From Ustilago trichophora (lineage: Eukaryota > Basidiomycota > Ustilaginomycetes > Ustilaginales > Ustilaginaceae): DNA of 64,000 bases. The translations under genes and the position numbers were made by a program. The notes under the pieces are model-generated. The model searched no databases. It saw only the letters and a program-made list of their open reading frames with translations, and was not told where the DNA came from. Positions 1-64,000 of the stretch are shown one piece after another (the stretch's first letter is position 1; every line of letters begins with the position of its first letter). The DNA lies in assembly GCA_900323505.1 (NCBI GenBank), contig OOIN01000005.1:1364001-1428000 (forward strand), given 5' to 3'.

Positions 1-488
1 CTCAGCCGCCAACCACATCTCACTCTCATCCTCCAGCAGCACAGAACCTACCATCAGCATCAGCCCCCGAACCCACAGACCCAAACGAATCCGTCAGGCT
101 CAACCTCGAGACGCGCGTTCGATCCGTTGTCGACCTTCTTTACCAACTCGCTGTGTGCTCAGCCGACGTGCAAGAGGGATCCCAACACCTCGTCGCCAAT
201 AAGGTCAACGAATGCATCAAAGCTCTTGCCGCACTCGATGCCACCAAGGACGAGCTGCATAGGGCGCATATGATGGTGCCGCAGGATGTGCTGGAGATGC
301 TCGACACGGGAAAGAACCCGGATATTCACACGAGGAACTTTGTCAACAGGCTGGCGAGCGAGAATCAGTATAGCTATGGCCAACATAGAGCGGTGGAGAG
401 TTACAAGAACAGGCTCGATGAGGCATTGGACCGAGCCTTTCCAGAGTTGGGGCAGGGGCAGCGAGGACAGACAGGGACGGAGCAGTAG
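1..488 (+). CDS. MED10: Mediator subunit 10 (MED10/NUT2), 3' part
   Basis: The gene enters from the left edge; the first full codon is at base 3 and the stop is at 486-488. About 161 residues are visible and the true start lies outside the window. After a Pro/Ser/His-rich stretch comes a helical region (LETRVRSVVDLLYQLAV, then KVNECIKALAALD and VPQDVLEMLDTGKNPDIHTRNFV) that matches the MED10 family, a small subunit of the Mediator middle module bridging activators and RNA polymerase II. The NPDIHTRNFV segment is characteristic. The last ~20 residues are Gly/Gln-rich. Frame continuity from base 3 to the stop without interruption supports one coding exon here. Assignment rests on family recognition by eye, without an alignment. 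Confidence 0.85.
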   Translation, partial: QPPTTSHSHPPAAQNLPSASAPEPTDPNESVRLNLETRVRSVVDLLYQLAVCSADVQEGSQHLVANKVNECIKALAALDATKDELHRAHMMVPQDVLEMLDTGKNPDIHTRNFVNRLASENQYSYGQHRAVESYKNRLDEALDRAFPELGQGQRGQTGTEQ

Positions 489-820
489 GCTGGGGAGCAA
501 CAAGCAGATCAAGAGTATGGTCCGAGAAAGGCCACTATACCCCGCCAGATAGGCACACAAGGTCTCTAGCGCTCGACCACATCGCCTCTCAAGTTGCGAT
601 ACTCCGTTCGCACAACAATGTCTCTTTCGACAGGACGAATCAACTGTATTTGTACCTCATGCTCACCGTAACTCAACATTCACATGGATTTGCTCGCTAC
701 ACACGCACACACACACAGACACCACAGACCAATTGGCGAACGGTGAATTAGTGATGGCGGCACTGTACATTCCAATGAGCCCATCGACATACATTCCAAA
801 CATTCCTATGCGATCGACAT

Positions 821-2344
821 CTAAGGAGTGAAAGCCCATCTGCCTTCGATCTTCCTGCCAAACAACTTCTCGGCATTGTCCAGGACCTCTTTCCTTCCTT
901 TGAGCTCCAATCCCTTGGGACCCATCTCTTCCAATCTGAATCCACCAAGACCTTGTATGGGTGCATCGTTCTCACCCTGCAACTTTGCCGGGATGGGCAG
1001 GGTAGGCGGCATCCACCTTGGCGCGCCTCTCCTGTCCTTCTTCTTCAACAGACCTACCGCAATCTTGATCTCTTCGCCCCACCAGCCAGCAGAACCCTTG
1101 GGATAAGGCCTCGAATAGACGGGTTCGTTCTCATACCAGCCCAACTCCATTCGCCAAGCTGCAGGCTTGAAGCCGCTCTCTCCATCCTTTTCACCGGTCG
1201 CAGCGTGATTGCCGACGGGGCACACTTTGCCGTCTTCAGCACGAGCACCGGAAGCAGGGCATACGGAAGGAATGCCTTGCTGCAGCAGATGTTCAATGGA
1301 GAAGACGTTGCCCTTCTCATCCGCACCAATAGGAATATTGCTGAGCGGCTTGGAACGGGGAAGGAACAAAGTGCGAATCAGCATCGCGCGGACGCTGAAG
1401 AGTGTATCTTTGAACCAGACGATCCAGCTCGGCGGAATGGGGTAGCCCATGGCTGTTCGCAATCGATCGTCCATCAGCGATGCCACCAGATTGCGGGCGA
1501 AACCGTGCATAAACGAAGGCAAAGAATACATGAGCAAGTTGGTCGTATGGTCCGCAACATCCTTGTTGCACTGTTTGAAGACCATGTAATTCTTCTCGTA
1601 TTCGACGCTCCATTCGGCGAACTCTTCCAGGTTATCGGGGATGTCTTTGATTCCCATGCATCTGCCAATATGGTAGAACATCGAAAACAGGGCTTCCTTT
1701 TCAAGTGGGCTCATCTGACGCCATTCGTACCTGTCGATCCACTTGGGGGGTTCGAGGACGAACGTGCTCAGTGTGTACATGAGATCGTTGTTAGAGATCT
1801 TGCTCTTCCATCTTCCGTGCAGAAAGTTGACCCTGGCCAGAGAGATGGAGGATCTCGGGTCATCGGGGTCTTCACCAAAGTGTTCCCAGTTGTCGCCCTC
1901 TTCTTTGTTCTTTGCCAGGTCGGCTTCACCGCCGTCAGGCAGATCAAGGCGGGGCAAGGGGAACGTCATGAAAGCCTGAATCAGACCCGAAGTGTCGACG
2001 TATCGACGACCGGCATTCTCCGCTTTACCCAGCTGGCCAGTGTGCAGCAACAGCGTCGAGATGGTCGGGATACCGTAGGTGCGGAAGAGGGCGAACTCGA
2101 GCGATTTGGTAAAGACAAAGGGGTTGTCGACGCTGGCCGAAAGGCGAACGATGCGTTGGGCATCGCGAACGCCTCGATACGAGTCGATCATACGCGGCTT
2201 GCCCGGATTGGCCCCCGTGCTGGAGATAGCGTAGCGCGAACCATAGCGCTTGTGGATGTGACGATATCGTGAGAAGCGTACAAGTTGGACGCGGGCAAGG
2301 TGGATGGCGAGAAGGCCTACGGCCCAGATCAACCACGTCTGCAT
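821..2344 (-). CDS. MpaB-like ER-bound oxygenase (DUF2236), 507 aa
   Basis: The start is the ATG at 2344-2342; a TTG three codons upstream is not needed. Residues 1-20 form a hydrophobic N-terminal anchor, consistent with ER attachment. The rest is soluble and helical, with the pattern of the DUF2236/rubber-oxygenase catalytic fold: a Thr/Ser-rich helix, YEWRQMSPLEKEAL, then FYHIGRCMGIKDIP, then EFAEWSVEYEKNYMVF. Fungal MpaB proteins are ER-bound and in mycophenolate producers cleave a farnesyl double bond; the family resembles haem-containing latex-clearing protein. Most fungal homologues have no known substrate, and no terpene or polyketide genes lie nearby, so I do not infer mycophenolate chemistry. 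A TATA-like stretch (GTATATATTG) lies ~85 bases upstream of the ATG. The family call is fairly secure; the reaction is unknown. Confidence 0.75.
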   Translation of the reverse strand: MQTWLIWAVGLLAIHLARVQLVRFSRYRHIHKRYGSRYAISSTGANPGKPRMIDSYRGVRDAQRIVRLSASVDNPFVFTKSLEFALFRTYGIPTISTLLLHTGQLGKAENAGRRYVDTSGLIQAFMTFPLPRLDLPDGGEADLAKNKEEGDNWEHFGEDPDDPRSSISLARVNFLHGRWKSKISNNDLMYTLSTFVLEPPKWIDRYEWRQMSPLEKEALFSMFYHIGRCMGIKDIPDNLEEFAEWSVEYEKNYMVFKQCNKDVADHTTNLLMYSLPSFMHGFARNLVASLMDDRLRTAMGYPIPPSWIVWFKDTLFSVRAMLIRTLFLPRSKPLSNIPIGADEKGNVFSIEHLLQQGIPSVCPASGARAEDGKVCPVGNHAATGEKDGESGFKPAAWRMELGWYENEPVYSRPYPKGSAGWWGEEIKIAVGLLKKKDRRGAPRWMPPTLPIPAKLQGENDAPIQGLGGFRLEEMGPKGLELKGRKEVLDNAEKLFGRKIEGRWAFTP

Positions 2345-3194
2345 GGTTTCCAAGTGAGGAGGGGAAGACGGGTGGAAGTCACGAGGGAGATGCGGGGAAA
2401 GAGCAGGGATGGAAAGACGATCTAAAAGGCGGGGTATATATTGAAATCCATGGATGCCAAAAAAAAGTGCACCGTTGCAATGCTGGAGCAGTTCTACAGG
2501 ACCCTATCATGTAGCACCGATTTGCACCCTAGCGAGGGAGCACGGGGCAGAAGATGCTGCAAAAGCAAAACGCGCCTTATTGTGACGTTCTCTGTTCGAC
2601 ATCTGTCCCTTCTTTGGCTGCTGTGCGGGGGCTTCTCGAACATGCATCCAGATTGTATGCATGCGACGCTGCTGAAGTGTACCACTGTGTACTCTGCATG
2701 TGATTGTACGAGCTTGTTCATCTTCACGATCATCTCTTGGCATCTTCGCTGACGTGGCCTTCCATTCCGGTCCACGACGAGCGTAAAAGCGATTCCGAGC
2801 TGTATACTGTACACAGATAATGCCAAGAGCAAGCAGGTGAAAGCCAATATTGCACCCATGAGACAGAGTCGATGTGGAACGAACAGCTGATGTTGCATCA
2901 CAAGGATCTCTGCAACGGACGAAATCCGAGCCAGAGAAGTGGGGGAACGGGGCGACAAGAATTTGGGAAAGGTCCCCATTCTCAAGGCATTGGCGCTAAG
3001 CCAGGCTCCATCCGAACGAACGCTTCAAAAGAAAAAGATGACCCGAAAGTTGCTCTTCTCGTTATCCTTCGCCATCCATGCACTCCACAAAAAGACACTT
3101 TAAGCATCGGAGAGTCGACAGATCTGCATCAGCTCGCTTGGAATCCAAGTCCCGACCCTTACGATGTAATAATTTTTGACACATCACCATTCCT

Positions 3195-3245
<51 letters not shown>

Positions 3246-4253
3246 TTTTGTCTCCTTTTTCCCGTCTGATTGCGGGTAGGATTGAAGAAGAAGAGCGAAG
3301 CGCAAGAAAAGATTAACTTTTCCCCGCATTTTTTCCTTCCAACCCCAAAACGAAAGGGTCCCTACTTTTGCCAAGCGTAATTTAGCCGCACATTGAAGCC
3401 ACCATTGGAATGCAAGTTTGATGCCCTCTATCGTATATCCCGCTTTGCACACGTGAGCATAGCGTGAGGCCAACGCCTGATCATCCCACCATTCTGGATT
3501 GGGGGGGTTCTTTTGTTCTGCTTTAACATGGAAGAGATCTCTGATCACGATATGTCTTTACGTCTCACGTTCATTCCGAGTCAGAGTGAATTGTGAAGGG
3601 ATTTGTTTTGCCAATCACAGTGGGAGCCTTGAACAGGAGAAACGTTCAAACGATGTAGGTGCAACAGTCCCTTCTGTCCGCTCTGGAGCCTGTCATAGCA
3701 GCATGGTTCGGATCGTTAGTGCAAGTGGTAGGCTCCTTCTGATGCAGCTTGACCTGATCGCATCGGCCGGGTGTGGTTCAACCTCGGCATTGGGTTGAGT
3801 CGGTCTGATGCTGCAGAACCAGGAATCAACAAAGTAATACCCAAAAAGACATTCGAAAAACGCGAAAAAAAAAAGGGACGTGATAATTCGAGCCGAAAAG
3901 ATGAGACACATCATGGTAAAATGGTAAGGACGAGTTTCACTCTGGCTCGTGTGATACTGGCTCGCTGATTGCAACTCAAACCGTTGGATGCTGGAATGCC
4001 CCACGTAAGCACGAACGAACGAAGTATATGTTTTGTGATACAAGTGTTTGGTTCTGAGAAGCAAGGCATAATTGGTGAGGCGAGCTGCGCAGAGCAAGTC
4101 GACCAAATCATCCAAGATACTGTACATGTGATGTTGTACAACAGGCGAGAAGCAGAGAAGAAAGTCCAAATCCAGAGTCAAAGAGCTACAGCCCAAAAAG
4201 AGACGACGCTAGCATAGCTAAAGGAAGAAAGGAGAGCGATGATGGCCTTTCAA
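2345..4253. other. Intergenic region without recognisable gene
   Basis: About 1.9 kb between the MpaB-like gene and the 3' end of HAP5. Open frames up to 167 codons occur on both strands, but none shows a family pattern and several run through a CT microsatellite. Because the downstream gene points toward this region, it contains the 5' region of the MpaB-like gene and the 3' region of HAP5. A TACTGTACA-type motif occurs near 2806 and 4119. Confidence 0.6.
3199..3247. repeat. (CT)n microsatellite
   Basis: An almost pure CT dinucleotide run of about 48 bases with one TT interruption, followed by a T-rich stretch. It lies in intergenic DNA and is likely length-variable between isolates. Confidence 0.9.
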
Positions 4254-5384
4254 TCAAGGAAAGCCAGAAAATGAGTGCGACCAAGCGCCACCGCTAGCAC
4301 TCCCAGCGCCGATGCTGTTGGGGGTACCAGCGTTGGATGCGACATAGTCTAGTGGCGAGTGGTGGTGCGAGTGGTGACCGCTGCTGTGATGGGTTGCTGT
4401 GTGGTGGTGGGGGTGGTGATGCTGGTGATCGTGGGATGTGTGACCTCCCGTACTGTGATGGCTGTGGGTTGGGGTGGCGGTGTGGTGATGCGAGTGGTGG
4501 GCATGGTGTACATGTGACGAGAGGTCGGGTTGGGATGAATGTTCATCTGCGGATGTATCATGAATCCAGTGCGCCATGCTGCTGCTGCTATTGTTGCCGA
4601 TATCGACATGTGTGCTTCCACCAGTGGTGTGTGGGATGTTGAACGAGTCAGCTGCAGCAGCAGCGGTGGTAGCATCAGCGTCGCCATAAGCTCCCGAAAC
4701 AGCATGCAAGAGGTGGTCATCGCGAGATGCATCCTCTGGCGCTTGGTGTGGCATCCTGCTCCCGCTTCCAGCTGCATTCGATCGAACGACACCTTTGCCT
4801 TCACCCGTCTTCTCTCGCTTGGCCGCTCCTCCACCAGGCAATCTGCTGCTAGGCACGCTCTCATGCCTAGGCACGATATCGATCAAGAAATCAAACAGAT
4901 CCGATCGACCGATGGCACCGGCAATATCAGACCTCTGAATGGTCCTTCTCTTGTGCTCTTCCGCAATCAAGAATGCACGACAGGTCAGATCGGAAATAAA
5001 GATCTCGCAAGCCCTCGCAAAAAGAATCGGCGCTTCGGCAGAGATCATCTTGACCTGGTCATCGGACTTCATGACTTTTTTAATACGAGCCAGTGGGAGC
5101 TGCCCTTGCGTCGGCAGGCCCGACTTGAAGTCGACAATGTTGCCATCTGCATCGCCTCCCTGTTCGACAAGGTCCATTTGGTAGCGCCAGAAGGATGCCT
5201 GGAAGTCGTCAAGGTCCTGAGAGGCGTGAACGAGGGGTCCGGATGCGGGGAGGGCAGAGGCAGCACGGCTGGAAGAGGCGCCGGCGCCACTGCTACCACC
5301 CATTTCGTGAGACATGGGAGAATGGAGATTTGAGTTGATCTCGTTGGATGCTATTGAGGATGCTCGTGATCGCTTCTTGGACAT
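4254..5384 (-). CDS. HAP5: CCAAT-binding factor subunit HAP5/NF-YC
   Basis: Starts at the ATG at 5384-5382 (376 residues). Residues ~60-70 (DDFQASFWRYQ) and ~95-172 (LPLARIKKVMKSDD, ISAEAPILFARACEIFI, RRTIQRSDIAGAIGRSDLFDFLIDIVPR) are the NF-YC histone fold and its preceding helix. NF-YC pairs with NF-YB (Hap3), and the dimer recruits Hap2 to bind CCAAT promoters. Between the FW helix and LPLARIKK there is an insert of about 20 residues containing GGDADGNIVDF. The C-terminal ~100 residues are extremely His-rich, with HHH/HSHH clusters between Ser/Thr/Gly stretches. In filamentous fungi Hap5 anchors the Hap4/HapX regulators and affects iron and redox genes; whether the His tail senses metal is speculation. 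No intron is needed. Confidence 0.93.
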   Translation of the reverse strand: MSKKRSRASSIASNEINSNLHSPMSHEMGGSSGAGASSSRAASALPASGPLVHASQDLDDFQASFWRYQMDLVEQGGDADGNIVDFKSGLPTQGQLPLARIKKVMKSDDQVKMISAEAPILFARACEIFISDLTCRAFLIAEEHKRRTIQRSDIAGAIGRSDLFDFLIDIVPRHESVPSSRLPGGGAAKREKTGEGKGVVRSNAAGSGSRMPHQAPEDASRDDHLLHAVSGAYGDADATTAAAAADSFNIPHTTGGSTHVDIGNNSSSSMAHWIHDTSADEHSSQPDLSSHVHHAHHSHHHTATPTHSHHSTGGHTSHDHQHHHPHHHTATHHSSGHHSHHHSPLDYVASNAGTPNSIGAGSASGGAWSHSFSGFP

Positions 5385-6341
5385 GACGCTATGAGCCAAT
5401 GTGGATAGAGTGCTGGCTTTGTCGCAAAACGACCACGGTTGAAGTTGGGTCGAATCGGAGGGTGACCTGGTACGCTAGAGTTGCTGGGCCGCGGTATGCG
5501 ACTGTATTGCAATATGGCTGTATCTGCACGGCTTGACTGCTTCTGTGTTGATGATGACGCGAATCAAGATACCCCGTTCGTTGTGTTGTGATGGTATGGG
5601 TTGATGATGATGATGGTGACGAGGACCCTTGTTGCGCTTAGAGCAACTCGGCCCAAAAAGTTCGGTGGAGCAAACTTTTGTGGAATTTTTTTGGCGTGTC
5701 TCCCGAGTTCCGAGGATATGCAAACGGCGATTCTGGCTATCTGATAGCAAAGCTTGGAGAAATCCATCCTGGGCCAAATTTTGCTGTGATGTTAGATCGA
5801 GCACATCTCTGCCTCTCTGACCCGAAAGTTGCCGTTGAGGGAGGCACCACAAGAACATACCAACGGCCACATGACCGAAGAGAAAGGACGTTGCTGGAAA
5901 CATAGGTCAGGGTTGTGTCGGATCGGCTTTTCCGAAAGATGTTAGGTGTCGCAGACGATCAACCCTGGTGCCTGCCTGCCTTATCAACCGCCAAGTCTGT
6001 GCCATCCGGCTGCTGTCGTAGGCTTGGATTGGGCTTACCCGGCGGGTCAATGAGCTCCGCGGGAATGGTCAACTGAGCTTGCTTGTTACAGCGGACGCAA
6101 GTGACAGCATGCAAGAAGCTACAGATTCCCACGCACCAGCCATAGCAACTTTCATCAAGAGTTGGAGATGCCACGTTTCATCATGAGTTCTGTGTAAAGA
6201 AGCAAGGACTCGGAGAAGCAAAGCCGAAATCCTTCGACTCAAGGCTCGCTCGGATGTACTGCATGTCGCGATGATATTTCAGCTCCTACATAGAGTTGAG
6301 CATCCTTCCTTTCCGGCCAATCCGCGAGAAATCCGAGAGCT

Positions 6342-6342
<1 letters not shown>

Positions 6343-6385
<43 letters not shown>
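6343..6385. repeat. Poly-A tract (43 A)
   Basis: An uninterrupted run of 43 adenines, then GCAG and another eight A. No LINE-like coding sequence, target-site duplication or other retroposon hallmark was found beside it, so I call it a homopolymer tract rather than a retroposed tail. Confidence 0.9.
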
Positions 6386-6386
<1 letters not shown>

Positions 6387-7795
6387 CAGAAAAAAAAAGG
6401 TCGAAACGGGAAAAGCAGTGTGACGTCTTTTTGCTGGAAGCTGAATGTATCCGGAATCAAAATGCCCGTCGTTGGCATTATTTCCGTGGACCTGGGGAAT
6501 GCATTCATCATCATCCACACACTCAATACAGTAGCTCGAAGATCGAACCCACCATCATGATCGCAAGGCGGCTGTTGACGATGATGATGATCGGCTTCTG
6601 TCCCACACACAGGTGATATGAAGTGAGAGCAAGGCTCTACTTGGTGGCGCTGGCGGCGGCGAATGAAAGTCATCAAAAGGCCCTAAACAAACATAGTGAT
6701 TTTGCGGCATGGGAGAGGTCTGAGAGCCAAGTCGCAAGCGAAAAGAGAACGTACCGCTAATATAGCAGCGCACGTTCGATCCGGATCGACTGAGGTCACA
6801 CGCACACACCGCCTAAACACACACTCTCTGTCACGGACCCTTGTGCTTGGCTCTGGTGCAAACCACCCTAAAAGCGTGATTCACTCGTCACAAATGTGAC
6901 TCAGCCTATGTTACGCTCTCTCTCTTTTTCGGTTTGCCAATGTCGGCAACCTCCCGTGTCTGAGAGTGACAAGCACAGTGTGCTGTACAGAGCGACAAAC
7001 CATTTGGTCAGTTCTACGAGCTCGAGCTGCAGCAATATTGATAAGTCCGCGGTTGATGGCTTCCGAACCACGGCTTTTCAATCTTTCTGCCTCAGTTGCA
7101 AAGGCTTGGCAGACAATGGTTAAAACTTTAGACTCCGCCTGCACAGGCCGCTGTCCCATGTCGTCGTCGTCAAGATCGTCGTCCTCCCGAACTCCTTTTG
7201 GTCTGGAATCACCACGGAAGGGCCTCGCCGCAGAGGCCAGGGATGCACAAATGCAAATCTTGTCTGCACAACACAAACCCCTCCTTGTTTTGAGACTGTG
7301 CTCCCGGCTATCGGTGTGCTCTTCATGAATGTATCATCCTGAAAGAAGCACTCTGGCTGAGCCTCATGGCTATCACGGTGCCGCGGGCAGTCGTCGCGTC
7401 GGGAACTTTGCGGCTGCTGATGCTGTTACAGTACTGCTATCATCAGACCTGATGGATTGCGAATTTCGAGTGTGACTGTACACAGTGTACATACGTCGGC
7501 AAGGCACCTCCACACTGTCGAACAAAAAGTGTGAGGCATGAAAGCTCTGCTGCGTCTCTCCTGCCTGATGCTCTCACACGGCTGTCGTTGTTCTGTTCAC
7601 CAGCCGGTCTTGGCTTTGGGTCTGTCTCAACTGGCCATGCCTCGCTCTGACCCTTTGCGAGACCTCTGAGTCGACTGACGTCTAGCTTCACATTTGCATA
7701 TCAATCAATGGTTTCCTCCTCGTCGTCGAATTACATCCTTTCTCCTTCGCTTTCCCTCACACCATCATAGCCGCACAGCTTTCCTATCCTGCCTA

Positions 7796-7851
7796 CTCCT
7801 CCTCCTCCTTCTCCTCCTCCTCCTCCTTCTCCTCCTCCTCCTCTTCCATCA
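7796..7851. repeat. (TCC/TTC)n pyrimidine tract in the leader of the AspRS-DUF2156 gene
   Basis: A run of CTCCTC/CTTCTC units ~215-270 bases upstream of the ATG at 8064. CT-rich tracts are common around fungal transcription start sites; the location suggests promoter or 5' leader. Confidence 0.75.
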
Positions 7852-8063
7852 TTACTTGATTTCTCACAACTCGGTTTCACCTCCACGTCCAGTCTCGACT
7901 GTGTGGGCTGCTACCGTCAACCTCCAACCTCCAACCACATCAACTTTAGCTCAACGGCGAAGCATCGACACCACATATTTCCTTCGAGCTTTCTCCTGAT
8001 CGCCTAGCTGCTCTGAATATTATAACCGGTTGACTGTATTCATCGCATAGACATTCTGCCACA

Positions 8064-11063
8064 ATGCTGAAGCGTGCCGTAGCCACGCTCACCAAGGACT
8101 CGAACGGCGAGAATGGCCATTCCAAGGGCTCCAGCTCGCCTGCCAGTGGTCAGACTACCCCCAATGCGCCTCCTTCCGCCAAGTCCACTGTAGACTCGAA
8201 CCAGAGCACCGACAAGGAGGACAAAAAGTTCCGCCTTTCCCACATCTTTTCCGGCCACTCGCTTCCCGGCTCTCGCAGATCCACCTCGCGAGCCGGAAGT
8301 CTCGATGAGCCTCGTCCTAGCGCTGTCAAGAAAGCACAGCGAATCGAGGAAAAGGAACGCAAAGCCATCGAGCAAGAAAAAGTCAAGGAAAAGATCGCCA
8401 TGGCTCGTCGCCAATCTGATTTGCGTGCCGCTCAGATCGAGACTCCCGAACAGCGTGCCCGATATGGAGAAGAGTACCCTGTCGATTGGAACAAGGATCA
8501 CGACAAGTGGGCCAGCATTTTCTCCATCTGCGACGATGCTCAGATTGGCGACACGGTGACGCTGCGGGCCCGGATTCACACCATTCGCGATGTCAGCTCG
8601 CATCTCGTTTTCATTGTTCTCCGACAGCAGATCTCCACCATCCAGGCTGTGCTCGCCGAAGAGAACGGCGTCATCACGGGTCACATGGTTCGATGGGCAA
8701 AGCGTTTGCCCTTGGAATCCGTCGTCCTGGTCCGTGGTAAGCTGCAAAAACCTCGTGAACCCATCACCGGCGCTACCACCGAACAGGCCGAGATCAAAGT
8801 TCAGGAAATCTTCCTCGTAGCTCAGCCCAAGGAAACACTCCCTTTCAACGTCTACGATGCTGACCTTGTCCTCAAGAAGAGCGACGACAACGACAGCGGC
8901 AGCGGCAGCAGTGCCAACGGCCACGCAACCGATTCGGATGGTGAAGGCTCTCCTCGCGATGAGAACCACTCCATCGAGCGACATGAAGCTCCTGTCATCA
9001 CCCAGCGTGTCCGCCTCACCAACCGCATCATTGACCTGCGTACGCCCACCGCTCAGGCCATCTTCCGTATCAACGCAGCCATCTGCAACAACTTCCGATC
9101 GCATCTCGACAAGAGCGGCTTCATCGAGATCCATACCCCAAAGTTGCAAGGTGGCGCTTCCGAGTCTGGCTCGAGCGTCTTTATGCTCGACTACTTTGGT
9201 CGACCTGCCTTCTTGGCACAGAGTCCGCAGCTATATAAGCAGATGTGCATCGCTGCTGACTTCAAGCGTGTCTACGAGATTGGTCCCGTCTTCCGTGCCG
9301 AGAACTCCAACACGGCTCGCCACCTCACCGAATACACTGGTCTCGATATTGAAATGGAGATTGTCCACTATTACGACGCCATTCGCGTCATCGACGGCAT
9401 GCTCAAGAGCATTTTCACTGCTTTGAGGGAGAACTTCAAGCCGGAACGCGAACTCATCAAGCGTCACTTCCCTCACGAGGACCTCGTTTACCCAGAGGAC
9501 ACGCTCATTCTTCCGTTTGCACAAGGTGTACGTATCCTGCGGGAGTCTGGCTACGTCGAGGAGGATGGCAGCTTGCCCAAGGAAGATGAGGATCTACACA
9601 CGCGTGCCGAGATCCGTCTTGGTGAGCTGATCAAGGAAAAGTACAACACCGACTACTACATCCTCGACAAATTCCCCACCTCGGTACGACCCTTCTACGC
9701 CATGGAGGACAAGGAGAACTCCAAGGTGACCAACTCGTTTGATATTTTCATTCGAGGTCAGGAGATCTGCACGGGTGGCCAGCGTATCCACGACATTGAA
9801 GAGCTCGAGAAGAAGATGCAGCGACTTTCGATCTCGGCCAAGGGCATGCAGGAGTATCTCGAAGGCTTCCGCCTCGGTGCCCCACCTCATGCAGGATGCG
9901 GTATCGGACTCGAGCGTCTCGTCATGCTCTACCTCAACCTGGGCGATGTTCGTCTCGGAACTCTCTTCCACCGTGATCCTCGCAGTCTGCCGCTGCAGAA
10001 GAACGCCGAGGACGAGCTGCGTCACCCTGAGGCCAGCACCAACCCGCCTCCCTGGAAGCATCCTCGTGTGGCGCTCAAGGCCGATGCTGAGAGCGAGCTG
10101 CGCGACTTGCAGCCTTTGGAGAAGCTCATCGCTAACTACGGCGATGCTTCCAACACGGCTTGGCTCGATGACCGATACAAGGTCTGGCGACATGCCGACA
10201 CGGGTGCGGCGGTGGGCTACTCACCATTCAAAGGCTATGCCATGATCATTGGTGACCCTCTCTGCGACAAGACTCAGATGACACAGGTCGTCTCGGCATT
10301 CTTGCAGTTCATCAAGAAGGAGGCCAAGCTTAAGCCCATCTGGATGATGGTATGCGAGGAGGTCGAGGAGATCCTTGGAGGAAGGCTCAACTGGTGCTCA
10401 CTCTCGTGTTCAGCCGAAGAACGCGTAGAGGACCCTGCCAAGAATCCGGCACGCAACGACCCCGAGATCCAGAAGAAGGTGCGCCATGCACGCAAGGAGG
10501 GCGTCAAGATCCAGGACTACTCGCTCAACGAGGATGTTCCCGAGGAAGTTGTTCGCGAGACTGACGAGCGCATCGAGGACTGGCGCAAGAACCGCAAGGG
10601 CGAGCAGGTGCATATGACCGATGTCCACCCGTGGCGCGACATGTCGCACCGCGTCTATTACATTGCTCGCGATTCGAGCGGCAAGGTGTGCGCGATGGTG
10701 GTCTTGCACCAGCTCTCCCCCCAGCACGGATGGCACATCAAGTGGGCGCTCGACTTCCCCGGTGCGCCCAACGGCACCATTGAACATGTAATCCTGCACG
10801 CGCTGGAGAACAATGCTGGCAACAGGATGACTTTCGGTGCATCTGCCACTTCGACACTCATCGCCAAGCACGGTCTGAGCAAGATGACCACTAAGTGGTT
10901 GACCAAAGCATACAACTCGCTCGCTGAGCACAACAGGTTGACCAACAAGGGCGAATTCCGACAGAAGCTCGGTGCGGTCGAAGATCGAGTCTTCATCTGC
11001 TACCCACGTCACGGTCTCTCGCCCGCTGGTATCCAGGCTATCATCGGTTTCTTCAAGCAATAA
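8064..11063 (+). CDS. ERDS: Ergosteryl-3-beta-O-L-aspartate synthase (AspRS-DUF2156 fusion)
   Basis: A 999-residue, intronless frame with ATG in context CACAATG. Residues 1-150 are Ser/Lys-rich and include a Lys/Glu-rich helix (~88-122), as in eukaryotic AspRS tRNA-binding extensions. Residues ~155-260 are the OB fold. Residues ~313-655 are a class II AspRS core with GGASESGSSVF, QSPQLYKQM, motif 2 FRAENSNTARHLTEY, ICTGGQRIHD and motif 3 GIGLERLVMLYL. Residues ~685-999 match DUF2156, the tRNA-dependent aminoacyl-transferase fold of MprF-type lipid modifiers. This architecture is the known fungal ErdS: the AspRS part charges tRNA-Asp and DUF2156 moves Asp onto the 3-hydroxyl of ergosterol. All AspRS signature motifs look intact. 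Inference: a separate housekeeping AspRS should exist elsewhere in the genome. Confidence 0.92.
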   Translation: MLKRAVATLTKDSNGENGHSKGSSSPASGQTTPNAPPSAKSTVDSNQSTDKEDKKFRLSHIFSGHSLPGSRRSTSRAGSLDEPRPSAVKKAQRIEEKERKAIEQEKVKEKIAMARRQSDLRAAQIETPEQRARYGEEYPVDWNKDHDKWASIFSICDDAQIGDTVTLRARIHTIRDVSSHLVFIVLRQQISTIQAVLAEENGVITGHMVRWAKRLPLESVVLVRGKLQKPREPITGATTEQAEIKVQEIFLVAQPKETLPFNVYDADLVLKKSDDNDSGSGSSANGHATDSDGEGSPRDENHSIERHEAPVITQRVRLTNRIIDLRTPTAQAIFRINAAICNNFRSHLDKSGFIEIHTPKLQGGASESGSSVFMLDYFGRPAFLAQSPQLYKQMCIAADFKRVYEIGPVFRAENSNTARHLTEYTGLDIEMEIVHYYDAIRVIDGMLKSIFTALRENFKPERELIKRHFPHEDLVYPEDTLILPFAQGVRILRESGYVEEDGSLPKEDEDLHTRAEIRLGELIKEKYNTDYYILDKFPTSVRPFYAMEDKENSKVTNSFDIFIRGQEICTGGQRIHDIEELEKKMQRLSISAKGMQEYLEGFRLGAPPHAGCGIGLERLVMLYLNLGDVRLGTLFHRDPRSLPLQKNAEDELRHPEASTNPPPWKHPRVALKADAESELRDLQPLEKLIANYGDASNTAWLDDRYKVWRHADTGAAVGYSPFKGYAMIIGDPLCDKTQMTQVVSAFLQFIKKEAKLKPIWMMVCEEVEEILGGRLNWCSLSCSAEERVEDPAKNPARNDPEIQKKVRHARKEGVKIQDYSLNEDVPEEVVRETDERIEDWRKNRKGEQVHMTDVHPWRDMSHRVYYIARDSSGKVCAMVVLHQLSPQHGWHIKWALDFPGAPNGTIEHVILHALENNAGNRMTFGASATSTLIAKHGLSKMTTKWLTKAYNSLAEHNRLTNKGEFRQKLGAVEDRVFICYPRHGLSPAGIQAIIGFFKQ

Positions 11064-12170
11064 TCACCCTTCCAGAGAAAAGCGATCATATATACACTCG
11101 ACAGGATCGTTTTGTGTTGCGCACACGCTTATATGACTTACATGCGGATTTGTACATGTTCGGCTTTAATGATACCACCTTTTGCCCAACCCGTTGGAGG
11201 AACCCATCCCGTTGCGTCCCGACGGCGTCTGTTTTGAAGTCTTTGTAGGAGTGGAGGCTGTTCGATCGCAGCAATGATGGCGGTGTCCGGCGCCTACTCG
11301 AGAATGAACCAAAAGTAAAGTTGACCGGGATGGCCCAAATCCGAGATCTGCATTTTGTTCGCCACGTTCTTGTCAGAATCGTTTGTGTGGTCCTTTGAAG
11401 AAGATTGTCAGGAATTCATGTCTTGTTCCTAGATCGAGACTTGCCTACACTTGGTGACAAGCACACGTGAACGATGACATTTCATCTTCCGTCTCACAGA
11501 GGACGGTAAAAAGTGACCGGTGGGAAAAGGTGTCAAGTAGAGAAAAGTCGGGGCGTTTGACTCCGCACGAATTGTACGACGTGAATTTGGGCACGTTCTA
11601 CGGTATATGCGTGAAAGATTGCCGTGTTGGTTAGAACGTGCTCCTGCCCTTGTTCTTCTCCGGTCATTTCTGACAGGCGCTCATGCACAGCGCTTTGAAA
11701 GTGCTTCGGGATAGTATGGTTCACGTTGCATGAAAGCAAGGATAGAACCGAGAAGGCAGTCCTTTGGCACAAAACCGCAAGGGTCTGAATGGCTGTCATG
11801 CCGAGTAACAGTGCGCCCAGATCAACACCTGAAGGCGATTGACACTCGCCGCCCCGCCCGTCGTGACTCTCTCTCTCTCTCCCCCCACTACTTTCCATCG
11901 TTTCTGTTTCCATCTGCATACTTGCCTTCGGCTACACATCCTTTTCTGCAAAGCGTGTATTCAGCGGTCCGCTCGTCCGATTTCCACCATCAATCTGCTG
12001 CACGTGGAATTCGACATCCCATCCCTAGCACCCCCGAACTGCAAGACTTATAGATATATATATATATACAGCCACCTCGTCTCGCATAGACGATTGAATG
12101 TAGGTCCCATCATCTGATCTTCTTCTTCAGGCTTGTATCAGCTGCAGATTTACTGACTTTCTTTGGAAAA
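11064..12170. other. Intergenic region, no gene seen
   Basis: About 1.1 kb between two genes on the + strand. It starts with the 3' region of the AspRS-DUF2156 gene and ends with a pyrimidine-rich leader (CTCTCTCTCTCCCCCC near 11870) and a TATATATATATATACA stretch near 12053, about 115 bases before the next ATG. No supported open frame. Confidence 0.6.
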
Positions 12171-13292
12171 ATGGTCTCTTCGTCCGCCTTCCTGGCTCTA
12201 CTCGCTGTCGCCGCTTCTGGTGTCCAAGCTGCCCCTGCTTGGGTATTTCCATTCTGGAACCCTTTCGCTATGCAGGCCAAGTCGTATACCTTCACCGTAA
12301 GCTACAATTTTGGACACCCATTCTTCTATTGACACCTTTTGCACTGCATACTCACTTTCTCTACTACCTTTTTGCCACAAACACAGACCTACACTGGCTT
12401 CTTCAAGTACGACAGCGCCGATGGATCCAGTCTACCCGCCGTAGCTCCCAACTTTGGTCTTCGCGAGAACGCCACTTGGTCGGATCTCACCCGCACCTTA
12501 TTCCAGCTCAACGTCGATGGTGCTCTCAAGGACGGCTCGTCCTACAAGCTTCTTTTCGCCGGACGACATGGTCAAGGATTCCACAACGTTGCCGAGTCCC
12601 AGTACGGTACTCCACTCTGGGATTCGTACTGGTCCCGACTCGACACTGATGGCAAGCTGACTTGGGGGCCCGATGCCCGTTTGACCGAGTTGGGTATTCA
12701 ACAGGCTCGAGCGGTCAACGATGCTTGGATTGCCATGCTCAAGCAGTCTGACTCTGCACCTTTGCCGACAAAGCTGTATTCGAGCCCTCTGAGTCGTGCT
12801 CTGTCCACCCTGGAGATCTCGTATGATAAGATCCTGGTCAACAACCCCAACAACACCGCCTCTGCCCAGCAGAAAACCAACAATGGCATAGATGGACTCG
12901 TTAAGGATATCCTCTCCCACATTGGCTCGCCTCGCCACATCGCTCCCGAAGTAAAAGAACTCTTCCGCGAGGAATACGGAGATCACACCTGCGACAAGCG
13001 TCGCACCAAATCGGAGCTCCACAAGGATTACCCCAACGTCCACTTTGAACCCGGCTTCGCAGAGACTGACAACCTCTGGACTACAACCAGGGAGGAGGAT
13101 AGCCATTTGGATGCTAGGATTCAACAAGCCCTGACCCAGGTGTGGAACGAGGCTCAGCAGGATCAGGTCATCTCGTTAACTTCGCACTCTGGTGTTATGC
13201 AGAGTCTATTCCGGGTGGTTGGGCATTACAAGATCAGGCCTGCTACGGGAGCACTCATCCCGCTGATTATCAAGGCGACTCCCCAGAAGTAG
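12171..13292 (+). CDS. Secreted histidine phosphatase (phosphoglycerate-mutase-like, PMU1-type)
   Basis: Two exons, 12171-12296 and 12387-13292, with a 90-nt intron (GTAAGC...ACACAG) that joins in frame; 343 residues. Exon 1 encodes a signal peptide (MVSSSAFLALLAVAASGVQA) with likely cleavage after VQA, so the protein should be secreted or vacuolar. The histidine-phosphatase signature is LLFAGRHGQGFHN, with the phospho-acceptor His at residue 103. Supporting pieces are the substrate-pocket SSPLSRALSTLE and the second catalytic His in TSHSG (residue 309). EEYGDHTCDKRRTKSEL is typical of the PMU1-like group. True glycolytic mutases are cytosolic and smaller, so a phosphatase of unknown, perhaps extracellular, substrate is more likely. 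Without splicing the gene would lose its signal peptide. Confidence 0.82.
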
Positions 13293-13419
13293 GGCTTCAC
13301 TTCTGATTCTTGATAAAAAAAACCAACAGATGCTGTGGCTTATGGCTCTGCTTTTGGTCGCAGGTCTTGCTCGTTTGTAGTTTCGTCCCCCGTAGAAGAG
13401 GTTCTTTTGGAAATGATAG

Positions 13420-13441
13420 CACACACACACACACACACACA
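13420..13441. repeat. (CA)n microsatellite
   Basis: About eleven CA units between the convergent 3' ends of the histidine phosphatase and the MDR reductase genes. Confidence 0.85.
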
Positions 13442-13530
13442 AAACCTCTCTCATGTTTGCATTCGATCCAGTACGAATTTCCATTTTGCGATTGAGACTT
13501 AGAATTACATAACCACTGCCGCTGCTTTTT

Positions 13531-14646
13531 TTACTTCCAGACCTTGGCGCTCTGCATCTGCTTTCCGAGGTTCCACTTCTCTGCACGCTCGGTGTCGATG
13601 AGCACGGCGACCTTTCCGTTGTTCTCACCGGTAAACAGCCTCAAGAAGGCATCTTCAGCACCGTAGACGCCGAAAGTGACATCCTCCCTGTTCTTGATCT
13701 TGCCCTCGGCAAGCATCTTGGGTACCTCGTGCATAAACTGACCGATCCACTTGGGGATGAAGGAGCTGACGATGAAGCCCTGGTACTTGATCTCTTTTGT
13801 GACAATGTTGAAGAGGTTCTTGGGGTAAACGACGTCTTCTGGCTTCTCAGCGTTGTAACCAGAAATATAACCGCAGGCGACGATGATACCGTATCGAGCG
13901 GCGTTGGCGATGTAGGCTTCGAGCTGGTCTCCTCCGACGTTGTCAAAGTAGTAGTGGATTCCAGTGTCTCCGGCGAAAGCCTTGAGCTTGGCCTTGAGAT
14001 CCTCGGTCTTGTAGTTGATGCTCTCATCTGCGCCGAGCGACTTGACGAACTCGCACTTTTCATCGGATCCTGCGGAAGCAATGACTTTGACACCGGCCTG
14101 GTGGCAGAGTTGCACAACGAGCTGTCCAACGGCACCAGCGGCACCAGAGACAAACATCTTGTTTCCAGCTTTCAGATCGCCAACGATCTCCTTGAGAGAC
14201 ATGTAGGCGGTCATACCAGCCATACCGGCAGCACCGAGGTAAGTGGTGATCGAGAGACCGTTGCTCAACTGGGCTGGGTCAAACTTTCGGAACCCAGCGG
14301 CGGCGGCGGCCGGGTGAATGGTGTATTCTTCAATGCCGATGGACCAGGCGTAGACAATGTCGCCGGCAGCGAAACCATCGACTTCGGAGCGGACGACCTC
14401 GCCGATACCGATGGCGGTAACGGGCTTGCCAACCTCGTAGGGAGGGGTGAAATAGCCAATGTCACCCTTCATACGGTTGCGCATGGTAGGGTCGAGAGAG
14501 ACGGCAATGTTGCGGGTGAGAATACCACCGTTGAGAGGAACATTGTCGAGGTCGAGCTCGGCAGACCCACGAGTGGTGGTCTCGCCAGGCTTGGGAAGGC
14601 CAGTAGGCTGGACCTTGTTGAAGAGGACTTGGTGGTTGGTGACCAT
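13531..14646 (-). CDS. Zinc-independent MDR oxidoreductase (alkenal/prostaglandin reductase-like)
   Basis: The start is the ATG at 14646-14644 (MVTNHQVLFNKV), giving 371 residues; the frame extends further upstream only with a GTG. The protein has the leukotriene-B4 dehydrogenase/NADP-dependent alkenal reductase layout. An N-terminal substrate domain contains SLDPTMRNRM. The Rossmann fold carries the nucleotide motif GAAGAVGQLVVQL, then VIASAGSDEKCEFVKSLGADESINY and YYFDNVGGDQLEAYI. No zinc-binding Cys/His set is visible. Members reduce the double bond of alpha,beta-unsaturated aldehydes and ketones with NADPH, so a detoxification role is likely. It is convergent with the histidine phosphatase gene. 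The preferred substrate cannot be read from sequence. Confidence 0.88.
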   Translation of the reverse strand: MVTNHQVLFNKVQPTGLPKPGETTTRGSAELDLDNVPLNGGILTRNIAVSLDPTMRNRMKGDIGYFTPPYEVGKPVTAIGIGEVVRSEVDGFAAGDIVYAWSIGIEEYTIHPAAAAAGFRKFDPAQLSNGLSITTYLGAAGMAGMTAYMSLKEIVGDLKAGNKMFVSGAAGAVGQLVVQLCHQAGVKVIASAGSDEKCEFVKSLGADESINYKTEDLKAKLKAFAGDTGIHYYFDNVGGDQLEAYIANAARYGIIVACGYISGYNAEKPEDVVYPKNLFNIVTKEIKYQGFIVSSFIPKWIGQFMHEVPKMLAEGKIKNREDVTFGVYGAEDAFLRLFTGENNGKVAVLIDTERAEKWNLGKQMQSAKVWK

Positions 14647-15778
14647 CTTGGGCAAGTACGGAAGGGTTAGAGTGCGCGTGAAGGAGAGAAGGGTGACGCA
14701 GACTGCCACAGCACTTTATACTCTAGGATGGCCAGGGTTCTAACACTACAAGTCTGTGCACCGTGTTGATAAAGCGCAACGGCAATCAATCTTGGCTTTG
14801 ACAGGGCTAAAGTCCGAGCACCACCTCAACAGCAGAACATCACAATTGCATGCACGAGCCGTCGATGCATCACAACATGTTTTGCCACGCGCTCTGCCAA
14901 ATGGGCGTTTGGTTGGAGAAATCTACCGAGCCAGGTTCAGCTGTTGCATAGTGGGTGGAGGAAGAAAACAACAGAATCAAGAAGAAAACGCTGCTACCAC
15001 AGCGCAGTAGTGCTCTGCTGTGGTGCTAGATGCTGACCCGGAAGCCGGTAGAACTTGATCCGAACAGCAAATTTGGCTACGGTTTGTCTGCTCGATGACA
15101 CACTCGACGACACACTCCCAATCCCAATCCGAAATCCGCGTTTTTCTTGCGAAGGACACAAAAAATTGATGCATTGCCGATCCTTGTCTCCTCCACCTCT
15201 GTGGTCGGTTGGGTCTGTCGTACGAAATGATATCCAAAGGGAAAAGCAACTCCGCGGGACTTGGCATGCTTTTCTACCACGTTGTCTACATAATCAATTG
15301 TTCCATCAACACCACACACTCATGTTTGGGAGAGATGACAGTGTGATATCTCAATACGTCAACTTGGTCATGTGTGGCTGTAACTGTTACTTTTGAACGT
15401 GTTCAAGATGAGGGGACTGCCGACGCTAACTCAAATCGAGACCGTCGAGTGTGTAAGACTTTTTGGAAACGGCGTGGCACTTACGATGAAATTTCAGGGC
15501 CACATTTCCGAGATGTGACTGACAATTTAGAGCTTTCGCCTCCACTCGGTGGGCACGGACTGGTATTCTTCTTCAGGCCCTGGCTTTAGCAATCTCTCTC
15601 TCCTCCTCATATCACTACCTTTATCATAGTCCAGCATACACAGACATACACAGCGTCGTATAGATGCATTCTACATCTCACAATCATCGGGCCGCTACCA
15701 TTGTTCTACTCGACGACTACATCTAGAACTCCTCGAACTCTGCGCGCCATTCCACACGCCGCTCTGCAACGCCCCACC
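14647..15778. other. Divergent intergenic region, no gene seen
   Basis: About 1.1 kb between the MDR reductase (-) and the SYLF-HAD gene (+). No convincing frame. A possible TATA-like ACTTTATACTC lies ~65 bases upstream of the reductase ATG. The right end is pyrimidine-rich before the SYLF-HAD start. Confidence 0.6.
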
Positions 15779-18577
15779 ATGTCAGCCCCACCCCCACCAC
15801 CACCGCCCACGCGAACCGTCGCTGCTGCATCCTCTTCCACCTCAACCTCCACCGATGCTCAAGAAAGCCGATGGAAGCGTTGGGGCAAAACAGCGTTCGA
15901 CAAGTCCATCGTCGTCTCCGATTGGGCTTCCGGCTATGCCAACTCTGCATCGGCAAAGATGGGCGGCGAGAGATTTTGGCCCAAGAGCAACGATTTTCCT
16001 CAAGAGATTGCAAAATGCGAGCGTATCCTCCGCGCATTCACCGTCGAAGGCATAGAAACCAAGCCCGCTACATCTTCTACTTCTGGCAGTTCTACCCCTC
16101 CCACCGATCGCAAAGACGAACCTACCCAAGACGCAGACTCTGCCGCAAAGTCTAAAGAGAGCTTCATGAAGAAGAAGCGCAAAGTCTTGCGCAAGATTCC
16201 TCCAGCAGTCATCAAACGCGCTAAAGGGATCATCATCTACACAGCCATGCGATCAGGCATCGCTCCTTTGGGCGGTGCCGGTGGAGCAGGACTTATGCTC
16301 GCTCGCTTACCCGACGGCTCTTGGTCGGCACCTTCCAGTATCACACCCAACAACCTCGCCGTAGGCCTCCTCCTCGGATTCGACATCTTTGACGTCATTC
16401 TCGTCGTAAACACGGATCGAGCTATGCAGTCCTTCAAATCGCACAAGGTCACCCTAGGAGCAGAAACCGCCGTCGCAGCCGGACCCTTCGGCACAGGTAT
16501 CAGTGGAGAGATGGGTATCGACCGATCTCCCGTCTTCTCCTATGTCCGCAGTCGGGGTCTTTACGGTGGAGTGGAGGCTATGGCGCAAGCCTTCTTACAT
16601 CGATTTGACGAGAACGAAAGGATATACTATTGGCCAGGGATCACCGCTGCCGACATTTTGGAAGGGAGAGTTCGTAAGCCGCCCCTGGTAGACCCCTTGT
16701 ATCGTGCGTTGAGAGATGCAGAAACGGGAATCGCACAAGGCGACTCACTGGAACGTACAGTGTACGAACCCATTCACGCCCCGCCGAATATTGCCGTTCG
16801 CCAACTGCAGCAAGAGGAGAGTGCCGAGCTGTTGCAGGATGGGGAGAGATTGAAATTGCCACCGACACCGGAAGAGTTGGAGGCGATGGAAGAAGCGGGT
16901 ATTCCAGATGAGTTTGATCTCGAGTTGGAAAAGAAAGAGGCCGAAGAAGCGAGGATTAGGGCCGAGCAGGAGAAGAGGGAAATTATGGCTCTGCCTCCAC
17001 CGCCAAAGCATAAAAACGTGGTTGGGTATTGGGAGAAGAGGGATTCAGTTATGGGAGGCAAGCGAAGAGTTGCTCCTCCGCCGCCGTCTCCGTTGAACAA
17101 GGAGACAGAGGTGGAGCAGAAGGAGGACAAGGCTGAAGAGGGCGAGTTGGAGTTGATCGATCTGAACGAGCCCGAGAAGCCCCCTCTGCCGGCCCGCAGA
17201 CCGCAACAGGTGGAGAGCCTAGCAGATGAGCTTAAGAGGACTAGCCTCGAGGACAACTTCGAAGATGCCACCGATGCCGCTCTACCTGCCTATCAAGTCG
17301 ACTCGTCCTCAGAAGTGGCGGCGAATGGTGATGACAAGAGTGAACAGCTCTCCAACTCCTCTCCGCCCCTACCTGCTGGCGCATTGGACAGATCCACCTC
17401 CTCATCAGAATCACTACCGCTCATCGTCGGCGAACATATCAACACAGATCCTAAACCCGCCCTCCCTGCAGATCTCACCTCAGACTCGTTCTCCCGCTCA
17501 GCCTCCCTCTCCCGCCCCTCCCGCCCCCCACGCCGTGCACCCCGCGGAAATGCCACCCCCACCACGCCTACCACCCCTTCCAGCCCCACCTTCACCACCA
17601 CCGTCACCAGCAACAACAGCAAGCCATCACTTCGCCTCTTCTTCGACTGGGACGAAACCATAACCTCCTCAGATACCCTCTCCCTCATCGCCCCTCCCGA
17701 ATCGCAACAACTCCACGGCCCTTCTTTCTCACACTACACCTCGGCTTACCTGTCCGACCTTTCCGAATTTGAAGCCTCCTTCGGTCCGCGTGAGGACTGG
17801 GAGACGCAGCTGAAGTTTTTGGACCGCATTGACGAAGTAGAGCTCGCATCGGTTGCCAGGGTAGAGGATGGAGGGCTGTTTAAGGGCGTCACGCTCTCCT
17901 CGATCAGGGAGAGAGCTGAGAGAGAAGTGCAGTTTAGAGATGGTTGGAAAGGGTTTAGCTCGTGGCTCGACGGTGAGATTAAAGAAGGAAGACTGACCGC
18001 AGACGTGATCAGCGTTGGGTGGAGTGGGGAATTCATTCGACATGCCCTCGCCACGTATTCGTCCTCCACGTCGTTTGAAGGTATCCCAAAGGTCTATGCA
18101 AACGAAATCGAAATGGACTCCGACCAGAATGGCGTAGGAACGGGCAAAATCACCAAATCTTCCCCTCTCTCCTTGCTCACTCTTCAAGAAGAGGCAACCC
18201 AAAGAAGAGGAGGGATCAGAACCGGATTGCACAAGTTAAGCGTCATGCAGACTCTCTCAAAGAGCCATGAAAAAGCAGTTACCACGGTCTATATAGGCGA
18301 TTCCACGACGGATCTACCTTGTTTGGTGGCTGCCAATTTCGGATTGGTCATCAAACCGAAGGATCAATGGCAAGAGTCGAGTGTTAGAAAGGTTATCGAG
18401 AAAACAATGCCACCGGTCAAGAAGTTGTATGAGCATGCCGAGCAGTTTTTCAAGACTGATGCAGACGAGAAAGTCAACGAGATAGACGGAGGTGTGCTGA
18501 TTAGAGTAGATGACTGGATACAAGCTTTGAAAGTGATCAAGAAGATTCAAGAGCGATTGACGACTGCATCGTTGTAA
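15779..18577 (+). CDS. SYLF (DUF500/Ysc84-like) domain fused to HAD-type phosphatase
   Basis: Start at ATG 15779 (CCACCATG, good context); the frame extends upstream only with TTG. 932 residues, no intron. Residues ~55-305 are a SYLF domain: KKRKVLRKIPPAVIKRAKGI, GAGGAGLMLARLPDGSWSAPS, VSLGAE-like VTLGAETAVAAGPFG, GLYGGVEAM. SYLF domains bind phosphoinositides; yeast Ysc84/Lsb3 and human SH3YL1 also carry an SH3 domain and act at endocytic actin patches. Here no SH3 is visible. The middle (~305-615) is acidic and Pro-rich, with an SH3-ligand-like PPLPARRP near residue 466. Residues ~618-930 are a HAD phosphatase: FFDWDETIT with D623/D625, and IGDSTTD at 839-845, resembling small fungal HAD proteins such as yeast Cto1/YCR015C. 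Fusion of a membrane-binding module to a phosphatase is unusual; substrate unknown. Confidence 0.85.
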   Translation: MSAPPPPPPPTRTVAAASSSTSTSTDAQESRWKRWGKTAFDKSIVVSDWASGYANSASAKMGGERFWPKSNDFPQEIAKCERILRAFTVEGIETKPATSSTSGSSTPPTDRKDEPTQDADSAAKSKESFMKKKRKVLRKIPPAVIKRAKGIIIYTAMRSGIAPLGGAGGAGLMLARLPDGSWSAPSSITPNNLAVGLLLGFDIFDVILVVNTDRAMQSFKSHKVTLGAETAVAAGPFGTGISGEMGIDRSPVFSYVRSRGLYGGVEAMAQAFLHRFDENERIYYWPGITAADILEGRVRKPPLVDPLYRALRDAETGIAQGDSLERTVYEPIHAPPNIAVRQLQQEESAELLQDGERLKLPPTPEELEAMEEAGIPDEFDLELEKKEAEEARIRAEQEKREIMALPPPPKHKNVVGYWEKRDSVMGGKRRVAPPPPSPLNKETEVEQKEDKAEEGELELIDLNEPEKPPLPARRPQQVESLADELKRTSLEDNFEDATDAALPAYQVDSSSEVAANGDDKSEQLSNSSPPLPAGALDRSTSSSESLPLIVGEHINTDPKPALPADLTSDSFSRSASLSRPSRPPRRAPRGNATPTTPTTPSSPTFTTTVTSNNSKPSLRLFFDWDETITSSDTLSLIAPPESQQLHGPSFSHYTSAYLSDLSEFEASFGPREDWETQLKFLDRIDEVELASVARVEDGGLFKGVTLSSIRERAEREVQFRDGWKGFSSWLDGEIKEGRLTADVISVGWSGEFIRHALATYSSSTSFEGIPKVYANEIEMDSDQNGVGTGKITKSSPLSLLTLQEEATQRRGGIRTGLHKLSVMQTLSKSHEKAVTTVYIGDSTTDLPCLVAANFGLVIKPKDQWQESSVRKVIEKTMPPVKKLYEHAEQFFKTDADEKVNEIDGGVLIRVDDWIQALKVIKKIQERLTTASL

Positions 18578-18672
18578 GATAAGACAATTACACACATCGT
18601 ATACACATGTTTGCTTTCAGACAAAAGTTTGTGTGAGATTTGATCAAATGTATGCATTGTACGAGCTTCATC

Positions 18673-20379
18673 TCAATGATGTAGACCGAGCTTGGAAAGA
18701 AGCGCCTTGCCTTTACCCATCTTGTCCTGCTGGTGCGACTGTTGCCCGTCGCCCTGCTGCTGAAGTTGCGGATTTGCTGGAGATATAGGTCGGCTGGGAA
18801 GTGCTGGTTTGGTGGGGACGTTCAATCTGGTCTGGCTACCGCTTGCCCCTGCGCTAGACGCCACAGCGTCTGAGATCGAAGCTGGGTATGGATCGTCTAG
18901 CTTCTTCGGCTCCAGTTCGCCGATGCGCTCTTTGGACAAGATGATTTTGAGCTTGCTAGGCGGTTGGTATGGCGCTGAGGAAGGTCGAGGGCTCGAAGAC
19001 GTGGGTTGTGGATTCAAGCTGGAAACGGGCATAGGAGGATCGAGCTTGATGATGCGTCGTCTTGGTGCTGCATCAGCTGGCGGCGTGGCAGGCGCAGACG
19101 TCTGCTGCTGGCTCGCTTCCTCGTCAAGCGTCTGAACATACTGATACAGCTCATCCTCCACGCCATTCGCGGTGGCAGGTCGACCATAAACCGTACCTTT
19201 TGCGTCATCGGGTAGACGGTAGTACGCTGCTTTGATGGCAGCAGCGATCTGAACCAGCTTTGGCGTGGTCTCGACCGAGTCAGAGAGCAATGCGATGAGA
19301 TACATCGACTGTCCTTGCCCATCGCACCGAAGTAGCCTGATGGCATGCTGCACATATTCGTCTATCGAGCCCCATTTGGACACGAGCATCTCGTTGGGCT
19401 CGAGATTGGCGATGCGGTCGAGACTTGCGACGTCGGACGACTCGCTTGGATTACGTGGTGGTCTAGGGTTCTCGCCAGACTGTACTGGCACAGCTGATGG
19501 ACGACCGAGTGATCTTGCTTGACTTGCCTGATGGCGAAATTCAGCTTCCTGCCATGCAGAGCTGAATCCTTGAGAGCTGAGATCGGTCGGGAGGCCACTG
19601 CTGCAGATGTAGAGATTGCGTTCCCCGCGTGAGGCAATCTTTTCGTCATATTCTTGATCAAGCAGCGCACTGAGAGTCATCACGAGAGCCACTTCGAGGC
19701 CTTTCTTGTCTTGCACGTCTAGGCGATTGATGTTATAGTCCATTAGCTGCAAGGTGCCTGGTTTACCTTTGGCCGCAGGAGGCCGATACTGCGCGGCCAG
19801 CACGCTTGGGTCCGGTTTGCGGATGACTTCGCACACATATGCCGATTGTGTAGACGAGCCTCGGGACGGTGCTCCCTCGCGTTTCCATGAGAACTCTTCG
19901 GCATGCTGGGAAGATGAATCGCCGAAATGGAAGCGCCAGGCCTGCTGGAAAGTCATGCTGCGCTTTTCGAGTTCGATCTCGCTGTCAGGGTTGTACAATT
20001 GAATCTCTTTCTTCTTTGTAGAAGAATAGGGCTGTGAGATGGAAGCGAGGAGGCAGTCGTTGATGAGACCATCGAGTAAGAGGGTGCTATATTGTGTGTT
20101 GTTGATGGCTCGAACGCGCGTGTAGCTTGGTGTCTGCTTGGAAAAGTCGTTGGACTCGAGGGCCAGAGCACGCTGTGCTGCGACGTCGGGGATCGTGCCG
20201 GTGAAAGGTGTCGGTTTAGAGCTGCTAGTAGAGGATCCATTGGCATTATAGTCCTTTGATGGTACTGGAGGTGCTACGCTGCTGGTTGATGCAGCAGATG
20301 AGGGGTAGATGTCGACGATCCATGGCTCGTTTCTCCTTCGCACAAAATGCAGGGTGAAGAGAGCTGCATCGAGGGCCAT
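18673..20379 (-). CDS. Conserved-looking protein of unknown function, 568 aa
   Basis: ATG at 20379-20377, no intron needed. Residues 1-~270 look globular: MALDAALFTLHFVRR, a Ser/Thr-rich linker, then strand-rich segments YTRVRAINNTQYSTLLLDG, WRFHFGDSS, EFSWKRE, YVCEVIRKPDPSVLAAQYR, GTLQLMDYNINRLDVQDKKGLEVALVMTLSALLDQEYDEK. The order FxWKRE, then polar strand, then vAxYR, then a hydrophobic C-terminal helix vaguely recalls Tubby-like beta-barrel proteins common in fungi. I could not establish homology. The C-terminal half is low-complexity (Ser/Pro/Gln) and ends in GKGKALLSKLGLHH, a possible amphipathic tail. It is divergent from the small mitochondrial protein gene, with 420 bases between starts. 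No function is assigned. Confidence 0.75.
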   Translation of the reverse strand: MALDAALFTLHFVRRRNEPWIVDIYPSSAASTSSVAPPVPSKDYNANGSSTSSSKPTPFTGTIPDVAAQRALALESNDFSKQTPSYTRVRAINNTQYSTLLLDGLINDCLLASISQPYSSTKKKEIQLYNPDSEIELEKRSMTFQQAWRFHFGDSSSQHAEEFSWKREGAPSRGSSTQSAYVCEVIRKPDPSVLAAQYRPPAAKGKPGTLQLMDYNINRLDVQDKKGLEVALVMTLSALLDQEYDEKIASRGERNLYICSSGLPTDLSSQGFSSAWQEAEFRHQASQARSLGRPSAVPVQSGENPRPPRNPSESSDVASLDRIANLEPNEMLVSKWGSIDEYVQHAIRLLRCDGQGQSMYLIALLSDSVETTPKLVQIAAAIKAAYYRLPDDAKGTVYGRPATANGVEDELYQYVQTLDEEASQQQTSAPATPPADAAPRRRIIKLDPPMPVSSLNPQPTSSSPRPSSAPYQPPSKLKIILSKERIGELEPKKLDDPYPASISDAVASSAGASGSQTRLNVPTKPALPSRPISPANPQLQQQGDGQQSHQQDKMGKGKALLSKLGLHH

Positions 20380-20799
20380 AGTCGTTCGTCCAGATGATAC
20401 TATCAGAATTTGAGCAGATCTATGCGATGTTGATCGGAAAGATTCTTGATGTAAAAGATGGTGATGGTGGGTACGATGAAGGCTTGAAGGGAGCTCGATG
20501 TTGGGAGGTGGTGGCCAAAGCTATAGCTACGTCAAAGCTACGCCAAAATGAACCAAGCCCACACGAGCCGAGATTTAAGGGTCCAACTCTGAAATGCTGT
20601 GTTCGCGTGCAGATGCAGCACAGCCCAACGATATTGACTGTCTGCACTCGGAGCTAGGCCGAGCAAACATAACTTGATTTTCTTCCTCCACCTCTCCACT
20701 TTAGAAAAAGTTCTCGCCCTGACTGACCACCAAAGCAGCCTTGCTCATCAAACGCAATCTGTTCTGGTTCCACATTCGATAGCTGGTCATTGATACAAG
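20380..20799. promoter_or_regulatory. Shared divergent promoter region
   Basis: Only 420 bases separate the two divergent ATGs, so both promoters must lie here or overlap the coding regions. No recognised motif stands out apart from a CT-rich stretch near 20680. Confidence 0.5.
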
Positions 20800-21423
20800 A
20801 TGCTCACATCCACAATTATGGCAACGAGGTCGACAGCCCCGTCTCTACGAACAATGGCAGCACGCAGGCTCAACTCGACCAGCTCAGCCAACGCGGCTCC
20901 TCGCCCTGCACCAAAGCGCCAAGGCTCGAATCAGCCCAAGTACATCTTTTGGGGGTAAGCATCACCTCGCACTTCAAACCTATGCCGTATAGAAGGTGCT
21001 GACTCTGCCTCCTCCTCGATCTGTACACAACAGCTGGACAGCACTGATCTTTATCGCAGGCTACGGCTACTTTACCGTCAAGGCGAACAACACGGCCAAG
21101 AAGCGCGAGTTTATGATCAGGCAAGGTCAGGAGCTTCAGCAGCGAAACGCAACCTTGGCTGAAGATGGACAGCCTCCAGCAAACGCACCGACCGTCCGTA
21201 AGTATCGTGATGCTACGTCTAGCACAGGCAGGGCTCAGTCAAGTGATTTGGTAGACACTGACGTTCTTACGCCTTTTATGGGCGTGTTGCGCTGGCAACT
21301 GCAGTCCTGTCCTCAGGCAGCCAGGAGAAGTACGCACAGTCGCCAATGCAGAGTCTTGCGGCTGCGTTCAATAGGCAAACAACGCAGCGCTCTCGTAACC
21401 CAAGCAACGCCAACTCTGAATAG
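20800..21423 (+). CDS. Small mitochondrial single-pass membrane protein, unknown function
   Basis: Three exons, 20800-20954, 21034-21197 and 21317-21423, with introns GTAAGC...ACACAACAG (79 nt) and GTAAGT...GTCCTCAG (119 nt); the joins are in frame and give 141 residues. The N-terminus is Arg/Ser/Ala-rich without acids (MATRSTAPSLRTMAARRLNSTSSA), a good mitochondrial presequence. It is followed by KYIFWGWTALIFIAGYGYFTVKA, one transmembrane helix created by the first splice, and then a basic helical segment (NNTAKKREFMIRQGQELQQR). The C-terminus is polar. The layout suggests an inner-membrane protein, perhaps a small respiratory-complex accessory or assembly factor, but I cannot name the family. 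The second and third exons would not be found by looking for long open frames, so the splice sites should be checked against transcripts. Confidence 0.7.
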
Positions 21424-21784
21424 GTCCAGACTGCCCTCGTCCGATCCAGCTAGAGGTTTGGGTCGATCTCCATCCTTTGTACTTTTGCAGCTCCAATACG
21501 TACCACTGTCACCGTCACCGCTCATACCCGTCATACAACTCGACAGTACGGGGTCGAGTGTTCCACCATGCCTTGAAGCGATCGTGAGCTTCCCAGAGAT
21601 GTGTGCAATTGGCAAAAAGATCAAGATTACCCGATGTCGCCCGATTCCAGGAATTATGTTGTGGTTCTCCATACCCGGGAATTTCACATTCTTAACCGGC
21701 CGCGGCTTGAAAACCTGCCCGAAGACCGCGCACATGCATCTTGTGTCTAGCTTTCCCCACATAAGTTATGCTCGCTTCCTGGCT

Positions 21785-21827
<43 letters not shown>

Positions 21828-21937
21828 CTCTCACAATCTCTCAATTCTCGCCACTTGCTCTCCTTCTTTCCGTCTTACTCACTTTCTCTCTATACTGTTC
21901 CAACCCGTTCTGCTCCAGCTCGCCCTTCTCTTCCAAA
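21424..21937. other. Intergenic region with CA microsatellite
   Basis: About 500 bases between two + strand genes. It holds the 3' region of the small mitochondrial gene, a (CA)n run, and a pyrimidine-rich leader (TCTCTC... near 21835-21930) before the dienoyl-CoA isomerase ATG. Confidence 0.6.
21788..21824. repeat. (CA)n microsatellite
   Basis: About eighteen CA units with one G near the left end, ~115 bases upstream of the isomerase ATG and so probably in its promoter or 5' leader. Confidence 0.9.
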
Positions 21938-23008
21938 ATGTCGTTCCCACAGCCCTACGCAGGCTACTCAGATGCCAAGTACCACAAGCTCACCCTGGCA
22001 GCCGAAGGAGTTTTGCTTCTCTCCTTCAACCGACCCCCTGTCAACGCATGGATCGACCCCAAGTGGCAGGAGTTGACCCAGATCCTTCGAAAAGCACGCG
22101 ATGATCCCGACGTCTCTGCCATTGTAGTCGCTGGTGAAGGACGCTGTTTCACCGCCGGTCTGGATCTCAACGAGCAATCTCTTGCCTCTGTCATTGCCGA
22201 AGCCCCCGATGCCGCCCGCAAAGCTTTTGCCATGCGTTCACACCTCCGTGACTTTCAAGAGGCCATCAGCTGGTTCGAGTATGTAGAGAAGCCCGTCATT
22301 GCCGCTGCTCATGGTGTCGCGTTCGGCTTGGCCATTGATATCATGAGCGCTTGCGATATCAGATACGCCACCAAGGATACCAGATTTAGCATCAAGGAGG
22401 TCGACGCCGGTCTCGCAGCTGATATTGGTACTCTGCAGCGCTTCCCCAAGATTGTAGGAAACGACTCGCTGGCTAGGGAGCTGTGCTATACCGCAAGGGA
22501 ATTCAATGCCGCAGAGGCAAGGGAGATTGGCTTCTTGAGTAAGATCGTCGACGGTGGACGTGAAGCAGTTGTTGGTAAGTGTCTCGCCGCTCTAACAAGC
22601 ATCCACACCTTCACATTGTCTTGGTACTCACACTTCTTGAGCATTATGTCCCATTGCAGCTGCTGCCGTTAAGACCGCAACCGAGATCGCCTCCAAGGCT
22701 CCCGTTGCCGTAAGAGGTACCAAGATCTACCTCCTTCACGGCCGCGATCACACGTAAGTCCACATTATTGCAGCTGAACGGCAGTCACCCTTCACGTCAT
22801 CCCTCAGGAAAAAAAAAAACAGTCTGCTGACCCCCTTCATATCTTCTTTTGGCGCTGATGTACCTCTCTATCTATCGGATCCGGCAGTGTCGATGAGGGC
22901 CTCAAATACACCCAGGCGCTCAACTCGGCCCTTCTCCAGTCTGACGACATGCCCGTGGCGATGCTGGCCGTCATGCAGAAACAGACGCCCAAATTTGCCA
23001 AGCTCTGA
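21938..23008 (+). CDS. Peroxisomal delta3,5-delta2,4-dienoyl-CoA isomerase
   Basis: Three exons, 21938-22574, 22660-22753 and 22888-23008, with GTAAGT...TTGCAG (85 nt) and GTAAGT...GGCAG (134 nt) introns; 283 residues. The crotonase fold is clear: VAGEGRCFTAGLDLNE, PVIAAAHGVAFGLAIDIMSACDIRYAT, FSIKEVDAGLAADIGTLQRFP. The Asp in FGLAIDIM and the Asp in AADIGTLQ sit where mammalian ECH1 has its two catalytic acids, which separates it from ordinary enoyl-CoA hydratases. The protein ends FAKL, and AKL is a type 1 peroxisomal targeting signal, so it should act in peroxisomal beta-oxidation of unsaturated fatty acids with odd-position double bonds. The PTS1 appears only after correct splicing of exon 3. 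Confidence 0.9.
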
Positions 23009-23362
23009 GTTGTTCACACCATTCGATACGGCAGCAATGAATTGCAATGCAATGCAGCCTCCTCGGGCTATCATTTTGATGTGGATTCTTGACTGTGTAG
23101 AAAACTGTGACCATGATGGCCAAGTAGTTAGATAACTTATGAGCTCGAGGGAGGGCGCAAGCGTATTGGTTTATGTTTTTCTTGCTCCACATGAGACGAC
23201 ACAACAACTTTACGCGAGAACGGACCCTGTGGATGAAATTCCGCGCTGTTTGTGATTTCACCTCTTCTTCTTCTCAATTCTTGCTCTCCAACCTTTCTCT
23301 TCATCCCACCATCTCCTCATCCCTCACATCACCTTGACCATCACCAACGCCACTCTACCATC
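23009..23362. other. Intergenic region, no gene seen
   Basis: About 350 bases between two + strand genes. The right half (from ~23258) is a CT-rich, C-rich leader that opens the PWI gene; no other motif was recognised. Confidence 0.6.
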
Positions 23363-24613
23363 ATGGGAGATTCATCCTACAAAGGCGTCTCGGCGGCCCA
23401 AGACTCCCGCTTCACCAACAAACAAACCGTCCTTTTACGCAAGCTCAAGTTCCCTCCTCACTTTGACGTCAAAGTCGACATGCGCAAAGTGGAGCTTTCC
23501 GTCATGAAGCCCTGGATTGCCCGTCGCATCATCGAACTGTTGGGCTTTGAAGACGACGTAGTTCTAGAGTATGCCAGTGGGATGTTAGAGGAGGATCGGT
23601 TTCCAGATCCGAAGAAAGTTCAGATTCAGCTGATGGGGTTTTTGGAGGGCCAAACCGCAGAATTCATGAATGAGCTCTGGGAGTTGTTGATATCGGCACA
23701 AAATAGTCCTGGTGGCGTGCCGAAACGATTCGTAGAGGAGAAAAAGGAGGAGTTGAGGCTCAAGAGGGAGGAAGGAGAAAGAGTGGTTAGGGAGGCTAGG
23801 GAGAGGGCACAGCGGGCTGCAGAGGCTGCAGGCGATGCGAGCAGTAGGAAGCGATCGAGATGGGACGCTGCTCCAACAACAACATCATCAGCCTCTAATG
23901 GCGATACTCGACCACCTGCATACGGAGCAGACCGCAACAACGACGACTTTCGTCGCAGAGACACCCGAGACGATCCAACCAGAAGCGAATGGAACCGTCG
24001 CCGCAATCCTTCCTTTCGCGATCGCAGTGGCAACACAACTGACCGAAGTAGAGATGCCGGCTGGGGAGCTCGCGATTCTCGTCAAGGAGATTCATACAGG
24101 CCTTTGCCACGACGTTCACCTTCTCCCCCTCCTCCTTCTCCTCCGTCACGACGGGATCGTCGTAGATCTCCCATCATTCCACCACCGCGTGAATCGCGCT
24201 CACGTTCCCGCTCGGTGACTCCGGACTATCGCGAAAAGATCCGCAATCAACGATCTTCCAAAAGAGAGATTGTGAAGGAAGATGCGTATGAACGTGATGC
24301 CAGGCGCACCTCTCGCAAGGAGAAGAGGGAAGACGATTCCTATGAACAAGATCGCGAGAGGAGAAGAGAACACGGATCTGCGAGGAAGAAAGAAGAGGAA
24401 GTGGAGGATGCGTATGAACGAGATGCTAGACGAGTGGCATTGCGCGATGAAGACATTTCAGACGAAGAATCCAAGGGCAATCGCCACAAGCAGAAGAAGT
24501 TGAGGAAAGATCAAGATGATAACGAGTCCATGAAGGAGGAGGAGAAGCAACGAGAAAGGGAGCTTAGAGACACATTGTTGCGTGCCAAAAGTTCAAGAGC
24601 ATCCAGACGCTGA
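23363..24613 (+). CDS. SRRM1/SRm160-like splicing coactivator with PWI domain
   Basis: Start at ATG 23363 (CATCATGGGAG); the frame is open upstream but without a better ATG. 416 residues. Residues ~15-125 are a PWI domain: DSRFTNKQTVLLRKLKFPP, VDMRKVELSVMKPWIARRI (with the PWI-equivalent KPWI), EYASGMLEEDRFPDPKKVQIQLMGFLEG. A charged helix (EEKKEELRLKREEGERVVREARERAQ) follows. The C-terminal half is rich in Arg/Ser/Asp/Glu, with SRSRSRSVTP-type RS repeats and two copies of a DAYERDARR motif. PWI domains bind nucleic acid, and SRm160 connects the spliceosome to the exon-junction and 3'-end machinery in the nucleus. The tail is shorter than the animal RS tail, as usual in fungi. Confidence 0.88.
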   Translation: MGDSSYKGVSAAQDSRFTNKQTVLLRKLKFPPHFDVKVDMRKVELSVMKPWIARRIIELLGFEDDVVLEYASGMLEEDRFPDPKKVQIQLMGFLEGQTAEFMNELWELLISAQNSPGGVPKRFVEEKKEELRLKREEGERVVREARERAQRAAEAAGDASSRKRSRWDAAPTTTSSASNGDTRPPAYGADRNNDDFRRRDTRDDPTRSEWNRRRNPSFRDRSGNTTDRSRDAGWGARDSRQGDSYRPLPRRSPSPPPPSPPSRRDRRRSPIIPPPRESRSRSRSVTPDYREKIRNQRSSKREIVKEDAYERDARRTSRKEKREDDSYEQDRERRREHGSARKKEEEVEDAYERDARRVALRDEDISDEESKGNRHKQKKLRKDQDDNESMKEEEKQRERELRDTLLRAKSSRASRR

Positions 24614-24732
24614 AAGCACGCTGCAGAATGCTATCCTGCACTCCAGAAACAATTTTTTTTTTTTTTGTCGTGTCTGTGTCTATCGGCGTGTGTGGTATAA
24701 GTATTAGGAGCAAGAGTACAACGCAATAGAGC

Positions 24733-25650
24733 CTAGATACGATGCAAGGTATATATGTAATGGTTGAGCAAGGGGGCGTTTGGATCGGATGATTCTACTG
24801 GCACTGGCGTCTTGTTCATCTCCTTCCATGGCCACGATGATTTTTCAGCTTGATCAATCACATCTTGCCATCGATGGGAGCTGTAACTGTGACACAACCA
24901 TATACCGCCCTTTTGCACCGTAGCGCCGAGATGTAAACCGAGCATCTGTGTCATTGCTACACCTTGTCCTTGCTTTTCAATGTTACGTCTTGCTAGCTCG
25001 ACTAACTCTGGATGATATGTGCTCGATTGAGATGTTGCTAAGCAAGTGAAAGGTATGTCTTTACCAGTCGATATAGAGTCGGTTGTACTTTTATCCAGTA
25101 CCACATCAAACCCCTGTCCTTGCCCTTGCCCTTGCCCTTGCCCTTGCCCTTGCCCTTGCCCTTGCCCTTGCCCTTGCCCTTGCCCTTGCCCTTGTCCTTG
25201 CTCTTGTCCTTGCAATACTGCTTGAATCTCTGACCAATCTAGCAAGTTCAACACATGATACCGCATCAGATTCCCCTCTTTTCCTTCTCCTATCTCCTCC
25301 ATGAACTCTCGCTCGGCGTTGCGTTGGAAGGCAATGCTTTTCGGAGAGAAATCAACGTTGACCACATGTTTTGATCTTTCCTTCCAATCCGCTGGCGAAT
25401 GCTGACGCCAATATCTAAGCAGATCTAATGATAGCTTTGAGGTTCCCACGCCAATGTGCAAGATTCGAACCGGAGGATTGCGGAGGAGAAGAGATTCGGA
25501 TAGCAAAGCGACTAGCGGGGTGCAAGAGGAGAGCCATTCAAAACCAGACACTTCTCGTGGGTCTGAATTAAAACGAGTCTCCCAATATGCAAGATCATCA
25601 TAGGATAGACCAGCTGAGTGGGATGCGTGTGGCCGTGAAGAGCCGTTCAT
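24733..25650 (-). CDS. Class I SAM-dependent methyltransferase (EEF1AKMT4/METTL13-like)
   Basis: ATG at 25650-25648, 305 residues, no intron. The start YDDLAYWETRFNSDPREVSGFEWL matches the lysine-methyltransferase group that includes EEF1AKMT4 and METTL13 (YWExR...FEW). Motif I is RILHIGVGTSKLSLDLL (~residues 62-79), with VNVDFSPKSIAFQ as the acidic strand-2 region. VVLDKSTTDSI corresponds to the family's post-II DKGTLD segment, and WLCHSYSSHRW is a C-terminal strand. Motif I reads GVGTS instead of the usual GCGNS, which is a conservative change. Just before the VVLDKST strand the chain contains a long Gly-Gln dipeptide run (~residues 146-180), an expansion placed in a surface loop of the fold. 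The likely target is a translation factor lysine, but that is inference from the family. Confidence 0.78.
   Translation of the reverse strand: MNGSSRPHASHSAGLSYDDLAYWETRFNSDPREVSGFEWLSSCTPLVALLSESLLLRNPPVRILHIGVGTSKLSLDLLRYWRQHSPADWKERSKHVVNVDFSPKSIAFQRNAEREFMEEIGEGKEGNLMRYHVLNLLDWSEIQAVLQGQEQGQGQGQGQGQGQGQGQGQGQGQGQGQGQGFDVVLDKSTTDSISTGKDIPFTCLATSQSSTYHPELVELARRNIEKQGQGVAMTQMLGLHLGATVQKGGIWLCHSYSSHRWQDVIDQAEKSSWPWKEMNKTPVPVESSDPNAPLLNHYIYTLHRI
25112..25215. repeat. (CCTTGC)n hexanucleotide minisatellite encoding Gly-Gln repeats
   Basis: Around sixteen to seventeen tandem hexamers, near-perfect in the centre with T/C substitutions at both ends (CTTGTCCTTGCTCTTGTCC on the right). It is read on the minus strand as alternating Gly and Gln inside the methyltransferase gene. 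The unit is a multiple of three, so length changes keep the frame. Confidence 0.95.
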
Positions 25651-25974
25651 GCCCAGTATCTTGCTGGAGCGTCGAGATTCGAGAGTGAGAGTGAAAGGAA
25701 GATGGTCGTAGCCAGATAAGAAGGATTTCTTAAGTCTGCAAAGAAAGGATTTGTTCAGGGTCCAACCTCATTTCTTCTCAACACTCGTTGCAAATTCATT
25801 CCCGCCGCACAACCCTTCTCCACCCACCCAACCAAACACTCACATACACAATTCATCCGTTCCACATCAATCAAGCACGACACTGTGATGATATCGTACG
25901 GTGCACATGCTTTATCTAAAGTCTACATGCGATACAAATACATTCCTTCCGTGCGGGTAGTTACACGACATTCT

Positions 25975-27417
25975 CTAACTACCCGCAGTTCCACCACCAC
26001 CATTCCCGCTATTATTCGAGGTAAAGTTGGTCAAGAATGAGCTGAGATCAACTCCCCCGTTCCCACCAGCATCGGCACCAGCCCCACCACCTGCGAGACT
26101 GGAAAAGTCAAAGTTGCTCAGATCTAAGCCGCTATTGCCGGTACCAAACATGTCGGTGTCTTCTCCAAAGCCTCCTGATGATGTTCCCATGTTGAAGCTT
26201 CCTAGTGATGAGAGGTCGGGTATGGCTGTGGTTGAGGCGGAAGTGGTAGGGTTGGCGTTGGACGAAGTGGCGGCGGAGGAGAGGTCAATGCCCATCATTT
26301 TTTCAAGCTCAGCGAAGTCTGTGGCCGGAGCGAGAGAGGCAGGGTCTGCCGAGGAGGTGGTTGGGTTGAATGTGGACGAGGTAAGAGAGGGGATGCCGAG
26401 GGAAGAGAGGTCGGGGAGGTTTGTAAGGCTAGATAGGTTGATGCCGAATGCTGAGAGGTCCAAGCCTGGGATGCCGGCTGTTGCTGCAGTTGTGTCCGTC
26501 GGTAGGGAGGAGGTGGTGGGGAGATCTTGTGTGGTACCAGCAGGTGTGGTGGTATTCGATGGATTCGCGGGTTGAGATGCAGCAGAGGATACAAGAGGGA
26601 TGGCAGCATTTGGTAGGGCAGGCGACTCGGTGAGGTCGATTGGTTTGGATGCGCCATCTGTTGCTCCAACCTTGGGTGCAAAGGCGAGAGGCACATCATC
26701 TTCGTCGTCATCTCCATCGCTATCAATGACGATGGCTTCGTTTGCTGCTTTGGCTGAATCCTCCTCTTTCGCCTTTGCACTGGCCCATGTCTCCGCTTTC
26801 ACTGCATCAGCAGTGGCTGGTGGTAGTGGTGGTGTGGCCAGGCCAGAGAGCGAGACATTTTGCACCTGCTCCTTCTTTCCTTGCGCTCCCTCTTCGAGTG
26901 CATCCTTCTTGTCATCTGCAGCAAGTGCATCCTTCGTCTTCTGCTCATCCTCGGCTCGCTTCCGCTCAGCTTCCTCTTGAGCTTTCTTCCTCGCCAGCTC
27001 CTCTGCCTCCTGTTGCCTCTTCAGCGCCTCTTCCGCAGCCAGCGCCGCTTTCTTTGCTTCTTCGGCCTCTCTCTGTGTTGCCGCCTCCAGTTCGATCTCC
27101 AAGGCCGCCTGTGCATGCAACAGATAATCTCTCAACCCATGCACCAACGACAGATAACGTGTACACTCTCCCTGCAGCTTGTCCAGGCTTGAGCTTGTCT
27201 CATTGACACTTGCTGCCGCCGAGCCTGAGGAGGTAGGAACCGACGATTGGAGTCGAGCGAGTTGTGTTTTTGCCCGCAGGGTTGAGGCGGTTTGGAGGAC
27301 GATGGATTTGAGTGCTTCTTGAATTTCACGTGCTCGTTGTGTGGCTGGTGCGGCGGGGGAGAGGGTGGAGGATGACGGCCCAGCTTGTTGTGTGCCGGGT
27401 AACGTTGGTGCTGACAT
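25975..27417 (-). CDS. Unknown protein: coiled coil plus low-complexity LSSL-rich tail
   Basis: The start is the ATG at 27417-27415 (MSAPTLPGTQQ); the longer frame begins at a non-ATG codon. 480 residues. Residues ~25-110 are helical (QRAREIQEALKSIVLQTASTL, LDKLQGECTRYLSLVHGLRDYLLHAQAALEIELE). A long Ala/Glu/Lys coiled coil (~110-190) follows, then an acidic patch (DSDGDDDEDD, ~235-245). The final ~180 residues are Ser/Thr/Asn/Gly/Pro-rich, with recurring short hydrophobic motifs such as DLSAFG, NLSSLT, DLSSLG, DLSNFDFSSL and DLSSFL. A helical N-terminal module with an activation-domain-like tail recalls fungal Mediator tail or head subunits, but I cannot assign it. Probably nuclear; no function is asserted. 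Confidence 0.65.
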   Translation of the reverse strand: MSAPTLPGTQQAGPSSSTLSPAAPATQRAREIQEALKSIVLQTASTLRAKTQLARLQSSVPTSSGSAAASVNETSSSLDKLQGECTRYLSLVHGLRDYLLHAQAALEIELEAATQREAEEAKKAALAAEEALKRQQEAEELARKKAQEEAERKRAEDEQKTKDALAADDKKDALEEGAQGKKEQVQNVSLSGLATPPLPPATADAVKAETWASAKAKEEDSAKAANEAIVIDSDGDDDEDDVPLAFAPKVGATDGASKPIDLTESPALPNAAIPLVSSAASQPANPSNTTTPAGTTQDLPTTSSLPTDTTAATAGIPGLDLSAFGINLSSLTNLPDLSSLGIPSLTSSTFNPTTSSADPASLAPATDFAELEKMMGIDLSSAATSSNANPTTSASTTAIPDLSSLGSFNMGTSSGGFGEDTDMFGTGNSGLDLSNFDFSSLAGGGAGADAGGNGGVDLSSFLTNFTSNNSGNGGGGTAGS

Positions 27418-27723
27418 GTCAGCCTTGGCTTCAAAGGCTGTAGTGAGCCTATTGGTCGGTGGAAGAAAGAGGGAAGGGTGAATGGCGGTCAATGGTGAGT
27501 TGGGGAGCAAAGAGGTGCTAAAGCGGGCGGAGCCGAATCCCGCGTTTTTTTGGAGCAAAGCTGTGGAGGCAATTATGCACGCCAAAAGATCAAGCACAAA
27601 GAAGAGGTCGCGTTGCGACAGTCTTGGCGCTGTGCATACTATACGTAGCCTTCAGTCGACATCACATTTATCGTCCTCTCCCAAGCTTTCGGCGCCTTGA
27701 TCACAAGTAGTGGACGACTCATA

Positions 27724-28289
27724 ATGTCTGGCTGGATCCTGTAAGTCTTCGAACTTGACATGATTGCAACAGTTAACGGTCGAAGCACGAATTTTAACCC
27801 TGTTTGTCCATCTGTACTTCAACAGCATCCCATCGGTGCTCGTACCACTTATCATTGTGGGCGCTGTCGCATCTCGTTTCTTTGGTACAGGCAAACGTGG
27901 TGGATATACGGGCAAATATGATCCCAAGACAGGTCTCGGTCGCGGCGCTCCTGGGTTCCGTAAGTGCATCTCACTCGATCTTTAAGTACGCTCGCTCATG
28001 ACCTGACCTTGACTAACGCATGGCAACACGCCCTTAATCTCTTGTGTTTGGATACGATCCAAAAAACAAAACAGAAACGGGCGTCAAACGCATGGCAGTG
28101 ACCCCAGAGATCGCAGCGCGAATGCGAGCAGGAGAGCAAGTCACAGCGGAAGAAATCGAAGCAGCCGTCGCCAAAGCACAATCTCAAAGTCAAGCCAACT
28201 CGACCGCAGTGCGCAATCCAAACGTCGACCAAGATTGGCTGCCTCAAGGCGGAAAGAGTCCGGCTGGCAAGAAGAGCAAGAGACGCTGA
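27724..28289 (+). CDS. Small single-pass membrane protein, unknown function
   Basis: Three exons: 27724-27740 (only 17 nt), 27826-27959 and 28075-28289. Introns are GTAAGT...CAACAG (85 nt) and GTAAGT...AAACAG (115 nt). The joins are in frame and give 121 residues. The N-terminus MSGWIL plus IPSVLVPLIIVGAVASRFFG forms one transmembrane helix. A Gly/Lys/Tyr-rich segment follows (GKRGGYTGKYDPKTGLGRGAPGF), then VKRMAVTPEIAARMRAGEQVTAEEIEAAVAKAQ, which resembles a short helical ubiquitin-binding-like or CUE-like stretch, and a basic tail ending KKSKRR. The gene is convergent with cytidine deaminase. The tiny first exon and the downstream acceptor choice are inferred from splice consensus and from keeping the reading frame. 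Confidence 0.65.
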
Positions 28290-28407
28290 TTCTCTTACAA
28301 CACTCACACAACAAACCAATATACTCGCCCAGTCGCTCATTGTTTCACTGTACTCTAATCTCACACCAAGAGTCGTCATACTGGTATCGTTCCAATGTAT
28401 AGAGTAG

Positions 28408-29076
28408 CTATGAATGTCTGGGCTTGTCCAAGTCTTCGGGGCCAAAGCTCATGGGGAGCAGATACTCGAGTGTGACAACTTGGACATTGGGTTCGTTGAA
28501 TTCTTTCCCATCTTGGTCTTTGATGGTACCTTGGATGGTCTGTGGTGCGCTTGCCTTGTTCCAGTTGCATCCTACCATGAGGATTCGTGCGTGAAGAGTG
28601 CAATGTTCGCGAATGACCTGGCGGCAGATGCCGCATGGACTGCAACTACCTTCGAGATCGCTGGCTACGGCTACGGCGATGATGTCGCCGCGTTGGATCT
28701 TGCGTGCTGAGCTTTGCTCGTGGACGTCGAGTGTATCGGATCGGATGAGGGCTTTGGCGAGAGCGGTACGTTCAGCGCAGACCGTACCGCCGTACGAGGC
28801 GTTCTCGTAGTTGGCACCCAGAATGATCTCGCCCCACTTTGTCAGGAGGGCTGCGCCTACGCGGAATTTGCTGAAGGGGCAAGAAGAAGACCAGATGAAG
28901 CCCCGAACAGAGAGGAGAGAGGTAAGCGAGGGGTTGCCTTTGCAGCGCGATCGATGTGTATTGTTCTAGCTCGTGTCATACCTGTATGGGGAATATGAGA
29001 GCTTTCTTGCCTCCTGTGCAGCGTGGAGAAGGTCATGCTTCTTGTTGGCTAGGAGCTGCAAGTCTTTGGGGTCCAT
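28408..29076 (-). CDS. CDD1: Cytidine deaminase
   Basis: Two exons on the minus strand, 29076-28982 and 28870-28408, with a 111-nt intron (GTATGA...CCTTCAG); 185 residues. The splice joins SYSPY to SKFRVGAALLT, recreating the conserved N-terminal motif of tetrameric cytidine deaminases. The zinc site is present: TVCAERTAL gives Cys63 and the proton-shuttling Glu65, and CSPCGICRQ gives Cys111 and Cys114. The enzyme converts cytidine and deoxycytidine to uridine and deoxyuridine in pyrimidine salvage. The C-terminus (LEYLLPMSFGPEDL) is also typical. The gene is divergent from the DUF427-MFS gene and convergent with the small membrane-protein gene. Exon 1 is too short to be seen as a long open frame, so the model rests on splice consensus and motif restoration. 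Confidence 0.9.
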
Positions 29077-30072
29077 GATGTCGGAGGATATTGATGCGTA
29101 GTGCGTGAGATGATGAAGTTGCTCTTTTCAAGGCGGTTGTGGTTGCGAGTGAGGATAGACGACGGTAATGTATAGCATCCAAGCTCGATAGACGGCAGGA
29201 AAGGGTCCGTATCAAGGTCACAAGACATCGTTTTCTTGGCCCAAGCTCAACCACAACGGCTCAAAGCTATCTCGGCGTCTTCCGAGCATCCGCACTCTTT
29301 CGCTCGAGACCAACACTTTTTGTTCGGCAAAACAGGAGAAAAGCCCGATTTGGAGAATCTACTATACATACACCTGTCACTTGCCCGATTTGTGTTGTTA
29401 CAAGGAGACATTTGTGACGAAAAAGCGAGTGAGCATCGGGGTGTGTCAGCTTTCCCCCAAACTCCGAAGCGGATCAGCCGAGGCCGTCTGTATTGTCCAT
29501 TCTCCTTTGACAAGATCCCATTCCTAGTATCTGGCGTAGTCAGCTCAGACGGGGGATGGTTATGAGGGAGAGGGAGAAAGAAAAGCAAAGGAGAGAGAGA
29601 GCGTCGTAAGCGTTGGTTGAAAATGCGGTTATCTTTTTCGGCAGAATGCGCGCGAGGGAGAGAGAGTGTGTGTGTGAGAGGGGGCCCATCCTAGCAGCTC
29701 TCCACATGATGATGATGATACTGCTGCTGCTGCTATTGCTGCTATGCTGTGTTTTGAGCGCAGAACACGAGGCAAAAAAGAAACAATGGCTCGCTTCCAT
29801 GTCTTGATGGCAGTTCTGAAAGGGTCTCTGTGACAAAGAGTATGTGCTCTTCCGCGGCGAAGATGGTCTGACTGACCGGCAATTAGAAAGGGGCCATGGC
29901 AATAAGTCACCTGTACAGTACGCTTCAATCACTCGGCCTTGCTCATTCCGAGCATCGTAAATCATCCCTCACTCGCATCCTCAACCTGACACATCCTTTA
30001 TCCCCGCACGTCGACATTCTCCTTCCCAACACCATCTTCAAGGGCATGAGTTGATCATTGCATCCATTCGTT
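29077..30072. other. Divergent intergenic region, no gene seen
   Basis: About 1 kb between cytidine deaminase (-) and the DUF427-MFS gene (+). It has a GA-rich patch (29565-29610), a GTGTGTGTGAGAG stretch (~29668), a short imperfect CTG repeat (29722-29746) and a CTGTACAGTACG palindromic motif (29911-29922). Open frames here are short and unconvincing. Confidence 0.6.
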
Positions 30073-33000
30073 ATGTCGAGCTCTACACCATCGGCTTCCA
30101 AGCCACCACACAGAATCGTAGTAAAGCCCCTCGGCTGCCAACTCACCATCACCACCCTCATCAACGGGCGTCCACGCACCCTTGTCGACACATTCGATGC
30201 TCTTCAGCTTGCCGAATCCAACTATCCCATCAGGTTCTACTTTCCACGCGACGCACTCCAATGGTCTTTTTCCCTCAAGCCTAGCAATCACACGCAGACA
30301 TACTGCCCATTCAAGGGCTTCGCCCAGTATCACGACATTGCAGAGGCTGGCTCCCGTATTGGAGACCTCAAAGCTTCCATATGGTCCTACTCCACCCCCT
30401 TCACTACCAGTCATGCTTACGACATCCGTGGTCATTTCTGCTTAGCTGCTCCCAGCAACCAGTTCGATGTCAAGATCGATGGTCGAGCAGTCACCCAAGA
30501 CGATGCTAAAGTCATGAATGACAACCTACTAGCCGCATTTCCTTCTACCGTCTCATCCCCATCATTGCCTCGCGATGTCCTCGAAGAAGAACATAGGTCT
30601 CGATCCACCAAGCGCCCCGTCTCGGCCACCCTCCAACCGCCCGCAATGAAGCGCTCAGCCAGCAGTGGCTCCAATGCACCACCTCAGTCTTTTCCTATCG
30701 CTCGACCCCTCGGTGGCGAGCTCGAGATCGATTCGACCAACCCCGTTCTTGCTGACATGATTTATCGCCTCGACGATGAAGCGCAAGAAGAAGAGCGCCA
30801 TCCTAGCCACCATCATGAGGCAGAAGCAGCTGAGCCTCAAACTAACGCTGGAGGCGCAGATGGTGACGGTCCTTCCTCAGTCGACGACCACCTCGAGTGG
30901 TTCAAAGACCAGCCATGGTATCGCAGACCTTCCGAAAAATGGCTTCGTCCCTTTGCCCTGCTCATCGCAACCGCTGGTGGAATGTGCATGGGCCCCAAGC
31001 TCGAGCTACTCAACATGTTTGTTTGCGAGGAGGTACTCGGTGACAGCTATGTAGGCGGCGGTGACATCATTGTTCCTCGTCCGCCCATCAACTCTTCGAC
31101 CACACATCTGGGTCATGCTCAACGCCACCTTCAGTCGGGTCTCCATCTCAACACTTTCCAGCCCTGGTCAGCATCAAGTTCCAGCTCCATTGCAGGCCTA
31201 CCTTCTGATGCTGATGCAGTCACTCTCTACCTTGCCGCACTCGAGCATCCCAACTCGACCGTCATTCCAGTTCCACGACGCCCCAGCAAAGCATGCTTCG
31301 CAAGCCCCGAAGTCCAGTCCTCCCTCGCTACGCTACAGCTTCGCATGACTCTATCCATGGGTATCCTCGCCGCTCTCACCACCGGCTTTTGGTCCAACTT
31401 GTCGTCTAGACGCGGCCGATTGCCCGTCCTCCGTATTTCCATGCTTGGCATCGTCTTTACTGATCTCGTCATCCTCACTGCTGCCCTCGTCCCCCGTTCC
31501 AAGCTCCCCTTCGGCTACAGCTTTCTCGTTCTCGGTACCACCCTTGAAGGTCTACTCGGAGGCTACAGCGCCGCCATTGCTATCCATCAGTCCTACATTT
31601 CCGACGTCACCCCCAGCGGCACCCGTGCACACATCTTTGCGCACTTTATGGGCATCGTCTACGCCGGCTTGGCTCTCGGTCCTACCCTGGGAGGCCTCAT
31701 CGTCAAGCACACCGACAATATTCTTGCTCCCTTCTGGTTCGCCCTGGCCATGCACCTGCTCTACGTCGTCGGCATCTTTACTTTTATCCCAGAGAGCACC
31801 AGCAACGAATTCCGGGCCAAGGCGCTTCAAGAGTATAAAGAGTCGCGCGCCGAGATCAAGCGCAAGGCTGACGAGCGCAAGACTGCTGAAATGCAGCCTC
31901 TGCTCAACTCGAGTAGCTGGGAAGGCGACAGGAGGCCCTTCAAGAAGCGTGTTTGGAAGCGAATCAAGGTCATGTTCATGGACAGTGTGCTTTACGCTCC
32001 TCTAGAACCGCTCAGCTTCCTTTTGCCCAAGAAGGTCATCGTCAACGAGGAAGAAGAGCCAGAGCAACGTGCCCCGTCTGGTGCCAGCACGCCACGACCC
32101 GGCGCACTGGCTGCACCCGAAGCATCCGCATCCCACATCTCGGTCTCACGCGTAGCTCCCAAGACGCGCTACGACTACAACCTCTCGTTCCTCTCATTGA
32201 CCTACTTCACCGAGACCGCCATCATCGGCATCATGTCGTTCAAGATGCAGTACGCCCAGGAACAGTTTATCTGGGGATCTGCCGAACTCGGCATGTACCT
32301 CACCTTCTTGAGTATCACCCGAGTTCTTGCCCTCACCTTCATTCTTCCGGTCGCCATCAAGTTCTTGCATCGCCCTGTCAAGGCATTGCGGCTTCCGCAG
32401 GACGGACCTCCTGTCGAAGAAGAGCAAACCGTGGCACCCGATTCGCGCCGCCACTCCACGCTTGACGATGAAGGTAGACCTCACCGTAGGATGAGCTCGT
32501 ACGGAGCTCTTGACCAGTCTCGCCCAGCCAACCAAGACTCTGAAGACGAAGAGCAAGAAGACGACGCCGAGTGGGACGACACCAAAAAGTCGGTCGAGGA
32601 ACTCTGGACGCTGCGAGCCAAGCACCTCCGCCTGATCCACGACAGCAAGTTCGACCTCAAGCTTGCCAAGATTTCCTGCTTTGTCAACACGGTCTCGTAC
32701 GCGCTCCTCATCTTCTCCAACACGCCCCAATTGTTCTTCCTCGCTACCGCCATCACTTCGCTCGGTGGCGGAGGCGGTGCGGCCATGTCTTCGCTGGCAC
32801 TTGCATTGCTCAAGTCGCCCGCCGATGCAGGAAAGTTGTTCGGTGCCTGGAGCATCACCTCTGCCATCTCGGGCACAGTGGTAGGTCCCATCCTATTTGC
32901 AGAGGTCTTCAAGCGCACTACCAAGACGTTCCCTCCGGCTATCTTTGTCGTCGGAACCGCAATGTTCGTCATTGCATTTTTGATGCTCTGCTGCGTCAAG

Positions 33001-33204
33001 GTGAGGAAGCCCATCAGTCTTCCGCCGCTGCCAGCACGGCCGCATCCCGCGCCGGGGACGCAAGAGAGGACAGAGGCTCAAGCGACAAGCAAGTCAAGCT
33101 ACCGTAGCTTAACATTCAAGAATGCGCTCAGCATGAAGACGGCCAACAGGAGGGATGGTGCAGATGGCAAGACAAGTCGACCTGGGCTGCCTGCGTTTGA
33201 TTGA
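30073..33204 (+). CDS. DUF427 domain fused to MFS transporter
   Basis: Start at ATG 30073 (TTATGTCG); a TTG five codons upstream is not needed. 1043 residues in one uninterrupted frame. Residues ~15-115 match DUF427: an N-terminal strand pair, YPIRFYFPRDAL, then HTQTYCPFKGFAQYHDI, the family's hallmark Thr-x-Cys-Pro-x-Lys-Gly. After a disordered linker (~140-285), MFS helices begin at PWYRRPSEKWLRPFALL. GFWSNLSSRRGRLPVLRIS is the cytoplasmic loop 2-3 signature, and VTPSGTRAHIFAHFMG, GLALGPTLGGLIV and ATAITSLGGGGGAAMSSLALAL follow. A charged central loop (~665-855) separates the two six-helix halves. The transporter part resembles tetracycline-efflux-like fungal MFS proteins; the substrate is unknown. 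DUF427 is normally a stand-alone soluble protein. No frameshift or intron suggests two separate genes. Confidence 0.82.
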   Translation: MSSSTPSASKPPHRIVVKPLGCQLTITTLINGRPRTLVDTFDALQLAESNYPIRFYFPRDALQWSFSLKPSNHTQTYCPFKGFAQYHDIAEAGSRIGDLKASIWSYSTPFTTSHAYDIRGHFCLAAPSNQFDVKIDGRAVTQDDAKVMNDNLLAAFPSTVSSPSLPRDVLEEEHRSRSTKRPVSATLQPPAMKRSASSGSNAPPQSFPIARPLGGELEIDSTNPVLADMIYRLDDEAQEEERHPSHHHEAEAAEPQTNAGGADGDGPSSVDDHLEWFKDQPWYRRPSEKWLRPFALLIATAGGMCMGPKLELLNMFVCEEVLGDSYVGGGDIIVPRPPINSSTTHLGHAQRHLQSGLHLNTFQPWSASSSSSIAGLPSDADAVTLYLAALEHPNSTVIPVPRRPSKACFASPEVQSSLATLQLRMTLSMGILAALTTGFWSNLSSRRGRLPVLRISMLGIVFTDLVILTAALVPRSKLPFGYSFLVLGTTLEGLLGGYSAAIAIHQSYISDVTPSGTRAHIFAHFMGIVYAGLALGPTLGGLIVKHTDNILAPFWFALAMHLLYVVGIFTFIPESTSNEFRAKALQEYKESRAEIKRKADERKTAEMQPLLNSSSWEGDRRPFKKRVWKRIKVMFMDSVLYAPLEPLSFLLPKKVIVNEEEEPEQRAPSGASTPRPGALAAPEASASHISVSRVAPKTRYDYNLSFLSLTYFTETAIIGIMSFKMQYAQEQFIWGSAELGMYLTFLSITRVLALTFILPVAIKFLHRPVKALRLPQDGPPVEEEQTVAPDSRRHSTLDDEGRPHRRMSSYGALDQSRPANQDSEDEEQEDDAEWDDTKKSVEELWTLRAKHLRLIHDSKFDLKLAKISCFVNTVSYALLIFSNTPQLFFLATAITSLGGGGGAAMSSLALALLKSPADAGKLFGAWSITSAISGTVVGPILFAEVFKRTTKTFPPAIFVVGTAMFVIAFLMLCCVKVRKPISLPPLPARPHPAPGTQERTEAQATSKSSYRSLTFKNALSMKTANRRDGADGKTSRPGLPAFD

Positions 33205-33400
33205 TCGCTCCGGGTCGCACTTCTGTTCTACTCAAAAATCAAAATCACGGTTTTATCCAGCTACTTTGATTGCAGAGCGTGAAAGGGCGTGAACAATGAA
33301 ATGAAGTATGTGATTTGGTAAAGTGTGTATAGGACGGTCTCGAGTTTGATGAGGTGGGAGAGGGTTGGATGAATTGGGTTCACCTTGGGCGGGTGATGAC

Positions 33401-35671
33401 TTAAATGAAGCGAAGAGTTCTGCGCTGCGAAGAGTGAGTCGACTGAGCATCCCCTTCTGCCTCTGCCCGGCCTGCGTTCGAGCTTGCCTGTGCTCCATTA
33501 CCATCACCATTTCCACTCGACTCAGCAGCTCCACTCTCCTGCTGCTGACGAGAGGCTTTCTCCTTGATCGCGGCGCCACTGCGCTGGAGCATCTCCCTCA
33601 ACCTCTTCTGTTCCCTCTGCTCTCCTCTCTCCCAACCTTCCTGCGCCTCGGTCAGCGCTTCCTGGCGTTCGCTGTTCATCTCTTTATCGAACGCACGCAG
33701 GATGGCAAATCTGCGCGGAGAGGTCGTTCGCTTCAAATCCGACATCTCTGGCTTCTTCTCGTCATCCTTCTTCTTCTTCTGAGGAGCTGATCCGAACGTG
33801 GATGCATTCTGCAAGATCGGACTGGGCATCCTACCATCCTCAGTCGTGGGCAACTCCATCACAGGAGGAAGAAGACGACTCTTCCTCTGCTCACCATCCG
33901 GACCAATCTCGGCCATGTCGATTCCCTCGGATGCACCGTACTCGTTGATCGCCCTTGCAATGGCGTCTTCTTCGACACTACGTTGTTTCACAGGTCGACT
34001 GGGAGCCGAAATTTCGGTCTTGTCCACACCCTGTCCATGGTGTTGAAAAGCGTTGTGTTTGTGAGGGACAACGTCTTTGCGCCAGAAACTGTCCTTGCGC
34101 CAAAAGGCGAAGACGTGCACGGCCCATGCGCCCGCTGCGACGAGCGGATTCCACAACGGTTTACCAGATTCATCGTACCCAACGTGGCCGCGGGACGAAC
34201 CTCGCGAGGATTCGGGACCCCGTCCCGTGTCCGAGTGTTCAGGCGAAGAGGTGGGATCGTCAATGTTGTTGTTGTTGTTGACTTGAATGGTGTTGTTGCG
34301 GCTGACAGGGCGGGAGAAGGTGATCGACCTCGTCTTGGTCAAGGTGGCAGTACGGCGCATAACACCAGGGCCCAGCTTGGAGATGGGGATGGTGATACCG
34401 TGCGTGAGAACCGATGAAAAAACCATGAACAATACCACTGGCGAATACACCGCACGCAGGCGATCACGCGTCCCATCATCCGGCAGCTGCCTGAGCGCGA
34501 CCTGGATGTAGAACACGGCGCCGACGCCAATAGGACCAAACCAACCAGCGAAGGCGGACTCTTTAAAGTCACGTAGAGCAGGGATTGCCCTGGTAGCAGC
34601 AATGACCCACGGCGGACGGCGGAGAAGTAGCACCGCGATACCCAAGACTACGACTCTCCAGCCCGTGAGCTGCAGTTCGGGGTTCGAGTAATCAGCCCAA
34701 GGGATGATGGCCCCAATGTAGACGAAAACGGTCATGTTGAGCACTGTATCGATGATCTCTTGGAAATCGTTGTCCTCGGTTCGAATGCGGAACCAGTCAT
34801 CCCAGGTAAACGAGTTGCCGGCGATGAAGCAGGCCAGAATATCATCTGATCCGAACAAGCCCGTCGTGCCAAGGGTAAAGAACGCCAGACCGAGACCATA
34901 GGCAAAAAAATTTGCCTTGTCGATGTACGATCTTGCTTCGGCCCACTTGAGCGATTTTCTCGCCAGGTAGCCCACGAGAGAGCCGAAAGCGATCGACAGG
35001 AGAATCTGGTAGATGACAACGGCGTACACCCAGCGTCCGATCTCTGTGCCAACGCTGCTACCCTTGTCCTCGCCAGTACGGGCAAGAAGGTAGATGGCCA
35101 GGTAGAGGAAAGGGAAACCGAGCCCATCATTCGCACCCGACTCGGCAACGATAATGTTCCTCACATTGGCAGGAACATGTTTCTCGGCGTACCTTCCTGT
35201 GGTAATCGAGTTCGCAAGAACTGGATCGGTCGGCGTGACAGCAGCGGCGATGCACAAGCTCTCCAAAAAGGTGAGATTGGGGATCAGACCCCAAATCAGC
35301 AGCGCAGTTGCAAACCAAGCCGTGGTCATGATCCCAAACAGCAAGATGCTGAGCGAGAGCTTTTCCCTCCACAGATACGCTTTTGGAAGTGATATTCCAC
35401 AGAAGAGGACCTGAATACCAACAACTATACGGGTGAAAGTATAGGTAACATAGTTGGTCTCTTCCGTGTTGCCCCAGCTTATAGGGTCCACCCAGTTGAG
35501 CACGTAGGGCCCGACGATGATTCCGGCCGTCACGGCGAGTAGAGGCTCTGACAAATAGAGTCGCTCTTTAACAACGTACGACAGTAGACCATAGATGACG
35601 ATGAAACCTCCTAGAACAGCGAGCGATTTGCTGACCTGGGTAAGGTCTACTTCGACCACGTGTGCCGGCAT
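33401..35671 (-). CDS. Plasma-membrane Na+(K+)/H+ antiporter, NHA1/CNH1 type
   Basis: Start at the ATG at 35671-35669 (MPAHVVEVDLTQVS); the upstream in-frame extension begins with TTG. 756 residues. About twelve transmembrane helices fill residues ~10-430. The CPA1 ion-binding signatures are AAAVTPTDPVLANSI and IIVAESGANDGLGFPFLYLAIYL, with the paired Asn-Asp. FFTLGTTGLFGSDDILACFIAGNSFTWDDWFR is the conserved fungal segment. The C-terminal ~300 residues are hydrophilic and charged, as in fungal Nha1-like proteins, where the tail regulates activity and salt tolerance. The protein exports Na+ and K+ in exchange for protons at the plasma membrane. It is convergent with the DUF427-MFS gene (~200 bases between stops). 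Confidence 0.93.
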   Translation of the reverse strand: MPAHVVEVDLTQVSKSLAVLGGFIVIYGLLSYVVKERLYLSEPLLAVTAGIIVGPYVLNWVDPISWGNTEETNYVTYTFTRIVVGIQVLFCGISLPKAYLWREKLSLSILLFGIMTTAWFATALLIWGLIPNLTFLESLCIAAAVTPTDPVLANSITTGRYAEKHVPANVRNIIVAESGANDGLGFPFLYLAIYLLARTGEDKGSSVGTEIGRWVYAVVIYQILLSIAFGSLVGYLARKSLKWAEARSYIDKANFFAYGLGLAFFTLGTTGLFGSDDILACFIAGNSFTWDDWFRIRTEDNDFQEIIDTVLNMTVFVYIGAIIPWADYSNPELQLTGWRVVVLGIAVLLLRRPPWVIAATRAIPALRDFKESAFAGWFGPIGVGAVFYIQVALRQLPDDGTRDRLRAVYSPVVLFMVFSSVLTHGITIPISKLGPGVMRRTATLTKTRSITFSRPVSRNNTIQVNNNNNIDDPTSSPEHSDTGRGPESSRGSSRGHVGYDESGKPLWNPLVAAGAWAVHVFAFWRKDSFWRKDVVPHKHNAFQHHGQGVDKTEISAPSRPVKQRSVEEDAIARAINEYGASEGIDMAEIGPDGEQRKSRLLPPVMELPTTEDGRMPSPILQNASTFGSAPQKKKKDDEKKPEMSDLKRTTSPRRFAILRAFDKEMNSERQEALTEAQEGWERGEQREQKRLREMLQRSGAAIKEKASRQQQESGAAESSGNGDGNGAQASSNAGRAEAEGDAQSTHSSQRRTLRFI

Positions 35672-36345
35672 TACTGCCTCGCACGCTTGAAGAAGTAAAA
35701 GTTGTAAAAAAAGAAATATGGAAAAAGTGTTGATCCTCCTATAGCTAAGCGAAGCGGGGTAGATCAATCGAATTCGAAAAGTGTGTCACAGTGGACGAAA
35801 GGCCAATGTCATTGAACGTGGGTAGAGGTGCGGCCGTAGGAGTTGACCATGGGGACGCTTGCAAAGATGAGCTGCTTGGTGGACTGCATGCGAACGACAG
35901 CAAGTTCAAAAGCTGGAGGTTCAGGGGAACTTCAGCACAAAGCTTGAGGGAAGATCTTGGTGATATGTTTCCAAGATCTGTGATGCTGGATCTAGAGATC
36001 TAGATAAGGTTGTTGATGTAACCGGCGGTTAAGATGATGATGGAGATGTGAAACGAAGGCAAAGATATTGTAAGCCGAAGGTTGAGGTTGTGACACAAAA
36101 ATTTCGTAAGTCAGCAGCTGCTGCAGCAAACACAGCGCCAGTGCAACAAACTGCGTCAATAAAGCCCTGCGTGCTGCCGACTTTCACTTTTCTTGGCATT
36201 CTCATCCCTGCAATTTTTTCAATCCATGTTAGAGTGTGAAGAGCAACATAGGCTGGCGAAGCGCTCGGCAATCTTTACGAAAAATCTCGCCGGCAATCTC
36301 TGAGACCGACACACCGACGCACAGTTCAACAACAGACAGACACAC

Positions 36346-36380
36346 GTACTGTGCAGTACTGTACAGTACTGTACAGTACA
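36346..36380. repeat. Palindromic GTACAGTACT tandem repeat
   Basis: Three and a half copies of a 10-base unit (GTACTGTGCA, GTACTGTACA, GTACTGTACA, GTACA). Each junction is a perfect inverted repeat, TACTGTACAGTA, so the tract could form hairpins. It ends about 170 bases before the xylulokinase ATG. The same motif occurs singly elsewhere in the window. Confidence 0.9.
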
Positions 36381-36464
36381 CCGGCGACCTCCCTCTCCTC
36401 TCTTCTTCTTCTGTTCTTCGTTTGCACACTTCTCTGTGACTGCGGGGATCTCTTGTTCGGAGTA

Positions 36465-36474
36465 CATATAAGCC
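36465..36474 (+). promoter_or_regulatory. Candidate TATA element of xylulokinase
   Basis: CATATAAGCC lies ~80 bases upstream of the ATG at 36552, a plausible distance for a TATA box with a short leader. Sequence match only. Confidence 0.4.
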
Positions 36475-36551
36475 AACACCACATTCCTACCTTGACCTTT
36501 TCTTACGCTTCTCGACACATTACATCTTCATTCCAGATCCACTTTTCGAAG

Positions 36552-38441
36552 ATGGACGACGCCAGCCCCCTCTTCCTGGGCCTCGATGCCTCCACCCAAG
36601 CTCTGAAAGCTTCGTTGCTCGACCAGGATCTCAAGGTTGTCTCCGAACTTGAAGTGCGATTTGACTGCGATCTCCCCCACTATGGCACCACTGGCGGAGT
36701 TTCTCCCCCTACCTCGACCGATGACGAAGGCACAGTGGTGGCGCCGGTCATGCTCTATGTCGAGTCGCTAGACCTTCTCGCCGAGCGCATGCGTGACGCC
36801 TCTTGGCCCTTGTCTCGCATCACCGCCGTCTCGGCTGCTGGTCAACAGCATGCCTCCGTATACTTTTCTCGCGCGGCGCCACGTATCTTTACCACCTTGT
36901 CATCCGAGCAGACGCTAAAGGAGCAGGTAAAGGATGCGTTTAGCCGCAAGGTCGTCCCCAACTGGCAGGACTCCTCGACAGTGAACGAGTGTCAGGCCCT
37001 TGAAACCGCCATGGGTGGCGCTGAAGAGTTGGCCAAAGTCACAGGCTCTAAGGCGCACACCCGCTTTACCGGCCCCCAAATCTATAAGTTTAGAAAACAG
37101 CAGCCGGAAGAGTACAGGAACACGGAGAGGATCGGGTTGGTTTCTAGCTTCATCACCACCATGCTCTGCGTTGGGGAAGGCGAGGACGAAAAGGAGGTGA
37201 TCAAAGGAATTGATGAGTCGGATGCTTGCGGAATGAACTTGTTGGACATGCGTTCCACCATTCCTGCCGGGGAGAAGAAGGGCGAGATTGAGGTCGGGTG
37301 GAATCAGAAGCTGCTCGCTCTTGTTTCGGGAGACAGTGAGGGTGCTGATGCTTCTCTCGGCGGTGCTGCCGAGTTAGAACGCAAACTCGGCAAAATTTAC
37401 CGTGACACCGGTGCACCAGTAGGAAAGATCGGCAGCTGGTGGCAGAAGAGGTACGGCTTCTCCGCCACCTGTCAGGTGTTCCCAGGAACTGGCGATAACC
37501 CGGCCACATTCCTCGCCTTCAGCCTTGCCGAGCGTCAAGCCATCATCAGCTTGGGTACATCAGACACGGTCATGGTCGCAACCAACCAGTATGTCCCCGA
37601 TCCGGATTTCCATGCCTTTTTCCACCCTGCAAAGCTTCCTTCCACCGAAGGCGCAAAGGCGTTCTTCAACATGCTGGTCTACAAGTCTGGCTCGCTGGCG
37701 AGGGAATGGGTTAGGGATCAGTACTGCCAAGCTGACTGGGATCGATTCAATGGCGATGTGGAAGAGTTCAAGTTGAAGCAAGAGGGGGAGAAGAGGGTGG
37801 GTTTCTACTGGTTGAGACCCGAGATCATTCCATCTGGCGCTTCTGGGGTGCATCGCTACACCACAGCAAACAAAGGCGAATGGGACAAGGTGGACGCCTT
37901 CAAGGATAAAGGCATGAATGCAAGTGCCATTCTCGAAACTCAATTCTTGAACTACAGATACCGCTCTTCTTCCATCATCTCCGGTCCTTCTCCCTCCTCG
38001 ACCCCTTTTGCTTCGGTAGACACGACTACCCTCCCGCTCGCCTCGATCTACGCCGTCGGCGGAGCAAGTTCCAACAGCACCATCACTCAGACCATGGCCG
38101 ATGTGTTCGGATGCGACATTGTCAAACCCGTCCAACCGAGTGAAAACGGATCTGGATGGTCGGCGGCCAACTACAACTTTTGCTCGGTGGGTGCGGCGTA
38201 CAAGGCCGCTTGGGGCTGGACGAGGGTCAACGAGGGTAAAATGGTTGAGTTTGATGACTTTGTTCGGGCAACAAAGGAGAAGCAAGCTCAGAAGGCAGGT
38301 GTAGCTGGACAGAAGGACGAGGGTGAGGTCGAGGGTGGCGTTCAGGTGATTTGCAGGCCCAGAGAGGGTAGGACCAAGGTGTACACGGATGTCATCGGGG
38401 CTTGGAAGACGCTTGAGGACCGGGCTCAGGCAGAGCAGTAA
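36552..38441 (+). CDS. XKS1: D-xylulokinase
   Basis: Start at ATG 36552 (AAGATGGACG); the open frame runs further upstream through the promoter repeat but without support. 629 residues, FGGY carbohydrate-kinase family. Key segments: LFLGLDASTQALKASLLD (phosphate-1 loop of the actin-like ATPase fold), ITAVSAAGQQHASVYF (substrate strand), VPNWQDSSTVNECQALE, SATCQVFPGTGDNPATFLAFSL followed by IISLGTSDTVM (phosphate-2), and IYAVGGASSNSTITQTMADVFG (adenosine site). The enzyme phosphorylates D-xylulose to xylulose 5-phosphate, feeding xylose and arabinose carbon into the pentose phosphate pathway in the cytosol. It is longer than bacterial XylB and similar to fungal Xks1. No intron. Confidence 0.92.
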   Translation: MDDASPLFLGLDASTQALKASLLDQDLKVVSELEVRFDCDLPHYGTTGGVSPPTSTDDEGTVVAPVMLYVESLDLLAERMRDASWPLSRITAVSAAGQQHASVYFSRAAPRIFTTLSSEQTLKEQVKDAFSRKVVPNWQDSSTVNECQALETAMGGAEELAKVTGSKAHTRFTGPQIYKFRKQQPEEYRNTERIGLVSSFITTMLCVGEGEDEKEVIKGIDESDACGMNLLDMRSTIPAGEKKGEIEVGWNQKLLALVSGDSEGADASLGGAAELERKLGKIYRDTGAPVGKIGSWWQKRYGFSATCQVFPGTGDNPATFLAFSLAERQAIISLGTSDTVMVATNQYVPDPDFHAFFHPAKLPSTEGAKAFFNMLVYKSGSLAREWVRDQYCQADWDRFNGDVEEFKLKQEGEKRVGFYWLRPEIIPSGASGVHRYTTANKGEWDKVDAFKDKGMNASAILETQFLNYRYRSSSIISGPSPSSTPFASVDTTTLPLASIYAVGGASSNSTITQTMADVFGCDIVKPVQPSENGSGWSAANYNFCSVGAAYKAAWGWTRVNEGKMVEFDDFVRATKEKQAQKAGVAGQKDEGEVEGGVQVICRPREGRTKVYTDVIGAWKTLEDRAQAEQ

Positions 38442-38543
38442 CGCCTTATACCCCAATTTCTCTTCGCTCATCACTAGGGTCACGAAGCAATTACATTTAA
38501 CACATCCACAATGCTACGACTGCTACTACTGCTACTCCTAGAA

Positions 38544-39713
38544 CTACTGAACATAGCTTCGAACCGTCTCCAGCGCCTGCACCGCCTCTTCCGTAATCTG
38601 TCGCACGACTTCTGCCGCAGGTACAATAGCATCCATCGCCCCGACACCCGTACCAGACCAAATCACGATTCGATCGGTATCGTTCTCCTTTGCGGCCTGT
38701 TTGTACCTCTCCGTCCTCCTCTTTGCAGCCTCGGGATCTTTTTTTCCTGCCTTGACCTGTTCTTGAAGATCTCGCTCGTACTCTTCCACCGTCTTATTGC
38801 GAAGTCCTCGACCATCTGTACCCTGAGGCCAGCCGAGAGTGCCACGTGCGTCATCGAAGGCGAATGTGCGAAGGGTTTCTGAGCTTTTGGCTGCCACCAA
38901 GGCTTCTTTTTGCACCTGAGAATAGGTGGACTCGGGGGTGAGGACGAATCGTGTCCCGTACACAGCGCCTGCACAGCCACTGGCAAGCAAAGCAGCTAGC
39001 GACTTTCCATCAGCCAGCCCACCCGCTCCCAAGACCGGCGGCGTGACATTGCCAGCATTGTTCGGTTTCAGTCCCGGCAACTTCTTGAGCGTATCCGCTA
39101 GCAAGGCACTGAGTGGTGGAGCTTGCGAATGTCCATGACCTCCTGCTTCGCACCCCTGAACAATCAGCACATCGCATCGACATTTTTCTACCGCGGCCTG
39201 CAGCTCCTGTTCCCTGCCGATCATGATAAAGTACTTGAGCTCCTCCTTGGCGTCCGAGTTGTGCTTGTCGTCGAGATCAGAGATGAGTTTTTGCCAAGAG
39301 GTGAGTTCGTGTTCATCACCAAAGCTGAGCCAGATCGCCTGGGGACGGGATTTCACAATGACTTGGAGAAAATCGGATACAGCCTGGTTGGGTGGTGTGA
39401 CTGAATCGGGGCGCTTGCCATCGTTGAGCTCTGTAAGACGCCAGACGAGAATGCCGATGCCAAAGTTGGCACGATTGTGGCTTGAGAGAAGTGAGGCGTG
39501 CGTGACAGAGAGCTGTTGATAGGCTTTTTCCACCTCAGACTGGAGAGAGGAAGGGGTGAGGTAGCCTGCGCCTATGAATCCGAAACCGCCAGCAGAGGAT
39601 ACTGCTCCGGCGAGTTGACCGCCTGATGCGCCTGCCATGGCGCCGAGCACGACGGGTGTTTTCACCGAAGGCAAGACGCGGTTGAGCGAGGTGATGATGT
39701 GCCGACCTGACAT
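38544..39713 (-). CDS. Nitronate monooxygenase (2-nitropropane dioxygenase family)
   Basis: Start chosen at the ATG at 39713-39711 (MSGRHIITSLNRVL), 389 residues; an earlier in-frame Met precedes a stretch unlike the family. The FMN-binding TIM barrel shows TPVVLGAMAGASGGQLAGAVSSAGGFGFIGAGYL, then CDVLIVQGCEAGGHGH, PPVLGAGGLADGKSLAALLASGCAGAVYGTRFVLTPES, and KTVEEYE near the C-terminus. Members oxidise alkyl nitronates such as propionate 3-nitronate to aldehydes or ketones and nitrite, protecting against nitro toxins. It is convergent with xylulokinase (about 100 bases apart) and divergent from the CoA-transferase gene. Confidence 0.9.
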   Translation of the reverse strand: MSGRHIITSLNRVLPSVKTPVVLGAMAGASGGQLAGAVSSAGGFGFIGAGYLTPSSLQSEVEKAYQQLSVTHASLLSSHNRANFGIGILVWRLTELNDGKRPDSVTPPNQAVSDFLQVIVKSRPQAIWLSFGDEHELTSWQKLISDLDDKHNSDAKEELKYFIMIGREQELQAAVEKCRCDVLIVQGCEAGGHGHSQAPPLSALLADTLKKLPGLKPNNAGNVTPPVLGAGGLADGKSLAALLASGCAGAVYGTRFVLTPESTYSQVQKEALVAAKSSETLRTFAFDDARGTLGWPQGTDGRGLRNKTVEEYERDLQEQVKAGKKDPEAAKRRTERYKQAAKENDTDRIVIWSGTGVGAMDAIVPAAEVVRQITEEAVQALETVRSYVQ

Positions 39714-40259
39714 GTTGATCTTGCGCTCCCAGATAACCCAAGCGAGATAGAGTGCACTGGATGATGTTGTAGAGGCAGGATGTAACTGATCGCAAGAATG
39801 GTTCGCGGCTTTGCAAATCACTTTGGGGTTGAAAGGGTGGAGGAAGTGTGTGCGTCGGTCGGTCGAGATATCCGATGTCATGTCGAAAAATGCGGGGGAA
39901 AGACTCGAGATGCAGCTAAAATCCGCTTTGACCGCATATTCTGCCCTGAATCGGGCACAAACCACGCTCACCTCCGGCCGATGCGTCCGACAGCGTGGGG
40001 AGAAGAGAATGCGGTAATCGCGCTTGCATCGGCTTCTTCGGTTACTTGGACGGCGACGGTCAGGTCAACACCGGTCAGGAGATGGTGTAGGATTCTTCCT
40101 TCCCATACACCACAGTTGACTCATTTCTTTCATCTTTCTCAGCCCAAATCAACTGCACACTTGAACAAATCATATAGTCTCGACTAGAAAAGCACGCAGC
40201 GATTCAACTCGTTAGATCAGCGCCGAACCCCATCCTTTCGTAGAACGAGTCTCTTCACT
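39714..40259. promoter_or_regulatory. Divergent promoter region of nitronate monooxygenase and CoA-transferase
   Basis: About 550 bases between the two ATGs. No recognised regulatory motif. The minus-strand frame of the monooxygenase stays open for ~85 codons into it, but the composition does not look coding. Confidence 0.5.
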
Positions 40260-41759
40260 ATGCGCACGATGTCCAACTGCATTCGACCCTTGCTACGGGA
40301 GCATGCTAGCAGGGGCATTGCTCGGGTCACCTCTTCAAGAACGCTGCCAACCAGCTCGACCGTGATCACAGTCAGCTCGGCAGCAAATGCATCACACCGA
40401 CCAACGATCAACCACGTCAAACGCGCATTCGCTACAGCTCAACCTAGGCACTCGATTGACACGACAGCAAGCTCTTCGGCCACGGATGGCCCGTCAATCC
40501 CACCGCCTCTCAAAGGCATCCGCATCGTCGATCTGACGCGCGTTCTCGCCGGCCCTTACTGCACCATGCTTCTCGCCGACCTCGGAGCAGATGTGATCAA
40601 GGTTGAACATCCCCGTGGTGGGGACGACACACGTGCATGGCTTCCGCCCTTTGCCAAGCCACCCACCGGCAAAGACGCACCGCAACCTCCTGCTGGCAAA
40701 GAAGACTACTGGGCATCATTGCCTCCCGAGTCGGCCTATTTCCTCAGTGTCAATCGCTCCAAGCGATCTATCACCGTCGATCTCAAGTCTGCCGCTGGTA
40801 AAAAGATCATCTACGACCTTGTTGCCAAGGCAGATGTTGTCGTAGAGAATTATCTCCCAGGAAAGCTTGCCAGTATGGGTCTCGGATATGAAGATCTCAA
40901 AAAAATCAAGCCTGATATCATCTATGCCAGTCTCACCGGATATGGTCAGACGGGATCATACAGAGACAAGGCTGGGTATGATGTCATCATCGCCGCAGAT
41001 GCAGGCATGATGCACATCACTGGTGAGGCTGATCGACCACCGGTCAAGATCGGTGTGGCAATGACAGACCTGACCACAGGACTATACGTGCATGGTGCGA
41101 TCATGGCAGCGCTTCTGGGCCGTGCTCAAACAGGGAAAGGAGTTCACATCGACGCAAGCCTGTTCGAGTCTCAGATTGCGTCTCTTGCCAACATTGCATC
41201 TAACTACCTCATCGCTGGACAAGAAGCCGGACGACACGGAGACAAACACCCTTCCATTGTTCCTTATCAGACGTTCCAAGCCAAAGACGGTCGCATCATG
41301 CTCGGTGCGGGAAACGATGGCCAATTCAAGTTCCTCTCCCATCTTCTTGGTCGACCAGAGCTTGCCTCGGATCCACGATACGCAACCAATGCCGCGCGCG
41401 TCGAGCACCGCGACACGCTGATTCCGCTGCTGGACGAGCTACTGCAGCAAAAGACGGTGCAGGAATGGTGTGATCTCATCAATGGCAAGATTCCGGCTGC
41501 ACCCATCAGGAATATCAAAGGCACATTTGACGAGCATCCCCAAAGTAAAGATAGGAAAGTTGTGGCCGAGGTGGAACATCCACGGGCTGGAAAGATCAAG
41601 ATTGTCGCGCCTGCAGTGAGGTATGGTGGCGGGAAGATGAAGATCACTAGACCCCCTCCGGTGCTTGGACAGCATACAGATGAGGTGCTGATGGAAGAGC
41701 TGGGTTTGAGTGCGGAAGATGTCGCCCAATTGAGGAAGGCTGGATCCATCGGACCTTGA
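40260..41759 (+). CDS. Mitochondrial family III CoA-transferase (CaiB/BaiF, SUGCT-like)
   Basis: ATG at 40260, 499 residues. Residues 1-~75 are rich in Arg, Ser, Thr and Ala with hardly any acidic residues, fitting a mitochondrial presequence. The CoA-transferase body starts with LKGIRIVDLTRVLAGPYCTMLLADLGADVIKVEHP and continues with YFLSVNRSKRSITVDLKS, GYDVIIAADAGMMHITGE and KGVHIDASLFESQIASL, where the Asp aligns with the acyl-carrying Asp of formyl-CoA transferase. Animal SUGCT uses succinyl-CoA to activate glutarate or hydroxymethylglutarate in mitochondria; this is the closest overall pattern, but the substrate could differ. No intron. Confidence 0.88.
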   Translation: MRTMSNCIRPLLREHASRGIARVTSSRTLPTSSTVITVSSAANASHRPTINHVKRAFATAQPRHSIDTTASSSATDGPSIPPPLKGIRIVDLTRVLAGPYCTMLLADLGADVIKVEHPRGGDDTRAWLPPFAKPPTGKDAPQPPAGKEDYWASLPPESAYFLSVNRSKRSITVDLKSAAGKKIIYDLVAKADVVVENYLPGKLASMGLGYEDLKKIKPDIIYASLTGYGQTGSYRDKAGYDVIIAADAGMMHITGEADRPPVKIGVAMTDLTTGLYVHGAIMAALLGRAQTGKGVHIDASLFESQIASLANIASNYLIAGQEAGRHGDKHPSIVPYQTFQAKDGRIMLGAGNDGQFKFLSHLLGRPELASDPRYATNAARVEHRDTLIPLLDELLQQKTVQEWCDLINGKIPAAPIRNIKGTFDEHPQSKDRKVVAEVEHPRAGKIKIVAPAVRYGGGKMKITRPPPVLGQHTDEVLMEELGLSAEDVAQLRKAGSIGP

Positions 41760-42241
41760 TTGACGAGCATACAGCAACGCCTTCTCTGAAGATTGAATAC
41801 AAAGTCCATCAACAGCCCGTTGCGAGTGTGTTACATGTTTGAGTCCAGCTGCTCGAGAATATGCTGTGCTGCTGGCGCACAGACGACGGTCGCATCTGAG
41901 TTCAGCTCGTTAAGAAGGCGGTGCTCTGGGCGCTTAAGAAAGCCCGCGAAAATTGGTGGAACACGGAAAAAGGGGTCACTCAGAGCAAAGGGTCTCGCGT
42001 CGGCATGCAGGCGGAGGTAGAAAGTGTGACCAACACTCGCGGTTTTTTTTTGGTTTTAGAGACATGCACAGTCCCACGCTCAAAAGTGTCCTTCTCAATA
42101 CCATCTCCGTCGCGATCTGGCCCCTGTCATACCCTCGTCGTCACTTGCTCGCCATCTAGAGCAATCCCTTGTTCATAACGCGCGCTCACATCGCGTATCA
42201 AGCTAAAGTCGCACATCTGCATCACTCAAAGAATCGCAATA
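41760..42241. other. Intergenic region, no gene seen
   Basis: About 480 bases between two + strand genes. It contains the CoA-transferase 3' region and the SFT2 leader; nothing else was recognised. Confidence 0.6.
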
Positions 42242-42890
42242 ATGTCGTGGTTTAGCAAAGGCGGCAGCGCTTCCAACACCGCCTCCGCCAACCCATTCGC
42301 CAACACCGGCTCCTCACGATGGATCAATATGGACACTCAACAAGTCAAAAACTTCGGTGGCGAACTCACAGGCGAGAATGACGCATTTTCCAAAACTTTC
42401 GGTATCGAACTTACACGACAACAACGACTCATCGGCTTCGCAGCATGTACCTTGGGCGGCTTCGTGATCTCCCTCCTCGGCACTGTGCTGCTCGTCACAG
42501 GATCGTTATCGACCTTTGTCGTGCTGTATGCGGTCGGCGTGTTGGTCTCATTGACGGGCACGGGCTTTCTGTTGGGATTCATGAAGCAATTCAAGCAAAT
42601 GTTTAAGCCGGTCAGGATCACGTTCACGCTGGTTATGATCGTCGCGTTTATCATGGTCTGGGTCTCGGTCTTTGCCATTGGCAGTACGATTCTCGCTATC
42701 GTATTTGTCATAGTACTCTAGTAAGTAGCGAAGGAACTTAACAAACGGCAAGATTGTCGGGAACGAATAGGCAAGCTGACCATCTTTTTCTACTTGTCGC
42801 CCTCACAGTGTCGCATTCCTCTTGTACTCGTTGAGCTACATTCCGTGGTGTATCGACTTTATCAAGCGCATGTTTAACAAGCTATTCTGA
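42242..42890 (+). CDS. SFT2: SFT2 family vesicle-transport protein
   Basis: Two exons, 42242-42720 and 42809-42890, with an 88-nt intron (GTAAGT...CTCACAG). The splice replaces a stop right after the intron start with YVAFLLYSLSYIPWCIDFIKRMF; total 186 residues. Four transmembrane helices: RLIGFAACTLGGFVISLLG, FVVLYAVGVLVSLTGTGFLLGF, a helix after KPVRITFTLVMIVAF, and the spliced C-terminal LSYIPW helix. GFLLGFMKQFKQMFKPVR is the family signature. The N-terminus is cytosolic and contains NMDTQQVKNF. Yeast Sft2 is a Golgi protein that works with the t-SNARE Sed5 in endosome-to-Golgi and intra-Golgi transport. Confidence 0.92.
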
Positions 42891-43945
42891 TCATCAGCCA
42901 CGCAGGCTCAAGGCTATCGGTCTGCAGACTCTCACGCTGGGTCCATGCCAGCGTAAACTTCGAGTCTTACTCCTTTCGCCGAACCTGTTCGATCGCTCTC
43001 GAGGAATTCTTTGCCCCTTTCGTCTACTGTATTCTAAATCATCCGATCAATCATCACCCGCTCCGACAAGAAATGGCAGCAGTCTATCTGCTACACACAA
43101 ATTTGTCTGTCAGCCAATTGCAGTCAAAGCTGTGCATCAGTTCTACGTGGTCGATGCCGTTTAGAGACTTAACTGACTTGATTGGGGCAAAGAAGAGAGA
43201 CATGACAGACTACAGCACTACAGATGGTGTCTGCACACTGTTCTTCTGCATTTTTTTCCCAAGTAAACAGTCTTGAAGTCTCGAACTGGACAAGCACAAT
43301 CAAAGTGAACACCATGAACAAGAGATGGAGATGCTTGCAGCCACAAGCAGCACATGGAGCGAGAACCGATGTGACAAAAGTGGCTTCTACCAGACGATGA
43401 TTGTTTTCCCATCATGCATCAGTGCCTATAAAAGAAACGAGTAACCTCCAGGCTAACTGAGGTCTTGAGTGCACAGGGATGGAGTTCTGACACAAGTGAT
43501 TGTCTGCAGCATTTGTAATGTGATCCTATGCTCGGAATAGTTCACTGCAACTACAACGAAGCTAGATGCTTTTCCTGTCAAAAGCATAAACAATGATTTT
43601 TTAGTGCTATAATTCGGGAGAGAAAAGTTGGCTGAAGAGGCGTCAGATTTTGTAATGTTAGACGCTGTGGATTAACATCTCTGATGCTTGGCAACATGAC
43701 CCAAAAATTGAAAAGAGGCAATGCTGGCTCGATTCAACCGGCCCGCGGTGCCTGTGCCCTGCAGCGGCCAATTTCATGTCGCGTAGTTGATGGAGTCACA
43801 TGCTCGAAAGCTTGAGAGCATCTCGTCGGTTGTTGCTCAACCCCATCTTTGGCAAATCATCATTATTCACCATCACCTCGGCGACAAGCAATCAGCTCAT
43901 ATCGCATGCGCTCATAGCACAAGCGCATCGCCCCGCCGACAAGCC
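42891..43945. other. Intergenic region, no gene seen
   Basis: About 1 kb between SFT2 and ERT1 (both +). A CTATAAAAG sequence at 43428 is a TATA-like element but lies ~520 bases upstream of the chosen ATG. The frame of ERT1 is already open from 43790 with an ATG there, so its start is uncertain. Confidence 0.55.
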
Positions 43946-46054
43946 ATGTCCGGTGCTAGTGGCAACAAGTCGGCTCCTCGCCCGCCCTCCTACAACTCCA
44001 ACCCTTCCAGCACACCGACCTACTCGCTCCCCCCACTTCCATCGACCAGCAGCACACAGCGACAACAGAGTCCGGCTTCTCACGCAGCCGCATCCACGCT
44101 CGCAGCTCTTGCGTCCAGTCCACCTGCTAGCTCCAGTGTAACTTCCAATTCTCGACCTCAGAATGCTTCATCTGGATCATCTTCGTCATCCTCCTTCAAC
44201 GTCCGCTCAAATACTGCATCCATGTTGAACCAGAGTCTCTACTCCAACCCCTCTTCTCCCGCGTCCAAGGCAGCTGTAACGGCAGCCAGCAGATCCCCGT
44301 CGGGCTCGCCGCTCAAGAAGGAAGTTGAGATAGGAACAAAACCAGGCCCGTCTCCTTCGGGTACCTCGACACCAATCAAGCCTGCTTCTTCGTCAGCAGC
44401 GGGTACACCAGCATCAGCAGTGGCCGGCACGTCATCGACGCCAAAGGAATCCGGATCGGGGAAGCGTAAGAAGGCAAATCGTGCGTGTCTGCACTGCCAA
44501 AAGGCACACTTGACTTGCGACGACTCACGACCTTGTCAGCGCTGCGTCAAGAAAGGTCTCGCCGACTCGTGCACGGATGGTCATCGCAAGAAGGCCAAGT
44601 ACTTGCTCGACGATGATGAACTCGAGGAGCTCAAGCGCCAAAAGGAGGCTAAGAAGGCCGCCAAGCAGGCCGCTCAGCAGAGGAACGGTGCCTCTGCCCA
44701 CCAGGAAATCGATAAATCAACACAGCAAGGATCCGCTCCTTCGCCAGAGAAGGCTTCGGCGGTGAGCAACATCCTCGACCAAGTCACGGGCGGTGTACCG
44801 ACCCCGAGCTCTTCGGGTCATGGCCCATCTCCACACCAGCACGACTATTTGTCGAGCAACACCTTTGACTCTTCCTCTGGAGCTGACATGCCCCCCTCTG
44901 GCAACAATGGCGGTGCGCCATTCGACCTATCCTTTGACCCGTCGACACACAACTTTGGCAGTGAGGCGACCAGTCTCGAATACTCGATCCTGTCATCGAT
45001 GCTCAATGGCACGGATCTGCAGCTGCTCGGGCCGTCCGGTGCAAGCCCCGATTTTCAAACTTCGCCTGCAGTGGGCGTGATGGATGGGTGGAACATTGCC
45101 AGCGGTGGACTTGACGCTATTTTGAGCATGGGCATGCAGCAGAATCAGCTCCCCGGTGCAGGTGGGATGGATACAGCTGCGGCGTCCTATAGCGATACTG
45201 CAGGGATGGGTGCTTACGCTGAGCCGCAACCCAGCACCGGTTTGCAGGAGGTCGGTGCAGATGGAGCCTTCAACGCGCTCGAAGTGCCCTCTCCAAAGCC
45301 CACCATGATGGACGAGCCCTCGCTGCTCTCCACAAGCAACGACACTCAAGCACAGTCCGGCTCAACCCAAGTCGATCTCGGTTCCTCATCCCAGCGTTCC
45401 ACATCCAACGAACCCGTCGCCGACATCAACAAGGCCATTGCATCCCGACGCGTAGCGCGTCAACAACAAGACACCATCTGGCGGGCTCGCATTGCCAAAA
45501 CATACCGCGACAACACCGCCCCCTTCCCATACCCTGAAGGCTACCACTTCCTCATCAAGTACGTCACGTCCAAGTTCGAAAAGCAAGACGTGCTACGCAT
45601 CGTTCGTGCGCTAGCCATCTTCCGACCTTCCCTCATTGCACTACAAATGCCACTCACGGAGGAAGACGAGATCTTTGTCGAGCGCTCGTTCCAACGCACC
45701 ATGTTGGAGTTTGAAAAGCTCATCAGCTTCAGTGGCACACCGACGGTGGTTTGGAGAAGGACGTGCGAGATCTGCGTGGTGGGCGCCGAGTTCTGCATGT
45801 TGACACAGTGGAGTAAAGATCAGTTGATGGGGAGGAGGATATACGAATTTATGGATAAGAACTCGACCTTGGATTACTGGGAAAAGTTCGCACTGCATGC
45901 GTTTGAGAACACTACCCAGAGCGTCATGACGACCTGCACACTGGTCAAGCCGGATGGGAAGCTGGTACCATGCGCTTGGAGTTTCACCATCAAGAGGGAT
46001 ATCTTTGATTTGCCGAGCTTGGTGGTGGGCAACTTTTTGCCTATTCTGTCATAG
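43946..46054 (+). CDS. ERT1: Transcription activator of gluconeogenesis ERT1 (Zn2Cys6 + PAS)
   Basis: Start chosen at ATG 43946 (MSGASGNKSAPRPP), 702 residues; an in-frame ATG at 43790 would add 52 residues of unclear value. A Ser/Pro-rich N-terminus precedes a binuclear zinc cluster at ~residues 181-210 (KKANRACLHCQKAHLTCDD, SRPCQRCVKKGLADSC), spaced C-x2-C-x6-C-x5-C-x2-C-x8-C, followed by basic RKKAKYLLDDDELEELKRQ. The middle is low-complexity. The C-terminal ~120 residues form a PAS domain (TPTVVWRRTCEICVVGAEFC, QLMGRRIYEFMDKNSTLDYW, LVKPDGKLVPCAW). This zinc cluster plus PAS layout is that of ERT1/Rds2 and AcuK, which switch on gluconeogenic genes (PCK1, FBP1) on non-fermentable carbon. 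Confidence 0.92.
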   Translation: MSGASGNKSAPRPPSYNSNPSSTPTYSLPPLPSTSSTQRQQSPASHAAASTLAALASSPPASSSVTSNSRPQNASSGSSSSSSFNVRSNTASMLNQSLYSNPSSPASKAAVTAASRSPSGSPLKKEVEIGTKPGPSPSGTSTPIKPASSSAAGTPASAVAGTSSTPKESGSGKRKKANRACLHCQKAHLTCDDSRPCQRCVKKGLADSCTDGHRKKAKYLLDDDELEELKRQKEAKKAAKQAAQQRNGASAHQEIDKSTQQGSAPSPEKASAVSNILDQVTGGVPTPSSSGHGPSPHQHDYLSSNTFDSSSGADMPPSGNNGGAPFDLSFDPSTHNFGSEATSLEYSILSSMLNGTDLQLLGPSGASPDFQTSPAVGVMDGWNIASGGLDAILSMGMQQNQLPGAGGMDTAAASYSDTAGMGAYAEPQPSTGLQEVGADGAFNALEVPSPKPTMMDEPSLLSTSNDTQAQSGSTQVDLGSSSQRSTSNEPVADINKAIASRRVARQQQDTIWRARIAKTYRDNTAPFPYPEGYHFLIKYVTSKFEKQDVLRIVRALAIFRPSLIALQMPLTEEDEIFVERSFQRTMLEFEKLISFSGTPTVVWRRTCEICVVGAEFCMLTQWSKDQLMGRRIYEFMDKNSTLDYWEKFALHAFENTTQSVMTTCTLVKPDGKLVPCAWSFTIKRDIFDLPSLVVGNFLPILS

Positions 46055-46495
46055 ACTTATCCCATTCGGAAACGTTCAATCACACAGCCTTTCGGTCAAA
46101 GCATGGACAGCTCGTAATTTCTATCTGTAATACCATCGCCAGAAAGCAAGTGTTTCAATTGTATCAGTAGTCTTTGATTCTTGCCGTTGGTGTGTACATG
46201 TGCTGGCGTTTCCAAGTGACTGATGCTGGGCAAAGGGATAAGCGACGTTGAGATGGTGCTTGTCGAGTCGCAAAGTGACTTATCAAGTGGATCGTAGTAC
46301 TTCGGGTTGAGAGCCTGGGATTCCGGCGAATGAGCTTTGATGCATTGACGCCACAGTGTTATGTTTTCGGCCTTTTCAAATCGCCCCAACCTTGGCTTTG
46401 GAAGGTCTGCATTATGTGCCAAGTATTCCATTTCATCCTCTCTTCCCGACTTCACTCATCACCTCCCATATGAACCTCTTGCGCTTTTCACAGAC
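46055..46495. other. Intergenic region, no gene seen
   Basis: About 440 bases. The frame of the next gene is open from an ATG at 46361, but the tandem paralogue aligns only from the ATG at 46496, so 46361-46495 is treated as leader. Confidence 0.55.
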
Positions 46496-47224
46496 ATGGT
46501 CTCCATCACTCCGCCAGACAAATCGTATTGCCTACACTCGCACATGCTGCTTGGGGCTGTTAGCTTTACCATGATCCTGCTCCCACCGACCGTTGTCTAT
46601 CAGCACTTTCCCTGGATATTCGCAACGGCAATCTTCCCCTCCCTCGCATTTCTTCTGCTTACCTATCGCCAAGTGACCCCTGAGAGAGCCTCTGCGTTGC
46701 ATCTCACTCTTCAGCCAAACGATTATCGAAAATATATGCAATTTCGTTATGTAACGCCGTCCCAAAATGTTTGTGAGTATGGCAAAGGGTTGGTTTTCGC
46801 TTTGATCCTTTCAAACATTCCAATACCACCCGAGATTTTCATGGATAAGGCGCTGTCAGGATTAGGTTGGATGTTGGCAATTATTTGTGTGTTGAGGGCA
46901 GTAATGTACTGCGTGTTTATCGCGCTTGAGGGCTTGCTGGCTGGGTTGAAGGAGAAGGAAGAAGAAGGAGAGTTGATCAGATTGCAGGATGTAGAGGTTT
47001 CAGGAAACGAATGGGTGAGGGTCGCAAGCAACTATAGGAGAAATGAAGAGACGTGGGTACGAAGAGTTGGAGGATTGCAGAAGGCTGGTCTTACGAAAAA
47101 GACAGGTGAAGAGGGTAGAGAGACTTGGGAGCTGAAAGTTGTTCTGGCGCCGCCCAAGCATAAAGATGCTAAGCTTGAGGCTGAGGAGAAACTTGTTGGG
47201 CAGGTACTTACCATTACACTGTAG
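46496..47224 (+). CDS. Four-helix membrane protein, tandem paralogue A
   Basis: Start at ATG 46496 (MVSITPPDKSYCLHSHMLL), 242 residues, chosen because it lines up with the start of the next gene. Four hydrophobic helices: ~15-35, 37-55, ~95-110 and ~120-148. A conserved-looking cytosolic loop TYRQVTPERASALHL follows helix 2, and the C-terminal ~90 residues are charged (GNEWVRVASNYRRNEETWVRR, then a WELKVVLAP strand, ending LTITL). No known family is recognised. The downstream gene is a diverged copy with the same order of segments. Codon use and GC look like the surroundings. Function unknown; probably clade-restricted, which is inference. Confidence 0.75.
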   Translation: MVSITPPDKSYCLHSHMLLGAVSFTMILLPPTVVYQHFPWIFATAIFPSLAFLLLTYRQVTPERASALHLTLQPNDYRKYMQFRYVTPSQNVCEYGKGLVFALILSNIPIPPEIFMDKALSGLGWMLAIICVLRAVMYCVFIALEGLLAGLKEKEEEGELIRLQDVEVSGNEWVRVASNYRRNEETWVRRVGGLQKAGLTKKTGEEGRETWELKVVLAPPKHKDAKLEAEEKLVGQVLTITL

Positions 47225-47728
47225 CAATTGAAAAGTCTATTCAAGGCATTTGGATCACATCGCAAATCACATGCTGTCGAACAAAGTCTGCTGCAGACGA
47301 GGATGAGTGGTTGAGCCATGTGATACTTGGTCTAAAGATGTCTGGAGGGAGACTGATCAAACCGCACGCAACGTGATCTACCTTTATCGCCGGCTCCCAG
47401 CATATCCAAGCCGCATTGTTCTATGAATTGATGACACTCTCAAACAGTTCCGAGACCGCTGCAGTTGTCGAGACCATACAGGATGGTGAAACAAAAGAAC
47501 AACAACGTCCTTGTTGTTCACACGTCTTTCCAAGGACACCGAAATTCGGGACCCTTATTTTGACCTGGGATTCTAGAAGCTCGGCAAAACAAAAAGTAGC
47601 GCACGAGACACGCCTTTCGAGTGTAAAGGCCTACTTGCTGTACTTCTTCAATGACCATCTCGCCAACCTCTTCCCTTCACCTACGACAACCACCCACACT
47701 TTCGCTTCTTCTTCACTTTCTGAAACCA
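47225..47728. other. Intergenic region between tandem paralogues
   Basis: About 500 bases with no supported gene, carrying the terminator of copy A and the promoter of copy B. The copies therefore have separate promoters. Confidence 0.55.
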
Positions 47729-48469
47729 ATGCCGACTATACAGCCATCTGAAGCATCCTATCAGCTGCACACCTGGACGTTGACGCTTCTCTCGGCCCTG
47801 TCCGTCAAACTATTACTCGCCCCTCCACCATCTGACAATCTCACCCTCCTCCGAGTGATATGCACCCTCATCCTTCCCACCATCACATTCAGCCTTCTGT
47901 CGAACCGCCATATAACACTACAACGTGTAGCAGCTCTGCAACTTTCTCATAATCGCTCTAATTTTAGCAGAGCAATGGAGAACAAGACAATCCTGACGGC
48001 AGATGGGATGGACGTCATCTTCAAGATGCTCCTCTCGACCGCTATGCTATCCAACCTTCCGCTTGCGTACGAAAGGTTGATGCAAGGAAACACAGCGAAA
48101 TGGGTGCAAAAAGTAGAAACACCCATGAGCTGGTTCTTCGCAGTTGTCAACGTGACGGTGGTCCTGGTGTGCTGGGCCATGGTTATCACGCAGGAAGAGA
48201 TGCGATTTGAGTTCGACGATGGTTTCAAGGTTGAAAGTAAGGAAGTGGTATTGGAAAAGTTGAGGAGCCTAGGGAAGAAGGAGGGGTGGAAGAAGGTCGC
48301 TAGCACCTCGAGAAGGCACGACGTCTTTGTCAAGTCGGTGCGATTGCCTAATGGAGATGACGTCGGCGTATACGAGCTATCTACGCGGCTGGCGAACAAC
48401 CACCCTCTATACAACGCAGATACCGAAGAAAAGCCTTCTGGACCAATCCTTCGCATTGCGCTCCCATAA
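47729..48469 (+). CDS. Four-helix membrane protein, tandem paralogue B
   Basis: Start at ATG 47729 (MPTIQPSEASYQLHTWTLTLL), 246 residues. It parallels the preceding gene along its length: MPTIQPSEASYQLH against MVSITPPDKSYCLH, SNRHITLQRVAALQL against TYRQVTPERASALHL, AMLSNLPLAYE against LILSNIPIPPE, EGWKKVASTSRRHDVFVKSVR against NEWVRVASNYRRNEETWVRRV, and similar C-terminal strands ending LRIALP and LTITL. Four transmembrane helices precede a charged cytosolic tail. This shared order shows tandem duplication followed by strong divergence. No family is recognised. It is convergent with the allantoicase fusion gene. Confidence 0.78.
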   Translation: MPTIQPSEASYQLHTWTLTLLSALSVKLLLAPPPSDNLTLLRVICTLILPTITFSLLSNRHITLQRVAALQLSHNRSNFSRAMENKTILTADGMDVIFKMLLSTAMLSNLPLAYERLMQGNTAKWVQKVETPMSWFFAVVNVTVVLVCWAMVITQEEMRFEFDDGFKVESKEVVLEKLRSLGKKEGWKKVASTSRRHDVFVKSVRLPNGDDVGVYELSTRLANNHPLYNADTEEKPSGPILRIALP

Positions 48470-48594
48470 CCACAGCTAAACTCACAATAAGTTACTGCAA
48501 TGTTCATCGCAACAAAGCGAACACAACCCAGCAAAAGTCATCAAACCTGGTTTAAATTTCCTGCAAGAACAAGTCATCTACGGCCGTAAAGAAA

Positions 48595-50599
48595 TCACAC
48601 CTCGACCTCATCACAGTCAAGCTGAGGCTGAGTGGCAGACTCGTTGACAATGCAAGCGAAATCAGTCGCCTGTTTACCAAGGGCGATCATTGGGTGATGC
48701 CAGATACCGGGAAGGTACTGGATCGCTTGCTCCGTTGTAGCCAAGAAGACGCCCAAGGTGTTCAAATCTGGCCGGTCATCTGTAAATCCCACCAAAGCGC
48801 AATCCAGGCAAAATGAAACGTGTCAGAGTCAGTACTTGCTTCTTCTTCATCTCTCGAGTCTTGGGGAAGGAGGGTGCGGATTTGAAGGGGTACCTTGACC
48901 ATTAAGCGCAACGACGACGAGGAAACCCTGCTGTTGACCGTTGATGGGTACCATAGGAATGAATGCCTGCGTTGTGAATCTGTGCCTTTCGAGCAGCTTG
49001 ACCTCGAATGGCAGGCTTGTTGCAGGGTCGCAACGGTAAACGTGTATGTTTGTTTTTGCACCTGCTTGGTTGGGATAGTTGTTGAGAATCTCGGCCAGGT
49101 TGAGATACTTTTTGGCCGTGCCTTGGTTTACGATCTTGAAAGGCTTATCGAGAGGGTTTTGGCAAGAAGGACCGTCGATGACCGCTCCGTATCTCTCGAA
49201 TGCTGGTGTGGTGAGAGGGATGGCGGGGATGAATTTACCATGGACCAAGATTCCCATGGTTGTCGATGTCGTCATTGCCGAGGTGGTACTGGTGGAAGGA
49301 GCGAGGGAAGTTTCGGCACTTACTGGAGCAAAAGGGTCCGAAGTGGCCGATGGCAAAGGGTCCTGAATGTCTGCTGGTACAGCAACGGCGGGGAGGGAAG
49401 CGGGGGAGAGCTGCGCCGAGAGAATGGGACCGGCACGACGACCGTGTACGCGGAAACGCTTGATACCGCCATCCGGGTGCATCTTGACCATAACGTGTGT
49501 GAAGGGGGCAGAGTTGCCCTCGGGAAGCGCGAAGAAATGACGACGACCGGGACCGAGTTTGGTACGAGGCAAGAGGGTGACCCATTGAGCGTCAGCAGAG
49601 GGGATCGAGGAGGAGTTGTGCACGGTACCCAAGATCTCGGTCGACTCGGGAAAGTTGCCAAGGAAGTGGGCTGTGTCAACTTCTGCGTACGAGAGGAAGC
49701 CTGGCTCGCCCCTATCATGACGGACCACATGAAATGAAAGCAAAGACCAAGGCAATGTCAGTATATGAGACCCGTGAGAAGGAAGAGAGGGAAGGGAAAG
49801 AATCAACTCACAGCTTGACAATGGACCAGTTGAAGTGACCCTTTGCACGCGATCGACGAGTCTCCCAACCGTCACCCATGTCCTTACCCCTACCAGGCAA
49901 GATGATGTTGCTACCAGCACCAAAGTGGTTGTCATCGGTGAAGACGACCCTACCACCGTTCAGGCAGTGGGCCAAATCGAGGACGTTGTAAGCGCTGTTT
50001 TCAGCGTTGACTTGTTCACCCTCACCCTGACCGACAGGCGGTGGGGGGATGACACCGTATACACGGAACCTGGCAATACCACCATCTGGAATCATGTGCA
50101 GCTTGATGTGGGTGTAGAATTTGTCTCCTTTACCCTCGGCGACCTTGAAGAGATGTCTCTGCGAAGGACCGCAAGGTGTGACGGGAACGACGCACTCCCA
50201 TCTCGCGTCGTTCTCAGCGAGGGCGTTGGCTGTAGCAGCTTCCTCCTCGGGAGTGAGAGCGAGAGCGTGAATCGAAATCTCTGGAGCTTCATTACCGTTG
50301 AAGTTGGCAGTGTCGACGTCGAATCCGATCAAACGACCACCTGCGCTGGGGCCGAGACGTAGGATGACCCAATCATAGGTTGGGTTGTGACGGCGTGTCT
50401 CCCAACCATCGAAGAGAGCGCCTTTGGGACCGAATTGACCTTTGAGAGAAGGGGCAGGGCCGACTTTGAGAAGCGAAGAGGCGGGAGCAAACCACTCGTC
50501 AGAGGTGCTGAGGATACGTCCACCAAGAGCGACCGAGGAGATCTCGGTGGAGGTGGAGCCAAGGACGGCGTCAAATTGGTCGAGGGGGATCGCTGTCAT
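48595..50599 (-). CDS. Bifunctional allantoicase-ureidoglycolate lyase
   Basis: Three exons on the minus strand: 50599-49812, 49711-48894 and 48779-48595. Introns are 100 nt (GTGAGT...GATAG) and 114 nt (GTACCC...TTTACAG); 596 residues in one frame. Residues ~1-360 are two allantoicase repeats: the first with GGRILSTSDEWFAPASSLL and LFDGWETRRHNPTYDWVILRLG, the second with GGRVVFTDDNHFGAGSNIILPG, DGWETRRSRAKGHFNWSIVKLG and YAEVDTAHFLGN. A Ser/Thr/Pro linker (~365-415) leads to a ureidoglycolate lyase domain (~418-596): AIPLTTPAFERYGAVI, RCDPATSLPFEVKLLERH, QAFIPMVPINGQ, DDRPDLNTLGVFLA, GIWHHPMIALG. The protein would convert allantoate to urea and ureidoglycolate, then to glyoxylate and urea. 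Both splices restore conserved motifs, so the fusion is well supported. Confidence 0.9.
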
Positions 50600-51295
50600 T
50601 GTTGGAATCTTGATCGATTTGCTAGATGAGGATGAGGAGGAAAAAGACGAAGGAAGAAAGGAAGAGCGGAGAATAGTATATGAATCAGCTGAGGGGCAAA
50701 TTGACTCGGAAAGTATCGTTTGGACTAACGTTGACCGTCCCACGAGACGAGACCAACCCCGCGTGTCTCTCAAACCCCAACCACTGTACCGCTCCGGTAA
50801 ATGGGCCGAATCCTTGCTTCTCGATTCTGCATCTCATTGCCAAGCATTGTCCGGCACAATACGACCATGCAAACTGTCACTCCACCCTCGACTCTGTGCT
50901 CCATTCATGCTTTACTCAACACCTCGTCGCTGCCCTTGACATGTATGAACCAAGAGCCAATTGGAGGCTGAATGTCGTTCGTTGAACAAGGATGTAACCA
51001 TGTCGTGCTTTGGTATTGGGCTCGGCCAAGTCCGATGGTAGGAAGAATTCGCGTGCAAATTGGTCAAAGCTCAAAATTACACAGACGCAGATCCTTCGGT
51101 ATTCATTACGGCACGGAAACTCACCCGTTTTCTTCTTAGGCACCCGATGAACCCGATCCACTTCTATACCTGCGCTCGTTCAATCGCTCAACGTCAAGTC
51201 AATTCATAGAGATTGTTTCCATGTCTATCCATTCTTCCATTCCTGCAAAATGATCCTGAAATGTAGCAATGCAATGCCATTATAGATACAACAAT
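50600..51295. other. Intergenic region, no gene seen
   Basis: About 700 bases between two minus-strand genes: the allantoicase fusion's promoter (left) and the PAF-AH gene's 3' region (right). No recognisable gene or motif. Confidence 0.6.
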
Positions 51296-53779
51296 TCACA
51301 CCGCGTGGATTACCAGCCTTCCCAGCCTGTCACCATCGCTTCCAACCACCGACTCGTCCAAATCTCCAGGCCGAGGCTTGCCCTCCTTCCAGATCCTCCA
51401 CGCCTGTTTATCATTCTCGCCCTTAAGCCCTTCAAACACTCCCTGGTCCTCCTCGCACTTTCCATCCAGAATCATCCGCTGCGTAATCCCCACATTCACT
51501 TCGAGAATCGCCTGTGACCCTACGCTGCCGACAAACTTGCTCATGCTTGGCAGCAAGAAGGGGAAATCCGAGAACGATGTGTGTTGACTCGCTTTCATTT
51601 CCTGCACCTGTTGATCCTTGTGGTACGTCCATCCTTTTGCGGGTGCTGCAGTCTTCTTGGACCCAAGATCGCGCTCAAAAGCCAGAATTTTTTCAGACAC
51701 CTCCGCCAAGTCGCGCCCAACGACATCAGGAGTGCCGTAGACAGAAGCACAAGAGTAGAACTCTTCGTAGGTAACCCAGGCTGTGCGGAAGCCTGCTTGC
51801 TTGGCAGCAAAAGTGTCCCATGTGTGCGAGGCAACGAACCATATCCCCTGATATTCCTTTTGGGCTGAATTCGCGTCCAGAGGTTCGGCCTTGATACGGC
51901 GCAGCACTTCAGCGTAGACTTTCGGATCAGGTTTGGCTACACCAATCTCGTCACAGCTAAACAGTCCGATGCCAGATCCAATGTTGCTGTCTTGTGCAGA
52001 GCGGCCAGAACGAGCGGCATCGCTGTCGAGGTCGGCTCCATCGCTCTCGCCAAGTGCACGGAGGAAGGATGCTCGACCAAGTTCAAGTGAGCCATTGGTG
52101 GCTGCCCAGACATCAACCTTGTCTACACCAGCCGGCAGGCGACCCTTGCCATCGCGATCACGATAGATGCGGGTCAGGGCGTCGACCATACCGGGTCGAG
52201 GTCGAAGCTTCTTCAGCGCGCCCATCATCGTTTCCACCACCACTGGATCGAATGGGTTCTGCAGCGCTTCCTCTGCCGGTCCGTCGTCTGCGTAGGATCC
52301 GGCCTTGGTGAGAGCCTCACCCTTGCCATTCTTCTTGGGCAATATACCTGCCTGGAGAAGAACACGCGGAAGCGTCCCCTTGAACACCTCGGAGATGGGT
52401 TTGTACTGTCCACAGACGCTCGAATAGGTGAAATCGCGCTGAGTGCCGTGGAACCAGTCCATGATTACGAGCTCTGGTACAATCTTGGGTACTCCTTCCT
52501 TCGGCTCCAACTGGTCAGGGAAGAGCGATTGAAGCGCTTCGATACACGCATCCAGTCCGAACAGCGTACCAAACATGTCGTGCACAATGACCAATCTCGA
52601 TGGTGGTCCCGCGGTCTGTGATGCAACCAAGGACGCGGCATCTGACTTTTCAGTGCCTTCGGCGCCGATTGTCAGCAGCCAACCTTTGCCGCTCGTGCTG
52701 GCCTTGCTCTCGCGAGAAATGGTGGTCACATCATCCATATGCGAAGTCCACTGCGTAAAATCTTCGCTGTTGATCGTGTACAGTGGCTTGCTGACGGGTA
52801 CCACATCTGCGCCCGTGATAGGGATAGGTTCTACCCAAGGATCGAGCACCAGCGCTTGGCCAAAGGGACAATCAGTGTTGCGCAGGGTCTGAATGGCAGT
52901 AGATCCACCAAAGCTGTGACCAATGAGCCAAGGGTCCTGCATCTTGAGTTTGCTTTTAAAGCTGGAGAGAAGACGAGAGCGATGCTCGCCGATCTTGTTG
53001 TCATCGCGCTGGGTGCGAGTGCAGGATTCGACGAGGGTGGAAGCTCTGCCGTCGTTAATCTCTTGAAGAATGTTGAGAGCGGCAAGGACTTCTCTGCGAC
53101 GAAACTCGACTTGAGCTCGGCGCACGTCCATTGGTTCTGGCTTGCCATCGATTTCGGTGGGTCGCACATAGATCTTGTTCTCCACGCCATTGGAGCTTCC
53201 AGAGAACCATCGAAAGAGTCCTGACGAGCTTTGACTGTCCTTTCCAAGAGCATGATGGATTGTAGTTGATGCCGACGAGCCATCACGGTGCTCGATAGCA
53301 GCTACCACGATGCCCGATGCCGCAAGCGAAGAACAATAGGCCGAGTAGGTTGTCCGGGTGCCGCCCATGCCGTGGCTAAACACAGCTACAGGGAAGCCTT
53401 GCGAAGGAGCATCAGAGGCGAGAGGTGCATCGACAGCAGCTGGCAGCTTCTGCGATACAACGCTGTAGGCGGGCAAGATGATGGGAAGAGCGAGGTACTT
53501 GGGAATGCCTGCGTATTTGAGAAGACCACCGATGGAGCGCAGTTTGGGTGCTTCGAGCCAATCAAGAGATCGATCTGGCGCCGCATCCTTTGCGTTTGAG
53601 GCAGGGTAGTAGATGGTGAGAAGAGTGGTGTCTGCGGTGAGGAGCTCCTTGGTCACACCTCCATCCTGGTAGGTGTACGGGTCAGGCGAATCTTGCTTGA
53701 TCGGTGAAGGTAGGGGGATTTCTAGCGTGACCGTAGAAACAGCATAACGCACATTCTGTGACGGCTGTGGGAGCAACAT
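51296..53779 (-). CDS. PAF-acetylhydrolase with HAD (haloacid-dehalogenase) domain inserted before the catalytic His
   Basis: ATG at 53779-53777, 827 residues, one uninterrupted frame. Residues ~1-385 match the N-terminal part of plasma-type PAF-acetylhydrolase: GFPVAVFSHGMGGTRTTYSAY (oxyanion region), VVAAIEHRDGS, nucleophile motif GHSFGG (Ser289) and ALVLDPWVEPI (Asp313). At ~395 a complete HAD domain begins: LVIVHDMFGTLFG (nucleophile Asp401), AATNGS (~560), GVAKPDPKVY (~615) and WFVASHTWDTFAAKQAGF (~656), which matches 2-haloacid dehalogenases. After ~700 the lipase resumes with ASQHTSFSDFPFLLP, the PAF-AH histidine motif (His733), and its C-terminal helix. Ser-Asp spacing (24) is normal (23 in the human enzyme), but Asp-His is 420 instead of 55. 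Both active sites look intact; substrates are unknown. Confidence 0.85.
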   Translation of the reverse strand: MLLPQPSQNVRYAVSTVTLEIPLPSPIKQDSPDPYTYQDGGVTKELLTADTTLLTIYYPASNAKDAAPDRSLDWLEAPKLRSIGGLLKYAGIPKYLALPIILPAYSVVSQKLPAAVDAPLASDAPSQGFPVAVFSHGMGGTRTTYSAYCSSLAASGIVVAAIEHRDGSSASTTIHHALGKDSQSSSGLFRWFSGSSNGVENKIYVRPTEIDGKPEPMDVRRAQVEFRRREVLAALNILQEINDGRASTLVESCTRTQRDDNKIGEHRSRLLSSFKSKLKMQDPWLIGHSFGGSTAIQTLRNTDCPFGQALVLDPWVEPIPITGADVVPVSKPLYTINSEDFTQWTSHMDDVTTISRESKASTSGKGWLLTIGAEGTEKSDAASLVASQTAGPPSRLVIVHDMFGTLFGLDACIEALQSLFPDQLEPKEGVPKIVPELVIMDWFHGTQRDFTYSSVCGQYKPISEVFKGTLPRVLLQAGILPKKNGKGEALTKAGSYADDGPAEEALQNPFDPVVVETMMGALKKLRPRPGMVDALTRIYRDRDGKGRLPAGVDKVDVWAATNGSLELGRASFLRALGESDGADLDSDAARSGRSAQDSNIGSGIGLFSCDEIGVAKPDPKVYAEVLRRIKAEPLDANSAQKEYQGIWFVASHTWDTFAAKQAGFRTAWVTYEEFYSCASVYGTPDVVGRDLAEVSEKILAFERDLGSKKTAAPAKGWTYHKDQQVQEMKASQHTSFSDFPFLLPSMSKFVGSVGSQAILEVNVGITQRMILDGKCEEDQGVFEGLKGENDKQAWRIWKEGKPRPGDLDESVVGSDGDRLGRLVIHAV

Positions 53780-56700
53780 TGCGTTCTAGTCCTGCTCTAT
53801 TGACCTTGTAAGGATAGTCTATGGTCTTTCCGGGAATCTTTGGAAAGGAGATGGCGGTTCAGAGGTGGGCAGACGATGGGTGACACAAGCATTCCTCCAC
53901 ATCCAGTAAAGTTATGCCGAGGATGACACGCGCGTGGCCTTAGGCCGGCAAGATCTTCTTGTGACACGCTGAAACTTGCATTGACCTTGCCACTTTGGAC
54001 AAGAGATGCCCCGCTCTTCAACATCGATTCGACCCAGTCGGCATCCCGATGTTGGAATGCGCTTCTCCGATACCATCTCCGCCGCTATTCAATCTCCATC
54101 ACCACCGCCTCTCGCACGATAATGATCCACGATGGTAGGCAGCCTCGGAAACGGCTATCTATCCATGGACAAGCACACTTGCGCATCATGCAGAATTGCC
54201 GGCAAGGCGAACCGTGATTCTCAGGTGGGGTTTCCCGTGGAATTAGGGACGACCATCTGACACTCATTGCATCCTTCCAAGTAATGCTCGCGGCGTATGG
54301 TGATTGGTTGGACGATCGGGGGCTCAAGCAGGGGTGTTGTTCTTCTGTCAGACCGGCTCTTGATTCTGTGCATGAATTGAAGAAGGTCTTACGGGGCACA
54401 CACACATACATGTCGAGCATTCTTTACAGGTGAATACTTGGGATTGAGAGCTTTGCCTTCTTTGTGTTGCACAGATTCCAAAGGTGGCGTTGTGCAGGCG
54501 CTAAATTGTGTTGCACGTCCGACTCTTTGTTGTTGTTGCATTCGTTGTAACCCGCTCGAAAGGCATGCAAGATGCCAACAACGCGCGACCGATGGCCAAG
54601 CGACGCCCGGCTCCGGCTGCTCGTCTATGCCGGTACAAGACGCACATCCACTGCTACATCTTTTGCACGGCGTCGAGAGCGGCTCAAAAAGAAGTGGCTG
54701 AAATTTCACACTGCGATGAGTGCATGAGACTGCATCTCTTGGACGTGGGACGGCATGCAGAAGAATATATCTTTTTTGCCCGGCCATCCCTTGTGAACCA
54801 CTTGCCCACCTGCATGCCGCAAGCTTTCAGCTACAACGGATCTGAGACCGACTGATTTCGATTTTGCCTCACGCTTGGTGGATTCGTCAACGAAAAAGCT
54901 TAGGGCACCTTGGCTCGAAGAAATGTAGAGTCGTCCGAAGCGGCTCCGACTCTGTGAGAGCGTGATGGAACTAAGCGAGGCCGAATGAGAAAGCAACAAA
55001 AGTGCAAAGGTCAAGAGAGAGGGCCCTCGAATTTCTTGTCAGCTGCACGACGTCTCAAACCCTGATCCCCCTTCTCTCCAAGACGGTTCGAAGTTCGGAT
55101 TCCGTGACAGGGCATGGTTGGGTGTGACACGGTTCGGATAGCAAAACGCCTAACGAAAAGAGCTTTTTTAGTATTGCTTGCCTAACGAGAATCTGATAGG
55201 ATGCTTGGGACTCACGAGTTGGCGAGTCTGCTGCGTTTAGGGCTCGCTTATGGGCAGCCGAGATGGTTCTCACTACCAAGACACGCGTGGTTGCTGTTGG
55301 TTGGTCGAGACAGACATTTGAGTGCCGCTGTGCTTTTGATATTCAGACCCGACAGCTCGGGTATCGCCGAACATGATTCTCTCGTCCAGGATAGAGTGTG
55401 GATTGCCTTCTCTTGAATGCGCTTGTTGATTTCCAGATGACGACCGCACACCTTGATGGGAAGAACAGTCGAGGTTGGTTATAGCTATGCACAGATTGCA
55501 GCCATTGCTCATCACTCTAGTCTCTCGGTAGGAGGGGCGAGAGAAGGTCGACTTTGAAAAGCACCAACTGCAATTGCAACCATCCGCGTGGGAGATCGGA
55601 TCGAAGCGCCGAGTACTGTATGCACGCACACACGCACGCACCAGAGCACGGTCCTGCTCACCTTGGCGATACTCGCTTAGCCCCGTCACCATAGCACAAT
55701 TTCGACCTCTGCTCTGCGACTTTTGGCTCTCCCACGCTATCGGAGGTGCCAACAAACACACGACCGAGGTGGACACTCGGCTTGCAATTCTACTCGATTT
55801 GCATCCCTTGCCACTGTTTGCCTCGACCTCTAGCGTCTCTACGTGAAGGAACAGTACTGTACAGTACATAACCCACATGCATTTCTAATCTTTTCGTCCG
55901 TCGGATTGATGAGCCAGACAACTTGGAAGTCAGCCACGAAAAAGTCTTATTCGTCTAGAATGCCAGGCTTTGATGACGCACCTCCATCAATGCATCATGT
56001 GGATTCAAAGACAGACAATGGTTTGAAGAGGCGCACAAAAGCGGGGATGTGGCTAGATTGGGCGAGCTGAAATTTTCATTACTGTACCCCATTCTCTTTC
56101 GAGGACCTCGTGATGAGAGAACCATGAAACGAACGGAACAAAGAGAAGCGCCATCACTGCAAGCGAAGCAAACAAGACTTGTACTTGGCCTGCAGATCAG
56201 CTTTCCACAACCTACCACATGCGGTTACAGAGACATTGCGCCGAGAAGTTTTTTTTTTTGTTCACAGAACGAGAGATAAAAGTCAGAAGTCATTTGAGGT
56301 TGCTCTCATGCCTTTTGCACTTTGGTTTTCAAGAAGGCGACAAAAAACAGTAAAAATAGATAAAAAAAAACTCCGCTGGATGAAATTCTCTCACGCCGTT
56401 GTCTAGCTGCCGCTGTTCATTAATGAAGGGTGAAGACCCTGGCGGTCTTTGTCTTTGCCATCCGCGGAATTTTCCAAGGTTCTTCAGGTTTGCCCTCGTA
56501 TTTGACGCTCTTTGCTTGTACAGTACTGTACGCCCCATGGTACCGGTTCAGACAGTAGTTGGACGGCGTGGGGTAGCATGTCTCGTATGACCCAAACAGA
56601 ATGGTATCTTGTTCTTTCTTGTCCGTCGGATTGGACTGTCTCATTCACGATCAACATGTCGGTGATTTTGACCGTCCAACGATCAGCCCTACCTGCTAGT

Positions 56701-57273
56701 TAGCCTGGGTTGTGTCCACGAGGTCTGCTGTCACACAATCGCGGCGCTAAAATCGGCGGGCGTAGCGCTTGCCCTTTCTGACTTTAGTCAGAATACTCTC
56801 GGTGCTAACGGCCTCATCTGCGAGACACAATCACATCTCACTCCTTTTGTCTGAGGCGCAAGTAGCTTCCAACCACGTCCGTGCTTTGCTGAACCGGAGC
56901 TGCAAGCTTCCATTTCGCCTGTGCGAGTAATGCTTGCATCTGCAGCTCGCATATGTCTTTTTGCGCATCAAAAAAGAAAAGAAAAATCTCCCTTCATCCA
57001 TCCTCCCTCCCCGTCTCTTTGTCTTGGTCTTTGTGTGCGATTCTTGGCCGTGCTGCAAGTCAGCTGTGCTCCTCGGCAGCCGAACAAAAACTGCTCTGCG
57101 TATGCAAAAAATGTTTGCGCTAAATCGGTCTCGTCGGAACGGAGACCGGAGCCAGCACGATCAAAGAAGCAATCACCATTGCAACCAAAGGGCAGAAATC
57201 GAGCCGTCGATGGTGCAACCAACTTGAAGTTAGCTCCAAGAAATGAATCCCCGTTCATACCTTTTTTTTAAAA

Positions 57274-57310
<37 letters not shown>

Positions 57311-57833
57311 ACAGCTCGCAGACCAACCCTCCCCTCGAAACAACCTACAGCTGCAGCTTTGCAGCTGAGAAAGAGGGCTGCCTCCAAGCTCCGCTCACCT
57401 GTCACCTCCGCTCCCATCTTGGGCTTGAACTAGGGAACTAGGGTACATACTGTACAGCGCTGGTTCCGAACTCAGACACAGGGCAGTTGGGGAAGGTCGG
57501 GTGACCAGAAGCAGCTTGTGACAGCTCCCACCAGCAGAATCTGTCCATGGTATGCGAAGAGGAGGTATATAACTTCCTTGAGCCTTGGTTATGGTAACGT
57601 GATCCCCTTTTCTCCCTTGGATCCTCCCCTCTGCTTCGCCTTGATACCCGGCTTCTTCATCCGACTCTCTCTCTGCCACATCTCTCCCTTTCAATTCGAC
57701 TTGATACAGCTGCTTTAATACTTTCTCTGTCGCGATCCATCCAAGTGCGCACCCTCTTTCACCGTCTTCTCACAGCCATCGCTTTACACCGCCATACGCT
57801 CGCGCACCCTCTCAGCGTGTACTGTTGCCAAAG
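53780..57833. other. Four-kilobase region without recognisable gene
   Basis: The longest gene-free stretch of the window. Open frames reach ~200 codons on both strands but none has a family motif, and they overlap each other. It has palindromic motifs (ACAGTACTGTACAGTAC at 55851, GTACAGTACTGTAC at 56518), a poly-T run at 57276 and, on the right, a CT-rich leader and a TATATAA at 57566, ~260 bases before the next ATG. It may hold non-coding transcripts or spliced genes with short exons that I cannot see. Confidence 0.5.
57276..57309. repeat. Poly-T tract (34 T)
   Basis: Uninterrupted run of thymines, preceded by a shorter T8 and AAAATC. Homopolymer; no mobile-element features around it. Confidence 0.9.
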
Positions 57834-59570
57834 ATGGCCTCCGCCGGCCCCGCCTTTTCGCTCGCCAGCGACACCCTCCACGCCACACAGCCATCCACCT
57901 CTGCTAAACCCGAAATCATCTTCAACGTCCTCCCACCCTCTGCCGGCAGATCCTTCCTCGTCCTCCTCATCATAATGTGTCTATGTCTTGGCGCAGTCAC
58001 CATGGAGCTCTTCAATCATTTGCGATTCGATATCAACCTCATTCGCAAGTCTGGTTGGACTCAACCCGCCAAATTTGTTTCTCGAATTGCCTACCTCTCC
58101 TGCCGATATCTGTCGGTCGTTTGTCTAACGTTGGTCGTGCTGTTCTTGTGCCTCAAATTTGACGATTGCAGAGCGATGCCTGAGGCCTTCAACATCTTAG
58201 GAATGGTACTGTTGGACTCGGTTAGCTTGGTCTTTGTACAGCGTACCATGGCATTATATAGCTGGAAGCCAAAGATTGTCGTTCCTCTGACGTTTTACTA
58301 CTGCGTAGTGCTTGCTGCTGCTGCGGTGTGTATTCCGTTCTACGGTGTCGGGTACCGAATTCCAGGGACAGAGTTCTGCGCATACGACACGAGGAGACAC
58401 CTCACTAGGACACTGGTCGCCAATGTGGTATACAAATCTCTCAGTATGGGTCTTGATATCATCTTGCTTCTGCTCACTCTGCATCGCCTCCTCGATGGTG
58501 GTTTGAAAGCTGTCTGGTCGAAAAAGCCACAACAGCTTTACTCTGGTCTCAACGATCGCAGTCTGTCCAGCTTCCTCGTCCGTCAAGGTTTCCACTTCTA
58601 CGTACTCCAATTGGGCACCGACATCTTTTTCGTTTCGACCTACTTTAGCTTCAGCGAGCCCTCTTACCAGGTTCTAGGCACTGCACTAGTCTTCTGCATT
58701 CCACCTATCGCTGCTGCAGCTGCGTTTAGGGAGATGGGCAAGAAGGCCTCGCTCATCACCGCACGTAACGGCTCCAAGGTCAACGAGATTATGAACTCCA
58801 CCGCCTCTCCTTCGGGCGACAACTCTGGCACTCGTGGTACCCGAGGCGCACGTGGCTCGGCCGCCGTACCCGCCTCCAACGGCACCCCTTCGGCAATGGG
58901 TGTCAACTCGTACGTCCTTCAAGCGCGATCCAACCCGGGAAACATGACCTCTACAAGTGCTGCCGCCGAGAAAACAACACGCATCTCTTGGGGTGGCCGA
59001 AGAAACAACTTCACCCGTTCTCGACCTGACCCCACCGATTTAGAGAACAACGGAATCCTGGTCACCATCGGCACCGTCTCCCGTTCTGAAGACGTTGATC
59101 AAGAATGGGACGGTGGATCCCCACGTTATTCGTCAGACAACCCTGACCCTGAGACCCTCGAAATGCAACGACAATGGCCCAGACTCGCAATCAAGAACGC
59201 CCATTCGGAAGAAGCAGCCCATCGATCAAGCGAAGGTCACAGTTCCACCGAAAAGGTCGATCCAGAAGGCGTCGGATTTGAGCCAGTTCAAGTGCCCACA
59301 TTAGCAAGAAGGCCAACCAACAGTGCAAATGGACATGCCTCCAATCCCTACCTCTCCCATCTTAACGACAATAATAACAATAACGGACCGGAATCTTCGA
59401 GCCCGTGGATCCCTCAGACTCCAGAAAGCCCTTATCCTGCTACACTCCTTTCGCCTCGTCAGTTCTCAAGGCATCCACAAGGGTCGAGAAACAACAGCCT
59501 TTCTCGTAGTCAGATCCAACATAACCAAGTAGTTGAGGAGCAAGATGATAGTCCCTGGCGAGCCCTTTAG
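57834..59570 (+). CDS. Seven-transmembrane protein of unknown function, 578 aa
   Basis: Start at ATG 57834 (AAAGATGGCC); a TTG three codons upstream is ignored. Seven hydrophobic helices lie within residues ~40-310: LVLLIIMCLCLGAVTMEL, YLSVVCLTLVVLFLCL, NILGMVLLDSVSLVFVQ, VPLTFYYCVVLAAAAVCIPF, SMGLDIILLLLTL, VLQLGTDIFFVSTYF and LGTALVFCIPPIAAAAAF. A long Ser/Asn/Arg-rich hydrophilic tail (~315-578) with many potential phosphorylation sites follows. The topology is GPCR-like and resembles orphan basidiomycete membrane proteins, but no GPCR signature (pheromone receptor, Git3, PQ-loop) is recognised. The tail carries Asn/Gly-rich and RSRPDPTDLENNG-type stretches. A receptor or sensor role is only a possibility. 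Confidence 0.8.
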   Translation: MASAGPAFSLASDTLHATQPSTSAKPEIIFNVLPPSAGRSFLVLLIIMCLCLGAVTMELFNHLRFDINLIRKSGWTQPAKFVSRIAYLSCRYLSVVCLTLVVLFLCLKFDDCRAMPEAFNILGMVLLDSVSLVFVQRTMALYSWKPKIVVPLTFYYCVVLAAAAVCIPFYGVGYRIPGTEFCAYDTRRHLTRTLVANVVYKSLSMGLDIILLLLTLHRLLDGGLKAVWSKKPQQLYSGLNDRSLSSFLVRQGFHFYVLQLGTDIFFVSTYFSFSEPSYQVLGTALVFCIPPIAAAAAFREMGKKASLITARNGSKVNEIMNSTASPSGDNSGTRGTRGARGSAAVPASNGTPSAMGVNSYVLQARSNPGNMTSTSAAAEKTTRISWGGRRNNFTRSRPDPTDLENNGILVTIGTVSRSEDVDQEWDGGSPRYSSDNPDPETLEMQRQWPRLAIKNAHSEEAAHRSSEGHSSTEKVDPEGVGFEPVQVPTLARRPTNSANGHASNPYLSHLNDNNNNNGPESSSPWIPQTPESPYPATLLSPRQFSRHPQGSRNNSLSRSQIQHNQVVEEQDDSPWRAL

Positions 59571-60326
59571 TTTAAGCATCCATTCAACTCTGTTTTTGTA
59601 CTTTATATACTCTTTCCCCAAAGTAACGCTGGGAATAGCATCATTGAAACAAACCTCAACGTGCTGCGTGCGTATTCTAGACACACCTACTGTCAGCCGC
59701 TCCATATCGATACATCATACTTATCTAAATCGGTAAAGCGTCTAACTTCGGATTGGGACATGTAGGGGCGTTCAGCACTAGATTTGAGCTTAGCTTTCGA
59801 AAGCCTTGAAAACATTGTAATATTCCTCCATTCGACGACCAAGGTCAAGTGAACTACCAATCTAGCGTGGATCGCAAGGGGATGGATCCAATTCTTTACC
59901 AAAACCATAGGTTTTGGGTCACCCACACGTTTACAATCTCGTTCGAATTGAGTAGGATCTCCATTACAAGCAGCTATTGCTCGTTCAATTTGATCAATAA
60001 GAGACTGGAAAGCAAGATATTCCATATTGTCTCGCTAAACATGATGATCTTGAACCCAAATGCAGTGCCAGAAAGTGCACATATTGCCTCGTATGGATGC
60101 AGAGTAACGACCCTTGGCTTCTCAAGACGTTGAATGGCAACACAGAGCGACGCTAGAGTGTACGTTGACAAACACACAATCACACTCTTTGATCTATGAG
60201 GTGAAGCTGCCTTTCATCGGGTAAAGATTTCACGTTGAAACGAGAGATGCGAATAGGTGAAGAAGACTGAACGAATGGTGGATATCAAAGCCATGTGGGG
60301 GGATGCGCTAGAAAAGGTGGGGGATA
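59571..60326. other. Convergent intergenic region, no gene seen
   Basis: About 750 bases between the 3' ends of the seven-helix gene (+) and the CRIB-like gene (-). AT-richer than its surroundings, with short frames only; no recognisable feature. Confidence 0.6.
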
Positions 60327-61757
60327 TCAAAATTGGGGTATCGTCAGGGGCACGGTAAGCTCAGGGGCCGCCCAGATATCGTCGTGGTTGCCACTCTTCT
60401 CCGAGTTGCGTCTCGAACCGGGGGGCATGTCTGGAAAGTCGAGGAAGGTTCTAAACTCCTGCAACGAGCCTAAGCTGGATCGATTGCTGGTGCTGCAAGC
60501 CGACGACTCGTAGCCCGAGCTTGGGCTTCTGCTGAGCTCTGGTTCTGGTGAAAGCTCGCCGCATTCAGAGCCGAGACCACGAGCGCGACCAAGAGTGCGG
60601 CCGAGTGCACTGGCAAAGTGCTCGCCAGCTTGCGATGTGATGGGCGATACGATGGGACTGAGCTTCGAAGCCTGTGCTGTCGAGCGGCTGGACACTTCGA
60701 GAGGTTCGAGAATAGCTGGCACTAGTCCAGGCGCGGCATAGATGGCCTTGCGCTTGTCTTTGGGACTCGTCTGTCCGGCTTGGATTTCGAGCAATGGCTC
60801 ATCTTGCTTGAGCGATAGCTTGGAAGGTCGACGAATGGATTTCAGCGGTCGCAGAGGATGCTTCCTGTCCGTCGTTGCGTATAGGGGTCTGTCGTTGGCC
60901 ACTTCTTCTTCAAGCGATACAGCTGTCAGAATCTGGCTAGTCGCCGAAGATGAATCACTTCGAGTCGAAGACATGGAAGAGCGGAAAGACGAGCGAGTCG
61001 ATGTGGTCGAAGCACGTCGTAGCGAAGTCGTTTTGGAGCTGGTAACGGCGGCGTCGGTGCCCGTGCTGAGGTGGACAAAGTTAGTGGGGCCCGAGATGGT
61101 GATCTCAGCAGGCTGCTCTTCGCCCTTGTTTCTTCGCAGAGACAGCTTAAGGTGCGCCGAGATGCTCGTCTTTCGACTTAAGGTGGGTTGGCGAGATGGC
61201 AATGTTGATGACGAAGCAGAGGCAGAGTGCTCTTCCTTGTCCTGCATCCATCGCAACGGTCCCTTGCGTGGACGAGCAGGCGCCGACGAAGGAGACATGC
61301 TCGCTGAGCGGAGCAGTTGCTGAACAGTGTCATCAGACGGGCCGCGGATATCTTCGGTGGCAACCGGAGCATCAATGTTAAGAAGGTATTGCTGCTGGGG
61401 TCGCTGTGCGGGCTGGGCGGACATGGGTATACTTGGAGGTGACTCCTTGGTTGGGGTGGCGTCTGTATCTGTGGTGGTGTTGAGCGATTGTTCGCGAAGA
61501 ACGGGGGGAGCCGAAGGAGTCGGTGTAGATGTGCTGTTGGCGGAGCCTGAGTACTGCTGCAAAAGATCTGTTGGGATCTTTGGTACTGGCTTCCTCTTGA
61601 TGCTTCGTACGGATGCTGCTGCGGGCTTGACGGTGAGAGACGAGGAAGATGTTGAGCAAGGTGCTGATATGGTTGGCCCTCGCCAGAAGTTGGCTTGTGC
61701 TTCTGATCGCAGAGCGTCGCTGAGATTGGAAGACTGCATGCTGGCGGTTGCAGACAT
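60327..61757 (-). CDS. Disordered Ser-rich protein with CRIB-like motif
   Basis: ATG at 61757-61755, 476 residues. Nearly the whole protein is low-complexity (Ser/Thr/Pro/Arg). Near residue 225 is ITISGPTNFVHLSTGTDA, which fits most of the CRIB pattern I-S-x-P-x2-F-x-H and ends in a Gly, but it lacks the second His-Val of the classical HVG. Basic segments SISAHLKLSLRRNKG just before it and RKHPLRPLKSIRRPSKLSLKQ further on resemble the Lys/Arg-rich regions that flank CRIB motifs and bind phosphoinositides. The C-terminal FRTFLDFPDMPPGSRRNSEKSG segment and the final PLTIPQF look conserved-like. A Cdc42/Rac effector at the cell cortex is a reasonable hypothesis, not proven. No kinase, PH or SH3 domain is present. 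Confidence 0.7.
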   Translation of the reverse strand: MSATASMQSSNLSDALRSEAQANFWRGPTISAPCSTSSSSLTVKPAAASVRSIKRKPVPKIPTDLLQQYSGSANSTSTPTPSAPPVLREQSLNTTTDTDATPTKESPPSIPMSAQPAQRPQQQYLLNIDAPVATEDIRGPSDDTVQQLLRSASMSPSSAPARPRKGPLRWMQDKEEHSASASSSTLPSRQPTLSRKTSISAHLKLSLRRNKGEEQPAEITISGPTNFVHLSTGTDAAVTSSKTTSLRRASTTSTRSSFRSSMSSTRSDSSSATSQILTAVSLEEEVANDRPLYATTDRKHPLRPLKSIRRPSKLSLKQDEPLLEIQAGQTSPKDKRKAIYAAPGLVPAILEPLEVSSRSTAQASKLSPIVSPITSQAGEHFASALGRTLGRARGLGSECGELSPEPELSRSPSSGYESSACSTSNRSSLGSLQEFRTFLDFPDMPPGSRRNSEKSGNHDDIWAAPELTVPLTIPQF

Positions 61758-63615
61758 GGTGAGTCTGTTCTGTCTGCTTCGGTGTGGCGTCGACGTAGTA
61801 GCGGTCGAGGACGTTGCTGACGGTCAGGGAAGATGTTCGTGCGTGGTAACCGGCGCCTTGTTGCACTTATGCTGATATATGAAGGGGAAAGAAGCGGTGA
61901 TGGTGTTGTCTAGGAAGAACGATCCTATGGTCGGGCGGCAAGGACGATAGGATGGTGGAAGGGGGCAGCGGCAATCTTAGAGAAGGAGCGGAGTTCCGAG
62001 TCAGGGCCCTTGGAAGACACGAGGAGCTGGCTTGAGGTCGGAGCTGGACGACTTGGTCGGTCAACGTGATAGAACGACAGGAAAGATGGCGACTCATTCG
62101 AGCCAGTTAGTCAGAGAAGGACCAAGCACAGACTTGGTATCGTATGCTACCACAGAGGACAAGTATACTGTACTACCAACACAGCCGGCTGAGCAAGCGA
62201 GAAAGGCCAGAAGGAAGAGACGAAGGCCGGTGTGTGGGGCAATGAGAAGCCATAAGCGAGCGCGCGAGGTGGAAGCGATAGGAGTCGAATGCAAGAACGC
62301 ATGAATAACAAAAAGAAACACTCTCTGTTGGACTTTGAGGCATGAGCAGACCCCTGTCCGTCCCCACCATCAACCTGATTCCCGTGCTCTTTGTACAAAC
62401 GCCTCACCTCGTCAGCCTCGTCAACCGACTGCCTGAGAAGCAATTGGTGTCACCTCGCGCCACAGGGACACGTCGCATGCAACCAGAGTGGGACGATGGA
62501 TTCATGTTGCTCGTAGCACCCACCTGGCGCTGGCCCAGCTGCTTCAACTTGAGCGAAGATTGTTGATGAACTAGAGAAGAAGCATTCGCAAACGGGGAAA
62601 AGGAGAGAAAATGAAGAGCGAGAGTAGGGCACGGTGCTGCAAGAGCTGCAAGAGCTGCAAGAGCGCTGCAAGGGAAGAGTCGACAAGGCTCGAGTTGACA
62701 GGTGAATTGCAGTGTCTCTGTGTCACTTTTGGCTCGCTTGTCTGTCAAAGAAGGGCTGTGCATGTGGATGCGTGTGTAAGGTTGACACAGATCGCGAGGC
62801 TAAGCCTTTCCTTTCTTGGCCTGCACTTGAAAACAAATTCCCGTGTTGCAGCCTCTGTGGAATTTGGACGCGCGACGCTAAATGACGAAATGGCCTTTTC
62901 TGCACTGCCAAACTCTAAAGCCGTGTACTGTGCAGCTGTATAGAGTAGTCGCGTGTCGCCGTGGACCCTCTCAGTCCCAACATGGGAACTCCGGCAACCA
63001 TTTAATTTTTGAACCTTTTGTCTCTCGCATTTGGACCGAATCGTCAACCTTCTCAACTCCATCGTCTGAACCAGACTTTCTTCTGGCGTCTCTGTTCCGC
63101 AGTCACTTGTGGAGATAGGAACGCAAGCAAGGAATCTAAAAGAGCGTTTGCTTGAACCGAAACCGGAATGTTTAAAGAAACTACAGTATATAAACTAAAT
63201 GCAACGGGATCGCAAATCGTTCAAATCGGGCACCTTTTGGACCTCTTCGGACGCACCGGAACCTCAACCTAAGCGTCCCTTCCCGCCTCTTTGGGAAGGC
63301 AACTATGCAAGGATTGTCCCCCTCATCATCCAAACAAAGCTCGGATCGACCAGACAAATGCAGGATGATCCCGAAACGTGGACCATGTCGATCTTATAGA
63401 GGATGGGATGCGTTCCTTCCCGGATTCGGGTTCGGCTGAAATGCGGGGCAGGGTTTGATGGATGCCGAAGAATGCTTGACTTTGTCCGGATATCGGAAAA
63501 GTAATTTTGCTAAAGCTACTCTATGCTGGCCTTTGCTCGTCTGTAATGATGCAAGACCTTGAGACTTGCTGACAAGTAATCCCTATTGATGCCTGTGCAG
63601 CGTAACAGGCCTCGT
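61758..63615. other. Intergenic region, no gene seen
   Basis: About 1.9 kb. It holds the promoter of the CRIB-like gene (left) and the 3' region of SYN8 (right). A direct repeat of AGCTGCAAG units (62635-62672), a TATACTGTACTA motif (62164) and a GTATATAAACTAAATG sequence (63184) are visible. Frames are short; none is convincing. Confidence 0.55.
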
Positions 63616-64000
63616 TCATTTGAAGAACGCTATGAGCAAGATGAGCGTCACTATCAAAGCGCCGAGGATCCATGCCGAACCTGGGTGTGGGTTAGGAGAG
63701 AGAGGGTTAGGGTTAGTACACTTCGACATCCTACAACTGCAACATGGCAGGAACGACACTCACCGTGATCCTTCAAGCTGTTCCTCAATCGATCTAGCTG
63801 GTTGGCCGCACCCCCCAGCCTCAAGCCTGTCCCATCTGCATCTCTATCGAATTCCTCGAGCAACTCGTGGTGGAGGTCGAGCTCTTCATTCATCTGCAAG
63901 CTCATCTCGTGCTGTCGGCTGAGTGATGCCGAGAGCGCATCGAGGTGCAGATCCTGGTCATTCCAGTGCTGCTGTTGAAGCCCGGCAAGCTCAGCATTCG
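63616..64000 (-). CDS. SYN8/syntaxin-8-like Qc-SNARE, 3' part
   Basis: The gene continues beyond the right edge. Two exon pieces are seen: 64000-63764 (partial) and 63680-63616, with an 83-nt intron (GTGAGT...ACCCAG) whose branch and pyrimidine region contains TTAGGG-like units on the plus strand. The protein has DLHLDALSASLSRQHEMSLQMNEELDLHHELLEEFDRDADGTGLRLGGA, a SNARE heptad motif of the syntaxin-8 type, then after the splice GSAWILGALIVTLILLIAFFK, a C-terminal membrane anchor. The splice creates the anchor, which supports the model. Syn8-type SNAREs work in endosome and vacuole fusion. At the expected zero layer (ELDxQ in animals) the residue appears to be His rather than Gln. Confidence 0.8.

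Follow-up and report, generated by a model that had tools for sequence, protein, structure and literature searches.

Within the 64,000-nt stretch of Ustilago trichophora DNA analysed here (the window), a single gene encodes a protein in which one enzyme is nested inside another: a haloacid dehalogenase-type (HAD) domain lies within a serine hydrolase of the platelet-activating factor acetylhydrolase (PAF-AH) family, and this anatomy is conserved in 19 smut proteins. The nested architecture is real and, in the literature searched, undescribed, while both component families are known. With a probability of roughly two in three, we read it as a two-enzyme protein in which the HAD was inserted once into the turn between strand β8 and the catalytic His of the PAF-AH, and in which both active sites work. 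In window coordinates, its features are the following.

51296..53779, minus strand: whole gene, an 827-codon ORF for the nested PAF-AH/HAD protein; one stop-free frame, 100% match on genome contig C5
52664..53779, minus strand: residues 1-372, N-terminal part of the PAF-AH (PF03403) alpha/beta hydrolase up to strand β8; PF03403 171.7 bits, Lp-PLA2 fold
52913..52915, minus strand: codon of Ser289, nucleophile, in GHSFGG; Ser in 19/19 nested rows, pairs with GHSFGG of PAF-AH in the PDB
52841..52843, minus strand: codon of Asp313, triad acid, in LDPWVEP; Asp in 19/19 nested rows, pairs with the LDAW acid of PAF-AH in the PDB
52604..52663, minus strand: linker 1, residues 373-392, variable and of low confidence; pLDDT <50 at 378-390, length 18-41 in 19 rows
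51665..52603, minus strand: inserted HAD type-II-like domain, residues 393-705
52577..52579, minus strand: codon of Asp401, HAD nucleophile, motif D-M-F-G-T without the +2 Asp; Asp in 19/19 nested and 18/18 free rows
51932..51934, minus strand: codon of Lys616, HAD motif III; Lys in 19/19 nested and 18/18 free rows
51815..51817, minus strand: codon of Asp655, HAD motif IV (VASHTWD); Asp in 19/19 nested and 18/18 free rows
51593..51664, minus strand: linker 2, residues 706-729, low confidence; pLDDT <50 at 713-732
51299..51592, minus strand: residues 730-827, C-terminal part of the PAF-AH fold with His733; the PAF-AH match reaches model residue 826
51581..51583, minus strand: codon of His733, third triad residue, motif HTSFSDFPFLLP; His in 19/19 nested rows

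The outer enzyme, which we take to be a phospholipase A2 of the group VII/VIII kind, matched the PF03403 profile with 171.7 bits against a gathering cut-off of 20 (E = 2e-50; best stretch, residues 49-359), and the same profile matched all 20 rows of an alignment (A1) of 19 nested-type proteins and one non-nested protein. The best PDB matches of its N-terminal part were PAF-AH/Lp-PLA2 entries. Ser, Asp and His occurred in order and with their motifs in 19/19 nested rows, in which Asp738 and Pro740 of the His motif were also invariant. After β8 (WLLTI, from residue 367) the chain runs through a linker, the HAD (residues 393-705) and a second linker to QHTSFSDFPFLLP, which carries His733; a weak second phmmer stretch (-1.3 bits alone) paired this His motif with GSVHQNFADF of PAF-AH. 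The spacing between Asp313 and His733 is 420. These results confirmed the triad motifs and the complete inserted domain as they had first been read in the original prediction. Inspection of the window protein by eye showed no obvious signal peptide.

The insertion site could be fixed to within a few residues because ordinary relatives are uninterrupted from β8 to the His. The non-nested protein P0020 of Ceraceosorus bombacis reads WLLTLTGSK-H-TDFSDFPFLLP, where the window protein has WLLTI, then the insert and then the His; in ten other non-nested proteins, and in a PAF-AH paralogue on contig C1 of the window's genome, the His motif comes directly after β8 as in P0020. The distance from Thr370 to the His was 306-421 in 19/19 nested rows versus 6 in P0020 (the latter counted by eye), which bears out the proposal of a domain insertion between the catalytic Asp and His instead of an end-to-end fusion. 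Similarly, the Ser-His spacing, measured in 18 of the 19 nested proteins, was 386-499 there, versus 77-226 in the 85 of 109 non-nested proteins measured, the search pattern having missed the His motif in the remaining 24. Sequence comparison thus places the insertion point in the turn between β8 and the catalytic His. As the catalytic His does not directly follow β8 in any of the 19 nested rows, these proteins constitute a variant of the PF03403 family. The PAF-AHs of Orbilia, Arthrobotrys, Drechslerella and Dactylellina (P0102, P0104, P0106, P0110 and P0141) presented Ser-His spacings of 207-226, indicating that other, smaller insertions exist in the PAF-AH family.

We give almost no weight to an artefact of annotation, that is, to two genes read as one or to an intron that takes out the HAD. 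The reading frame is open in both genomic copies of the nested gene, and full-length nested proteins are listed for several species. A splice scan of the junctions (codons 366-396 and 700-734) found neither a strict donor nor an in-frame GT-AG pair common to both copies and able to remove the HAD. On the open frames and the scan together, two genes or a HAD-removing intron were rejected.

The second copy of the nested gene lies on contig C3 (1904384-1906861), is 92% identical at the amino acid level and keeps the same order as in the window. The 38.8-Mb assembly appears to be doubled: of the 3000 bases at window positions 1001-4000, 2590 match C3:1855187-1857630 at 83%, and the RNA polymerase large subunits are present as three near-equal pairs. 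The assembly is probably that of a hybrid or of two genomes. The C1 paralogue (622-3111 of the extracted C1 stretch), a non-nested PAF-AH of 829 aa with normal His spacing, was found only once in the assembly; its PAF-AH part is followed by a long tail that appears by eye to be of low complexity, like that of P0022. Directly downstream of the nested gene, at 48847-50773 on the minus strand, overlapping ORFs match allantoicase repeats, with matches to allantoicase and ureidoglycolate lyase at 48847-49956; this region may represent a single gene of purine degradation that includes a fused second enzyme and is interrupted by an intron or a change of frame.

Structure models were examined for the window protein and for P0019, a shorter relative with short linkers. 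In the window model, the PAF-AH match spans residues 2-826 and the HAD match 394-704, so that the stretch of about 395-700 is predicted to fold as a HAD, as had been anticipated; strand β8 corresponds to residues 367-373. The matches in the P0019 model extend over residues 2-727 (PAF-AH) and 355-628 (HAD). The C-terminal part returns in these models to pack against the PAF-AH fold. The pTM values were 0.57 and 0.62, P0019 giving only slightly higher confidence. His733 sits between two stretches with pLDDT <50 (713-732 and 738-750), and the blocks covering 711-750 had mean values of 37-50; near the His of P0019, residues 629-642 were below 50 and block 641-650 averaged 56. In a mixed alignment (A5) with PAF-AH-only proteins, meant to add depth at the His loop, 19/19 such rows carried a gap at the His column. 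At this confidence, the models do not establish that Ser289, Asp313 and His733 would close into a triad across the HAD insert, as we propose.

The insert presents a HAD type II fold and the Asp/Lys/Asp catalytic set. Asp401, Gly404, Thr405, Thr561-Asn562-Gly563, Lys616, Tyr622, His652 and Asp655 were identical in 19 nested rows and in 18 free rows, the latter drawn from 54 HAD matches (alignment A3), and for this reason the HAD looks, from its residues, catalytically equipped. HAD phosphatases carry a motif I of the form DxDx[T/V], with a second Asp at position +2. The nested proteins have D-M-F-G-T in 19/19 rows, the +2 residue being Phe in all of them and Leu or Phe in the 18/18 free rows, and the reading as a HAD phosphatase is rejected on this motif. 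The domain had originally been called a phosphatase, and coupled deacylation and dephosphorylation of a lipid had been suggested; without the second Asp in motif I, neither the name nor the coupled reaction is supported.

A classical 2-haloacid dehalogenase was not adopted either. Against TIGR01428 (HAD_type_II), the window protein scored 50.2, the cut-out HAD domain 55.3 and P0019 61.8 bits, compared with an equivalog cut-off of 125.4; the 4/4 free relatives scanned also fell below it. The general HAD model of Pfam gave 13.6 for the window protein against a gathering cut-off of 26.4, and P0019 (29.5) was the only one of the proteins scanned to pass. In the dehalogenase L-DEX YL, Arg41, located after motif I, binds the carboxylate of the substrate. 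This position aligns, in a stretch scoring only 7 bits, with His444, which is His in 19/19 nested rows; the substrate Arg is probably missing from the insert and apparently replaced by His444. The structural neighbours of the insert included L-2-haloacid dehalogenases (PDB 1jud, 7arp, 2yml and 3um9) and cis-epoxysuccinate hydrolases (8wbk). Given the latter, the most reasonable guess, by analogy, is that the HAD hydrolyses a small functionalised carboxylate by way of an Asp ester.

A search for orthologues in other smuts had been proposed as a check, and a homology search returned 28 proteins, 19 of them nested (the window protein and 18 more). Ten carriers have species names, all of which we take to be Ustilaginomycetes: Sporisorium reilianum, S. 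graminicola, Pseudozyma hubeiensis, P. flocculosa, Melanopsichium pennsylvanicum, Ustilago hordei, Kalmanozyma brasiliensis, Moesziomyces antarcticus, Testicularia cyperi and Violaceomyces palustris. Protein P0016 has the nested layout but a scrambled C-terminal part, and it was excluded from A3, from the HAD and PAF-AH trees and from the two models. With a profile of six nested members, the 101 proteins beyond the 19 among the matches listed (120 of 167) covered at most 49% of the query. Linker lengths ranged from 18 to 41 (linker 1) and from 15 to 59 residues (linker 2). Between the two genomic copies, dN/dS was ∼0.10 for the N-terminal part, 0.065 for the HAD and ∼0.11 for the C-terminal part, the HAD showing the lowest dN of the three; linker 2 gave a dN of 0.12 and a dS of 0.21, over only 24 codons.

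Named free relatives of the HAD, of ∼230-310 residues, occur in Exobasidium, Tilletia, Ceraceosorus, Sympodiomycopsis and Microbotryomycetes; more distant relatives are found in other groups. Those used here align with the insert nearly end to end. Ceraceosorus bombacis has both halves as separate proteins, a PAF-AH of 473 aa (P0020) and a HAD of 283 aa (P0044), and the contigs of the two differ in length (longest 1,179,298 and 872,773 bases, respectively). In a HAD tree of 58 rows, which included 39 of the 54 HAD matches (the 15 left out were mainly short or very similar, such as P0030, a fragment of a nested protein), the 19 nested rows formed one group (96/64; SH-aLRT 64) beside free Tilletia HADs (93/78). 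In a PAF-AH tree of 60 rows, 41 of them non-nested (40 proteins and the C1 paralogue), the nested rows again formed one group (99/96), whose neighbour was the non-nested Ceraceosorus protein (97/84); the C1 paralogue grouped with P0022 and the Microstroma protein P0085. Both trees were midpoint-rooted for drawing. The trees and the separate Ceraceosorus halves are explained by a single insertion of a resident gene, probably in the common ancestor of the smut lineage, presumably the Ustilaginomycetes; repeated independent insertions are not needed because the nested rows form one group in both the HAD and the PAF-AH tree. A recent bacterial acquisition is not favoured, as the named free relatives found in the non-bacterial collections searched are fungal, with the exception of the amoeba Planoprotostelium. 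A search of the window's genome with the HAD as query (up to E = 10) found only the two nested copies and no free HAD. A PGK query in the same tool gave no match at all, which makes this absence weak evidence, as the search may have overlooked a free HAD whose gene contains introns. Overall, one origin from separate ancestral parts is well supported.

We propose that the short β8-His turn of a PAF-AH-family serine hydrolase received, in frame, a complete HAD-type-II-like hydrolase that had been free-standing. The chain would leave the alpha/beta hydrolase at the end of β8, build the HAD as a separately folding module that has an Asp nucleophile of its own, and come back with the His loop; the alpha/beta hydrolase would then close around the insert, with Ser289, Asp313 and His733 forming the triad across the HAD. 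We infer two activities: one would lie at the PAF-AH site and cleave a short or oxidised acyl ester; the other, at the HAD site, would hydrolyse a small substrate via its nucleophilic Asp, not as a phosphatase. The invariance of both catalytic sets in 19/19 rows makes the bifunctional enzyme envisaged in the original prediction plausible, and, since both sets are under constraint, a working bifunctional protein is, as judged from the sequences, the most likely reading. Any coupling between the two sites, including the gating of lipase activity raised in the original prediction, is speculative: two flexible linkers tether the HAD to the His loop, and its state could therefore tune the PAF-AH site.

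The two enzymes might instead work independently, the insertion having been tolerated at a surface turn. This reading, which overlaps with the two-enzyme explanation, is a substantial contender at somewhat below even odds. The linkers are variable (18-41 and 15-59 residues) and of low confidence, as in passive tethers, and PAF-AH and HAD are separate proteins in Ceraceosorus, whereas the insert adjoins a catalytic residue and the search of the window's genome, of limited sensitivity, found no free HAD. In other words, the flexible, variable linkers speak for riding along and the position beside a catalytic residue for a benefit. A stronger form of coupling, a naturally evolved allosteric or channelling pair in which the lipase triad would form, or its loop move, only in particular HAD states and in which the acyl acid released at the PAF-AH site would serve as HAD substrate, is possible but rather unlikely; if true, it would be, to our knowledge, the first case of an alpha/beta hydrolase in which a second enzyme presents the catalytic His.

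Two further readings deny one of the activities. It is quite improbable that the insertion disabled the PAF-AH site and left a HAD on a dead lipase scaffold: although the models place the His733 loop without confidence and the Asp-His spacing is 420, Ser, Asp, His, Asp738 and Pro740 are kept in 19/19 rows, and the PAF-AH parts show a dN/dS of ∼0.1, whereas a dead site should drift. We see little likelihood, too, that the HAD serves only structurally, as a cap, spacer or dimerisation module, and has no chemistry of its own. Its scores under both curated HAD cut-offs and the apparent His444 at the substrate-Arg position (where the alignment is weak) would fit such a role; against it stand the invariance of Asp401, Thr405, Thr561, Lys616 and Asp655 in 19 nested and 18 free rows and the lowest dN of the three parts.

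The public names of these proteins fit one half only, for instance ‘haloacid dehalogenase’ for P0004, which is a warning for annotation. The HAD-only proteins P0043 and P0046 are publicly named ‘platelet-activating factor acetylhydrolase’, and P0044 is among the HAD-only proteins with such or ‘PAF-1-related’ names; P0043 and P0046 may be fragments (short contigs), or their names may have been carried over from nested smut proteins. No description of the nested PAF-AH/HAD layout was found in the open literature searched, so that the earlier statement that no enzyme with this layout had been described holds there, with a precedent, DUF6792, for the position of the insertion.

Mammalian soluble epoxide hydrolase consists of a HAD phosphatase (DxD) and an Asp-nucleophile epoxide hydrolase fused end to end. 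It resembles the smut protein in joining a HAD and an alpha/beta hydrolase in one lipid-related chain, and differs from it in its end-to-end order, the smut protein being nested and using a Ser nucleophile; the two are presumably independent joinings. From HAD type II proteins and L-2-haloacid dehalogenases, the insert differs in its length (∼310 versus ∼225 residues), in being nested in another enzyme and in scoring below the TIGR01428 cut-off. With PF03403 (Lp-PLA2, PAF-AH II and fungal relatives), the window protein shares the fold, the GHSFGG serine, the LDxW acid and the His motif, but it has a HAD of ∼310 residues plus linkers between β8 and His where non-nested relatives have about four residues; PF03403 is counted in one table of PMC2409186. 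Section 2.5.3 of a 2024 survey (PMC11878206) presents the bacterial alpha/beta hydrolases of DUF6792 (PF20591) as carrying a whole domain inserted directly ahead of the catalytic His, an arrangement that it calls unique in the superfamily, and considers that this might stabilise the active site only upon substrate binding. As far as that section describes it, the likeness is one of layout only, a whole domain between β8 and the catalytic His: the DUF6792 insert is a four-helix bundle (229 residues) from Firmicutes, whereas the smut protein carries an apparently catalytically equipped HAD, and PF20591 was absent from the Pfam matches of the window protein (maximum E-value 10). The smut protein is then a second, eukaryotic case of a whole-domain insertion before the catalytic His, here with an enzyme-like insert. 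It also comes with a before-and-after history, separate in Ceraceosorus and nested in smuts, with the triads kept across the lineage, and makes it testable whether a catalytic loop can be rebuilt with a second enzyme in its midst and whether nesting of this kind lets one active site control the other.
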